Assembly: GCA_027051165.1 (NCBI GenBank)
Contig: JALTZZ010000086.1
Coordinates: 1 to 48,909 of the forward strand
Direction: 5' to 3'
From: an archaeon
GTDB lineage: Archaea; Hydrothermarchaeota; Hydrothermarchaeia; JALTZZ01
DNA length: 48,909 nucleotides
Shown here: positions 1 through 48,909 of the stretch, one piece after another
Numbering within the stretch: the stretch's first letter is position 1
How the letters are laid out: each line of letters begins with the position of its first letter
Position numbers and translations under genes: made by a program
The notes under the pieces: model-generated
Database searches by the model: none
What the model was told of the DNA's origin: nothing
Seen by the model: the letters and a program-made list of their open reading frames with translations, nothing else

Positions 1-1030
1 TAGACGGAATCAGATAGCTTGGAACATGCCCTAAGCCTGTGCCCTCTATTACTATACCGAGATATCTGTCTATATAGAAGTCGAACAGCTCCTTATCTAT
101 TCCCGGATATATCTTTACAAGGGCTACTCTCTCCTCAAGCTTGTCGTCCAAAAGAACTTCTTCATCGCTCCTTTTTCTATAATCTGTAAACGTTTCTATC
201 TTTCTGCCCCTAACTATTCCCAGTGGCGGAGAGTTTATGCTTCTAAATGCATCCCTCCTTGAGCTGTGCATTTTTCTAACCCTTGTTGCTCTGTGTATAT
301 AGCATGAATCGTCGCTGCTTGTAGCGTGCATAACAACGGTTACCTCCGCTATATCGCTTGTGGCTACCCTGAGTGCACTTAATAAGTTTAGGCTTGCATC
401 GCTGCTCGGTCTGTCGCTTGAACGCTGTGCTCCGACAAATACAACGGGCTTTGACAGATTCTTCAGCATAAATGCAAGAGCACTTGCGGTGTAACTCATC
501 GTATCTGTGCCGTGTGCAACCACCACGCCGCTGTAACCAGCGTTTAGAAGCCTTGCAACCTCTCTTGCAATCTTTCTCCAGTGCTTTGGAGTCATGTTTT
601 CGCTTAAGATGTTGAACAGAACGCCAGCATCTATGTCTGCTATGTCCAGCACCTCTGGAATTGCGTTTACAATTTCCTCTGCTGTAAATGAAGGACTAAC
701 CGCCCCGGTTTTGTAGTCTATTTTGCTTGCTATTGTTCCTCCAGTTCCTAAGAGATACACCTTTTGTAAACCTTTTTTTTCGATTTTTTTAAATTCTACT
801 TTTTTAATTTCCTCTTTTCTTTCTATTTTTTCTATTTTTTTTATTTTAGAGATGTTTATTCCTATGTTGTATCCATTGTCAAGCTTTAAAACTATGTGCA
901 TATCGTCTCCAAGCTCGCTCCTCGGCATTATTAAACCTTCATAAACAGAATTATTTTTTTGAATTTTTACCCTATCTCCTATATCAACACCATATCTTTT
1001 TAGAAGTTCTCTTGCTCTTCCTCTATACAT
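1..1030 (-). CDS. gatD: Glu-tRNA(Gln) amidotransferase subunit D, partial
   Basis: This is the asparaginase-like subunit of archaeal GatDE, which releases ammonia from glutamine so that misacylated Glu-tRNA(Gln) becomes Gln-tRNA(Gln). Reading the minus strand from the ATG at 1030 gives about 343 residues that run off the left edge, so the C-terminus is missing. An N-terminal beta-rich domain (MYRGRARELLKRYG...) is followed by a lysine-rich linker and then the asparaginase signature LLGTGGTIASK at about residues 90-100. Further on come the second catalytic block (VVAHGTDTM) and VVFVGAQRSSDRPSSD. The N-terminal extension and the AHGTDTM block are typical of GatD rather than a plain asparaginase. 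A TATA-like stretch sits about 25-35 bases upstream of the start. The partner gatE is not in the window. Confidence 0.93.
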   Translation of the reverse strand, partial: MYRGRARELLKRYGVDIGDRVKIQKNNSVYEGLIMPRSELGDDMHIVLKLDNGYNIGINISKIKKIEKIERKEEIKKVEFKKIEKKGLQKVYLLGTGGTIASKIDYKTGAVSPSFTAEEIVNAIPEVLDIADIDAGVLFNILSENMTPKHWRKIAREVARLLNAGYSGVVVAHGTDTMSYTASALAFMLKNLSKPVVFVGAQRSSDRPSSDASLNLLSALRVATSDIAEVTVVMHATSSDDSCYIHRATRVRKMHSSRRDAFRSINSPPLGIVRGRKIETFTDYRKRSDEEVLLDDKLEERVALVKIYPGIDKELFDFYIDRYLGIVIEGTGLGHVPSYLIPS

Positions 1031-1082
1031 GACTTCTTACTTTAATTATCCTCTTATATAATTTTTTGCATCTCATGCTTAA

Positions 1083-1728
1083 GACCTGTCCAAAATGACG
1101 AGATATTGGCACAAGCATGCACACAGTAAAATATAAATAGGCGGTGAGGGAGGGCAAAGGAATATGAAGGTAGATATTTTCGGTTACATAATGGGTTTAG
1201 AGATATTTAGAAGGAACTTTAGAGCTAAAGATATTAGCGATAGTGAACTACATATTTCTCAGCAGTTATCGAAGAACGGCTAAGGTATTATCTATTTTTA
1301 AAAGATTAGCAAGAGTTCTGTGCATTATTGGGTCAAAAGATTTAAAGAGAAGGTTAAGATAGGCATGGAGGAGAAAGAAAGGCAAACTATAGCGATAGAC
1401 GATAAAAATTAATGGCGAAAAGTTCTACTTATACGCAGCTTTGGATGTGGAGAATCGTTTTTATAAAAGTCTATTCAACGAGAAATTTCTTAACTTCGAT
1501 GGATTTTATCAAAAAAGGAGTTTTCGAAAGACTAGGCTTAGATTATGTTCATGAAACCCTTAGCAAAAAAGCAAGGTTGAACGTCTCCTCTTACAAGCTT
1601 CTTTAATAATTTTTAGAAGTATGTTGAAATCAAAGTGGTGCAAAAAAGCCCTCGAAAATGCTAACTCCATCGCCTACTTGTTCATGCTCTGCTATAACTA
1701 CCTGTGGTGATGTCTTATTTGGACAGGC
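1083..1728 (+). mobile_element. Decayed IS6/IS240-like insertion sequence, copy 1
   Basis: The element is bounded by inverted ends GACCTGTCCAAA and its complement near 1718-1727, and is about 85-90% identical by eye to the element at 23567-24237. The transposase reading starts MKVDIFGYIMGLEIFRRNF near 1164 but is broken by a stop after QLSKNG and by frameshifts. One segment reads QTIAIDD, the expected first catalytic Asp region, followed out of frame by FYLYAALDVEN, typical of IS6/IS240-type DDE transposases. The 3' part has lost the FNNF region that remains visible in copy 2. It cannot make a transposase. A possible 4-base duplication (CTTA) flanks it, but this is weak. Confidence 0.8.
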
Positions 1729-1821
1729 TTATTTAGTTTTTATTAAAGCTTTATATAGTTTTTTATTATATCAAATCATCTAAAACTATGGTTTTAAAAT
1801 GTTACTTCCCAAGCCTTTTAT

Positions 1822-1965
1822 ATGAAGATTTTGAGAGAAAAAATATGCAAAAAATGCGATTTTTATAAGGAAGATGAGGAAGATAGCGGGCTTGAATGCT
1901 ACGCGTATAAAACAATTAAAAGACTCTTGAAAGAGGGGAGAATTAATTTGGAGGACTTAGATTGA
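1822..1965 (+). CDS. Small cysteine protein coupled to radical SAM gene
   Basis: This ORF encodes 47 residues (MKILREKICKKCDFYKE...). It carries a CxxC at residues 9-12, a third cysteine near residue 26, and an acidic middle. The ATG at 1822 follows an AT-rich leader with a TATA-like motif. Its stop codon overlaps the TTG start of the following SPASM radical SAM gene by four bases, so the two are probably translationally coupled. I do not recognise the family. It could be a small metal-binding protein, or a peptide substrate of the downstream enzyme. The reading frame is clean and uses the same codons as its neighbours, which supports it being real. Confidence 0.6.
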   Translation: MKILREKICKKCDFYKEDEEDSGLECYAYKTIKRLLKEGRINLEDLD

Positions 1966-3164
1966 AGAATGCTTTTCCAAAATTGAAAAACTGCTCCTTA
2001 AGAAATGCAGAAAAATTTTTCTTATACAACTTTAAAAAAGATGAGCTTTATGAGCTTGATAGAGAGGCTTTTGAATTTTTAAAGCACCTCTCTGGAGATT
2101 ACTCTATATATGAACTTAAAAAAATTTTCGGAGATAAAATATTGGAAACTTTAAAATTTCTCGAAGAAGAAGAGTGTTTGGAATTTATAAATGGAGTTGA
2201 AAAAAGAGAAAAAAGAAAAATAACCGTTAAAAAATCACCGATACCTTCACTCAGATACCTCCAGCTCCATATAACGGAGAAATGCAATTTAAATTGTAAA
2301 CACTGCTACCTTGGAAGGAAATCCAAGAAATCAATGGATATTGAGCTTGCGAAAAGGATTGTGGATGAATTCTCAGAAATAGGACTTAAGCTTATTATTA
2401 CTGGAGGAGAGCCTCTTCTATACGAAAATATATGGGAATTCTTAGAATATGCAAGAAAAAAAGATATTAGAATCGTTGTTTTATCCAACGGAACTTTAAT
2501 AAATGAAAATACGGCAAAAAAGCTTTCAAAGTATGCCGATGAAGTTCAGATAAGCTTGGATGGTCTTAAAGAGGGGCATGAGTTTTTAAGGGGAAAAGGA
2601 ACCTTTGAGAAAACTATCGAAGGAATAAAAAATGCAAAGAAGTATATGAAAGTAAGCGTTGCAACGATGATTCACAGAAAAAACATCAATGAATTCCCGA
2701 AACTAAGCTCCTTAATATCAAAGATTGCGGATGAGTGGTTTTTGGATATTCCTTCGATAAAGGGAAACGCTACCAAGGATATCCTTCCTGACCTTGAAAA
2801 GGCGGTAGAAATCTTCCTAAGCTATGGGTTCTCAGAAGCTGTTCACGAGAGCAGCGGTGAATACTCTTGCGGTTCTCACTTAGCCTCGATAGATGTAGAC
2901 GGCTACTTTGCTAAGTGCGGATTCTTTGAGCCAATCTGCCACGTAAGCGAGGGACTTCTAAGCTGTTGGCAAAAGATTGTTGAAAAGATGACTCCAAAGC
3001 TTAGCGAGCTTGAGTGTAGAAACTGCGAATACTTGGAAAACTGCAGAGGTGGATGCAGATACAGAGCTTTTTTAGAAAAAGACCTTTATTCGAAAGACAG
3101 ATTTATGTGCATGCTATTTGCACGGCTATCGCACCAAAAACAGCACCAACAATGCTCGATATAA
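1962..3164 (+). CDS. Radical SAM/SPASM protein with PqqD-like N-terminus
   Basis: The protein has 400 residues. Residues 1-85 resemble a PqqD-type winged-helix (RRE-like) domain. The radical SAM core follows, with the CxxxCxxC cluster motif at C108, C112 and C115 (TEKCNLNCKHCY) and TGGEP near 148-152. The C-terminal SPASM region has cysteines at about 303, 319, 352, 355, 361, 365 and 383, enough for two auxiliary iron-sulphur clusters. SPASM enzymes modify peptides or, in archaea, haem precursors (AhbC/AhbD). The N-terminal domain favours a peptide or protein substrate, but this is inference. The start is a TTG overlapping the stop of the small upstream gene. The last 62 bases overlap the convergent DUF92 gene, and the tail after C383 looks unconserved. 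Confidence 0.85.
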   Translation: MKNAFPKLKNCSLRNAEKFFLYNFKKDELYELDREAFEFLKHLSGDYSIYELKKIFGDKILETLKFLEEEECLEFINGVEKREKRKITVKKSPIPSLRYLQLHITEKCNLNCKHCYLGRKSKKSMDIELAKRIVDEFSEIGLKLIITGGEPLLYENIWEFLEYARKKDIRIVVLSNGTLINENTAKKLSKYADEVQISLDGLKEGHEFLRGKGTFEKTIEGIKNAKKYMKVSVATMIHRKNINEFPKLSSLISKIADEWFLDIPSIKGNATKDILPDLEKAVEIFLSYGFSEAVHESSGEYSCGSHLASIDVDGYFAKCGFFEPICHVSEGLLSCWQKIVEKMTPKLSELECRNCEYLENCRGGCRYRAFLEKDLYSKDRFMCMLFARLSHQKQHQQCSI

Positions 3165-3816
3165 AGTTTACATGCTCGTTGTTTATTAATCCGCGCCTCT
3201 CAAGAGTTGCCCCAAGAAGGCTATCCGTATTAAAGCCTACAAAACCCCCTATCAAGGCACTTACTAAAGCAAGCTTCAGCTCAAGGATTCCCAAAATATA
3301 GGCTAAGAGTCCTATAAGCAATGCTCCGAAAAAGCCAGCAACCTCGCCAAGCATGGAAATTGCACCGTCTGTTCCCTTTGGAACTTTTTTAAAGCTCGTT
3401 ATTAATCGAGGAGTTCCCCTGCTTAGAACTCCTATTTCGCTTGAAAAGGTATCAGCGGTAACGGTTGCAACACTCGCTATATAAGCTCCCGCAACCAAGC
3501 TCTCAAAATCGTTTGTAAAGCTGTATAATACAGCAATAATGGTTGGTGCAAGCCCGTTTGCAAGAACATTTCTCGCTCCTCTTCTCCCTCTATTCTTTTC
3601 ACTAACTTTAATTTTTTCTTTATACTCAAACTTATATTTTGTTACCAGAAATCCAGAAAACATAAAAAATATTAATAAAACAAGCCAGTTAAAATTCGCA
3701 AAAACGATAATAGCACTTGCAAGCAGAACTGCTGTAAGAGAACCTTTTAAATCCAAAATCCCCTTTTTATAAACAATAAAAAACAGAGCTATACAGAGGA
3801 GGATTTCAAACATCAT
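3103..3816 (-). CDS. DUF92 family integral membrane protein
   Basis: This 237-residue protein has about six hydrophobic segments and the DUF92/TIGR00297 hallmarks: a GRRGARNVLANG block near residues 77-88, TADTFSSEIG near 120-129, and GTDGAIS near 148-154. Family members in plants and cyanobacteria include phytyl-phosphate kinase (VTE6). In archaea the function is not established, although a role in polyprenyl-phosphate metabolism is plausible. The ATG overlaps the stop of the upstream eS1 gene by four bases (ATGA), so the two form an operon. The C-terminus overlaps the convergent radical SAM gene by 62 bases. Confidence 0.88.
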   Translation of the reverse strand: MMFEILLCIALFFIVYKKGILDLKGSLTAVLLASAIIVFANFNWLVLLIFFMFSGFLVTKYKFEYKEKIKVSEKNRGRRGARNVLANGLAPTIIAVLYSFTNDFESLVAGAYIASVATVTADTFSSEIGVLSRGTPRLITSFKKVPKGTDGAISMLGEVAGFFGALLIGLLAYILGILELKLALVSALIGGFVGFNTDSLLGATLERRGLINNEHVNFISSIVGAVFGAIAVQIACT

Positions 3817-4442
3817 GCTTCAGCTTTTACCTCTTCCTCGGCTTCAAATTTTGGCAGATATAGCTCACCGAACTCTAAGACTTTAATTTTTCTAATTTCA
3901 ACCTTTTTAAGAGGTCTTATTTTATGAGCAACCTCGTGTATTTCTTTTGCTATGTTTCCATTTATAACGTTGTTCACAAGCTCCTCTATCGTCATGTTTG
4001 GAACGAGCTTTTCAAGGACTTCGATCATCTTAGCCCTTATTGCCTCTTCCTGAGATGTCTGCGCCCTCCCCAAGCCTATTGCCAACGCCCTTATCCTTAT
4101 CCTGTATCCATCCTTGGTTGTAAAGTCATGTATGGCTTCTATTCTTGTAGATTTCCTTCTTATAAGGCTTCTTACATAGTCCCTTGCCAAAACAAGACCC
4201 TTAAATACGGTATAAGCATTTTCACCGCGAACATCTTTAACTTGAAATCTCAGCTTTATATGAAACTTTGTAAAATCTCCTGTTAGGTCTTTAACCGTGG
4301 TTTCTACCGTTCTACCAATTATTTTCTGAGGATCATCAGCTATCGTCTCTCCAACCTCTACTTCACCAAACATCCTCGGAGCAAGTATCTTATACCATTT
4401 TTTAATCTTTTTCTTCTCTTTTCTCTTTACCCTTCTTGCCAT
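3813..4442 (-). CDS. rps3ae: Small-subunit ribosomal protein eS1 (S3Ae)
   Basis: This is archaeal/eukaryotic-type small-subunit protein eS1, which sits near the 3' end of 16S rRNA. The basic N-terminus MARRVKRKEKKKIKKWYK and the segment IEAIHDFTTKDGYRIR are typical of the family. I chose the ATG at 4442, which gives 209 residues and follows a GGTGATT ribosome binding site. A longer reading from 4481 adds 13 residues that are not family-like. It precedes and overlaps the DUF92 gene and is divergent from rsmA. Confidence 0.95.
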   Translation of the reverse strand: MARRVKRKEKKKIKKWYKILAPRMFGEVEVGETIADDPQKIIGRTVETTVKDLTGDFTKFHIKLRFQVKDVRGENAYTVFKGLVLARDYVRSLIRRKSTRIEAIHDFTTKDGYRIRIRALAIGLGRAQTSQEEAIRAKMIEVLEKLVPNMTIEELVNNVINGNIAKEIHEVAHKIRPLKKVEIRKIKVLEFGELYLPKFEAEEEVKAEA

Positions 4443-4507
4443 GTAATCACCCCATGAGAATCCCAACGTAAACTTTTTCATAACATCTGCATCAAAAATT
4501 TATAATC

Positions 4508-5311
4508 ATGACTGATGAGAGGGAATTTATAAGGGAAACTATACGCTTAGCAAAAGAGCTTGGGCTTATAAAAAAGATGGGTCAGCATCTGCTCGTAAAC
4601 GTGAATATCCTTAAAAGAGAGGTTGAGTATGCTTATTTAAATAAAAATGATATAGTCCTTGAAATTGGAGCCGGTCTCGGAAATTTAACATATTTTCTTG
4701 CAAAAAAAGCGAAAAAAGTTGTTGCAATAGAAAAAGATAAAAGACTTGCAGAAATCCTTGAGAAAAGGTTCAAAGACTTTGGAAACGTTGAGGTTGTTGT
4801 CGGTGATGCATTGGAAATAGATTACCCTCCTTTTAATAAAATAGTATCTAATATACCATACTTAATTTCATCTCAGATAACTTTTAGAATTCTAAGGGAA
4901 AATTTTGATATAGCTGTTTTAACCTATCAAAAGGAGTTTGCAGAGAGGCTTGTTGCAAAGCCGGGGACAAAAAACTATTCAAAGCTCAGTGTTGCATGCT
5001 ACTTCTACGCAAAAGCTAAAATTCTCGAATATATTCCAAGAACAGTTTTCTTTCCAAAGCCAAAGGTAGATTCTGCAGTTGTTGAAATCATAAAAAGGGA
5101 TAAGCCGAAGTTTGATATCGACGAAAAGCTTTATTTTAAAATAGTAAAGGGTGTTTTTTCTTACAGAAGAAAGACACTCAAAAATGCTCTTATAAATGCC
5201 GGCTTCAGCAAATACATTGATAGCATTCCAGAAAATCTTCTTAAAGAAAGGGTATTTAAGCTCTCACCTGAGGACTTTGCAAAGATATGCGAAATTATCT
5301 CATCTTCTTAA
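4508..5311 (+). CDS. rsmA: 16S rRNA dimethyladenosine transferase
   Basis: RsmA (KsgA/Dim1) dimethylates two adjacent adenosines in the 3' helix of small-subunit rRNA late in ribosome assembly. The 267 residues include the SAM-binding motif LEIGAGLGNLT (about 51-61), the acidic IEKDKR motif and the catalytic NIPY at 115-118. The C-terminal domain contains RRKTLKNAL, normal for the family. The gene starts 65 bases from the divergent eS1 gene, keeping two small-subunit functions together. The start lies close behind a TATA-like stretch, suggesting a short leader. Confidence 0.95.
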   Translation: MTDEREFIRETIRLAKELGLIKKMGQHLLVNVNILKREVEYAYLNKNDIVLEIGAGLGNLTYFLAKKAKKVVAIEKDKRLAEILEKRFKDFGNVEVVVGDALEIDYPPFNKIVSNIPYLISSQITFRILRENFDIAVLTYQKEFAERLVAKPGTKNYSKLSVACYFYAKAKILEYIPRTVFFPKPKVDSAVVEIIKRDKPKFDIDEKLYFKIVKGVFSYRRKTLKNALINAGFSKYIDSIPENLLKERVFKLSPEDFAKICEIISSS

Positions 5312-5362
5312 TTTTAATTTATTTTACTATGTTTAAATTTAGGAGTGAGTTGTGGTGTGGCA

Positions 5363-6418
5363 ATGATAACAAAAAAGGAAGCCTTAGAACTTCTTAAAAG
5401 CGATATATCATTTTTCAAAAAAATTTCAGAATTCTCGGAGATCCTTGCACAAAGAGAGGTTTCTTACTCCAAAAACGTTTTCATTCCGCTTACAAATGCG
5501 TGCAGAAATAGATGCGGCTACTGCTACTTCAGAAGCGATTCTCCGAAAATAATGAGCAGAGAAGAAGTCCTAAGAACCGTAATGCTCGGAAAGAAGTTTA
5601 ACTGTAAGGAAGCCCTCTTTACATTCGGTGAAAAACCAGAAACAAATGAAAAAATAAAAAAAACTCTTAAGACATTTGGATACGATAGTATTGTTGATTA
5701 TTTGTATGATCTGTGCGAAGAATCCCTTAAGATAGGATTGCTACCGCATACAAACGCTGGAGTTATAGAGTTTAGTGAACTAAAAATGCTCAGAGAAGTT
5801 AACGCAAGCATGGGGTTAATGCTTGAGAATGCAAGCACAAGACTGTGCAAAAATGGAATGCCGCATGAAAAAAGTCCGGGAAAAAATCCTAAGGTCAGGA
5901 TAAGGTTTATAAGATGGGCTGGAAGGCTTAAAATACCTTTTACAACAGGTTTGCTTATAGGTATAGGGGAAAATTATGAGGAAATCCTTGGCTCTCTTTT
6001 AGTCATAAAGAGACTTCATGAGAAATATGGGCACATACAGGAAGTAATTATTCAGAACTTTAAGCCAAAAAAAGGAACGCCGATGCAGGATCACAGAGAA
6101 CCGAGCATGTTTAAAATGATAAAGGTCGTTGCTGTTGCAAGGCTTTTGCTTAATACAAACATTCAGGTTCCCCCAAATCTGAACAGATATTGGCAGATGT
6201 TTATAGCCTATGGAGCTAACGATTTAGGTGGCATATCACCGGTAACGAAGGATTATATAAACCCAGAGTCTCCTTGGCCAGAGATCAACGAGCTAAAAGT
6301 CCTTGCGAGAGAAATGAACATCAAGCTAAAGGAAAGGCTTCCTATATATCCGGAGTTCATAGAGAAAGGCTGGTTCAGCGAAAAGGTAGGTAGCGTTGTT
6401 GAAAAACTAAGGTGGTGA
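5363..6418 (+). CDS. cofG: FO synthase subunit 1 (CofG)
   Basis: CofG is the radical SAM half of 7,8-didemethyl-8-hydroxy-5-deazariboflavin synthase. It closes the deazaflavin ring of F420 from the adduct made by CofH. From the ATG at 5363 the cluster cysteines are C47, C51 and C54 (TNACRNRCGYCYFR). The segments TFGEKPE, TTGLLIGIGE and NFKPKKGTPM fit CofG. An upstream GTG at 5345 would add six residues, but the GGTG motif just before 5363 favours the shorter form. cofH starts four bases after the stop, so the two are co-transcribed, as in several archaea. Confidence 0.95.
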   Translation: MITKKEALELLKSDISFFKKISEFSEILAQREVSYSKNVFIPLTNACRNRCGYCYFRSDSPKIMSREEVLRTVMLGKKFNCKEALFTFGEKPETNEKIKKTLKTFGYDSIVDYLYDLCEESLKIGLLPHTNAGVIEFSELKMLREVNASMGLMLENASTRLCKNGMPHEKSPGKNPKVRIRFIRWAGRLKIPFTTGLLIGIGENYEEILGSLLVIKRLHEKYGHIQEVIIQNFKPKKGTPMQDHREPSMFKMIKVVAVARLLLNTNIQVPPNLNRYWQMFIAYGANDLGGISPVTKDYINPESPWPEINELKVLAREMNIKLKERLPIYPEFIEKGWFSEKVGSVVEKLRW

Positions 6419-6421
6419 AGC

Positions 6422-7516
6422 ATGATATTTGAGCTTGTAGAGAAAAGCGAGGTTGCAGACATCCTTGAAAAAGCATTAAAAGGTTCAAGAATAAGTGAAA
6501 AGGAGGCTTTAGAACTTTTTAACGCAGATAGCTTAAATTTTATTGGATATGTGGCTGATTTTATTAGGAAGAAGAAGTGCGGCGATGTTGTTACGTTTGT
6601 TGTTAACAGGAACATAAACTTCACAAATATATGTATAAATAATTGCAGATTCTGTGCATATAGGAGAAAAAAAGGAGATAAAGATGCCTATACTCTTAAG
6701 ATATCTGAAATTATAAAAAAGGCTAAAGAAGCGGAAGCAAAGGGAGCTACAGAAGTATGCATTCAAGGTGGAATAAATTCTGAGCTCAGCTTTGAATACT
6801 ACCTCGAAATACTGAGGGGAATAAAGAGAGAAACAAATCTTCACATACATGCATTTTCTCCTATGGAAATTAAACATATAAGTGAGAAATCTGGTTATGG
6901 AATAAAAGAAACATTAAAAATCCTTAAAGAGAATGGTCTTGACTCCATGCCGGGAACCGCTGCAGAAATTCTTGTTGACAACGTTAGGAAGGTTATATGT
7001 CCAGAAAAAATTACAACTAAGGAATGGATTGATATTATAGAGACTGCACATAGAATAGGAATTCCAACGACTGCAACAATCCTCTATGGTCATGTTGAGA
7101 GCTATGAGCACGTTGTTGAGCATTTAGGAATAATAAGAGAAATTCAAGATAAAACTAAAGGATTTACGGAATTCGTTCCTCTATCTTTCATACATAAAAG
7201 AACAGAGCTATATAGAAAATATAACACTCAGGGATCAAGCGGATTGTATGATATAAAGATTCATGCAATTTCAAGGATATTCCTCGATAATTTCAGAAAT
7301 ATACAAGTTTCTTGGGTAAAATTAGGTAAAAAGCTTGCACAAATAATTTTAAGCTATGGTGCAAATGATTTTGGTGGCACACTGATGGAGGAAAATATAT
7401 CAAGAGCCGCTGGGGCAAGCGAAAAGCTTTTAAGAAAGGAGGAGATTGTAAATATAATTAGGGGGGCTGGAAGAATACCGAAGCAGAGGGACACTTTGTA
7501 TAATGTAATTTCATAA
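6422..7516 (+). CDS. cofH: FO synthase subunit 2 (CofH)
   Basis: CofH transfers the p-hydroxybenzyl part of tyrosine onto 5-amino-6-ribitylaminouracil in F420 synthesis. The 364 residues carry the radical SAM motif at C71, C75 and C78 (NICINNCRFCAYRR), CIQGGIN near 115, and the TATILYGHVE segment. The gene follows cofG by four bases with a GGTG ribosome binding site at the junction. Its substrate is an intermediate of riboflavin synthesis, which ties it to ribH and arfB at 40964-42069. Confidence 0.95.
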   Translation: MIFELVEKSEVADILEKALKGSRISEKEALELFNADSLNFIGYVADFIRKKKCGDVVTFVVNRNINFTNICINNCRFCAYRRKKGDKDAYTLKISEIIKKAKEAEAKGATEVCIQGGINSELSFEYYLEILRGIKRETNLHIHAFSPMEIKHISEKSGYGIKETLKILKENGLDSMPGTAAEILVDNVRKVICPEKITTKEWIDIIETAHRIGIPTTATILYGHVESYEHVVEHLGIIREIQDKTKGFTEFVPLSFIHKRTELYRKYNTQGSSGLYDIKIHAISRIFLDNFRNIQVSWVKLGKKLAQIILSYGANDFGGTLMEENISRAAGASEKLLRKEEIVNIIRGAGRIPKQRDTLYNVIS

Positions 7517-7544
7517 TAGAAAACACCATGTCTCAGGTGATATT

Positions 7545-8114
7545 GTGTATATCGAGATAATGGTGTTTGGGAATGTTGAAAAGGATATCATAAGGATATT
7601 ATCAGCGGAAGTTGAGAGGAAGTTTGGAATAAAATGTAAGTATGGTAAAAGATTTGACGTTCCTCGTGAAGCTTATTCCAAGTTCAGGAAACAGTATCTT
7701 GGCGATTACATACTTGAGTTTGCTTCAAGGCTTAACGGCTCTGGTAAGGTTCTTGCAGTAACAGATGCAGATTTATATACGAGAGGCGTTAATTTTATAT
7801 TTGGGCTCGCAAAAATAAATGGAAATTCTTGTGTCGTATCTATACATAGGCTTAGAGAAGAGTTCTATGGAAGAAAAAGTGATTATAATCTTTTGCTTGA
7901 AAGAACAATAAAGGAATCTTTCCATGAACTTGGACATGTTTTTGGCTTAAAGCACTGTTCAGATTTTAATTGTGTGATGAAATTCTCCAAGGATATATGT
8001 GAAGTTGATATGAAATCCATGAATTTCTGTGAAAATCATGAAAAAATTCTTTTTAAAAATATTAAAAAATATTCAGCAACTTATATCATGCATAGGGAGA
8101 ATTTTGTTTTATAA
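7545..8114 (+). CDS. amzA: Archaemetzincin zinc metalloprotease
   Basis: The protein has 189 residues with the extended archaemetzincin signature HELGHVFGLKHC. The zinc ligands are H127, H131 and H137, with catalytic E128. The extra structural-zinc cysteines are present (C138, C143, and C152 and C162 downstream). Archaemetzincins are peptidases whose natural substrates are unknown. The start is a GTG at 7545 behind a GGTGAT ribosome binding site, 28 bases after cofH, so co-transcription with cofGH is likely. An AT-rich tail follows, then mobile-element remnants. Confidence 0.93.
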   Translation: MYIEIMVFGNVEKDIIRILSAEVERKFGIKCKYGKRFDVPREAYSKFRKQYLGDYILEFASRLNGSGKVLAVTDADLYTRGVNFIFGLAKINGNSCVVSIHRLREEFYGRKSDYNLLLERTIKESFHELGHVFGLKHCSDFNCVMKFSKDICEVDMKSMNFCENHEKILFKNIKKYSATYIMHRENFVL

Positions 8115-8142
8115 AAGTTTTTAATTTTTTATGAAATCATTT

Positions 8143-8715
8143 TGCTCTGTTGCAAGTTTAGATAACAAGGATAAAAAAGTAACAAGATAGACGTTGCAGC
8201 AAGCGGCGATTAGCAAAACTTACGTAAGCGGGATTTAACTCTATCGCCTATAAGTTTCACAGAGCCATCTTTTTTCACATTGACGAGGAGGAATCCAAGA
8301 TAGAGCAGCTGGCGTTTTTTGGGTTTTAAAACTGCGAAGCTCTCGTTACCAAGCAATCGAAGCCAGAATCTGCGACTGTGTGTTTTTCGTTTTTCACATC
8401 AGCTGAGAAATCTGAGCTTGTGCTTATACTGATTCTCTGAGAGATCACTAAAATGTTGCTTGTATCATGATATGAACATACCAGTGCTTTCTCTTTTTTC
8501 CAATCCCGCTTCGTAGTAGGAACTCCTGTTGTCCACTCTAATTCCGGTAGAATCGTATGCTAAAACGTTGCTTTCCTCTTTAAAAAGCTCTTCATAGAAC
8601 CTCTTGTTCTCATGTTCAAGTAATACTTTTACGAATATCTTATAATTTTAAGACCTCTTCGTCTTCATGTTGTCCTCTCGCTAATTAGTGCATATATAAA
8701 ACTTGCAACAGAGCA
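8143..8715. mobile_element. Decayed IS with 17-bp inverted ends
   Basis: The 573-base element is framed by perfect 17-base inverted repeats, TGCTCTGTTGCAAGTTT at 8143-8159 and its complement at 8699-8715. Inside, the minus strand has only traces of a transposase. The clearest is NVLAYDSTGIRVDN near 8520-8570, which looks like the first catalytic Asp block of an IS4/IS1634-type DDE transposase. Stops and frameshifts interrupt everything else. It is a deletion derivative that could at best be moved in trans. No other copy lies in this window. Confidence 0.6.
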
Positions 8716-8851
8716 GAAATTTGTTGATAAATCTCAAAGCTAAGGCATAGACAGAACATGTATGAACATCAAGACTGAAATCTTTAGCAATTGTTCTACC
8801 AGTGGAGCTCGTATGTGCTGGATTAACCAAGGAAAGCTTTGCATAATCTCT
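8716..8851 (-). pseudogene. TnpB-like C-terminal fragment
   Basis: On the minus strand this reads LSLVNPAHTSSTGRTIAKDF followed by DVHTCSVYALALRFINKF. The NPAxTSxxG pattern followed by a conserved (D)xH...A block resembles the C-terminal RuvC-III region of one class of IS605-family TnpB proteins that lack zinc-finger cysteines. Upstream in-frame stops and the downstream junction with the inverted-repeat element leave only about 45 residues. It differs from the zinc-finger TnpB fragments at 22859 and 33128. The identification rests on a short motif. Confidence 0.4.
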
Positions 8852-8961
8852 CTACTAAATTTAGAGATGATTTAGATAGTTTCGTATGGCAAGTTAGCAT
8901 TTTTACTTTTATAATCCATTGCAACAAAGTTAAATATAAATTAAGGCATATATTTTGGCAC

Positions 8962-9825
8962 ATGGAGAAAGCTGAAATTCTCATAGAAGCCCTTCCGTAT
9001 ATCCAAGAACTCTATGGTGAGTATATAGTTATAAAGTATGGTGGACATGCAATGCTCGATGAAGAACTCAAATATCATACTCTAAGAGATACCATTCTCT
9101 TAAAATACATAGGTGCTAAACCGATAATTGTTCACGGTGGTGGACCAGAAATTACAAAAGCTATGGAAAAACTCGGTAAAAAACCAATATTTATTGAGGG
9201 ACTCAGAGTAACCGATAGAGAGACTCTTGATATTGTTCAAATGGTTCTTGTCGGTAAAATAAACATAGATCTTGTCTCAAAAGCTAATCAGATGGGTGCT
9301 AAAGCTGTCGGATTGAATGGAAAAGATGCAAAACTTATAGTTGCAGAAAAAAAGAAGCCTGTGAAGGTGAAGGATACTGAGGTTGATCTTGGGTATGTTG
9401 GAGAAATAAAAGAAGTAAACACTGATATTATAAAAATACTAACGGAAAATGATTATATACCAATAATTTCTCCGATAGGATTTAGCGAAGAAGGTGTAGG
9501 TTATAATTTAAACGCTGACACTGTTGCAGGATACATAGCCGGGTCTCTAAGGGCAAAAAAGCTCATAATACTCACAGATGTTCCGGGTGTTCTCAGAGAT
9601 TTAAGCGACGAAAGATCTCTAATAAAGGAGATGAATATTGAGGAAATTGATGAGCTTATAGAGAGGAACATTGTAAAGGGATCTATGATACCAAAGCTCC
9701 TTGCATGTAAAAAGGCTCTTGAAATGGGTGTTGAAAAGGCTCACATAATTGACGGCAGAGTAAAACATGCTATCCTCCTTGAACTTCTTACAGATGAAGG
9801 TATTGGAACGATGATAGTTAGGTGA
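8962..9825 (+). CDS. argB: Acetylglutamate kinase
   Basis: ArgB phosphorylates N-acetylglutamate in arginine biosynthesis. From the ATG at 8962 it has 287 residues with KYGGHAM near 25-31, the glycine-rich VHGGGPEI near 58-65 and the nucleotide-binding ILTDVPGVL block. A longer in-frame reading back to 8839 would pass through remnant mobile-element DNA and add residues unlike the family, so I reject it. A TATA-like ATATAAATTA stretch about 25 bases upstream suggests a nearly leaderless mRNA. No other arg genes are nearby. Confidence 0.95.
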   Translation: MEKAEILIEALPYIQELYGEYIVIKYGGHAMLDEELKYHTLRDTILLKYIGAKPIIVHGGGPEITKAMEKLGKKPIFIEGLRVTDRETLDIVQMVLVGKINIDLVSKANQMGAKAVGLNGKDAKLIVAEKKKPVKVKDTEVDLGYVGEIKEVNTDIIKILTENDYIPIISPIGFSEEGVGYNLNADTVAGYIAGSLRAKKLIILTDVPGVLRDLSDERSLIKEMNIEEIDELIERNIVKGSMIPKLLACKKALEMGVEKAHIIDGRVKHAILLELLTDEGIGTMIVR

Positions 9826-9831
9826 AGGGAA

Positions 9832-11577
9832 CTAAGATTTTTTATATTCTTCTTCAGCCAGCCTTCTGTAGTATTCCGCTTCGCGTTTTCTTCCTATTTT
9901 TTCAAGCAAGCTTGACTTTATTAAGTAAAGCTCCTTAAGCGGCATATCTCTTTCCTTTGCATTTTCTATTATCTTATCAACGTATGTAATAGCTTTTTCA
10001 TAATTTTTTCTTTCAATTTCAAGCTCCATCCAAAGAACATTATATATCTGGGATTTTTTATGCTTTTCAGCCGCTTTTAAAAGTTTTTCAGCATCTTTAA
10101 ATTTCTTCCTTCTTATTAAAAGTAAAATTCTCAGCCCTTTTGAAATTTCTTCAGAATGCGGAGTTCCAAGCAACTCTATATTCCTTATAAAATCCTCAAC
10201 GGTAACATAGTCTCCTTCTGCTAAGCATCTTAGTGCTTCTGAAAGCTTGTAAAAAAGCGGATGTGTGGGAGGAAGATCGTATATCCAAAAAGAGTCCATA
10301 AAAACCTCAGCTCTTATTGGATCAATTTCTTCAGCTTTTTTAACGTATTTCTTATAATCAGTATCCCCCATCCAATACAAAATCTGTGCTTTTACTATAT
10401 TTAAATGAAAGTTGTCTGGATACTTTTTCAAACCTTTATCAATTGTATTTAAGGCTTCTTTGAAGTCTCCGAGATCTATATAAAGAGCCGCTCTTGCAAT
10501 GTATGCATCAAGTATATCATCTTTTTGCAAAACTTCATCAAGAATGGCTTCTGCCTTTACAAAGTTACCAAGCTTCCAGAGGGATTCCGCTTTTATAACC
10601 TTTGCAAGGGTGTTGTCCTCATATTTCAATATCCTTTCGGCACATTTGAGAGATTTCTCGTATTCTCCATTTTCAAAATATTTGATGCTCATCCTAATTA
10701 ATGAATCTATATTTACTCCTTTTCTTTTTGATTTTCTATTTTTTATAATTTTTTCAGCCCACTTCCTAATGCTTTTCGATTTATCGTTAAGAGCTCTTTT
10801 TAGGAATTCCTCTCCAAAAATTTCGCTACCATATCTGTATCCAAGCATTCTCAAACACGCATTCTTTGCTTCAGTAGCTTGTTTTAAAAAATTTTTGATT
10901 GTATTTTCGTCAAAGTTTTCTACGTAGCTCCTTATTATATCAAGGATTCCCATGTTTATGTATAGCGATTTTTTATCGGTTTTCTCCGGATTGTATCTCT
11001 TTAATATATTTTTGTTAAATTTATACATCAGATAGACAGCCCTTCTTACAAGTCCACCATTTATTTTCTGCGATCCCTCTATTATAAATTTTAAAAGTTC
11101 ATATCCATGTTTTCTGTTCTTATTTATCACCATTTCAAGAAATTTTTTGTTTTTTTCTAAAATATCCGCTACAATGCGATGCTTTTCCTTAAGATTTGAT
11201 TTCAGTATTATATCTATGTTCTCAACTACAATGCTATCTTTTGTCTCTCTATCAAATTCTAAAAGGAATATCAGCTTTTCTCTAAGAGATTCCGCTCCAT
11301 ATTTTTTCAATAAAAAATTTAGGAAACATTGATTATAAGGCGGAGTGAGAGGTGCAAACCTTTCATAGACCTCGTTTATAAGTCTAATCTTGGTATTATC
11401 CAAAATTTTCTTTTTCAAAGATTCTTTAACAAATTTAGCAAAACAAGTATCATTTTTAAGGCAATGTATTTCTGATGAAACTGTTGTCAATACGTTGTAT
11501 AGCTCTAATACCTCTGCAAAATCCTGTGTAAATTTTCTTAGTTCATGAAGAACCTTTTTTCCTCTTGTTTCTTCCAT
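9832..11577 (-). CDS. TPR/HEAT-like repeat protein downstream of Tes
   Basis: The protein has 581 residues and no signal peptide or membrane segment. The first half (to about 280) is all-helical with HEAT-like character. The second half (about 290-580) carries tetratricopeptide repeats, for example YFENGEYEKSLKCAERIL, LWKLGNFVKAEAILDEVL and YIDLGDFKEALNTIDKGL. Such repeats mediate protein-protein contact, and no catalytic domain is visible. It starts three bases after the stop of the Tes-like gene on the same strand and is probably co-transcribed with it. A scaffolding role for that enzyme is only a guess. Confidence 0.8.
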   Translation of the reverse strand: MEETRGKKVLHELRKFTQDFAEVLELYNVLTTVSSEIHCLKNDTCFAKFVKESLKKKILDNTKIRLINEVYERFAPLTPPYNQCFLNFLLKKYGAESLREKLIFLLEFDRETKDSIVVENIDIILKSNLKEKHRIVADILEKNKKFLEMVINKNRKHGYELLKFIIEGSQKINGGLVRRAVYLMYKFNKNILKRYNPEKTDKKSLYINMGILDIIRSYVENFDENTIKNFLKQATEAKNACLRMLGYRYGSEIFGEEFLKRALNDKSKSIRKWAEKIIKNRKSKRKGVNIDSLIRMSIKYFENGEYEKSLKCAERILKYEDNTLAKVIKAESLWKLGNFVKAEAILDEVLQKDDILDAYIARAALYIDLGDFKEALNTIDKGLKKYPDNFHLNIVKAQILYWMGDTDYKKYVKKAEEIDPIRAEVFMDSFWIYDLPPTHPLFYKLSEALRCLAEGDYVTVEDFIRNIELLGTPHSEEISKGLRILLLIRRKKFKDAEKLLKAAEKHKKSQIYNVLWMELEIERKNYEKAITYVDKIIENAKERDMPLKELYLIKSSLLEKIGRKREAEYYRRLAEEEYKKS

Positions 11578-11579
11578 AG

Positions 11580-13142
11580 CTATGTTGGATCTATCCTCCT
11601 ATATAAATCGTCCTCAAGCTTCCTTCCAGTTCTCTTTTCCCATTCTTCTATGCTTATGCTGTATTTTTCCTGAATCTTGTCCCTATATAACTCCGGAAGA
11701 ACGTTAAACGTGCAAAATGGTATGAGCCTTCTATCTGGTGTTACATAGTGTATGTTGCACCTCATTACCCTCTCTAAGTCGTAGTTGTATAGGTCTTGGA
11801 AGTGCATCATCCCTATAAACAATGTCTTGGAGTGAAATTCTCCAAGCGTGCTGTAGTCATGCTTTATCAGGACGTTATATAGTATCTTTGCAAAATTTAT
11901 GCTTTTTGGCTGATTTTTCTTGTCTATAAACTTGCTTATTTTCGATATGAGCTTAAATCCTACAATCAATCTGCTTTTACCTTTTCTAAGCTCCTCGCTC
12001 AGTTCATTTAGGAAGTTGTAAAGTCCTTCTACATCAACAAACCTCGTTACTGGAATTACTTTTCCATCTTCTTTAAAAAGATACGTTGCCATTCCACACG
12101 CAAAGTGATTGCTAAGCTCATAGTATGGCTCTTTTGTTATCGCCTCAACAAAATGTGTTATTGCTGTTGTATATGGAACTGGATAGAAATCCTCCCTTGT
12201 TAATATGCCGTTGCTCTGCTCCTCAAGCCTTTTTATAACATCTGGTATCGTTATCCTATATTTTTCCCTTTCCCTCTTGCTCATTCTTCCAACAAGGCTA
12301 ACGGGCTGGAAGTTAACCCCTCTAACGATATCTATGTTATCGAGTGCAAATTCGACTATCTTCCATACCTCGTGATCGTTGACACTTTTAATTACTGTTG
12401 GAACAAGAACTATTCCTAAACCAGCCTTTCTACAGTTTTCTAATACCTTAGGAACCTCCCAGTGATTCTTAGGATTTGTTTTTGGTGATACGCCATCGAA
12501 TGAAAGATACAACGTGTTCACACCAGCTTCTCTAAGTTTCTTAGCGAGAGTAGGATCTTTAGCAAGCCTAATACCGTTTGAATTCAGTTGAACATGCTCT
12601 ATTCCATACTTCTTAGCCAGCTTAACTATCTCCACAAGATCATCTCTTAGGGTTGGCTCACCCCCAGTTAACTGAACCGCATTTGCTGGTATGGGTTTTT
12701 GATTCCTCATAACTTTAAGCATCTCCTCTATCTGCTCAAGCGTTGGCTCATAAACATAGCCAGCCTTCTTTGCATAGAAGAAGCAATACCAGCAAGCCAG
12801 ATCGCAGCGGTTCGTTACAACCATGTTTACGAGAGCACTGTGGCTTTTGTGTATAGGGCAAAGACCACAGGTGTATGGACAGTTAACCATATTTACATTG
12901 GGATTCTCAACACCGTTACCATCGTGGGCAAATTTTCTTGCTTTCATATAGAGTTCATAATCTCCCCAGTATATCTCCTCAAAATATCCATGCTTTTCAC
13001 AGAATTTTCTTATATAAACTTTATTTTCCTTCTCAAAAATTACTGCATCAATGACACTGATGCATTCTGGACAAAGTGATTTCGTGTATTGAATGAAAGA
13101 TTCCCCCTCTCTAAGTAGCATGAGTTTTTCTACAGCTTCCAT
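11580..13142 (-). CDS. tes: Tes-like radical SAM tetraether lipid synthase
   Basis: This radical SAM protein of about 520 residues resembles the archaeal Tes/GDGT-MAS enzyme (M. jannaschii MJ0619 type), which joins two archaeol-type chains tail-to-tail into tetraether lipids. The family layout is present: an N-terminal rubredoxin-like zinc site (CPEC at 24-27, with C48 and HG), an extra cluster motif CPYTCGLC (C88, C92, C95), the SAM cluster at C113, C117 and C120 (CDLACWYC), then LTGGEPTLR and LSFDGVSP. Further cysteines occur in the C-terminal half (FACGM, MRCNIHY, IPFCTF). I start at the ATG at 13142 behind GGGGTG; a longer form from 13166 is possible. A less likely alternative is a related archaeal enzyme with another lipid substrate. 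Confidence 0.8.
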   Translation of the reverse strand: MEAVEKLMLLREGESFIQYTKSLCPECISVIDAVIFEKENKVYIRKFCEKHGYFEEIYWGDYELYMKARKFAHDGNGVENPNVNMVNCPYTCGLCPIHKSHSALVNMVVTNRCDLACWYCFFYAKKAGYVYEPTLEQIEEMLKVMRNQKPIPANAVQLTGGEPTLRDDLVEIVKLAKKYGIEHVQLNSNGIRLAKDPTLAKKLREAGVNTLYLSFDGVSPKTNPKNHWEVPKVLENCRKAGLGIVLVPTVIKSVNDHEVWKIVEFALDNIDIVRGVNFQPVSLVGRMSKREREKYRITIPDVIKRLEEQSNGILTREDFYPVPYTTAITHFVEAITKEPYYELSNHFACGMATYLFKEDGKVIPVTRFVDVEGLYNFLNELSEELRKGKSRLIVGFKLISKISKFIDKKNQPKSINFAKILYNVLIKHDYSTLGEFHSKTLFIGMMHFQDLYNYDLERVMRCNIHYVTPDRRLIPFCTFNVLPELYRDKIQEKYSISIEEWEKRTGRKLEDDLYRRIDPT

Positions 13143-13201
13143 GTTAACACCCCTTGCTAAGAACAAATTCTTTAATACTTTCTATGCTAACATTATAAAA
13201 T

Positions 13202-13903
13202 ATGAGAATAAAAGAACTTCCGAAAAGCGAGAGACCACGGGAGAGGGTGCTTAGATACGGAGTAGAAGCTCTATCAAATGCGGAGCTTATAGCAATAATA
13301 CTTAGAACCGGAAGCAAGGATAAAAATGCACTTGAGCTCGCGAATGTTCTTTTAAAGCACTTTGACAACAATCTTAAAAGGCTATTTTCAGCAGATATAA
13401 GCGAACTTAGAAAAATAAAGGGGATAGGAATTGCAAAAGCTGTCCAGTTAAAAGCCGTTTTTGAGCTTGCAAGAAGGATAAATACTTTCAGCAACAACAG
13501 AATAAAGATAAATTCTCCAGCAGACGTTTATAGAATTCTCCACGACAAGCTTGCAAATCTTGACAAAGAGCAAGTTGTATTGCTGTGCTTAGATGCAAAA
13601 AACAGGGTTATAGACAACGAAGTAGTTCTATCAATAGGTTCCTTAGAAGCAAGCATCGTTGATCCGAAGGCTATATTTAAGGTTGCTATTGCAAGAAGCT
13701 CAAGCTCTATAATACTCGTTCACAACCATCCAAGCGGTGACCCAACACCAAGCATCGGCGATATAAATGCAACTAAGGGCTTGATAGAGGCTGGTAGGCT
13801 TTTGAACATCCCTCTGCAGGATCATGTTATAATCGGAAAAAACAGCTACTGCAGTTTAAAAGAAAGTATTCCAGAGCTTTGGAAGAGCAATGAAGATGAA
13901 TAG
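13202..13903 (+). CDS. radC: RadC family JAMM-domain protein
   Basis: The protein is full-length at 233 residues. An N-terminal helix-hairpin-helix region (ELRKIKGIGIAKA, about 68-80) is followed by a JAB1/MPN-like metalloprotease fold with the zinc motif HNHPSGD (H174, H176) and D187. RadC proteins are common in bacteria and patchy in archaea. Their function is unresolved; the old DNA-repair assignment is doubtful, and links to competence and mobile elements have been noted. It is divergent from the Tes-like gene with a 59-base intergenic space. All metal ligands are intact, so it is probably active. Confidence 0.9.
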   Translation: MRIKELPKSERPRERVLRYGVEALSNAELIAIILRTGSKDKNALELANVLLKHFDNNLKRLFSADISELRKIKGIGIAKAVQLKAVFELARRINTFSNNRIKINSPADVYRILHDKLANLDKEQVVLLCLDAKNRVIDNEVVLSIGSLEASIVDPKAIFKVAIARSSSSIILVHNHPSGDPTPSIGDINATKGLIEAGRLLNIPLQDHVIIGKNSYCSLKESIPELWKSNEDE

Positions 13904-13905
13904 AC

Positions 13906-14910
13906 TTAAATAAATTTGGCATATTCGTGTGCGAGATCAAAGTATTTTTTAGCAAGCTCTTTAGCCTCTTTTCTTTCGTGATCTGGAACATGCATATCGG
14001 CAAGCTTAAAGCAGTTTACCTTCGCTCTTACGTATGCTCTGTAACATTTATAGAAGTCAAGCAGCTTATATATCTCGCTATCACCGCTTAGCTTTATGTA
14101 TTCATTTATAAAAAGCTCAGAAAGGTCTTTTCTTCCGTGAAAATCGAGATCCATTGCTAAGAAAGCCACTTCATTTGCCACATCGCTACAAGAAAATGCT
14201 TTATTAAACTCTATAGCATCAAAAATATATATTTTATCTGTTATAAATATATTTCCGCTATGAAGATCTCCATGGCATTCCTTTACCCTACAATTTTTTC
14301 TTCTTTTTTCAAAAAATTCTTTATTTTTTTCTATAAATTCCATTACTTTATCTTTTATATAAAAATATTTATCTTCCCCTAAAAATTTTTTAAATTCTTT
14401 GGTTTGATCGAAATTTTGAACCCAATTTGCTAATATATATTTTGTTCTTCCATATTCTTTCACTTCCTTATCACTTCTTGTTTTTTCATGAAATTTATGT
14501 ATAATCTTTGCTATTTCCTTTATATGCTTATCGTTAACCCTGTTTTTTATTAAAAGATTTGTCATTATAGACTCTTGTGGCATTTCAAGCATTTTTACTG
14601 CATATTCTACAGTTTTTCCCTCACCTCTGATTTTAATCTTATCTCCCTTTTTGTTTATTGGAACAACCCCTATATACATATCTTCGGAGAGCAAACTGTT
14701 TATTCTAACCTCTTCCTCACAGAAAAATTTCCTCTTCTCAAGAGTTGTGTAATCAAGGAAACCCAAATTTACAGCTTTTTTTACTTTATACGCATATTTC
14801 CCGGTTAAAAAAACATACGATATATGTGTCTGGAGGATTTCTATCTTTTCAACTTCCTCATCATAAGCATCTTTATTTTTAAGTGCTTCTATAACCTCTG
14901 TTTGATCCAT
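13906..14910 (-). CDS. Aminoglycoside phosphotransferase-like kinase (COG2187)
   Basis: The protein has 334 residues with an APH/choline-kinase fold. Y-A-Y-K-V-K-K near residues 39-45 supplies the ATP-binding lysine, ECHGDLHSGNIF near 212-223 is the catalytic loop with Asp, and IFDAIEFN near 228-235 holds the metal-binding Asp. This pattern matches COG2187, whose bacterial members often carry an extra AAA domain that is absent here. The substrate is unknown, and antibiotic resistance is not implied. It is convergent with radC, only two bases away. Confidence 0.82.
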   Translation of the reverse strand: MDQTEVIEALKNKDAYDEEVEKIEILQTHISYVFLTGKYAYKVKKAVNLGFLDYTTLEKRKFFCEEEVRINSLLSEDMYIGVVPINKKGDKIKIRGEGKTVEYAVKMLEMPQESIMTNLLIKNRVNDKHIKEIAKIIHKFHEKTRSDKEVKEYGRTKYILANWVQNFDQTKEFKKFLGEDKYFYIKDKVMEFIEKNKEFFEKRRKNCRVKECHGDLHSGNIFITDKIYIFDAIEFNKAFSCSDVANEVAFLAMDLDFHGRKDLSELFINEYIKLSGDSEIYKLLDFYKCYRAYVRAKVNCFKLADMHVPDHERKEAKELAKKYFDLAHEYAKFI

Positions 14911-14957
14911 AAAACTACTTTAAAAACTGAAAAATAAAAATCTTTCGCCGTAATGGA

Positions 14958-15743
14958 TTACAGTGTTATATCGGCTAAAACATCAGATAATTCCTTTATT
15001 TTTTCATAATCTGTCATGTCAAGCTTTATTGGAGTAACTGAGATTATTTCTTCTTTTCTAACTGCAGTTACATCGGTATCATCTTCACATTCAAGAACAG
15101 CCTCTCCATCTATCCAGTAATATTTTCTTCCCCTTGGATCGTATCTCTCCTCAAGCTTCGTTCTATACATTCTTTTAGCAAGCCTTGTAACTCTTATAAT
15201 TCTCTTTTTTGGCTTTTCTGGAATGTTTATATTTAGAACTTCTGCATCAATTTTTCCTTCTAAAAAAAGAAGAGAGATTTTATACAGAACCTCCTCGGCA
15301 GTGGAAAAATCTATTTTATCGTGCAGGTTTTCAAACTTTATTTTCTCATCTTTTGTTGCAAGAGAAATCGCTATTGCCTTAGCTCCTTGATTTGCAGCTT
15401 CAATTGCAGCTCCAACCGTGCCCGAGGTTAAAGATTCATAGCTCAGATTCTCTCCAACGTTTATTCCGGATATGACCAAATCAGGAATTTTTTTTATTAT
15501 CCCGTAGATCCCTATTAAAACGGCATCAACTGGCGTGCCGCTTATTGAGTAAGCTTTTATTCCTTCTATATCCACTTCTGATATACTTACTGGTGAAAAC
15601 AGAGAAATTGAGCGACTCACACCGCTTCTCTGAATTGCTGGGGCTACTACTGTTACATTTCCCAGCCTTTTCGCAATTCTCACCGCACTTCTCAGCCCTT
15701 GAGAGAATATGCCGTCGTCGTTTACAACCAGAATTTCTCTCAT
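14958..15743 (-). CDS. surE: 5'/3'-nucleotidase SurE
   Basis: SurE removes phosphate from nucleoside monophosphates. The 261 residues start MREILVVNDDG, with metal-binding D9 and D10, followed by VVAPAIQRSGVS (about 34-45) and SGINVGENLSYESLTSGTVGAA (about 93-114), all diagnostic of SurE. The length is normal. It stands alone between a kinase-like gene and a CBS gene on the same strand, with gaps of about 40-50 bases, so an operon is possible. Confidence 0.95.
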   Translation of the reverse strand: MREILVVNDDGIFSQGLRSAVRIAKRLGNVTVVAPAIQRSGVSRSISLFSPVSISEVDIEGIKAYSISGTPVDAVLIGIYGIIKKIPDLVISGINVGENLSYESLTSGTVGAAIEAANQGAKAIAISLATKDEKIKFENLHDKIDFSTAEEVLYKISLLFLEGKIDAEVLNINIPEKPKKRIIRVTRLAKRMYRTKLEERYDPRGRKYYWIDGEAVLECEDDTDVTAVRKEEIISVTPIKLDMTDYEKIKELSDVLADITL

Positions 15744-15784
15744 AGAGAGATATGTGCTGCTTAATATTTTTTAACTTTTGTTGC

Positions 15785-16519
15785 TCAGTATCTCCTTACT
15801 GGCATCAGTATTTTTTCCTTATTTTCCGAAACTTTATATAAAAAATTTAATATGTCCGTCTGCGTTATTATACCGGTTACATCGTTATTATCGTTGACAA
15901 CCACAAGCCTCTTTATGCCCCTCTTTTTCATTTCTTCAGCCGCATCTATTATGCTTTTATTTTCATTGATAGCTATAAGAGGAAAGCTCATTATTTCCTC
16001 CGCAGTCGTTTTTCTCGGATCTCTTGCTGGAAGAACGATTCTCCTCATGATGTCTCCCAACGTTATTATTCCGATAGGTTTGCCTTTGCTCATTACAATT
16101 ATCGAAGAAATCTCGTGCTGCCTCATTAAAGTTGCTACCTCTTGTATGGTTTCATCTGGACCTACAGTTATTATATTTTTCGTCATAAAATCCTTAACCC
16201 TTGGAATTTTGTCAGAAGATATTACCTCATATTGAACTCCAACTTTTTCGAGAGACTTTATAACATCTTTCAGATGCTCTGGAACAAAGACAAGCTCGTA
16301 TTTTGAAACTTTTTCTGGAATCTTTTCAACGTTTTTTACCATTATTAGCTCTTCATCAGGATTTATGACTTCTTTAACTTTATTAATAACCCTACTTCTA
16401 AATATGTAGATGACATCAGCCTTTAAATTTGCCATTCTAATATACTTTAGGACTTTTTCAAAAACATCAAGCGATATTTCAGATTCATCAACGATTATAC
16501 ATATAGGTTTTTGTTTCAT
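15785..16519 (-). CDS. CBS-domain pair protein with USP-like N-terminus
   Basis: The protein has 244 residues. Residues 1-105 form an alpha/beta domain that starts KPICIIVDESEISLDVFEKV, reminiscent of universal stress proteins. Two CBS domains follow: KDFMTKNIITVGPDETIQEV...GIITLGDIMR, then AEEIMSFPLIAINENKSI...GIITQTDIL. CBS pairs bind adenosyl nucleotides and act as energy or ligand sensors. No catalytic domain is attached, so this is probably a regulator of unknown target. A second short CBS protein is at 40572-40967. Confidence 0.85.
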   Translation of the reverse strand: MKQKPICIIVDESEISLDVFEKVLKYIRMANLKADVIYIFRSRVINKVKEVINPDEELIMVKNVEKIPEKVSKYELVFVPEHLKDVIKSLEKVGVQYEVISSDKIPRVKDFMTKNIITVGPDETIQEVATLMRQHEISSIIVMSKGKPIGIITLGDIMRRIVLPARDPRKTTAEEIMSFPLIAINENKSIIDAAEEMKKRGIKRLVVVNDNNDVTGIITQTDILNFLYKVSENKEKILMPVRRY

Positions 16520-16638
16520 ATTTATAATACTCTGTGCAAATGTATATATTAAACTTATTATTATATTTTATATCTACCGAAAAAGAATTTTTAAATATGA
16601 AATGTTCCGAAAACTTAGAGTATTTAAAGGTGTAAGAT

Positions 16639-17286
16639 ATGCCAGAAAAGAGCATTAAACTTGAGGGAACACTAAAAGACTGGATTTGGATAGCAGAAGT
16701 TTTGAAATCGGTAGAAATTGAAATAGAGAACAGGAGAATAAACGGTCTGCAGTTTATTCTATCGCTTGCAAATATTGTTGATTTGGAATCGGAAAAAGAA
16801 AAAGAGATGACAAAAAGATTGGGTAAAATAAAAATTTTAATAAATAGGTTGATTAGAGAATGTAACAGAGAATCAAACGTAGAAAAGCTTTTAAGAAAGC
16901 TGCTTGGCGTATTTGGAATTGAAGAAGAGGAGTTGAGATGGATTATTCCTAAGAAGCTTGTTGGATATAAGATACCGCTAAACTATTTGACACTGAGCAA
17001 GTTTGGAATAGACTATAGGGATATAGAGATATTTAAGGAGTATTTTGCGACAAGCGATCCCCAGCTGTTTATAACAAACGATATAGATGGCTTGCTGAAA
17101 GTGTATGAAGAGAGGCTTGGTCTTAGAAGGCTAAATATATCGTATATGAATACAAATACAACCGTTTACAGAGCAAAGCAACTTTTCGGGCACAATGTTG
17201 CAGTTTATTGGTTTGAAGATCATAGCTATGTTGTTGTTTTCAACAAGAATCTGGCATTAGAACTTCCAAAAAGACTAAAGCTCTAA
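16639..17286 (+). CDS. Uncharacterised protein, 215 residues
   Basis: I do not recognise this protein. It is soluble, charged and helix-rich in the first 110 residues. The second half has mixed strands, with ITNDIDGLLKVYEERLGLRR near 148-167 and a C-terminal hydrophobic VYWFEDHSYVVVFNKNLAL. There are no conserved cysteines apart from one and no transmembrane segment. A TATA-like tract near 16560-16600 and a GGTGTAAG ribosome binding site support expression. It faces the cdhB gene convergently with about ten bases between them. Confidence 0.75.
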   Translation: MPEKSIKLEGTLKDWIWIAEVLKSVEIEIENRRINGLQFILSLANIVDLESEKEKEMTKRLGKIKILINRLIRECNRESNVEKLLRKLLGVFGIEEEELRWIIPKKLVGYKIPLNYLTLSKFGIDYRDIEIFKEYFATSDPQLFITNDIDGLLKVYEERLGLRRLNISYMNTNTTVYRAKQLFGHNVAVYWFEDHSYVVVFNKNLALELPKRLKL

Positions 17287-17296
17287 TTTTAAAAAA

Positions 17297-17809
17297 TTAA
17301 AGAGAATCTGAGAGTTTTCTTAGATAGTTAAGCCACTCCTTTCTTGTAAGATTTGGAAAGCTGTATGTAGCGTTATTCTGGAAAAATCTATCTATTGCTA
17401 AGCTCTTTATATCTGAAAAGTTTCTTATCGTTGATAGTGTCTGTTCCATTAAAACGTGGAACATTCCCAGTATAACTATCAGATCAGGTTTTCCATAGCC
17501 ATCTAAACCCTTCCAGTCTTGAGAGATTATTAGGTTCGCTGCATCAACCACGTTGACATAGTAAACGTTAAACTCCGAGAACTCTCTGTAAGCATTTGGT
17601 GTTGTTGCGATTAAGGCATGGTTCCTCAGCTTTTTAAGGATTTCTTTTAACAGCTCTACAGCTTCCCCGTCTCTCACGATGAGCTCTCCCACGACAAAAG
17701 CTGGTTTTTCTGAGTTCTTTATTATTTTTACCGCTGTAGTCGCATCTACAGCTTTAGCCCTATGGTAGCCTTGAATATCGCTCCTATACCAAGGTCTCGC
17801 ATAGAGCAT
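17297..17809 (-). CDS. cdhB: CO dehydrogenase/acetyl-CoA synthase epsilon subunit
   Basis: CdhB is the small subunit of the archaeal CO dehydrogenase component (alpha2-epsilon2) of the acetyl-CoA decarbonylase/synthase complex. The 170 residues contain KNSEKPAFVVGELIV (about 31-45), a DHS-like/Rossmann-type fold segment, and PDLIVILGMFHVLMEQTLST. The length is standard. It follows cdhA by 12 bases and is the last gene of the frhB-like/cdhA/cdhB operon. The role of epsilon in electron transfer or stability is not settled. Confidence 0.93.
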   Translation of the reverse strand: MLYARPWYRSDIQGYHRAKAVDATTAVKIIKNSEKPAFVVGELIVRDGEAVELLKEILKKLRNHALIATTPNAYREFSEFNVYYVNVVDAANLIISQDWKGLDGYGKPDLIVILGMFHVLMEQTLSTIRNFSDIKSLAIDRFFQNNATYSFPNLTRKEWLNYLRKLSDSL

Positions 17810-17821
17810 TCTTCATCACCT

Positions 17822-20140
17822 CTATACCCTAACAAACTTCTTGCTAAGCGTTGGATCCGGTATCTCCCTCGGCTTCCATCCCTTCTCTTTTAGCATGTTC
17901 ATTATCTCTTCCTTATAGCTGAATGGTATGTCGGCATCTGTTCTTATATATAGATGCAAATCATCCGGCATTTTTCCAAAGAACTTCTTATGTAAGTCTA
18001 TGTAGTGAGTAAGCTTTATCTGCCTACCTTTTGTAGTATCGTTTGGTCTCATGACAAGCTTAGCAATATGAACCATTGCTTCCTCCTTGCTCTGCACAAC
18101 GTATGCAAGGTGCTCTGGTGCAGGCTCTGCTATGACCTTTTTACCCGTTCTCGCATCGTATATCTCCCAGTCCTCGGGCTTATCCTTCCTTCCCAAGTAT
18201 AGTCTTCTATATCTAACTCCGTTTGGACCAAGTATTACCGGTATCCCCCATCTGTTAGCTCCGGTTCCTATGGCTAAAGCCTTCTGTGAGTATGTTCCCC
18301 AAACTACGGCTACTGCTCCTACTCTGTTTAGAATGTAGTCAGCTATCTCCTCGAAGTTCCCTCTTAGAGGTCTTCTTGCAAATATGTTGGCTATCTTTAT
18401 CGCAGCCCCTATTATGTGTGCATTCGCAACGCAGGAGCCAACGTTTACCAAACCGCCTGCATCAAATATTCCCGGGTATTTTTCGTATAAGCTCATGCCA
18501 TCACTCGTCTTATAGTTTGCTATGCTCATAGCCGCACATCCGCTGACTACAACTATAAAGTTTCTCTTTAAAAATTCTTCTGCAATCTCACCAACTTCCT
18601 TAATGCCGTTGTAGTAGTTCGTGCACCCAGCAAAGGCAACTACTCCGGGTATCTCTCCAAATACTATAGGTGCACCTACGTTTCTTATTTCGGTGTCCTT
18701 TATTGGACCTCTGCCAGCCCTTATTTTGCTCTTCATTTCTTTTATTATTTTTTCGTTAGCTTTTTCCATAAGATTTACTATATCTATACCCTTAGGACAT
18801 GCATAGTTGCATCTTCCGCAACCTACGCATGTTTCTCTTAGAAGCATTAATTCCTGAAAGTCTCCCTGCTTAGCTTTCTTCATTGCACTTGGGATATCAA
18901 GGTTTACCGGGCAGACACGCATGCATGCATGGCAGTTCGTGCATTTTTTAGCTTCTTCTGTTATTTCAAGCTTATCTGGGATCCTCTTAAACTGTTTTCT
19001 CGCCAGATATATCCTTCTTGCAACTTCTACGGCAACAACACCAACTTTACTTGGATCCCCGATATATACGCCATGCTCCTTATAGCTCGACAGATCGCTT
19101 ATTATGGATTCTATATCGTCGTTCGTTCTATCCCTGAACCCCTGACATGCTTTATCGCTAACCGCTATAACTATGCTCTTCAGCTCCTTTGCAATGTCAA
19201 CTATATCTGTTCTAACGCACTGCTCGTCAACGACTATTACATCAGCTACTCCAGACTTTACATATCTCAGCTGCTCAACGAATGGTCCAACGATTTTAGC
19301 CCTCGCATTCTTTCTTATTAAATCATGCGCACTGCAGCATATTCCAGTAACCTCTACCTCGTCTATCAAATTTTTCCTTTCTATATAGTCGAGAATCTCA
19401 AAGCCAGCAACAGCATTGTGTCCAATTACAAGAATAACGGGCTTCTCTACATCTATCGTTCCGAATCCGTATTCCGCAAGCTCGGTGTTCTCATCTCCTT
19501 TTGGTAAATCATAACCGACTATTTGCGTAATATCAGCAATCTCCTTAACAAGATTGTCTATCATTCCAAGATGAAGGGCTTTTGACTCGAAATCTATATA
19601 GTTGCTTTCTTGCCCCATAGCAGTAGATGCAAGCACGTGAGTTATCTGTTCCTCTGCATAATCCAAAGCTTTTTCTAAATCTGCAAGCGTCCTCGGCTTT
19701 ATACCAACAACGGTTCTCGTTATTGGAGCTTCTACATCAACTTCTAAGCCAAGGTCTATTCTGTGGTTTCTTCCCTTAACGCTTATTACGTGCTCAAGCA
19801 TGTGCCTTGCATGTGCGGCGTGTGCGGCAGTTCCCATAGTTACATACAACAAGCTCATCCTCGCCTGTTGACTTGCCATATCTATACCACATGCACCCTT
19901 TGTATGACTGAGTTCGCACTTACCAAAGGTGCAAAGGCAACACATATCACATGTTGGTGAGTAGAAGGGCTTATACCTCTTGAGGAGCTTATGATCCCAG
20001 TGCCTTAGCGTTGTTATGCTCGGCTTGCTCTGACCCTTATCTTCTTCATCCCAATAATCTTCCTCAACCTCCCCTATCTCGATGACAATATCCTTCCCTT
20101 TTATCAGCTTTGATTCAAGCTTCTTTATGTTCATCTTCAT
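17822..20140 (-). CDS. cdhA: CO dehydrogenase/acetyl-CoA synthase alpha subunit
   Basis: CdhA carries the nickel-iron C-cluster that interconverts CO2 and CO. At 772 residues it has the expected length. Early cysteines at 64, 67, 68, 70, 75 and 84 (CDMCCLCTFGKC) supply the B/D clusters. Two archaeal-specific [4Fe-4S] ferredoxin motifs lie at C400-C410 (CTNCHACMRVC) and C438-C448 (CVGCGRCNYAC). C-cluster residues appear in GCTNYYNG (506) and SGCAAMS (535) and near GSCVANAH. The start overlaps nothing but lies one base after the upstream FrhB-like stop. The beta, gamma and delta subunits are not in this window. Confidence 0.97.
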   Translation of the reverse strand: MKMNIKKLESKLIKGKDIVIEIGEVEEDYWDEEDKGQSKPSITTLRHWDHKLLKRYKPFYSPTCDMCCLCTFGKCELSHTKGACGIDMASQQARMSLLYVTMGTAAHAAHARHMLEHVISVKGRNHRIDLGLEVDVEAPITRTVVGIKPRTLADLEKALDYAEEQITHVLASTAMGQESNYIDFESKALHLGMIDNLVKEIADITQIVGYDLPKGDENTELAEYGFGTIDVEKPVILVIGHNAVAGFEILDYIERKNLIDEVEVTGICCSAHDLIRKNARAKIVGPFVEQLRYVKSGVADVIVVDEQCVRTDIVDIAKELKSIVIAVSDKACQGFRDRTNDDIESIISDLSSYKEHGVYIGDPSKVGVVAVEVARRIYLARKQFKRIPDKLEITEEAKKCTNCHACMRVCPVNLDIPSAMKKAKQGDFQELMLLRETCVGCGRCNYACPKGIDIVNLMEKANEKIIKEMKSKIRAGRGPIKDTEIRNVGAPIVFGEIPGVVAFAGCTNYYNGIKEVGEIAEEFLKRNFIVVVSGCAAMSIANYKTSDGMSLYEKYPGIFDAGGLVNVGSCVANAHIIGAAIKIANIFARRPLRGNFEEIADYILNRVGAVAVVWGTYSQKALAIGTGANRWGIPVILGPNGVRYRRLYLGRKDKPEDWEIYDARTGKKVIAEPAPEHLAYVVQSKEEAMVHIAKLVMRPNDTTKGRQIKLTHYIDLHKKFFGKMPDDLHLYIRTDADIPFSYKEEIMNMLKEKGWKPREIPDPTLSKKFVRV

Positions 20141-20141
20141 T

Positions 20142-21263
20142 TTATATCACCCATTCGAGGAGACTCCTATAAGGCAGAGGAAGTGCCTTCTTTATTCTCT
20201 TGTTTATTATTTTCTTTGAATCCTTAACCTTAAGTTGAGCAAGCTTTTTTATCTTCTCTAATCCATCTTCATCTATCTCCTTTGTTTCTATAACACCGTC
20301 TCTCTCCATGGATTCAAATATCTCCTTAGCTTTTTCGCTTCTAACTATCACTGTGCTGTATCCGCTTGCAGATCCTATAGAACCAACGCTTACATCGCTC
20401 AATCTTGAGCTAAAGTCCAAGCATACTTTACAGCCTGCTCTTCTATACTTATAAGCTTCCTTTAGAGGAATTTTGATAACTTCTCCGTCTTCTTTTTCAA
20501 TTATAAAGTTTTTACCCTTTATGTCAACCTTCCTCATTTCCTTTAAACTAACTCCATATTTCTTCTCCATATAATCATATAAGCTTAAGAGAAAGTTGCT
20601 TTTACAGAATATTGCTATCGTAATAACAACGTTAGATGTTAAGTCTAAATCCTCTATTTTATAATTCTCAAGCTTCCTAAAGCCCTCTATTTGGCAAGGT
20701 AAGCCCACAAGTGCTATTTTGAGGTTTTCCTCCTTAGCCTTCTTGAGCAGTGCAAGGTTTGGGCTGTTTGCATATTTCGTTCCACCGCTTTTGTATATGT
20801 CATCCAAGCTCTTTGCAATTATTGGCTGAGGTCTGTTCTCTTCATCAGACCCCGCAACTATTGCACCGTCTATCATTCCTTTTTCAAACATGTAGCTAAG
20901 CATTGCTGTTACAAAACCACCATCTTGAGCGTTTTTAAGGATCTCTTTGTTTTTACTCTTAGCCGCTTTTATAAAGATATAACTGCCGAGAATATCTTCA
21001 CTTATACTTCCAAAAAGCTTTTCTTCATATTCTTTTCTATCTATAAAGCTTCTTGGACAAGCCTGCAGACAATAGCCGCAGTTTGTGCATTTTCCAGTTA
21101 ATCTTGGAAATTCATCAACAGAAATAACGTCCTCTGGACAAACTGCTGAGCAAGCACCACATCCGCTACAAAGATCTTTATATATAATCTCAAGCTCCAA
21201 GGCGTCGAAACCCTCATCCCTTGCAAGCCATATATAGCTTAAAAGCTCATCTGCCCTATACAT
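20142..21263 (-). CDS. FrhB/FdhB-type F420 oxidoreductase subunit
   Basis: This protein of about 373 residues belongs to the coenzyme F420 hydrogenase/dehydrogenase beta-subunit family. From the ATG at 21263 there are two ferredoxin motifs, C32-C42 (CSGCGACSAVCP) and C59-C69 (CTNCGYCLQACP). The FrhB core follows with NAQDGGFVTAMLSY (about 115-128), GGTKYANSP and LVGLPCQIEGFR, and a late CKVC motif. Such proteins bind FAD and exchange electrons with F420. It is the first gene of an operon with cdhA and cdhB, so it probably links CO dehydrogenase or its ferredoxin to F420 (inference). I chose 21263 because GGGTG lies eight bases ahead; an ATG at 21317 adds unconserved residues. Confidence 0.88.
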   Translation of the reverse strand: MYRADELLSYIWLARDEGFDALELEIIYKDLCSGCGACSAVCPEDVISVDEFPRLTGKCTNCGYCLQACPRSFIDRKEYEEKLFGSISEDILGSYIFIKAAKSKNKEILKNAQDGGFVTAMLSYMFEKGMIDGAIVAGSDEENRPQPIIAKSLDDIYKSGGTKYANSPNLALLKKAKEENLKIALVGLPCQIEGFRKLENYKIEDLDLTSNVVITIAIFCKSNFLLSLYDYMEKKYGVSLKEMRKVDIKGKNFIIEKEDGEVIKIPLKEAYKYRRAGCKVCLDFSSRLSDVSVGSIGSASGYSTVIVRSEKAKEIFESMERDGVIETKEIDEDGLEKIKKLAQLKVKDSKKIINKRIKKALPLPYRSLLEWVI

Positions 21264-21378
21264 GCTATGCACCCACACCTTTGCTATGTTTCTTCTACAT
21301 ATAACATTATTCAACATTATTAATTATGTAAAATATATGTGCAACCTCCACCACGTAGCTCCCTCTCAATTTTCTTAT

Positions 21379-22803
21379 TTAACGATTTGAAAATTTTGGA
21401 ATCTCTATAACGAAAACTGAACCCTTGGGCTTGTTATCCTCTACCCAAATTTTTCCTTTATGAAGCTCAACTATTTTCTTTGTAATTGCCAAGCCCAAAC
21501 CAGCTCCCTTTATTCCTTTTTTAGAACCTTTCTCAAACCTCTCAAAGATTCTTTTCTTATACTCGTTAGGAATTCCCGGCCCAAAGTCTCTGAAGTATAT
21601 CCTATACTTATCGTTAAACTCCTTGATCTCTATAATAAGTTTCCTTCCTTCTTTTGCATGCTTTATTGCATTCATAATTATATTCTGAAAAGCTTCTTCG
21701 AGTATTGGATTTGCAACTACTTTATAGTCATCTTCTGCTTTAAATTCGACCTCTATTTTCTCTTTTTCAATGTATGGCTTCAATCCCTCTATACTACCCT
21801 CAATTAGGCTTTTCAACGAAAGTTCCTTGGTTTCTATATCCTTTATTTCTTCAAGTATTGAAAGCTTTTTTATCCTTTCTATAAAATCTATTGCTCTATT
21901 TATACTTGTGTAGGCTTTTTCAAGAAGAATTTTCCTTTCTTTTTCATCTTCAGCATCCTTTGAGAAATCGAGATAACTCTTAGCTATACCGAGTATGTTC
22001 AGCATGTCGTGCCTCACAATATCTATAAGGAGGGTTTTCATCGAAAGCTTCTCTTTATAGTCCCTTATCCTTTCCTCCATTTTTCTTTCAATAGACCTCC
22101 TCGCCTCGATGTCCAGCACTTCTAAGCTCCTCACAAAGGAGATGAGCATGCCAATTGCACATACAGCTCTGAAAACTTGAACCGGTATCCCAACAGCATT
22201 TGTAAAGTTCTCGTTATTTATAATATTAGCTGGCAAATATGGAAGCTTATGGGAAACAAGAGTAAAAAATGCATATAATATTAAAAAAATTCCTGCAAGA
22301 AGAAGGCTGTCCGATATTGCTTTAATATTTTCTGCTATTCTTTTTCTATAATATATTACTACGTATCCGGAAACAAAGCCTGCTGGAAATCCTATGAGAT
22401 ATCTGCTCAAAACTTCTCCTATTATGTGTTTATTTTCATAATTTTCAATACTCATATAAATTATAAGCCATCCTATGAATATAAATATAGGAGATAGCCT
22501 CAAAAGCATCGGTATATTTAGAAATATTGATAAAAACTCTATTGCAAAGAACATAAGAAAAGTATAGGAGAGTGCGTTGAACAGCGTATGCAGATATATT
22601 ATATTTTTCCCCATTTCAAAGATTATGAGCAAATCAAGGTATTCGTCAACTCCATGAATAAATCCAAAAACAGCTAAGAAAATTAGCGGTTTAACCAATT
22701 TTATACGAGGCATCCCAAAAATTCTTGCCACAATTCCAACTGCAAGCATGAAAAAAGCGAGTCCATAGATAAGATAGACAACAACGATACCAGTATCCCC
22801 CAT
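21379..22803 (-). CDS. Membrane sensor histidine kinase
   Basis: The protein has 474 residues. About seven hydrophobic segments span residues 5-225. A dimerisation helix follows with the phosphoacceptor in VRHDMLNI (H265). The catalytic domain carries the N box (NIIMNAIKHA), G1 (DFGPGIP), F (IFERFEK) and G2 (GAGLGLAI) boxes. The membrane part looks like an integral sensor domain with no external loop domain, so the signal may be membrane-borne. No response regulator is adjacent. It lies upstream of the FrhB-CdhAB operon on the same strand with a separate start. Confidence 0.9.
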   Translation of the reverse strand: MGDTGIVVVYLIYGLAFFMLAVGIVARIFGMPRIKLVKPLIFLAVFGFIHGVDEYLDLLIIFEMGKNIIYLHTLFNALSYTFLMFFAIEFLSIFLNIPMLLRLSPIFIFIGWLIIYMSIENYENKHIIGEVLSRYLIGFPAGFVSGYVVIYYRKRIAENIKAISDSLLLAGIFLILYAFFTLVSHKLPYLPANIINNENFTNAVGIPVQVFRAVCAIGMLISFVRSLEVLDIEARRSIERKMEERIRDYKEKLSMKTLLIDIVRHDMLNILGIAKSYLDFSKDAEDEKERKILLEKAYTSINRAIDFIERIKKLSILEEIKDIETKELSLKSLIEGSIEGLKPYIEKEKIEVEFKAEDDYKVVANPILEEAFQNIIMNAIKHAKEGRKLIIEIKEFNDKYRIYFRDFGPGIPNEYKKRIFERFEKGSKKGIKGAGLGLAITKKIVELHKGKIWVEDNKPKGSVFVIEIPKFSNR

Positions 22804-22858
22804 GTTAGTATTTTTTAACTCATATCGTTTTTATATGTTTTCTTTCGGAGGTGCATGT

Positions 22859-23566
22859 TCAGATTGACCTCCTCCCCCAAGGAGAGGTTTGTGCTTCTAA
22901 GGACTTCTTAACCCTTAAAAGCACGGGATGAGCCAGCATCCAGTTAAACCCTCCTCTTTCAGTCCGTCTAAGTCTACCCCGTCGCCGGCTCAGCTTAGAG
23001 GGCTTCATGGAGACGAGGGCTATATTCAGCACACCAGCAACGTCTCTATGGGCTTCTATACCGCAAGCAAGGCATTTAAACAGTCTGCCTCTCCTAATAA
23101 ACTTGTCTGATCCACAGTAAGGACAACGAAATGAGGTATATTTCTCATCAACTAATTTAACCTCTAAGCCGAAGTTCTCTGCAGTTATTTTAAGCTTTTC
23201 GACAATATACCTATAGCTGAAGAAGTTGTGAACCATGGAGTTTATTTTCTTGCTTTTATTGTTGTTCTCCCTAACACCCTTGGGATCACCAACGAAAATC
23301 GTTTTAACGCCCTTCTTTAAGCAGAGTTTAACGAACTTATGCACAGCAGTGTTAACATAGTACCTAAACCTTCTCTGCCTTATTCTGTATAGCTTTCTAA
23401 GCCTTTTAGAACTGTGCCCATCGTTTACTCTTTTGAGAACGCTCTGATGCTTTGCTATATTCTTGCTCAAATACCACCAGCCAGCTAATAGAGGTTTTCC
23501 TGAGAAAGCTATTGCTTGCCTTTCTCCCTCTATATAGGCGGTTATCAAGCATATAGCTCCAACGTA
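22859..23566 (-). pseudogene. tnpB: TnpB (IS605 family) truncated by an IS
   Basis: The minus strand encodes the C-terminal 230 or so residues of an IS200/IS605-type TnpB RNA-guided nuclease. Visible parts are the RuvC-II region TIFVGDPKGVRE, the zinc finger CPYCGS...CLACG and the RuvC-III Asp in HRDVAGVLNIAL. The N-terminal part, including the RuvC-I Asp, is gone: the frame runs directly into the inverted end of the element at 23567. RuvC-II has GDPKG where VEDLKG is more usual. It is a dead gene, but its 3' end retains the hairpins expected at the right end of the element. Confidence 0.88.
22864..22890 (-). repeat. IS605-type right-end hairpin, copy 1
   Basis: On the minus strand the tnpB reading runs through CCTCTCC, a TTG loop and GGGGAGG, followed by AGGTCAA. 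The same position after the TnpB fragment at 33128 has a related hairpin (33456-33486). IS605 elements carry a subterminal hairpin at the right end, and the 3' end of tnpB overlaps the guide RNA scaffold, so this may be the scaffold remnant. Confidence 0.45.
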
Positions 23567-24237
23567 GACCTGTCCAAATGACGAGGTATTGGCACAAGCA
23601 TGCACACAGTAGAATATAAATAGGCGGTGAGGGAGGGCAAAGGAATATGAAGGTAGATATTTTCGGTTACATAATGGGTTTAGAGATATTTAGAAGGAAC
23701 TTTAGAGCTAAAGATATTAGCGATAGTGAACTACATATTTCTCAGCAGTTATCGAAGAACGGCTAAGGTATTATCTATTTTTAAAAGATTAGCAAGAGTT
23801 CTGTGCATTATTGGGTCAAAAGATTTAAAGAGAAGGTTAAGATAGGCATGGAGGAGAAAGAAAGGCAAACTATAGCGAAATTAATGGCAAAAAGTTCTAC
23901 TTATACGCAGCTTTGGATGTGGAGAATCGTTTTTATAAAAGTCTATTCAACGAGAAATTTCTTAACTTCGATGGATTTTATCAAAAAAGGAGTTTTCGAA
24001 AGGCTCGGCTTAGATTATGTTCATGAAACCCTTAGCAAAAAAGCAAGGTTGAAAATGTCTTCTCCTCCTATAAGCAGAGAAGCAAAGTCTTCTTTAACAA
24101 TTTTAATATTAACTTTAGAAGTGGACTGAAAGATAAAAGCTTGTGGTGCAAAAAAGCCCTCGAAAATGCTAACTCCATCGCCTACTTGTTCATGCCCTAC
24201 TACAACTCCTTGAGGTGATGCCTTATTTGGACAGGTC
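23567..24237 (+). mobile_element. Decayed IS6/IS240-like insertion sequence, copy 2
   Basis: The 671-base element has perfect 13-base inverted ends GACCTGTCCAAAT. It is closely similar to copy 1 at 1083-1728 and shares the stop after QLSKNG. Compared with copy 1 it has lost 12 bases that encoded the first catalytic Asp, but it keeps the 3' block FFNNFNINFRSGLKD typical of IS6-like transposases. It sits inside, or at the broken edge of, the TnpB gene. No target duplication is visible. Confidence 0.82.
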
Positions 24238-24324
24238 TTGATGAAAACTTAGACTAAAAGAAGAAATAGAGGCTTTGGAAAAATCCGAGATATACGATGT
24301 TTAAAAGAAAAAATGAAAAAGTAA

Positions 24325-24675
24325 TCACCCATGTTCTGCTTCTCTTGGCAGGCTCTCTCTAATCATGCCTTTCTCTTTTAGCTTAACTGCAATCTTTTTT
24401 AAGAGGATTGGTGTTATCTCTATAAACCATTCAGAGTGTAACCATTCTTTAATAGATTCATCACTTGTGAATTTGGCATCTATGCCATCTCCATAGTAAC
24501 CCTTTAGCTCACTTGTAATCTTCTTAGCAAGCTTTTCTACAAATTCTTCAGGACCCTTGATGGTCTCTACAATATGAATCCCATCTTTTAGCTCTGCAGT
24601 TCCATATAGTATTATCTCAGCTACAAAACCCTCCCCACACCACGGACACTTTCCCTCTGCGTAGACCTTCACCAT
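24325..24675 (-). CDS. Uncharacterised zinc-ribbon-like protein
   Basis: The protein has 116 residues. An N-terminal GKCPWCGEGF (C9, C12) suggests half a zinc site, but no second CxxC is present, so metal binding may need a dimer. The rest is a charged alpha/beta region (FVEKLAKKITSELKG..., EWLHSEWFIEITPILLKKI). I do not recognise the family. It is flanked by the decayed IS and an AbrB-type gene. The ATG at 24675 has a GGGTGGTG motif immediately upstream. Confidence 0.65.
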   Translation of the reverse strand: MVKVYAEGKCPWCGEGFVAEIILYGTAELKDGIHIVETIKGPEEFVEKLAKKITSELKGYYGDGIDAKFTSDESIKEWLHSEWFIEITPILLKKIAVKLKEKGMIRESLPREAEHG

Positions 24676-24744
24676 ACCACACCACCCAAGATGTTTTACA
24701 TCTTTACCGTAAAGTATATAGATCTTTTGGTATAATCTTACATC

Positions 24745-24903
24745 ATGGAAAGGATATTGGGTTTAAGTAATGTGTCTAAAAAATACCAGATCACATTAAC
24801 CAAGAAGGTAAGGGAGAAATTAGGAATCAAAGAGGGGGATAAAGTTGTTTTTGTCGAAAAGAGCGGTGATATAGTTATAAAGAAAGCTAAGATTACTTTC
24901 TGA
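24745..24903 (+). CDS. AbrB/SpoVT-type DNA-binding protein, short
   Basis: The protein has 52 residues. KYQITLTKKVREKLGIKEGDKVVFVEKSGDIVIKK is a swapped-hairpin AbrB (MazE/VapB-like) domain. In archaea such proteins are usually antitoxins or chromosomal regulators. No convincing toxin gene follows. The next gene (25096) starts about 190 bases downstream and is not recognisable as a PIN, MazF or RelE protein. It is divergent from the zinc-ribbon gene at 24675. A TATA-like tract (AGTATATAGAT) lies upstream near 24713. Confidence 0.75.
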   Translation: MERILGLSNVSKKYQITLTKKVREKLGIKEGDKVVFVEKSGDIVIKKAKITF

Positions 24904-25052
24904 TCTTCAAGAATTCAGTAAGGACTTAACCCCTCAGCTCAATTATATGGTTTGAAGTATACATTAATAAATAATAATATAATTATATAGTAAAAGGATA
25001 TTTATCATTCTAGGGCTCCGTTATGCTGAGCCGGTAAATGTGGTATGGACCA

Positions 25053-25095
25053 TCAACATCAACCTTTATATAGTTGTTGTAGCATAATGTTGATC
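25053..25095 (+). promoter_or_regulatory. TATA box within an inverted repeat
   Basis: A strong archaeal TATA box, TTTATATA (25065-25072), lies about 24-31 bases before the ATG at 25096. It is flanked by the inverted repeat ATCAACAT (about 25053-25060) and ATGTTGAT (about 25087-25094). A dimeric repressor bound to both arms would cover the TATA box and start site, so the gene may be autoregulated or controlled by the nearby AbrB-type protein. This is inference from spacing only. Confidence 0.4.
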
Positions 25096-25338
25096 ATGGA
25101 AAAAGAGACGGGAGGGGAGAGGAGGAACTTCAGGGCTGAGGAGTTCCTCCGCCTGTGCAAACGCTATCACCCAAGGAGCAAAGCCTCACGTTTTCTAAGG
25201 TTCGTGAAAAACTGTAAAACAAATTTGAAAGAAGATAAAGGGTTTTTGAAAAATTATAAAACATTTTCAAATAATAAGGAGTATAGGGCTGTTTTTGACG
25301 ATAATTTATCAAATAAGGCTAAGGAATTCTTGAATTAA
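25096..25338 (+). CDS. Uncharacterised small basic protein
   Basis: The protein has 80 residues from the ATG at 25096 (MEKETGGERRNFRAEEF...). It is rich in Lys, Arg and Asn and helical in prediction by eye, and the family is unknown. An upstream in-frame reading from 25045 would begin before the TATA box, so it is unlikely. The distance from TATA box to ATG fits a leaderless mRNA. It could be an orphan element gene, given the mobile DNA upstream. No toxin motif is seen. Confidence 0.45.
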   Translation: MEKETGGERRNFRAEEFLRLCKRYHPRSKASRFLRFVKNCKTNLKEDKGFLKNYKTFSNNKEYRAVFDDNLSNKAKEFLN

Positions 25339-25378
25339 CTTGGAATGATTGTAAATAACATCAATTAAAAAATGGAAT

Positions 25379-25450
25379 GCAGCCGCCGGGATTTGAACCC
25401 GGGCCACTGGCTTGGGAGGCCAGTGTCCTACCAGACTAGACCACGGCTGC
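25379..25450 (-). tRNA. tRNA-Gly (anticodon CCC)
   Basis: The 72-base minus-strand tRNA has a seven-base-pair acceptor stem (GCAGCCG/CGGCTGC). The anticodon stem CTGGC/GCCAG encloses the loop CTCCCAA, giving anticodon CCC. The T arm is CCGGGTTCAAATCCCGG. CCA is not encoded. It lies between an orphan gene and prs; no integrase or attachment-site repeat was seen beside it. Confidence 0.95.
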
Positions 25451-25488
25451 TCTTTCTTCACAGCTATTAAAAACGACTATTAACATAG

Positions 25489-26355
25489 TCAAATTATCTC
25501 TCTGAGAGCATCTGAAATAAGAGGTGCAACAGAAATCTCACTTATTTGGCTTGGAATAGTATTTGTTGAAACAATCCTCTTTACACCTGCTGAGTATATT
25601 CTTGTAACGGCATTTACGCTAAGAACTGCATGAATACAAGCAACATATATGTTCTTAGCTGAATTTCTTACCGCTTTTACGGCATTAACTATAGTTCCAC
25701 CAGAGTCTATTATATCATCAACAATAAGAACATTCTTTCCATCAACGCTTAGCTCCTTGTATGACGTTTCTGCAACACCCGGTGCAATTCTCTTCTTTTC
25801 AAGGTAGTCGAACTCTGCACCCAAAACGCTGGCAACGCTCCTTGCGATATCCACTGCACCTCTGTCTGGAGCTAAGACAAAGTCAACTTCACCTTTAAAC
25901 CTCTCTCCTATAAGCTGAGAAGCGTCTAAGCTCTTTGCTGGTATTTTGAAGAAGTCAAGAATATGATCCTTATGGGGATTCACCGTCATAAAATAGTCTG
26001 TGGATTCTCCAATAAGCTTAGCAACAATTTTTGAACTCAAGGCTTCGCCGCTTTCAAAACGTCTATCCTGCCTGCCATACCCAAAGTATGGAACTATTGT
26101 AATTATTTTTTTTGCACCTAAGTCCTTTAAGGTTTCCTGTATAAAAACAAGTTCTATTATGTTGCTGTCCTGAGGCTTGCATGTTGACTGGATCACTATA
26201 AATCCTTTATCACTTACATCCTCCTCAAACTTCAAATATAGCTCTCCATCTGGAAACCTCTTTATTATACATCCCAAAACACTTAAATTAAGCCTCTCCG
26301 CAACCTCACCAGCGAGGGCTTGAGAAGCGCTCCCACCAACCACAAGCCACTCCAT
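25489..26355 (-). CDS. prs: Ribose-phosphate pyrophosphokinase
   Basis: This enzyme makes PRPP from ribose 5-phosphate and ATP for nucleotide, histidine and (in archaea) other cofactor pathways. The 288 residues include YFGYGRQDRRF (about 92-102), VNPHKDHILDFF near 129-140 and the PRPP-binding VLIVDDIIDSGGT near 211-223. The length matches the short archaeal class III enzymes. The gene stands alone, divergent from the small cysteine gene at 26418. Confidence 0.95.
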   Translation of the reverse strand: MEWLVVGGSASQALAGEVAERLNLSVLGCIIKRFPDGELYLKFEEDVSDKGFIVIQSTCKPQDSNIIELVFIQETLKDLGAKKIITIVPYFGYGRQDRRFESGEALSSKIVAKLIGESTDYFMTVNPHKDHILDFFKIPAKSLDASQLIGERFKGEVDFVLAPDRGAVDIARSVASVLGAEFDYLEKKRIAPGVAETSYKELSVDGKNVLIVDDIIDSGGTIVNAVKAVRNSAKNIYVACIHAVLSVNAVTRIYSAGVKRIVSTNTIPSQISEISVAPLISDALREII

Positions 26356-26417
26356 GAGAAAAATAATATACTGGATTATTTTAAAATTTTTCCTTGTTAT
26401 AGTTGAGGTTGCTATAT

Positions 26418-26696
26418 ATGCTGTTTGCCAATGAAAAGCTTAAAAAGCTAAAAGAAAAGGTTGAAAGGGCAATTTCGGAGTATAACAAATATAGAAGTCC
26501 AGAATTCACCGCTTATCTTATAGACATTAAAGAGAACGAACTCATAGTTGCATACACATGGCACGGCTGTGCAACATGCGGACTGTATGATTATTTTGAA
26601 GATTTGATATACAATTTGGAAGAGGTGGGAATTAAGGCTAAGATAAAGGAGATTAAAGAAGAAGAAAATGGTTTTGTTGTTATATACCAAATCTAA
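26418..26696 (+). CDS. Uncharacterised protein with CATCG motif
   Basis: The protein has 92 residues from the ATG at 26418, which follows GAGGT by eight bases. A longer start at 26403 is less likely. It is an alpha/beta protein with one CxxC (HGCATCGLYDYFEDLI, about residues 51-66) preceded by VAYTW, and ends in a beta strand (GFVVIYQI). The CxxC placement recalls thioredoxin-like or metal-binding sites, as in archaeal cysteine-containing orphans, but I cannot name a family. It lies just upstream of the TFS-like gene. Confidence 0.65.
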   Translation: MLFANEKLKKLKEKVERAISEYNKYRSPEFTAYLIDIKENELIVAYTWHGCATCGLYDYFEDLIYNLEEVGIKAKIKEIKEEENGFVVIYQI

Positions 26697-26752
26697 TTTT
26701 TTGCAGATGTTACTATCAATAGGCAAAGTCAAAATTTCCATAGGGTGATAAG

Positions 26753-27007
26753 TTGGAATTCTGCAAAAAGTGCGGTAGTTTAATGCTTCCGAAGAAGGAA
26801 AAAAATAAAACAATATTAGTATGCACGAAATGTGGCTATAAAATAGCTAAATTTGAAAAGAAAAAATATAAAATAACAAAAGAAATTGATGTAAAGCCTA
26901 AAGATGTGGCTGTTATTGAAACTGAAAAAAAGAAAAAAAGCGAAGAGGAAAGAAGGTATATGCAGGATTTATATGGAAAAGAAGTTTACGAAATTGGGGA
27001 GGAATAG
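26753..27007 (+). CDS. Truncated TFS/RpoM-like zinc-ribbon protein
   Basis: The protein has 84 residues from a TTG start behind GGGTGATA. The N-terminal zinc ribbon MEFCKKCGSLMLPKK (C4, C7) and CTKCGYK (C24, C27) closely matches the N-terminal ribbon of transcription factor S, the archaeal TFIIS/Rpb9-like cleavage factor. The usual C-terminal ribbon with its acidic catalytic DE pair (about 40 residues) is replaced by a charged tail (EKKKKSEEERRYMQDLYGK). It therefore cannot stimulate RNA cleavage in the known way. It could bind RNA polymerase as a competitor or have another role. A normal TFS would be expected elsewhere. Confidence 0.72.
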   Translation: MEFCKKCGSLMLPKKEKNKTILVCTKCGYKIAKFEKKKYKITKEIDVKPKDVAVIETEKKKKSEEERRYMQDLYGKEVYEIGEE

Positions 27008-27014
27008 TTTTCTT

Positions 27015-28511
27015 TTATTTTTTATCCGGTTTTAGAAGGCTGAATATAATGTAGCTTGTTATTCCCACTATAAGCCCCGGAACCACTGGATATATCCAAT
27101 AAACCTTGTAGAACTTGAGATACCATATTATACATGTTATTGTTGAAAGTATCATTGAAACGCTTGCTCCAAATGCGGAACCCCTATTCCAGTATAGTCC
27201 TATTACAAGCGGTGCCAAAAATGCAGATGTTATTATTGAAAAAGCGGTTCCTACGATTTCCACTATTATTCTTCCTTTCTCAAGCATCAAAACCGCTAAG
27301 TATATCGGTATAGCTGCAAATAAAACTGTTGCTATTCTTGTTGTTAAAAGAAGCTTTTCCTCACTTATCTCGCTCTTAACTACCTGAATTATGTCTCTTG
27401 TTAGTGATGTTGCAAGAATGAGCAGAAGGGAGTTTATAGTTGACATTGCAGCGGCAATTATCGCAGTTAATATGAATGCATTTATACCTGTTGGAAACAG
27501 CTTCATTGCAATAAAGGGTATAATTCTATCTGGATTCTTGAAAAACATTTTTATCTGATCCGCACTATCTACATAGTCAGGAAGAATAAGCCATGCAAAT
27601 GGACCTATGGAGAATACCGTAAGTGCAAAAATACCTATGATAACCGGGGTGAGTATTGCTCCTCTTCTTATAATTTCTCTGTTCCTTGCAGCATAGAATC
27701 TTATAACAAGCTGAGGACTTGCAAGCTGTGCAATGCTTATTGCAAATGTAAGGCTCATTATAAATGCTAAGACCATTCCAGCCTTCATTATAGGTGGAGG
27801 TGCTAAACCGGGAGTTTCGAGAAGAAGCTCTCCACTCATTCCGAGAGGCTCTACTTCTTTTAATTTCTCAATACCAGCACTCCAGCCACCCACAGCGTTT
27901 AGAACAAGCAAAAAGAGAACAATACCACCAAAGAACATTATTACACCCTGAATTAAGTCTGTAAGGACTACCGATCTGAATCCGCCAAGGGAAGTGTATA
28001 TTATCACTGGAATCACTGCTATAAGTATTCCTATAAGGTATTTAACATGAAGCATCTCTTCAAATATATGCCCGATTCCCTTGTATATTGATGTCATGTA
28101 AAGTTCAAAAGAGAACAATATTATTATAGCAGCTATTAGCCTTGGTGCGTTGCTCTTGTATCTGAATCCAAGAAAATCTGGTATAGTAAGTGATTTAAGC
28201 TTTTCTGAGAGCTCTCTTATCTTAGGTGCAACAATTATCCATGCAAGGAACGCAAAGAGAACATGCCAAAAGCTCAACCAAGCACTCCACTGAAATCCAA
28301 ATGTAAATCCAGATCCACCGCCACCTAAAAATGCGGCGGTGCTAAAATATGTAGCGAAGAAGGAAAATGACAGTATCCAGTAACCAAGTCTCCTTCCAGC
28401 TAAAAAGAATTCAATAACTGTTTTGCTTCTCTTATAACTCCAGAATCCTATTGAAAATATTACAATAAGGTAGATGATGAATACTGCCCATACTAAGCTG
28501 GTTTCATTCAC
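27015..28511 (-). CDS. Sodium/solute symporter (SSS family)
   Basis: The protein of about 498 residues has about 13 hydrophobic segments and the SSS hallmarks: FFLAGRRLGYWILSFSFFAT near residues 33-52, the sodium-site region GGFRSVVLTDLIQG near 175-188, and a late AIIAAAMSTINSLLLILATS block. Members import acetate, pantothenate, proline or similar solutes; the substrate cannot be read here. The start is uncertain (GTG at 28520 or 28511). I prefer 28511, which puts GAGGGG eight bases ahead. It overlaps the tiny membrane gene upstream. Confidence 0.9.
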   Translation of the reverse strand: MNETSLVWAVFIIYLIVIFSIGFWSYKRSKTVIEFFLAGRRLGYWILSFSFFATYFSTAAFLGGGGSGFTFGFQWSAWLSFWHVLFAFLAWIIVAPKIRELSEKLKSLTIPDFLGFRYKSNAPRLIAAIIILFSFELYMTSIYKGIGHIFEEMLHVKYLIGILIAVIPVIIYTSLGGFRSVVLTDLIQGVIMFFGGIVLFLLVLNAVGGWSAGIEKLKEVEPLGMSGELLLETPGLAPPPIMKAGMVLAFIMSLTFAISIAQLASPQLVIRFYAARNREIIRRGAILTPVIIGIFALTVFSIGPFAWLILPDYVDSADQIKMFFKNPDRIIPFIAMKLFPTGINAFILTAIIAAAMSTINSLLLILATSLTRDIIQVVKSEISEEKLLLTTRIATVLFAAIPIYLAVLMLEKGRIIVEIVGTAFSIITSAFLAPLVIGLYWNRGSAFGASVSMILSTITCIIWYLKFYKVYWIYPVVPGLIVGITSYIIFSLLKPDKK

Positions 28512-28614
28512 CCTCAACACCCCTCAAAATGTTGTAGATCACGCCTATAATTATTATCAAAATTGTGAGAATGTATCCAAGTGCTGTGGAAATTGGTAGT
28601 CCAAATATCTCCAT
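28504..28614 (-). CDS. Symporter small accessory membrane protein
   Basis: The ORF encodes 36 residues, mostly one transmembrane helix (LGYILTILIIIIGVIYNIL) with short polar ends. It has an ATG at 28614 and GGTGATC just upstream. Its stop overlaps the start of the SSS symporter. Very small proteins with one helix are regularly encoded immediately before archaeal and bacterial SSS transporters and are named symporter small accessory proteins. The arrangement here fits that, and the pair is probably translated together. Confidence 0.7.
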   Translation of the reverse strand: MEIFGLPISTALGYILTILIIIIGVIYNILRGVEGE

Positions 28615-28851
28615 ATGATCACCATTGCACATAATTGCAAGAAATAATATAAATTTTTTGGCTTAAAATTGGCATTAAATTATCACTAAATGTTCAAATA
28701 AATTCAAACCATTCTTAAATTTTCTATTTTTTAACATTTTAGTTTCTCTTGTATTCTATAAATTTATAATGAAAAATCTATAAAAATATGGTAGAAAACT
28801 TTTCAAATTTAGTATCTGTGGCTAATAATTGAGCAAATAGTGGCGGTGCTC

Positions 28852-29844
28852 ATGGATATAATTAAAGAGATAAGAAAAAAAGCATCTAATAAAGAACCTA
28901 TAAGCTATGAAGAAGCTTCTTATATATTTAAGCTTAAAAATGAAAATCTTATTAGAGAAGTTATGAAAATTTCAAAAAAACTTAAGGAAGATGTTTTTGG
29001 AGATAAATTAACATTCTACTTTACAAGCGATAAATTTCCAACGATCTCTGTTACCGGATATGCATGTAGTTTAAGCTGCAAGCACTGCAAAAAGCTCATG
29101 CTTAAGCCGCTTCACAAGGCTAAAACAAATGATGAAATTTACAGGCTGTGCGTGATGTTCTATAAAAAAGGAGCATTAGGCTGCTTACTAACGGGAGGCT
29201 GCGATTTAGATGGCTCTGTTCCGATATACAGATATACTGATGCCATTAAGAGAGTTAAGGAGGATACCGATCTAATTCTTCTTGCCCATACCGGGATAAT
29301 TGATTATAAAAAAGCAAGCTCCCTCGCAAAAGCTGGCTTAGACGGTGTCTCGCTGGACGTTGTTGGAAGTAGCAGAGTAACCAAGGAGGTTTATGGGATA
29401 GAGATTCCTGAGGAGAAGTATAGGGAAACGCTGATCAATTTGGAAAAAGCTGGGATAAGAATAATATCTCCTCACGTAACCACGGGGTTATACTTTGGAA
29501 AACTAAGCCATGAATTAAATGCATTGAAGATTATAAGGGATAGCATAGCTCCAACCGCCATAGAAATAACAGCTCTAATGCCCTTAAAAGGCACGCCGAT
29601 GGAGAAGTCAAGGGTAAAGCCCTTAGATGTTGCAAAGGTCGTTGCGATTGCTAAGCTTATGTTTCCCGAAATAGAGATAACCCTTGGCTGTGCCCATTCG
29701 AAGGGAATGGATAGATACGTAATTGAACGTCTTGCAATAGAAGCGGGGGTAAGCAATATCGCTATACCGACGGAAAGGACTATGAGGGAATTTAAAGGGA
29801 GAATACAGAACACGTGCTGTGCAATACCTTATATGGGTGTTTAA
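28852..29844 (+). CDS. Radical SAM protein, COG1856-like, first of a triad
   Basis: The protein has 330 residues from the ATG at 28852 (GGCGGTG lies just upstream; a GTG at 28840 would add four). An N-terminal helical stretch is followed by ISVTGYACSLSCKHC, the CxxxCxxC cluster at C72, C76 and C79. LLTGGCDLDGSVP, LAHTGIID, LDVVGS and LMPLKGTPM follow. This is the layout of the uncharacterised biotin-synthase-like group COG1856. The C-terminal QNTCCAIP adds two adjacent cysteines. The gene at 30815 is a paralogue. It starts a run of three radical SAM genes and may form a two-protein enzyme with the next one, as in archaeal LipS1/LipS2. Confidence 0.85.
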   Translation: MDIIKEIRKKASNKEPISYEEASYIFKLKNENLIREVMKISKKLKEDVFGDKLTFYFTSDKFPTISVTGYACSLSCKHCKKLMLKPLHKAKTNDEIYRLCVMFYKKGALGCLLTGGCDLDGSVPIYRYTDAIKRVKEDTDLILLAHTGIIDYKKASSLAKAGLDGVSLDVVGSSRVTKEVYGIEIPEEKYRETLINLEKAGIRIISPHVTTGLYFGKLSHELNALKIIRDSIAPTAIEITALMPLKGTPMEKSRVKPLDVAKVVAIAKLMFPEIEITLGCAHSKGMDRYVIERLAIEAGVSNIAIPTERTMREFKGRIQNTCCAIPYMGV

Positions 29845-29845
29845 A

Positions 29846-30814
29846 ATGGTTGAAAAAATAAGGGTAAGTGTTGGAACCGCAAGTGTTATTGGTTTAAGAA
29901 AGGTTAGAGCTAAAATTAAAATGAGCACCGCATATCTGTTAACATACGTAAACGGGAGATGTTCTCAGAACTGCAGATTTTGTGCACATGCAAGAGAGGC
30001 AAAGGCAAGCTTAGATAGGGTTGCACGTGGAGTTTATCCTCCTTTTAGCTACAGAGAGGTAGTTGAGAAGCTTAAAGAAGCAAGTAAGAGGGGAATAATA
30101 AAGAGAATATGCCTACAGACCATCAATCATAAAAAGGTTTTAGAAAGTTTAGATAGAATTTTAAAAGATCTTGTTGAAATAGCTCCAGTTACACTTTCAA
30201 GACATCCAGCGAGCTATGAGGAGCTTAAAATAGCTAAAGATATTGGTGTTGACAGAATTGTCATACCACTGGATGCGGCGAGCAAAGATATTTTTGATAG
30301 AATAAAAGGAAAACATGCTGGTAATTCATATACTTGGGAGGAGCACTGGAATGGACTAAAGAGAGCTGTTGATGTTTTCGGCAGATTTAAAGTTGGAACG
30401 CATATAATAGTAGGACTTGGAGAAAGTGAAAGAGATGTCGTAGAAACTATAATAAAGCTGCATAACCTTGGCGTTAGTGTAGGGCTTTTTGCCTATGTGC
30501 CAATACAAGGGACGGGATTGAATTTAAAACCTCCAGACATAGAAAGCTACAGGAGAATACAGATAGCACATTATTTGATAAAAAATGATCATAAAAACTT
30601 TAAATTTGAAAATAACAAAATAGTTGACTTTGGAATATCAGATGAGGAATTAAATGAGATAATAATGAGTGGAAAGCCTTTTGTTGTTCACGGTTGTCCA
30701 AACTGCAACAGACCCTACTCTACAGAGAGTCCTAAGGGTCCAATATACAACTATCCAGAGATACCGTGTAAAGAGGATTTGTTAGACATAAAAAAGCTCA
30801 TAATGGGATGCTGA
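29846..30814 (+). CDS. Radical SAM protein, LipS/COG2516-like
   Basis: The protein has 322 residues from the ATG at 29846, behind GGGTGT. It starts VSVGTASVIGLRK, and the cluster motif is GRCSQNCRFCAHARE (C39, C43, C46). ICLQTIN and VGTHIIVGLGE follow, and the tail has VHGCPNCNRPYSTESPKG. This pattern fits the biotin-synthase-related group COG2516, which includes one partner of the two-component archaeal lipoyl synthase (LipS1/LipS2). The cysteines near the C-terminus could hold the auxiliary cluster that donates sulphur. It sits between two COG1856-like genes with no gaps. The substrate is not shown: no lipoyl-domain protein is in the window. Confidence 0.82.
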   Translation: MVEKIRVSVGTASVIGLRKVRAKIKMSTAYLLTYVNGRCSQNCRFCAHAREAKASLDRVARGVYPPFSYREVVEKLKEASKRGIIKRICLQTINHKKVLESLDRILKDLVEIAPVTLSRHPASYEELKIAKDIGVDRIVIPLDAASKDIFDRIKGKHAGNSYTWEEHWNGLKRAVDVFGRFKVGTHIIVGLGESERDVVETIIKLHNLGVSVGLFAYVPIQGTGLNLKPPDIESYRRIQIAHYLIKNDHKNFKFENNKIVDFGISDEELNEIIMSGKPFVVHGCPNCNRPYSTESPKGPIYNYPEIPCKEDLLDIKKLIMGC

Positions 30815-31783
30815 ATGAAGAAGCTTTTAAGAAAAGGAATTAAAGTTGGGCTTACATACAGAGAAGCTAAGGAGCTTTTTAAGCATGCAAAGCTTGAAGA
30901 GCTCTATGAAGCTTCTATGGAAAAATCTCTCGACAAGACAAAAAAGATAACCTTCTACAAGAATGCCTATGTGCCTGTATCAATAACCGGCTATAAGTGC
31001 AGTTTGAGCTGTAAGCACTGCAACAGACATTACCTGAGGCACATGATACCGGCTCCAAGCGTTGATAGGCTTATTGAGGTATGCGAAAGGCTGAAAAGAA
31101 GAGGTGTTGAAGGCATAGTTCTAAGCGGAGGTAGCAGAAAGGATGGAACTGTTCCCCTCGACGAGTTTGCAGATGGAATAAAGGCTGTTAGGGAAATGGG
31201 TTTAAACGTTTTAGCCCATACAGGACCTGTAAACGAGAGGCAGGTAAAGATTCTTGAAAGAGCTGGATTAACAAGCTCGCTCTTAGACGTTGTTGGAAGC
31301 GGAGATGTTGCTGAGCGTGTTTTTGGCATAAAGATAGGCGAAGACAGATATAGAAAGGCTATAGAGCTAATAAGCGAAAGTTCAATCGGCTTAGCACCTC
31401 ACATTATAGTTGGTTTAGACTTTGGTAATGTAGGGGCAGAAACCCATGAGCTTAAGGCTCTTGACATGCTGAGGGATGCCAATGTGGATACCTTGGTAAT
31501 AGTTGTCCTTATACCAACAAAAGGCACACCAATGCAGGATGTAAAGGCACCTAAGCCAGAGATCGTTGGCAGGATAACAGCCATAGCTAATTTAATGCAT
31601 GAAAGCGAGGTTGCACTTAGCTGTGTTCGGCCGGGAACTCTCTATAGAAAAGCCTTGGATGAGAATGCTATATTAGCTGGTGCAACAAAAGTAGCAATAC
31701 CAAGCTCAAGGGCTTACGAGGTTGCGAAAAGTATAGGAAGAGATTATATAACTTATGAAATGAAGTGCTGTGGAATTGATTAA
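30815..31783 (+). CDS. Radical SAM protein, COG1856-like, third of a triad
   Basis: The protein has 322 residues and is a paralogue of the product of 28852-29844. The two share VSITGYKCSLSCKHC (here C62, C66, C69), LSGG, LAHTG, LDVVGS and LIPTKGTPMQ, and differ throughout at the N-terminus. The C-terminal MKCCGID again ends in adjacent cysteines. The ATG follows directly on the stop of the COG2516-like gene, so the pair is translationally linked. After it the DNA decays into a pseudogene and an IS. Either this or the first gene could be the second LipS component; the other may have a separate role. Confidence 0.85.
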   Translation: MKKLLRKGIKVGLTYREAKELFKHAKLEELYEASMEKSLDKTKKITFYKNAYVPVSITGYKCSLSCKHCNRHYLRHMIPAPSVDRLIEVCERLKRRGVEGIVLSGGSRKDGTVPLDEFADGIKAVREMGLNVLAHTGPVNERQVKILERAGLTSSLLDVVGSGDVAERVFGIKIGEDRYRKAIELISESSIGLAPHIIVGLDFGNVGAETHELKALDMLRDANVDTLVIVVLIPTKGTPMQDVKAPKPEIVGRITAIANLMHESEVALSCVRPGTLYRKALDENAILAGATKVAIPSSRAYEVAKSIGRDYITYEMKCCGID

Positions 31784-31798
31784 AAATAAAATAAAAAA

Positions 31799-32083
31799 TC
31801 ATGAAATGTTAATAGCTTCAATTTCCTCCAATTGGACATCTCTGTCTGCATTCTTGTCAATCCAATGAACTATCGTTGTCTTCTTTGGCTTGAACTTGTT
31901 GTAATACATTAATGCATCCTTTGTTCCAAATCTGTGAGTTCCGACTACCAATAGATAATCTCCCTCTCTAATTATAATTCCATAGTCCTCTTTTGCCCCA
32001 TACGCTCCTGTAAACCTTACCCTTATACTCCATGGAATCTCTTGTAAACTTTACTTCTCTTGGCTTTGCAGCAGCACCTATCT
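31799..32083 (-). pseudogene. C-terminal remnant of a surface-layer-like protein
   Basis: On the minus strand the reading GAAAKPREVKFTRDSMEYKG is followed, after a frameshift near 32012, by EDYGIIIREGDYLLVVGTHR and then by TIVHWIDKNADRDVQLEEIE to a stop at 31799. The closing segment resembles domains at the ends of archaeal S-layer or secreted proteins with a dockerin-like D-x-N-x-D loop. The N-terminal part is missing, cut off by the element at 32084. The assignment to a surface protein is tentative; the gene being broken is clear. Confidence 0.55.
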
Positions 32084-33132
32084 TTATAATCCCCTTGCTG
32101 AGTCAAGACTCAGCAAGGGCTTGAAGCTTCTCCTTTTTATTAAATCCCATAGATACGAGCATGCCCAATAAAAGGACACATAAAGCTGTGAACTTTGCAA
32201 TAGAGCGATTAGAATATCTGTGCAGACTCCTTAAGGAGTTTGAGAACCTTGAATAAATCTTCGATAACGCTTCTGATAGCTTTAAATTCCTTCCAAGAGC
32301 TCAAGAAGCTCTTGAAAGAGGAAAAGAGTCTATCATAAAGCCTCTTTATCCTTAAGGGCTTTAAAGGGGTAAGTAAATCTTCCCTTAATCCTTTTAACGT
32401 TAAGATTTCTCTTAGGAAAGGCAAGACGTTATGATGCATAATGCTCTTCCAGTAGTTTTCTTGAGCACAGAAACTCTTATCAACTATTATTCTGTCTCCT
32501 TTTCTCAAAACTCTTCTTCTCTTAAGGTCTTCAATGATTTTAAGGAAGAGCTTGGAGTCGTTTGGCGATCCTTCGTGCAAATAAATACCTATGGGCTTTA
32601 AAAAAGGATATTCCGCGACTAAAGCTAATTTATAGTCTTTATAGAACCCTTTACCTACAGCATATCCCCATTTATATTTTTTGCTCTCTGAACAGATTTA
32701 TATCGGTAATATCGAGGAGATTTACCGAGCTCCTCTTAATAAACCTGTTTATAACTGATAAAAGCTTTATGAACTGATCTCCGCTAAATCTGCTGAGGAA
32801 GCTGTATATCTCATCTGCAGATGGGATCTCTGCAGCTCTAACGACTCTTCTAAGCTCTTCATTCCTTTTAAGCTCCTCTATCTGTTATGCTTCTCTCAAA
32901 GGATATAGCTGGGTGTCCTAGATCAGGGATTAGAGGGTTTTTCATGCCTATCACCGGAGAAAGGGTTAATACCCCTTCCCCTATATAAATCTTTCTGCGC
33001 TTCGTCTGGGAAATTTTTGCCTTGTTTCTAATGCAAACGTCCTTTTATAAGAAAACTTGTTTTCTCTCGAAAACTTTGTTTTTATAGAAAAACTAACCTC
33101 CTTGCATCACTCATCCCGCAAGGGGGTTATAA
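32084..33132 (-). mobile_element. Decayed DDE insertion sequence, copy A
   Basis: This element of about 1,050 bases has related ends, TTATAATCCCCTTGC and the complement of GCAAGGGGGTTATAA. The minus strand carries pieces of a DDE transposase: YLHEGSPNDSKLFLKI, KLLDITDINLFRE-like text near 32700, and an extended RSVIEDLFKVLKLLKES block, in different frames and with stops. A second copy is at 44741-45895. Similarity is to IS4/IS5-superfamily (DDE_Tnp_1) elements of archaea; I do not assign a family. Both copies are dead. Confidence 0.75.
32092..32119. repeat. Near-perfect palindrome at IS end, AA loop
   Basis: Two 13-base arms (CCCTTGCTGAGTC and GACTCAGCAAGGG) surround the two-base loop AA. 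The sequence is also the 3' coding end of the transposase (ALAESRLSKG on the minus strand). The identical arms recur at 44749-44776 with loop TT. Confidence 0.85.
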
Positions 33133-33466
33133 GTATATTATCGAAAGACTGAAAATCACAGCTGAGAACTTTGGTTTAAAGGTTAAGCCCGTTGATGAGC
33201 GTAATACTTCCTCACGTTGCCCTTACTGCGGATCAGCCAAGTTCGTTAGGAGAGGCAGGCTGTTTAAACGCCTTGCTTGCGGTATAGAAGCCCATAGAGA
33301 CGTTGCTGGCGTGCTGAATATAGCCCTCATCTCGGTGAAGCCTTCTAAGCCGGGCTCCGCGAGAAGCAGACTTAGACGGGCTGAGGGAGGAGGGTTTAAC
33401 TGGATACTGGCTCACCCAGTGCTTTTAAGGGTTGAGAAGCCCTTAGAAGCACAAACCTCCCCTTAG
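33128..33466 (+). pseudogene. tnpB: TnpB (IS605 family) C-terminal fragment
   Basis: This fragment of about 112 residues starts at YKYIIERLKITAENFG. It contains the zinc finger CPYCGS with RLACG in place of CLACG (one cysteine lost), the RuvC-III block HRDVAGVLNIAL and the basic tail, then a stop earlier than in the copy at 22859. It is very similar to that copy but on the other strand. The N-terminal part is missing and the DDE element at 32084-33132 abuts it. It is not functional. Confidence 0.88.
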
Positions 33467-33486
33467 ACACTTTAGTGCAGGGGAGG
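33456..33486 (+). repeat. IS605-type right-end hairpin, copy 2
   Basis: Arms CCTCCCCT and AGGGGAGG enclose a loop of about 15 bases, directly at the stop of the TnpB fragment and followed by AGGTCAA. The first copy (22864-22890) has the same outer sequence with a shorter loop. This is the position of the right-end hairpin and of the guide-RNA scaffold in IS605 elements. Confidence 0.45.
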
Positions 33487-33548
33487 AGGTCAAAATTGTT
33501 TTACAAGGTGAGGTTTTAAAAAGGTTTTAGCATGCAAGCACTATAATG

Positions 33549-33595
33549 TTTTATAAGGTTATCTGTTGAAATTAAGCTCTTAGAGAGGTGCATGC
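33549..33595 (+). promoter_or_regulatory. Promoter and RBS of the ribosomal/RNA polymerase operon
   Basis: A TATA-like box TTTTATAA (33549-33556) lies 40 bases before the rps13 ATG. This predicts a leader of roughly 15-20 bases that contains GAGAGGTG (about 33583-33590), a strong ribosome binding site. It is the only obvious promoter before a run of 11 protein genes and two tRNAs on the plus strand. Confidence 0.45.
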
Positions 33596-34084
33596 ATGGA
33601 AGAGGAATTTAAGCATATAGTAAGGATTGCTGGGTTCGATATAAGTGGTAATTGGAAGGTTCCGTATGGGTTATCAAAGATAAAAGGTATTGGAATTAGA
33701 CTTGGAGAAATAATATGCAAGATCGCTGGAATTGATAGAGATAAAAGGATAGGCTATCTTAGTGAGGAGGAAATTGAAAAGCTTGAAGAAATTGTTACAA
33801 ACTTAAATAAGTATAATCTTCCCTCATGGCTCTTTAATAGAAGAAAGGAGTATCACACGGGTAAAGATATTCACGTTGTAGGTTCCGATCTCATATTAGC
33901 ACTCAGAGAAGATATAAACAGACTAAAGAAGATAAGATGCTACCGTGGTATAAGGCATGAGTTGGGCTTACCCGTTAGAGGACAGAGAACGAGAACGAGC
34001 TTCAGAAAGGGTCAGACTGTTGGTGTTATAAGGCGTAGAAAAGGTCCAAGGGCGAGTGGAGCACCAGCTGAAAAGAAGAAGTAA
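33596..34084 (+). CDS. rps13: Small-subunit ribosomal protein uS13
   Basis: uS13 lies in the head of the small subunit and contacts the large subunit and the P-site tRNA. The 162 residues include GVIRLG-type helix-two-turn-helix text (LSKIKGIGIRLGEIICK), the GYLSEEEIEKL segment and the C-terminal RCYRGIRHELGLPVRGQRT, with the basic tail of archaeal members. It is the first gene of the conserved archaeal order S13-S4-S11-RpoD. An ATG four bases upstream is out of frame. Confidence 0.97.
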   Translation: MEEEFKHIVRIAGFDISGNWKVPYGLSKIKGIGIRLGEIICKIAGIDRDKRIGYLSEEEIEKLEEIVTNLNKYNLPSWLFNRRKEYHTGKDIHVVGSDLILALREDINRLKKIRCYRGIRHELGLPVRGQRTRTSFRKGQTVGVIRRRKGPRASGAPAEKKK

Positions 34085-34097
34085 TTAGGGTGATTAT

Positions 34098-34598
34098 ATG
34101 GGTGATCCTAAGAAACCAAGAAAGCTTTATGAAACACCGAGACATCCTTGGAAAAAGGAAAGATTGATCGAAGAAAGACGATTGGTAAGTAAGTATGGGC
34201 TTAAAAATAAGAGAGAGTTATGGAGAATGGAAACTTTGCTGAAAAAATTTAGAAGGCAGGCAAGAAAGCTTTTGGCAAGCTCTGGAAAGCAGGCGGAAAA
34301 GGAAGCCAAGGAGCTTATAAACAAACTTATAAGATTAAATCTACTAAAAGAGGGTGCAACCCTCGATGACGTTCTTGCTCTAAAAGTTGAAGATATACTT
34401 GAAAGAAGGCTCCAAACCCTCGTTTATAAGAAGGGGCTTGCAAGAACGATAAACCAAGCAAGGCAGTTCATTGTTCATGGTCATATCATGGTAAACGGTG
34501 TTAAGGTTACATCTCCAAGCTATTTGGTAGAGGCTGATGAGGAAGACAAAATAGAATTTAGCCCATACTCGCCGCTTAGAGAAAGAGGTGGTGAATAA
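34098..34598 (+). CDS. rps4: Small-subunit ribosomal protein uS4
   Basis: uS4 starts small-subunit assembly by binding the 5' domain of 16S rRNA. The 166 residues begin [18 protein letters not shown], typical of archaeal S4, and include the S4 RNA-binding domain ([20 protein letters not shown] and HIMVNGVKV). The gene follows rps13 by 13 bases behind GGGTGATT, and its last base is the first base of the rps11 start. Confidence 0.97.
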
Positions 34599-34993
34599 TG
34601 GCTGAAAAAAAAGAAAGATGGGGTATTGCTCATATTTATGCGAGCTTTAACAACACGATCATCCACATAACCGATATTACTGGTGCAGAGACGATATCAA
34701 GGTGGAGCGGTGGCAGAGTGGTTAAGGCTGATAGAGAAGAAAGCTCGCCATACGCTGCAATGCAGGCTGCGATGAGAGCTGCACAGGAAGCTATGGAAAA
34801 GGGTATTGTTGGCGTTCACGTGCGTGTTAGAGCACCCGGTGGGCATTTGTCAAAAACCCCCGGTCCGGGGGCTCAGCCAGCTATTAGAGCTTTAGCAAGG
34901 GCTGGGCTTAAGATAGGCAGAATAGAAGATGTTACTCCTATACCACACGACAGCACAAGGAGACCCGGTGGCAAAAGGGGTAGGAGAGTATAA
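34598..34993 (+). CDS. rps11: Small-subunit ribosomal protein uS11
   Basis: uS11 belongs to the small-subunit platform near the E site. The 131 residues contain [20 protein letters not shown], the GGRVVK segment, [20 protein letters not shown] and the C-terminal [15 protein letters not shown], all typical of the archaeal form. Overlaps of one base at both ends link it tightly to rps4 and rpoD. Confidence 0.97.
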
Positions 34994-35763
34994 TGAGGCT
35001 GAAGATCTTAGAAGCTAATGAGAAAAATTTAGTTCTTATTATAGAGGATGTTGATGTTAGTATTGTAAATGCTATAAGGAGAGCTATACTTACCGAGGTT
35101 CCTACAGTAGCTGTTGAGGATGTAATATTCTATGAAAACGACTCTCCTCTCCACGATGAAATCCTTGCTCTAAGAATTGGACTGATACCAATAAAAGCTA
35201 AGGTTGATCTTAAATTTAGAGATGAATGTGAATGTAACGGTAAAGGTTGCCCAATGTGCACAATATATCTGAGGCTCGAAAAAGAAGGTCCTGCTACAGT
35301 TTATTCTCACGATATAATCGTTGAAGAAGGTGTTGCAGAGCTACCAAAAAATATTCCAATAGTAAAGCTCGCAAAAAATCAGAGGTTAAAGCTTGAGGCA
35401 GAGGCTATACTCGGCAGAGGCAAGGAGCATGCAAAGTGGCAGAGCGGTATAGCAAGCTACAAGTATTATCCAGAAATAAAAATTAAAGAAGACTGCACGT
35501 TATGCAAAGCTTGTGTTGAAGAATGTCCAAGAAATGTTCTTGATGTGGAGGATGATAAAATTATTGTTAAAGATGAGCTGAACTGCACGCTGTGCAAAGC
35601 TTGCGTTGAGGTTTGTGATTACAATGCTATCGATGTTAAAGGTAATGATAGAAAATTTGTATTTAAAGTAGAGAGCTCAAGCTCACTTGATGCACGTGAT
35701 ATATTTATAAAAGCTTGTGACGTTATGATTGATAAGGCTAAGGAGCTGGAAGAACTATTGTAG
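34993..35763 (+). CDS. rpo3: RNA polymerase subunit Rpo3 (RpoD) with two Fe-S motifs
   Basis: Rpo3 is the alpha/Rpb3-like assembly subunit that pairs with Rpo11. The 256 residues begin with the dimerisation domain (VSIVNAIRRAILTEVP, about 22-37). Cysteines at 79-89 (CECNGKGCPMC) follow. The inserted domain holds two ferredoxin-type motifs, C168-C178 (CTLCKACVEEC) and C198-C208 (CTLCKACVEVC). All eight ligands are present, so two [4Fe-4S] clusters are expected, as in some methanogens. It overlaps rps11 and is followed three bases later by tRNA-Leu. Confidence 0.97.
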   Translation: MRLKILEANEKNLVLIIEDVDVSIVNAIRRAILTEVPTVAVEDVIFYENDSPLHDEILALRIGLIPIKAKVDLKFRDECECNGKGCPMCTIYLRLEKEGPATVYSHDIIVEEGVAELPKNIPIVKLAKNQRLKLEAEAILGRGKEHAKWQSGIASYKYYPEIKIKEDCTLCKACVEECPRNVLDVEDDKIIVKDELNCTLCKACVEVCDYNAIDVKGNDRKFVFKVESSSSLDARDIFIKACDVMIDKAKELEELL

Positions 35764-35765
35764 GT

Positions 35766-35851
35766 GCGGGGGTGGCCGAGTCAGGTCAAAGGCGCAGGGC
35801 TGAGGATCCTGTGGCGTAGAGCCTGCGAGGGTTCAAATCCCTCCCCCCGCA
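35766..35851 (+). tRNA. tRNA-Leu (anticodon GAG)
   Basis: This 86-base class II tRNA has acceptor GCGGGGG/CCCCCGC with discriminator A. The anticodon loop CTGAGGA gives GAG. It has a long variable arm (TGGCGTAGAGCCTGCG) and T arm GAGGGTTCAAATCCCTC. CCA is not encoded. It is embedded in the operon between rpoD and rpl18e and must be cut out of the transcript unless it has its own promoter. Confidence 0.95.
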
Positions 35852-35869
35852 CTAAAAAGAGGTGATTTC

Positions 35870-36235
35870 ATGAAGATAAGAACAAAGAGCACTGACGAGC
35901 GTCTTATAAGGCTTATTGAAGAACTTAAAAAGAAAAGCTTCGAAAACAAGGCGAGAATATGGCGTGCAGTCGCTGAAATGCTAAACAAGCCGAGAAGTAG
36001 GAGAAGGATAGTTAATATAAGCAGGATATCCAGATACACGAAGCAAGGTGATGTGGTCGTTGTCCCAGGTAAAGTCCTCGGAAGCGGGAGCATAAGCCAC
36101 AGTGTAACAGTTGCAGCTTTTGCATTTTCAAGGCAGGCAAAAGAAAAAATTACAAAAGCCGGGGGAAGATGTATAACCATTTTGGAGCTCGTAGAAGAAA
36201 ATCCAAAAGGATCTAATGTTAAGATAATCGGGTGA
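35870..36235 (+). CDS. rpl18e: Large-subunit ribosomal protein eL18
   Basis: The protein has 121 residues. It starts MKIRTKSTDERLIRLIEEL, with VNISRISRYTKQGDVVVVPGKVLG in the middle and the L15-like fold end (AFSRQAKEKITKAGG). The archaeal/eukaryotic eL18 family binds 23S rRNA. The gene starts behind GAGGTGATTTC, 18 bases after tRNA-Leu. Its last bases overlap the possible GTG of rpl13. Confidence 0.96.
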   Translation: MKIRTKSTDERLIRLIEELKKKSFENKARIWRAVAEMLNKPRSRRRIVNISRISRYTKQGDVVVVPGKVLGSGSISHSVTVAAFAFSRQAKEKITKAGGRCITILELVEENPKGSNVKIIG

Positions 36236-36240
36236 GAAAA

Positions 36241-36672
36241 ATGCTTATAATAGATGCCACAGATACGATAATGGGCAGGCTCGCAAGCTACTGTGCAAAA
36301 CTTGCTTTAAGGGGAGAAGAGATAGTTATAGTAAATGCTGAAAAAGCTGTCATAAGCGGTTCAAAAGAGTTCGTATTTAGAAAATATTTAGAAAGAAGAC
36401 ATAGAAAGAGTGTCATCAATCCAAGAAGATTTGGTCCCAAATTTCCGAGAACGCCTCAAGGCATCCTTAGAAGGGCTATTAGAGGAATGCTTCCATATAA
36501 GCAGGACAAGGGCAAAAGAGCCTTTAAAAGAATAAAAGTTTATGTTGGCGTGCCCAAAGAATTTGAAGGAAAAGAATTTATAAAACTTGAGAAAGCACAT
36601 GTTTCGAAGCTTAAAATACCAAAATATGTTTATCTTTATGAGTTGAGTAAATATTTAGGTGCAAAACTGTAG
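36241..36672 (+). CDS. rpl13: Large-subunit ribosomal protein uL13
   Basis: The protein has 143 residues. It starts [20 protein letters not shown]. The centre has [12 protein letters not shown] and [21 protein letters not shown], the standard uL13 core. I chose the ATG at 36241 with GGTGA five bases ahead; a GTG at 36232 would add three residues and overlap rpl18e. It is an early assembly protein of the large subunit. rps9 follows immediately. Confidence 0.95.
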
Positions 36673-36683
36673 TGGTGGTTATT

Positions 36684-37082
36684 ATGAAAATTGTTCAAAG
36701 TTCTGGAAAAAGAAAAACTGCAATTGCTCGTGCAGTTATAAAGCCCGGTAAAGGTAGAGTTAGGATAAACAAGAAGCCTGTAGAAATTCTTGAGCCTGAA
36801 ATGGCAAGGCTAAAAATTATGGAGGTTTTAATGCTTGCTGGAGATAGGGTAAAAGAAGTGGATATAGACGTAAACGTTAAAGGTGGCGGCTTTATGGGTC
36901 AAGCTGAAGCGGCAAGAATGGCGATAGGCAGAGGTCTTGTAGAATACTTTGCTGATGAAGAGTTGAAGAGAACCTATCTGGAATACGACAGAACAATATT
37001 GAAAGGAGATCCAAGGAGAGCAGAGCCAAAGAAAGTTGGTGGAAGAGGAGCAAGAGCAAAGTGGCAGACTTCATACAGATAA
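36684..37082 (+). CDS. rps9: Small-subunit ribosomal protein uS9
   Basis: The protein has 132 residues from the ATG at 36684 ([20 protein letters not shown]). Signature blocks are [21 protein letters not shown] and the C-terminal [17 protein letters not shown], whose final Arg reaches the P-site tRNA. A longer start at 36672 would overlap the rpl13 stop and adds hydrophobic residues unlike the family. The GGTGGTT before the ATG serves as ribosome binding site. Confidence 0.96.
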
Positions 37083-37095
37083 TTAAGGTGTCTGC

Positions 37096-37308
37096 ATGAT
37101 AATCCCGATAAGATGCTTCAGTTGCGGAGCTATAATAGCTGATAAATACGAGGAGTATAAAAAGAGGGTAGAGAAGGGGGAACATCCAAAGAAAGTTCTT
37201 GACGATTTGGGGATAAAACGCTACTGCTGCAGGAGAATGTTGCTGAGTCATATAGATTATATTGATTATGTTATAGAACTTGAAAATAGGCGTGGGGCCG
37301 TGGGGTAG
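37096..37308 (+). CDS. rpo10: RNA polymerase subunit Rpo10 (RpoN)
   Basis: Rpo10 is the small Rpb10-like zinc subunit. It starts [21 protein letters not shown] (C7, C10), and the second zinc pair is in [12 protein letters not shown] (C44, C45). The family normally ends soon after LSHIDYID-type text; here eight or more further residues ([10 protein letters not shown]) continue. These last codons, including the stop, are part of the 5' end of tRNA-Pro, which starts at 37294. Confidence 0.95.
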
Positions 37309-37367
37309 CTTGGTTAGCCTACCACCCTGGGGCGGTGGTGACTCGAGTTCAAATCTCGACGGCCCCA
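37294..37367 (+). tRNA. tRNA-Pro (anticodon GGG)
   Basis: The 74-base tRNA has acceptor GGGGCCG/CGGCCCC with discriminator A. The anticodon stem CCACC/GGTGG encloses CTGGGGC, anticodon GGG. The T arm is TCGAGTTCAAATCTCGA. Its first 15 bases are also the end of the rpo10 coding sequence. The bases after the discriminator are CCT, so a full CCA is not encoded. A T-run follows before rpo6. Confidence 0.95.
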
Positions 37368-37389
37368 CCTTTTTTAAGGAGGTTCGCCT

Positions 37390-37593
37390 TTGAAGCTCAC
37401 GAGGTTTGAGAAGGCAAGGATTATAGGTGCGAGAACTCTTCAGCTCGCTATGGGGGCTCCGCCTTTAATAAAGGTCTCAAAGGATATGAAGGATCCAATG
37501 CAGATCGCTTTAAAGGAGTTTGAGCTTGGTGTCATTCCCATAACCGTAAGAAGAAGGCTTCCGCCAAAGAAAGAGGTTGGTGAATTATTATGA
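37390..37593 (+). CDS. rpo6: RNA polymerase subunit Rpo6 (RpoK)
   Basis: This is the Rpb6/omega-like assembly subunit. The 67 residues start from a TTG behind [27 protein letters not shown], then MGAPPLIK and [14 protein letters not shown], the standard short archaeal form. Its stop overlaps the enolase start (ATGA). Confidence 0.95.
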
Positions 37594-38831
37594 ATCCAAG
37601 CATAATAGAAGATGTTTATGCAAGGAAAATTTTAGACAGCAGAGGAAATCCAACAATAGAGGTTGATGTTGTAACAAGACAAGGATTTGGAAGGTGTGCC
37701 GCACCGAGCGGTGCAAGCACCGGCAAGTATGAGGTTGTTGCTTTCCCTGAGAATAATGTTGATAAGGCTATAGTCGAGGTTACAGAAAATATAGCTCCAG
37801 AGCTTATAGGTATAGATGCTGAAGAACAAGAAATCATTGACTCTATTCTTAAAGAAATTGATGGGACTGAGAACTTCTCAAATATAGGTGGAAATACTGC
37901 TGTAGCTGTTTCCTTAGCCTGTGCAAAAGCTGCAGCAAGCTCTTATGGCATGAGTCTCTATCAGTATATCGGCGGAGCCTTTGCCTGTGAAATACCTCTA
38001 CCGCTTGGAAATGTAATAGGTGGCGGAGCTCATGCAGTAAACTCAACGGATATACAAGAATTTCTTGTAATACCCGATAGAGCCAAAAACATTGTAGAAG
38101 CTATATCTATAAATGCCGAAATTCATAGGAGAGTTAAAAGGGAGCTAAGTAAAATTTCGAACTATGCCTTAGGTAAAGGTGATGAGGGAGCTTGGAGTGC
38201 AAGTATAGATGATAAGACAGCACTTGAAATTCTTAAAAAAGTTGCTGATGAGGTAAGTGACGAATATAAGATTAAAGTAAAGCTTGGGGTTGATGTGGCT
38301 GCAAGCGAGCTTTTTGATGAGAAAAAAAATGCATACATATATAGGGATAAGAGACTAAGCAGAGAAGAGCAGATAAACTATATTCTTGAGCTTATAGATG
38401 AATATGAACTTTATTATGTAGAAGATCCTCTACATCAAGAAGATTTTGAAGGCTTTGCTGAAATAACTAAAAATGTGAAGAATACTCTTATATGTGGAGA
38501 CGACTTATATGTAACAAACTATAAAAGAATAGAGAAGGGTTTAGAATACAGATCTACCAATGCGGTTTTAATAAAGCCGAATCAATGCGGAACGTTGACA
38601 GATACTTTTAAAGCCGTTAGGTTAGCTAAGAATGGAAAGCAGGCTATAATAGTTAGCCATAGAAGCGGTGAAACAACGGACGAGACAATAGCACATTTAG
38701 CCGTTGCGTTTAACGCTCATCTCATAAAGAGCGGAGTTGTTGGTGGAGAGAGAATCGCAAAGCTTAATGAACTCGTTAGAATAGAAGAAGAGCTTGGAGA
38801 TAGAGCAAAAATAGCTAAAATAGGTGATTAA
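37590..38831 (+). CDS. eno: Enolase
   Basis: Enolase interconverts 2-phosphoglycerate and phosphoenolpyruvate in glycolysis/gluconeogenesis. The 413 residues have [15 protein letters not shown] near 13-27, the loop GASTGKYE near 40-47, the metal-binding [13 protein letters not shown] near 272-284, [10 protein letters not shown], and SHRSGETTD near 354-362. Its place between rpo6 and rps2 is a conserved archaeal arrangement. Confidence 0.97.
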
Positions 38832-39413
38832 ATGGAGCTGTTGGTAAATCTCGACGAATATTTAGCTGCTGGTGTGCATATAGGAACGCAGCAAAAAACA
38901 AAGGATATGCTACCCTTTATATATAAGGTTAGACCAGACGGCTTATACGTTCTTGATGTAAAGAAAACAGACGAAAGAATCAGAATTGCTGCGAAGTTTT
39001 TGGCAAGGTTTCAGCCAGACAAAATTCTCGTCGTTTCAAGGAGACAGTATGGGCACAGACCAATAAGAAAGTTTGCAGAGCTCACAGGTGCAAAAGCAAT
39101 TGCTGGAAGATTTATACCAGGGACCTTAACAAATCCACAGCTCGACTTTTTCATAGAGCCAGAGGTGCTTGTAGCAACAGACCCAAGGGGTGATGAGCAA
39201 GCCGTGCTTGAAGCAAGCAGAATAGGGATACCCGTAGTAGCACTGTGCGATACAGACAACTCGCTTGCAAGAGTTGATTTAGCCATACCAACAAACAACA
39301 AGGGGAGGAAAGCTCTTGCAGTGATCTACTGGCTGCTTGCAAGAGAGGTTCTAAGAAACAGAGGAGAAAGCATAGAAAACTTCCCAAGCTTAGACGAATT
39401 TATGGAAGGTTAA
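38832..39413 (+). CDS. rps2: Small-subunit ribosomal protein uS2
   Basis: The protein has 193 residues. It starts [20 protein letters not shown], followed by [30 protein letters not shown] and the tail [21 protein letters not shown], all typical of archaeal uS2. It directly follows the enolase stop and ends the operon. The next gene converges on it with a four-base overlap. Confidence 0.97.
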
Positions 39414-40066
39414 AGGTCTACAAATCTATAGCTTATTCTGTTTTTACCCAATATTTCAAGCATACAGAAACCATGAGAAAATGCTCCCGGATTTATGATC
39501 AGTGTTTCTTTTATCCTATCGTGACCTTTTGCCTCATGGATATGTCCGCACACAACAACGTCTATATCATTTTCTTCAATAAACTTCCTTATCATTTTGC
39601 TTCCAACGTTTATGCCGCTTGACGTTTTGTCAACCTTTGTTTTATAAGGCGGAGTATGTGAAACGAATATCTTTATCTCAGCATCCTTAACATTCTCATA
39701 CGCTCTTAGCGCCTTTTCATAGAGAATATCCTCTGAGAATTCGAATGGCGTGTTGAATGGAGTAATATTTGAACCGCCCACACCAAAGAAGCCCACATTA
39801 TCAATAATAACTGAGCTTTCATTAAGATTTATCTTAAACTTAGATAGTGCTTTATCTACCTCTGGATAGTCGCAGTTTCCCGGCACGGCTAACATTCTTC
39901 TATCGCTCAATACTCTTTTAAATCTTTCAACGATAAGAACAGCCTCTTCATATCCGCCAAAATTTGTCAAATCCCCACTTATAACGAGAACATCAAAATC
40001 AAGATCAGCCAGTTTCTCTATATTTCTTGTTCTTGAATGAACATCTGAAACGCAGAGAATTTTCAT
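39410..40066 (-). CDS. Calcineurin-like metallophosphoesterase
   Basis: The protein has 218 residues from the ATG at 40066, behind AAGGTGA. Metal-ligand motifs in order are CVSDVHSR (D7, H9), [28 protein letters not shown] and [10 protein letters not shown], followed by INPGAF. This is the layout of the archaeal phosphoesterase family often annotated from M. jannaschii-type proteins; the substrate is unknown. The start overlaps the end of the UPF0179 gene, so the two are coupled. It is convergent with rps2. Confidence 0.9.
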
Positions 40067-40497
40067 GTTCTTCTCACCTTTGCAAGCACAAGAGATTTTT
40101 TCTTTGGGCAATTTATCTTTCCAAGAAGATCAATAATTTTGCACGAATCCCCATTTTCTAAGCCTTCTGGGGTGCAAAAAGTGTAGTATTCGCAGAATAT
40201 TTCTTCACAAGAATTCTTTGATACAACGATCTTTGCCCCCGGCATTGCAAGTCTTGAATCAATTGCTATACGTATATCTGCCTCTTCAACTTCAACGACC
40301 CTTACTTTTCCGCTAATCTTGCATTCGTGCTCGTAGTTCCTTAAACTTACAATTCTATACTTCCTTCCAGCCTCAAGATTTTCTATGCACACTTTGAAAA
40401 GTCTGCAATCAACGCATTCCTCGGCATGTCCATAATGAACAAATTCATAACCTTCTTTTGCATCCTGTGATGGAACAAGGGTAATAATTTTCCCCAT
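40063..40497 (-). CDS. UPF0179 family protein
   Basis: The protein has 144 residues. It starts MGKIITLVPSQDAKEGYEF, followed by HAEECVDCRLFKVCIENLE, the cysteine-rich signature of the archaeal UPF0179 family. Further cysteines (HEC, NSCEEIFCEYYTFC, DSCKIIDL, INCPKK) suggest metal or Fe-S binding. The function is not known. I chose the ATG at 40497 because it matches the family N-terminus; an upstream ATG at 40521 exists. Confidence 0.85.
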   Translation of the reverse strand: MGKIITLVPSQDAKEGYEFVHYGHAEECVDCRLFKVCIENLEAGRKYRIVSLRNYEHECKISGKVRVVEVEEADIRIAIDSRLAMPGAKIVVSKNSCEEIFCEYYTFCTPEGLENGDSCKIIDLLGKINCPKKKSLVLAKVRRT

Positions 40498-40571
40498 GAA
40501 ATCTTTTTTAAAATATAACAAAGTAAAGTTTATTAAATTGAAGTCTACAAAAATATATTCGGTGATAGAGG

Positions 40572-40967
40572 ATGGATATGAAAAATCTTAAAGCTAAGGA
40601 TGTTATGGTAGCTAAAGATAAGCTTATTACGATATCTCCAGACGATAAAATTGCACTCGCAGATTTAAAAATGCTCAGAAACAACGTGGGTAGTTTGCCC
40701 GTTGTTGATGATGACGGAAAGCTCTTGGGCATAATTACCCAGCGAGATATAATGCTTAGCAGATTTAACGTTGGCGACCTTGAGGTTAAAGATCTTATGT
40801 CTAAGAAATGCATAACAGTTGACCCAGATACGGAGCTAAAAGAAGTTATAAAAATTATGCTTGAAAACAAAATAGAGAGGGTTCCTGTTGTAAATAACGA
40901 TAAAAAGCTCGAAGGCTTGGTTGTTGTTAACAAGATCCTCAAGGCTATGCTTAAGGTGATGGAATGA
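40572..40967 (+). CDS. Two-CBS-domain protein
   Basis: The protein has 131 residues and is nothing but a CBS pair: [20 protein letters not shown]...GIITQRDIM and [20 protein letters not shown]...GLVVVNKIL. Such stand-alone pairs sense adenosyl ligands. The stop overlaps the ribH start by four bases, so it is co-transcribed with the riboflavin/F420 genes and could report nucleotide status for that pathway (inference). A longer CBS protein lies at 15785-16519. Confidence 0.88.
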
Positions 40968-41377
40968 AGGTAAGGCTTGGAATAGTTGTTTCAGAGTTCA
41001 ACTACGAGATAACATACCCAATGCTCGAACTTGCAAAGGAGCATGCGGAATTCTTAGGTGCAGAGATAGTAAAGATAGTTAAGGTTCCCGGAGCCTTTGA
41101 TATTCCCTTGGCTGTAAAGAAGCTCCTCGAAAGAGACGATATAGATGGCGTAGTTACGCTTGGAGCTGTTATAGAGGGAGAAACTGAGCACGACGAGATA
41201 GTGATGCAGCATGCATCAAGAAAAATAGCTGATTTATCCTTAGAATACAATAAACCCGTAAGTTTAGGAATCTCTGGACCGGGAGAGAGCACTGTGCAAG
41301 CCCTTGAACGTGTTGACTATGCAAAGCGTGCTGTAGAATCTGTTGTGAAAATGGTTAAAAGGCTGAAGGAGATTTAA
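40964..41377 (+). CDS. ribH: 6,7-dimethyl-8-ribityllumazine synthase
   Basis: RibH condenses ribitylaminouracil with dihydroxybutanone phosphate to lumazine, the riboflavin precursor. The 137 residues include [15 protein letters not shown] near 8-22, [15 protein letters not shown] near 42-56, [16 protein letters not shown] near 66-81 and a [13 protein letters not shown] block. The length is that of the short archaeal form. It is translationally coupled to the CBS gene upstream, and arfB starts five bases downstream. Confidence 0.95.
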
Positions 41378-41382
41378 GCTTT

Positions 41383-42069
41383 GTGGTTGAGCTCAGAAAA
41401 GATGCTGGTAAAATATTAGAAGAAGGAGTTCACGAAATTGGTGTAATAGCACTTGGCTCCCACTTGGAGAATCACGGTATAGCACTTCCTATAGATACTG
41501 ATATAAAAATAGCTGCATTTCTTGCCTTAAAGGCTTGTATAGAAACTGGAGCTCATATAATAGGTGTTGCAAACTTAGCCTGCGAAAAAAGCTATATAAA
41601 GCACGGAATACATTTCTCCAAAAGCGAGCTGTTGGAGGAGATTAAGGAAATAGTAAATAGAGCTAAGAGGATTGGAATAAAAAAAGTCCTTATAGTAAAT
41701 GCACACGGTGGAAACAAGGAAATAGAAAAAGATATTGAAAAGCTTAGCGAGGAGCTTGATGTTAAAATAAAAATGAACAGTAAAATCGTTGAGCTCGAAG
41801 GTGCACACGCTGGAACTGGAGAGCTCTCCGTAGGATACATTATAGGCATAGCGTGCAGAAATTTAAGAGAGCACTCAAATTTTGAGAAATATCCAGAAGT
41901 TGGTTTTGTTGGGATTAAATCTGCTTGGAAAAATGAAAAAATAAAAAAACTTGCAGAAAAAACAAAAAAAGAGGGTATAAGAATAGATGAAGAGCTTGGA
42001 AAAAGAATCTTAGACGAAGCCCTTAAGAGCATAATAAACGATATAAAGGATCTTCTTAAAGATAAATAG
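41383..42069 (+). CDS. arfB: FAPy deformylase ArfB
   Basis: This creatininase-family protein of 228 residues fits ArfB, which removes formate from 2-amino-5-formylamino-6-ribosylaminopyrimidinone phosphate in the archaeal riboflavin/F420 route. Diagnostic text: EEGVHEIGVIALGSHLENHG (about 13-32), PIDTDIKIAA, VNAHGGNKE near 111-119 and LEGAHAGTGELSVG near 142-155; the Glu, His and Asp metal ligands are present. The start is a GTG. Its place after ribH strongly supports ArfB over other creatininase paralogues. Confidence 0.92.
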   Translation: MVELRKDAGKILEEGVHEIGVIALGSHLENHGIALPIDTDIKIAAFLALKACIETGAHIIGVANLACEKSYIKHGIHFSKSELLEEIKEIVNRAKRIGIKKVLIVNAHGGNKEIEKDIEKLSEELDVKIKMNSKIVELEGAHAGTGELSVGYIIGIACRNLREHSNFEKYPEVGFVGIKSAWKNEKIKKLAEKTKKEGIRIDEELGKRILDEALKSIINDIKDLLKDK

Positions 42070-42084
42070 ATAGAGGTGACGATC

Positions 42085-42504
42085 ATGGGTGTATATACTG
42101 AAACTATAGAGTTTTTTGCTGAAGCTGAGAAAGGTATCGTTGATATTACGAAGGATGTTCAAAGAATCGTTGAGAAAAGTGGATTCAGAAACGGAATTGC
42201 TACTGTTTTCATAGTAGGCTCTACGGGTGCTGTAACAACAATGGAATACGAGCCGGGGTTGAAAAAAGACATTCCCAACGCTCTTGAAAGAATAGCTCCG
42301 AGCAATATAGATTATGAGCACCACAAGACTTGGCACGACGATAACGGAAAGAGCCATGTAAGAGCAAGCATTGTCGGAGCGAGCATTACAGTTCCGTTTA
42401 TAAACGGCAGGCTTACCTTGGGCACTTGGCAACAGATCGTAGCTATGAACCTTGACACAAGATCGAGACAGAGAAAGGTAGTTGTAGTAGTTATAGGAGA
42501 ATAA
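42085..42504 (+). CDS. YjbQ family (UPF0047) protein
   Basis: The protein has 139 residues from the ATG at 42085, with GAGGTGACG upstream. Typical family text: GIATVFIVGSTGAVTTMEYEPG, then HVRASIVGASITVPFINGRLTLGTWQQIVAMNLD with the conserved His and terminal strand. E. coli YjbQ has weak thiamin-phosphate synthase activity when overexpressed; the true role is unknown. It is 15 bases after arfB, so it is part of the same operon. Confidence 0.9.
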   Translation: MGVYTETIEFFAEAEKGIVDITKDVQRIVEKSGFRNGIATVFIVGSTGAVTTMEYEPGLKKDIPNALERIAPSNIDYEHHKTWHDDNGKSHVRASIVGASITVPFINGRLTLGTWQQIVAMNLDTRSRQRKVVVVVIGE

Positions 42505-42553
42505 CTTTGGTTTTTATTACTTTTTCTATTTCTATTGCTAACCTCTAAAAATT

Positions 42554-42964
42554 TTAAAAATTAAAAAACTTCATAAAATACTCCTCCAGAGGGAGCTTTG
42601 GTGTGTATGGATCCACTATTACCTCATCTTTCCTATCCAAGTCAAGCCTCTCCATTGCTTCGCTTGAAAGTATTGCAAAACCTTTTAAAGCCTTTTTATA
42701 GCTGTAATGGGTTTTCCAATGGACCTTAACAGCCCTATAAATATTTCTAAAAAGATAAGGTTTCTTTTCTCCAATTTTATAAACAATAACTGGATCGTGG
42801 CTGTATATCCTTAAAGCTTTAAGCCTCTTATCATCAAATCCTATTTCGTTGCTTCTAACATCTCCCTCCCAGACCTTAAATATAAACTTATTTCTTGAAA
42901 TTTTTATCATATTTACTTTAAATAAAGAATAACGTTCAAAATCTGATTGAAATTGAATTTTCAA
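42554..42964 (-). CDS. Uncharacterised protein, about 136 residues
   Basis: I do not recognise this protein. It is basic and alpha/beta, with EGDVRSNEIGFDDKRLKALR and SSEAMERLDLDRKDEVIVDP; the last part vaguely recalls AbrB- or double-psi-type strands that follow a helix. It has no membrane segment and no cysteines. The start is uncertain: ATG at 42964 or an internal ATG at 42910. It is convergent with the YjbQ gene and divergent from the M23-like gene, so it has its own promoter in the AT-rich gap at 42965-43006. Confidence 0.65.
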   Translation of the reverse strand: MKIQFQSDFERYSLFKVNMIKISRNKFIFKVWEGDVRSNEIGFDDKRLKALRIYSHDPVIVYKIGEKKPYLFRNIYRAVKVHWKTHYSYKKALKGFAILSSEAMERLDLDRKDEVIVDPYTPKLPLEEYFMKFFNF

Positions 42965-43006
42965 AACACAACCTTTAAATATGCAATTAGTATTTAGGAT
43001 TATTTC

Positions 43007-43972
43007 ATGATAGTAGCTACAGCACAGGGCGTTGAAATCAATGCAACGGAAGATCTATCTGGATTTTCTCTCTTCAACAGTCCATATCATGCACACAGAA
43101 ATTTAGAAGCCATAGATTTAATTCCGAACAAGAATTTCGGTGAAGAAGCTCTTTCACCAGTAAATGGCACCGTTGAGAAAATTTTAAAGTTCAAAGTTAA
43201 AAGTGTCTCTCTTTTTTTTAAAGCTATGGATATTGAATCAACAAAATTTAATGCGGATAAATATGAATATTTAATTTTAATAAGAAGCAGGGAAAACAAG
43301 AAAAAAATGATAAAAATACTACATGTAAAGCCAGAGGTTAGTGAGGGTGATAAAATATATGTAAATGATCCCCTTGGAACCCTCGTAAGAACAAAGCACT
43401 ACTCGTTTTGGGCTGCACCGCACATACACTTAGAAGTTAGGAACGAAAGCGATGCGATAAGGGCGAGGGGAGCATGTAAGCTAAACATAAACACTCTAGG
43501 GTTAAGGATAGAGGATGAAATAATTTACAGCTCGGATAATTTAAGAAGTGCTAATAAATTTGGATTTGTTTCAAGAATAATAGAAGCAACTGACAGCTAC
43601 ATTGAAATAGAAAGCTTATACAGAGGAAAATTTGCACACGCAAGAGTTGGAAATAAGCCATGCATTTTAGACGGTGGAATTCCTCATATGGGATACGGGG
43701 GAGTAATATCTATCTATAACATTAAGCAAAACGAAGATGTGTATTTCAACGGTATAAAAATAGGAAAAATTGTGAAGAGTTATGGAAAAATAGGAATATT
43801 TAATCCTAAAATAAAAATTAAAGTAAACAACATTCCAATGCGTGGAATTTCATTCATACTTGGGTTGAAAAATTTGAAATCAACAAGAATAGTATTTATA
43901 AGGAGGGAAAGACTATTTGAAAGTGGTAGAAAAGTAAAAATAGAAATTTTTGGTGATAATAATGATGTTTAA
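43007..43972 (+). CDS. M23-like (LytM) domain protein
   Basis: The protein has 321 residues and no signal peptide or membrane segment. Residues 1-150 resemble an M23/LytM fold: HRNLEAID (H30, D37) followed by a G-T-V strand (SPVNGTVEKI) and HIHLEVRN (H139, H141), with H106 also conserved in place. These would be the zinc ligands (HxxxxxxD and HxH). Classical M23 enzymes cut peptidoglycan, which most archaea lack. Either the substrate is another peptide or the domain has a binding role. The C-terminal 170 residues are unfamiliar. The stop overlaps the next gene by 11 bases. Confidence 0.65.
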   Translation: MIVATAQGVEINATEDLSGFSLFNSPYHAHRNLEAIDLIPNKNFGEEALSPVNGTVEKILKFKVKSVSLFFKAMDIESTKFNADKYEYLILIRSRENKKKMIKILHVKPEVSEGDKIYVNDPLGTLVRTKHYSFWAAPHIHLEVRNESDAIRARGACKLNINTLGLRIEDEIIYSSDNLRSANKFGFVSRIIEATDSYIEIESLYRGKFAHARVGNKPCILDGGIPHMGYGGVISIYNIKQNEDVYFNGIKIGKIVKSYGKIGIFNPKIKIKVNNIPMRGISFILGLKNLKSTRIVFIRRERLFESGRKVKIEIFGDNNDV

Positions 43973-44657
43973 ATTATTTTTTCTATGGATATTAACAACA
44001 CTCACTATTGCAAGTTTGAGCGTTATACTTGCAAAAAGATTTGGCAAATTTATAGTATATGGAGTATTTGCAATGCTTGTTCTTTTATCAAACATTGCCG
44101 CTGGAAAGATAATGAATATAGATTTACTTGGCATAAATATTGTTGTTCCTGCAGTTGTTGCAATATACTCAACAACCTTTCTGCTTACTGATGCATTAGG
44201 CGAGATTTATGGGAAAAACACTGCAAAAAGAGCTGTTTTATCAGGATTTGTTGCAAATATATTTGCGGTTCCTCTTATATACATTGTTACCAAAATTCCA
44301 CCAGCAAGTTTCAACGCAGAATTTGCATCCATGTTCAATGAAGTTTTTAAATTAGTCCCTCAGATAATTTTTGCGAGCATGCTTGCTTATCTGGTTTCTC
44401 AGCTGCACGACGTATATATTTACCACTGGTATAGGAAGAAAACAAAGGGGAGATATATGTGGCTCAGAAACAACGCGAGCACTGCTGTTAGTCAGCTTAT
44501 AGATTCCACAATTTTCATCACAATAGCGTTTTATGGTGTATTCCCAGCAGATGTTATAAAAAGCATGATCATTTACCAGTGGATTGCAAAAATCGTTATC
44601 GCCATTATAGACACGCCTTTCCTCTATATCGTTACGTATATATCTAAAAAATTTTAA
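43962..44657 (+). CDS. VUT/YhhQ-family queuosine-precursor-type transporter
   Basis: The protein has about 231 residues with six or so hydrophobic segments. The family blocks are LLSNIAAGKI and LTDALGEIYGKNTAKRAVLSGF (about 74-95), then YLVSQLHDVYIYHWYRKKT and RNNASTAVSQLIDSTIFI. YhhQ imports queuosine precursors in bacteria; archaeal members may carry archaeosine precursors (inference). I use the ATG at 43962 (GGTGAT lies five bases ahead), which overlaps the M23-like gene. After the stop the DNA turns into remnants. Confidence 0.88.
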   Translation: MMFKLFFLWILTTLTIASLSVILAKRFGKFIVYGVFAMLVLLSNIAAGKIMNIDLLGINIVVPAVVAIYSTTFLLTDALGEIYGKNTAKRAVLSGFVANIFAVPLIYIVTKIPPASFNAEFASMFNEVFKLVPQIIFASMLAYLVSQLHDVYIYHWYRKKTKGRYMWLRNNASTAVSQLIDSTIFITIAFYGVFPADVIKSMIIYQWIAKIVIAIIDTPFLYIVTYISKKF

Positions 44658-44661
44658 AAAA

Positions 44662-44736
44662 GAGTATAAAGAAGGCAGCGATATTGACGTTCTTATTAAT
44701 TTGTCTTTTTTTATGAGTAGGTTATATGGATCATAA
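44662..44736 (+). pseudogene. Fragment of a MNT-type nucleotidyltransferase gene
   Basis: This segment encodes EYKEGSDIDVLINLSFFMSR and then a stop. GSDIDVLI is the core of minimal nucleotidyltransferases (MNT), often the antitoxin half of HEPN-MNT modules. Only about 24 residues remain, beside the decayed IS at 44741. No HEPN partner is visible. Confidence 0.4.
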
Positions 44737-44740
44737 ACTT

Positions 44741-45895
44741 TTTTAACCCCCTTGCTGAGTCTTGACTCAGCAAGGGCTTGAAGTTTCTCCTTGCTGTTAA
44801 ATCCCAGAGAAATGAGCATGCCTAATAAAAGGACACTCAAGGCTGCGAACTTTATAACAGAGCGCTTAGAATATCTGTGTAAGTTCTTTAAAGAGAGAGA
44901 ATTTTTGAGAACCTTGAATAAATCTTCGACAACGCTCCTAATGGCTTTAAAATTCTCCCAAGAGTTCAGGAAGCTCTTGAAAGAGGTAAAGAATATATCA
45001 TAAAGCCTCTTTATCTTTTAGGGCTTTGAAAGGGTAAACGAATCTTCCCGTAATTCTTTTAACGTTCAGATTTCTCTTAGGAAATATGAAAGGGAGAATT
45101 TTATACCACATAATGCTTTTCCAGTAGTTTTCTTGGGAGCAGAAACCTTTATCTATTTTATCACTTTTTCTCAGAACTCTCCTTCTCTTAAGGTCTTCAG
45201 TGATTTTAAGGAAGAACTTGGAGTCTTTTGGCGAGCCTTCGTGCAAATAAATCCCGGCAGGTTTTAAGGAAGGATATTCTACGACTAATGCTAATTTATA
45301 GTCTTTATAGAACCCCTTGCCTGGAGCATAGCTCCATTTATATTTTTTGCTCTCTGAACAGATTTACATCGGTAGTATCGAGGAGCTTTACCGAGCTCCT
45401 CTTAATAAACCTGTTTATAACTGATAAAAGCTTTATGAACTAATCCTCGCTGAATTTGCTGAGGAAGCTGTATATCTCATCTGCAGAAGGAATCTCTGCA
45501 GCTCTAATCTGAGCTCTTCATTCCTTTTAAGCTCCTCTATCTGTTATGCTTCTCTCAAAGGATATCGCTGTTAGCGTTATTCTAAGCATCATCTTCAGGT
45601 TTTATCCCTACTTTAGCCAGCTCTTTCTTTACAACTCTTCTGTCAAAAAGATTTGTTTGAAGATTATCCATGTTGAATGTCTTAAATCTGGGATTAGAGG
45701 CTGTTTCATGCCCATCACCGGAGAAAGGGTTAATATCCCTTCTCCTATATAAATCTTTCTGTGCTTCGTCTGGAAAATTTTGCTTCGTTTCTAATGCAAA
45801 TGTCCTTTTATAAGAATGAATAGTTTCTCTCGAAAAATTTGTTTATATGAGAAAATTAATCCCTTTGCATCACTCATCCCGCAAAGGAGTTATAA
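44741..45895 (-). mobile_element. Decayed DDE insertion sequence, copy B
   Basis: About 1,155 bases, related along most of its length to copy A (32084-33132). The minus strand has VLLLGMLISLGFNSKEKLQA at its C-terminal end, YLHEGSPKDSKFFLKI near 45235, and KLLDTTDVNLFRE near 45380, the first catalytic Asp block, all in broken frames. It keeps a segment of about 90 bases near 45565-45690 that copy A has lost. The outer end is GCAAAGGAGTTATAA. Not functional. Confidence 0.75.
44749..44776. repeat. Near-perfect palindrome at IS end, TT loop
   Basis: The same 13-base arms as at 32092-32119 (CCCTTGCTGAGTC and complement), with loop TT in place of AA. It encodes the same C-terminal transposase residues on the minus strand. 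Confidence 0.85.
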
Positions 45896-45949
45896 TTTTT
45901 TAATTTTTTTGTTTTAAATTTTTTAAAGTGAATGTGCTGAGCTATTTTC

Positions 45950-47077
45950 ATGGAATACGATGCAGTTGTAGTAGGGGCTGGAGTTGCCGGCAGCATAGCA
46001 GCATACATACTGGCAAAGGAAGGTTTTAAGGTTGCAATAATAGAAAAAGAGGAGCTTCCGAGATATAAACTCTGTGGTGGAGCAATTTCAAACAAAACTC
46101 TTAATTTTCTCAAGAAAATAGGAATAAAAATAGACGAAGATATCGTTGAGAATAGAATAAAAGAAGTCGAAGTCCATACACCAAATTTCTCAAGATATCT
46201 GCATGTTGATATTGGAATTCTAACATATAGGGATAAATTTGACTATTTTTTGACAAAACATGCTATAAATAACAACTGCAGTGTTATAAAAGCAAGATTT
46301 ATTGATTTAAAGCAAAATGAAGATGTTCAAATAAAAACAACTAAGGGAACTTTAAGGGCAAGATATTTAATAGGCTGCGACGGGGTAAACAGCACGGTTT
46401 TAATAAAATCAAGGCTTGGCAAAATAAAGGGGGAAAATTTGGTTCTTGCAATAGAGTCCGAGTATAGAGATGCAGAGTTCGATGTATTAAAGCTCTATTT
46501 TGGATATGTAAATTTTGGATATGCGTGGATATTTCCAAAAAGGCATGGAACTACTGTTGGAATAGGAACTTTCTCAAACGATTCAAAAAGAACCTTAAAA
46601 AGCTCTTTCTCAAAATTTATAAAAGATGTAGGGCTTAAGCCAATAAAGTTCATGGCTCACAACCTACCATATGCTGGAAGCGTTAAGAAACCTTCAAAAG
46701 GAAAGGTAGCAGTAGCCGGGGATGCTGCTTCATGTGTAGATGCTCTGCTCGGTGAAGGAACTTTTTTCGCAGCTCTCTCTGGGTATTTAGCTGCAGAAAG
46801 TGTGATAGAGGCTTTAGAAAAAGACAGCAACCTTAAAAATTACAATAAAAAGTTTAAAAAGATTATTGCTCCAGAACTAAATACAAGCATAAAGCTCTCA
46901 AATCTCTTTTATTCAAACATGAATTTTAGCTACTTTATACTTGAAAAAGGAGGTTTTGAAGATATTCTTAAAAAAATAGCAAATTCAAGCAAACCCTTTA
47001 CAAGCGTGTATAAAAAGGTAATTCTGCATGCCTTAAAAAGGTATCCTGAGTTTTTATTAAGAAAGCTTTTTAGCTAA
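45950..47077 (+). CDS. Geranylgeranyl reductase family flavoprotein
   Basis: The protein has 375 residues. An N-terminal FAD-binding motif DAVVVGAGVAGS (about 4-15) is followed by IEKEELPRYKLCGGAIS, the family's conserved Cys-Gly region near 42-45. A middle YAWIFPK block and the second FAD motif VAGDAASCVDALLGEG near 250 follow. Archaeal members saturate the geranylgeranyl chains of membrane lipids, which fits the Tes-like enzyme at 11580-13142. Other members reduce different isoprenoids, so the exact substrate is not certain. The last 21 bases overlap the convergent flpA gene. Confidence 0.9.
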   Translation: MEYDAVVVGAGVAGSIAAYILAKEGFKVAIIEKEELPRYKLCGGAISNKTLNFLKKIGIKIDEDIVENRIKEVEVHTPNFSRYLHVDIGILTYRDKFDYFLTKHAINNNCSVIKARFIDLKQNEDVQIKTTKGTLRARYLIGCDGVNSTVLIKSRLGKIKGENLVLAIESEYRDAEFDVLKLYFGYVNFGYAWIFPKRHGTTVGIGTFSNDSKRTLKSSFSKFIKDVGLKPIKFMAHNLPYAGSVKKPSKGKVAVAGDAASCVDALLGEGTFFAALSGYLAAESVIEALEKDSNLKNYNKKFKKIIAPELNTSIKLSNLFYSNMNFSYFILEKGGFEDILKKIANSSKPFTSVYKKVILHALKRYPEFLLRKLFS

Positions 47078-47698
47078 TATAAATAGATGATCCTTTTCAT
47101 AGGGCTCAAGTCTTATCTTTTTTATAATTTCAAAATGTTTTTCCATCTTTTTTATTTCTCTTTCAAAAACCTCACTTGGAGATCTTGTTGCATCTATACT
47201 TCTCGCCTTTATCGCTATCATCGCATATCCACCATCTTTTAAGAAGAATTTTGAGTTTTCTATGAGTATTTCTACTTGATTTGGTTGTGCAATGTCCTCG
47301 TATATTATATCACACTCCTCAACGACATCGAGGTATTCCCAAGGCTTGCCCGCATCTCTTAGCAGAGGAATCATGTTCTTTCTTGGCTCACATACACTAA
47401 GGAGGTCTTTAAATACCCTTGGAGAAAATTCTATGCAATAAACAACACCTTCTACAACGATATCAGAAATATGGCTCGCTGTAGTTCCGGATGCTGCCCC
47501 TAAATATAGAACTCTGTGGTTTTTTTCTATCGGAATTTCTTTCAGTCCCTTATATATTGCAGCTGCAAGCTTGCTTCTGTATGGGTTCCAAACTCTATAT
47601 TCTACACCATTCTTTTCAATAATCTTCTCACCGTAAACACGCTGCCCCTTAACAAGATTTTTTGTTACCAATTTTCCATCTATAAACAGCATCTTCAT
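47057..47698 (-). CDS. flpA: Fibrillarin-like rRNA/tRNA 2'-O-methyltransferase
   Basis: Fibrillarin is the methyltransferase of box C/D ribonucleoproteins. The 213 residues have VEYRVWNPYRSKLAAAIYKG near 32-51, the SAM motif VLYLGAASGTTASHISDIV near 63-81, EFSPRVFKDL, and DIIYEDIAQPNQVEIL. It directly follows nop5 with a four-base overlap, the usual archaeal pair. The guide RNAs and L7Ae are not in the window. Confidence 0.96.
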   Translation of the reverse strand: MKMLFIDGKLVTKNLVKGQRVYGEKIIEKNGVEYRVWNPYRSKLAAAIYKGLKEIPIEKNHRVLYLGAASGTTASHISDIVVEGVVYCIEFSPRVFKDLLSVCEPRKNMIPLLRDAGKPWEYLDVVEECDIIYEDIAQPNQVEILIENSKFFLKDGGYAMIAIKARSIDATRSPSEVFEREIKKMEKHFEIIKKIRLEPYEKDHLFILAKKLS

Positions 47699-48774
47699 AT
47701 TCTCTTCCTCTTTCTTTTGCTTTTTCGCTTCTTTTTTGGTGGTAGCTTAAACTTTTCCTTAATTTCCTCAACCCTCTTCATTATTTTATCCTTAAGTTCA
47801 TCTGCTATAAAGTCGTTAGAGTATGCATCTGCCCTCGCTGCGATGGCAATTTTGGCTGCAAAGCTTCTTGCAATTTTTCCTCTCTGCCATTTTTTTGCCT
47901 GTCTTATAAATGGATGCTGGAATATTATTCCATGCTTAGGCGGTGGTGCTTTACCACGTAGATGCTTAAATAGCGATTTTTCAGCTCCTAAGACTTGTAT
48001 TGTGCTTGCTGGCATGTTTGCAAGATTTTTGAGACCGTTTGCAAGTGCTATTAGTTTTGCTCCTAATATAGGCCCAACGAGATGCTTTAGGTTCGGTGCA
48101 TATTTTTCCATGACTTCCGTTATGTAGTTTTCGAGTGCATCCCTATACTTATATATATCGTAAACTATGGCTGCAAGATACGCTATTATTCCGGTATCTT
48201 TTCTGCTTAAGTCGCTTCCTATAGATTTTTCAGCAAGTTCTCTGTATTCTTCAAAGTCGCTTCTATGACCGTATTCAGCTATAAGCTTAAGATATTTTTC
48301 ATGCGAAGTTTTTTCTGCAAGCTCCGGGAAGTGAAGGGAATACCACTCTTTAACTCTTGATTCAAGTATGTTTATTACTTCGTTTATATCCTCCAAGGCT
48401 CCTACAGCATGGATTATTATTCTGTCCCTCTCCGAGAAGGATTCTTTTACCTCCTGTCTGCCAAGTTCTAATGATACTTTATGAAGAAGAGAATAGTAAT
48501 CTTCTTTTGATATTCCTATTTTTTCAAGAACTTTTTCAAGGTTCTTTCTTAAATACTTGCCAGCTGGATTCGGGACTTCATATTTATAACCGTTAATTTT
48601 TCTCTCAATAATACCACCGTATTTTTCGACAAGCTTCTTTTCTTCTTCTGTTATTTCTTTTTTAAGTTTCTCAGCAATTTTTTTAGGATTTTTACCAAAG
48701 CTTATATATTCAACGAGGTTCATGTTTTCATCGAATGCAAATGCTCCAAGTATGTTTCTTGTTATGTATATCAT
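47695..48774 (-). CDS. nop5: Nop5/Nop56-58-like box C/D RNP core protein
   Basis: Nop5 bridges fibrillarin and L7Ae in box C/D RNPs. About 359 residues: an N-terminal fibrillarin-binding domain, a coiled coil around 110-220, then the Nop domain with GPILGAKLIALANGLKNLA, MPASTIQVLGAEKSLFKHL, and HPFIRQAKKWQRGKIAR. The tail is very basic (PPKKKRKSKRKRKR). I prefer the ATG at 48774 (MIYITRNILGAF); an upstream ATG at 48792 adds six residues. The remaining 135 bases to the window edge are AT-rich, with no gene seen. Confidence 0.95.
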   Translation of the reverse strand: MIYITRNILGAFAFDENMNLVEYISFGKNPKKIAEKLKKEITEEEKKLVEKYGGIIERKINGYKYEVPNPAGKYLRKNLEKVLEKIGISKEDYYSLLHKVSLELGRQEVKESFSERDRIIIHAVGALEDINEVINILESRVKEWYSLHFPELAEKTSHEKYLKLIAEYGHRSDFEEYRELAEKSIGSDLSRKDTGIIAYLAAIVYDIYKYRDALENYITEVMEKYAPNLKHLVGPILGAKLIALANGLKNLANMPASTIQVLGAEKSLFKHLRGKAPPPKHGIIFQHPFIRQAKKWQRGKIARSFAAKIAIAARADAYSNDFIADELKDKIMKRVEEIKEKFKLPPKKKRKSKRKRKRI

Positions 48775-48909
48775 AATGAAGATTCTTTTCAAGCTATTAT
48801 TAAAATTTTTCTTATTTTGTTGTCATGTTTAAATGTTTAAATTAATAATTTTTACTGTGAATTTCACCGTTTTAAAGGTTTTATTTGATGTAGAAAAAAG
48901 GTATTTCGG

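Follow-up and report, generated by a model that had tools for sequence, protein, structure and literature searches.

Lipoyl synthases composed of LipS1 and LipS2 are known as a two-protein replacement for LipA. The window (the whole stretch of DNA analysed, 48,909 nucleotides from an archaeon of the phylum Hydrothermarchaeota) contains three radical SAM genes that, according to their ORF coordinates, lie back to back on one strand, separated by 1 and 0 bases, with two related genes (A and B) flanking a LipS2 gene (Table 1). The question raised by this locus is what a second LipS1-like protein does beside a single LipS2, and on which substrate. The first-pass annotation, which was right about the layout, proposed either a three-protein version of the LipS1/LipS2 system or a system for thiolation of another substrate. 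Of these, the former is the best-supported reading, while the latter is not needed to account for the trio, though possible for one copy. With a probability of roughly 0.7, the three genes encode a lipoyl synthase of the LipS1/LipS2 type that has two non-redundant LipS1 paralogues and an Hdr-linked carrier.

Table 1. Positions in the window of the genes considered here.
Feature	Coordinates	Strand	Remarks
LipS1-like paralogue A	28852..29844	+	330 aa from ATG at 28852; in-frame GTG at 28840 is a possible alternative start
LipS2	29846..30814	+	322 aa, ATG start; NCBIfam LipS2 match above cut-off
LipS1-like paralogue B	30815..31783	+	322 aa, ATG start; LipS1 is the best family match
X, degenerate M23-like protein	43007..43972	+	321 aa; Pfam M23 match under cut-off
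Geranylgeranyl-reductase-family flavoprotein	45950..47077	+	GG-red-SF 180.8 bits against a cut-off of 158.8

In NCBIfam naming, the outer gene type is LipS1 (NF053742, curated cut-off 230 bits) and the middle gene type LipS2 (NF053743, curated cut-off 270 bits). The middle gene, which carries the GCPNCNRP motif described in the first pass, matches the LipS2 model with 322.3 bits (E 3e-96). For the outer genes, LipS1 is by far the top family, with 202.3 bits for A (E 1.1e-59) and 216.2 bits for B (E 6.2e-64), but both scores fall under the cut-off, and A and B are therefore referred to as LipS1-like paralogues inside the LipS1 tree. B is nearer to the canonical model than A, and its orthologues in three other genomes of the phylum (G020, G021 and G022) are narrowly above the cut-off (231-232 bits); both copies in the Altiarchaeota genomes G023 and G052 also exceed it. 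Weaker profile matches were to BioB, PylB and HmdB. The signature previously noted in the outer genes (CSLSCKHC, LAHTG, LDVVGS and terminal adjacent cysteines) is present in both, and pairwise comparison gives 37% identity over 321 aa (E 1e-58). A search of viral contigs found no LipS2 relative.

A close known system is that of Thermococcus kodakarensis, where LipS2 (TK2248) acts first, at C8, and LipS1 (TK2109) second, at C6 (PMC9585515). Mutagenesis in that organism identified C230, C276, C277 and probably H159 as auxiliary-cluster ligands of LipS1, and C85, C276, C279 and H178 as those of LipS2 (PMC9585515). Alignment places the equivalents at C280, C322, C323 and H208 in A, at C270, C318, C319 and H196 in B, and at C89, C284, C287 and H186 (invariant) in LipS2, while the Cx3Cx2C cysteines are C72/C76/C79, C62/C66/C69 and C39/C43/C46, respectively. 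Because the ligand positions align with those of T. kodakarensis, the terminal adjacent cysteines noticed in the first pass correspond to known cluster ligands. None of the ligand positions varies among 12 A and 10 B sequences, except where a contig end cuts a sequence short, and with all ligands intact in both clades, degeneration or inactivity of one paralogue is ruled out. The AF2 models (pLDDT 96.0 for A, a HydG/biotin-synthase-like barrel, and 95.9 for B, a biotin-synthase-like barrel) have biotin synthase, HydG and HydE as closest solved folds. The trio thus belongs to the same two families as the T. kodakarensis system, with the same Cx3Cx2C motif and auxiliary Cys/His ligands, but that system, as described, has a single LipS1 beside a single LipS2, whereas two anciently separated LipS1 flank one LipS2 in the window.

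The age of the pair was assessed in a tree of 52 LipS1 sequences, which includes no biochemically characterised LipS1 and agrees with a smaller first tree. A and B both fall within archaeal LipS1, in two clades (A, support 100/98; B, 100/99), each of which includes Hydrothermarchaeota and Altiarchaeota, with three Hydrothermarchaeota families represented; the paralogues thus form separate and old clades, one of the outcomes on which the first pass had left its proposal to depend. A and B are joined as one clade with support of only 85/83, and the pair likely arose from a single duplication. The LipS2 proteins from these genomes fall into a single clade of 11 (100/98), congruent with A and B. 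Recent duplication within Hydrothermarchaeota, the case that the first pass had set against its own proposal, is ruled out, since constraining the Hydrothermarchaeota copies together fails (AU p = 0.00073). The trees suggest that the A/B pair either predates the split of the two archaeal phyla or was passed between them as a whole set.

In the phylum of the window, a profile search detects LipS1 in 13 of 23 genomes, four of which (the window's genome, G000, and G020, G021 and G022) have two. The assemblies of these relatives are mostly fragmented. The order A-LipS2-B recurs in G020, across a contig end, while in G021 and G022 A and LipS2 are adjacent and B is on a separate contig. Genomes of family f3 have a single, bacterial-like LipS1 in a LipS1-LplA-GcvH-LipS2 cluster. 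In G024, A and LipS2 are present and B was not found (HdrC-HdrB-GcvH-LipS1A-LipS2, contiguous at locus L091), and A with LipS2 may be a complete synthase there. Within Altiarchaeota, the phylum of G023, LipS1 occurs in 10 of 29 genomes, five of which have two copies. The cluster is LipS1A-LplA-(flavoprotein)-LplB-LplA'-LipS2-LipS1B-X-GcvH, with two LplA and one LipS2, in most cases with GcvH, and with small variations: an extra gene between LipS2 and LipS1B in G023, a contig end inside X in G045, and a cluster split across contigs in G046. HdrA-HdrC-HdrB lies upstream of the LipS1A cluster in G052, and a [FeFe] hydrogenase-like gene (L207:229-2043) is found upstream of these Hdr genes and LipS1A. 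Among the other records, LipS1/LipS2 pairs attributed to Baldrarchaeota (L092) and to Hecatella (L133) agree exactly in score and frame length, a sign that contigs may be shared or misbinned.

The window itself encodes neither a lipoyl protein nor a ligase, as the first pass stated, but both are supplied elsewhere in the genome (a 2.38-Mb assembly in 171 contigs, completeness 100, contamination 3.65), so that the trio belongs to a genome with ligase and acceptor, located on other contigs. LplA and a separate LplB are encoded on contig C24, and a GcvH-like protein whose lysine motif is ETVKATGE, the only one detected in the genome, on contig C92. Apart from this protein, a biotin/lipoyl domain occurs only in a 573-aa frame judged to be a putative biotin carrier. 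A second LplA on C92 was considered and rejected, the weak match at C92:26483-26749 being a biotin protein ligase (Pfam BPL_LplA_LipB and BPL_C). No LipA was found in a profile search of this genome. In the phylum, 12 of the 13 genomes with LipS1 encode full-length GcvH, against none of the 10 that lack LipS1 (one-sided Fisher test, about 1e-5, calculated by hand), and the sole LipS1 genome without full-length GcvH is 81% complete. LipA occurs in three genomes of the phylum only, all of which lack LipS1. Lipoylation is therefore the likely job of the trio, given that GcvH co-occurs with LipS1 and that LipA is confined to genomes without LipS1. G011, G014 and G016 have classical LipA and LplA, without LipS1 or full-length GcvH; lipoyl systems appear to replace each other within the phylum.

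The GcvH-like protein stands near the head of an Hdr-like operon (L070, G000:C92:1-12000), in the order DUF169, GcvH-like, HdrC, HdrB, HdrA-like, HdrA-FlpD, HdrA-like, ferredoxin-like, HdrC and HdrB; the arrangement in G021 is the same up to the contig end. The glycine decarboxylase P protein (GcvP) gave nothing over the cut-off in the 23 genomes of the phylum, in a search with positive results for 10 of 14 controls, and glycine cleavage as the use of the lipoyl group is thereby ruled out. An acceptor at the head of an Hdr-like operon, in lineages without glycine decarboxylase, again points to lipoylation as the likely function, with a use other than glycine cleavage. As in the sHdr-LbpA system (PMC6067878), a GcvH-like carrier lies beside HdrA, HdrB and HdrC, with two HdrB and two HdrC on C92; compared from the Hdr genes alone, C92 differs in having an HdrA-like protein fused to FlpD and a DUF169 gene before the carrier. 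An Hdr-tied carrier in such lineages bears on the role of lipoic acid in these archaea, a question raised in PMC9585515.

Clusters uniting ligase, LipS1 and LipS2 are described in PMC10332631 (lipS2-lplA-lplB-lipS1 in archaea, lipS1-slpl(AB)-lipT-lipS2 in sulfur oxidisers), and the Altiarchaeota relatives are similar in this respect; an Hdr-associated lipoate-binding protein is common to both. Relative to the clusters of that paper, an extra LipS1 is present here (in Altiarchaeota also an extra LplA, and X), and the window unites the synthase genes only. The concatenated trees of PMC10332631, as described there, use assemblies with single copies only and exclude paralogues. In the literature searched, few papers treat LipS1/LipS2 as enzymes and none describes a duplicated LipS1; the arrangement table of PMC10332631 may list one. 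What distinguishes the present case is an ancient, co-inherited LipS1 pair that accompanies one LipS2 and an Hdr-linked carrier; in at least two archaeal phyla, one partner of a two-protein system is an old pair co-inherited with a lone LipS2.

Several explanations of the pair were weighed against the preferred one. A and B might each finish a different GcvH paralogue, with LipS2 common to both. This one-per-acceptor arrangement would suit Altiarchaeota, where the genomes with both LipS1 (G023, G045, G046, G047 and G052) each carry a pair of GcvH genes from different clades, along with the two LplA and one LipS2 of the cluster. The second of these GcvH clades is also represented in G065, however, which has one LipS1, of another clade, and the Hydrothermarchaeota genomes G000, G020 and G021 have both LipS1 but one GcvH each. 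In Hydrothermarchaeota the LipS1 pair is kept with one detectable acceptor, which the GcvH tree places with the GcvH of the Altiarchaeota clusters (93/92, not starred), and one LipS1 per acceptor accordingly fails there. An acceptor beyond the GCV_H and Biotin_lipoyl models could be missed, and we consider this arrangement unlikely overall. Dosage would be another reason to keep two interchangeable copies, since the sulfur-supplying auxiliary cluster is consumed in turnover; intact catalytic ligands in both clades, and the presence of A and LipS2 without B in G024, are in line with this. Copies retained for dosage over such a time would be expected to remain more alike or to vanish, whereas A and B are 37% identical, recent duplication in Hydrothermarchaeota is rejected (AU p 0.00073), and clade-specific differences are fixed beside two key motifs. 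Dosage is thus very unlikely to be the explanation.

These fixed differences adjoin the SAM-binding GG motif (LTGGC in A, VSGGS in B, and in most others LSGG with C or A next) and the auxiliary cysteine (GCA..K in A, SCV..G in B, and GCA in most others). The sites at which A departs from other LipS1 are not those at which B does, a pattern more in keeping with both copies having specialised than with one decaying, and the combination of intact ligands with divergence next to key motifs suggests that A and B are most likely non-redundant. It was also considered that the system might thiolate a substrate other than an octanoyl carrier, or that one LipS1 might have shifted, for example to a cofactor precursor. 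The scores of both copies under the LipS1 cut-off would allow for this, and the weaker matches to BioB, PylB and HmdB show the breadth of the fold's use, but LipS2 is above its own cut-off, GcvH co-occurs almost strictly in the phylum, and LplA, LplB and GcvH share clusters with LipS genes, which makes such a substrate highly improbable. Alternatively, A and B could catalyse different sulfur insertions on one carrier and, together with LipS2, provide an Hdr-like enzyme with an altered lipoyl group (one bearing a third thiol, for instance) in place of ordinary lipoamide, a quite improbable outcome in our estimate.

In the preferred reading, of a lipoyl synthase with two non-redundant LipS1, LplA and LplB would load octanoate (or lipoate) onto the lysine of the GcvH-like carrier, and sulfur would be inserted at C8 and then at C6, by analogy with T. 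kodakarensis. LipS1 would have been duplicated early, with both copies keeping all catalytic ligands while diverging near the SAM-binding and auxiliary-cluster motifs, and A and B would most likely provide alternative or sequential LipS1 activities, or be partners in one complex. The carrier would work with Hdr-like electron-transfer proteins rather than in glycine cleavage. To judge from sequence comparisons, lipoylation probably takes place in vivo and A and B probably divide the labour. If both LipS1 are indeed needed, the enzyme composition or the product would differ from the known case.

Two further genes of the window may be connected with the system. Protein X is 34% identical over 322 aa (E 3e-44) to the Altiarchaeota gene between LipS1B and GcvH, and a relative lies directly before LipS2 in Bathyarchaeota (L094:9036-9980). 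X is present in 2 of the 4 genomes of the phylum with two LipS1 and in 0 of the 19 others (p about 0.02, calculated by hand), and is a probable member of the lipoyl system. The flavoprotein of the window is only distantly related (28% identity) to the Altiarchaeota cluster gene L207:7231-8355, and is a possible accessory. Flavoproteins of the geranylgeranyl-reductase family adjoin LplA/LipS genes in archaea and bacteria (L207:7231-8355, L206:1490-2536 and L083:370-1488), and these recurring flavoproteins may fill the part proposed for LipT. In G020, a single 647-aa frame (L083:1507-3447) carries an LplA catalytic domain behind a radical SAM/SPASM (AhbD/NirJ2-like) domain. Four more radical SAM domains are encoded between 2271 and 12824 of the window (2271-2705, 5483-5992, 6614-7126 and 12345-12824).
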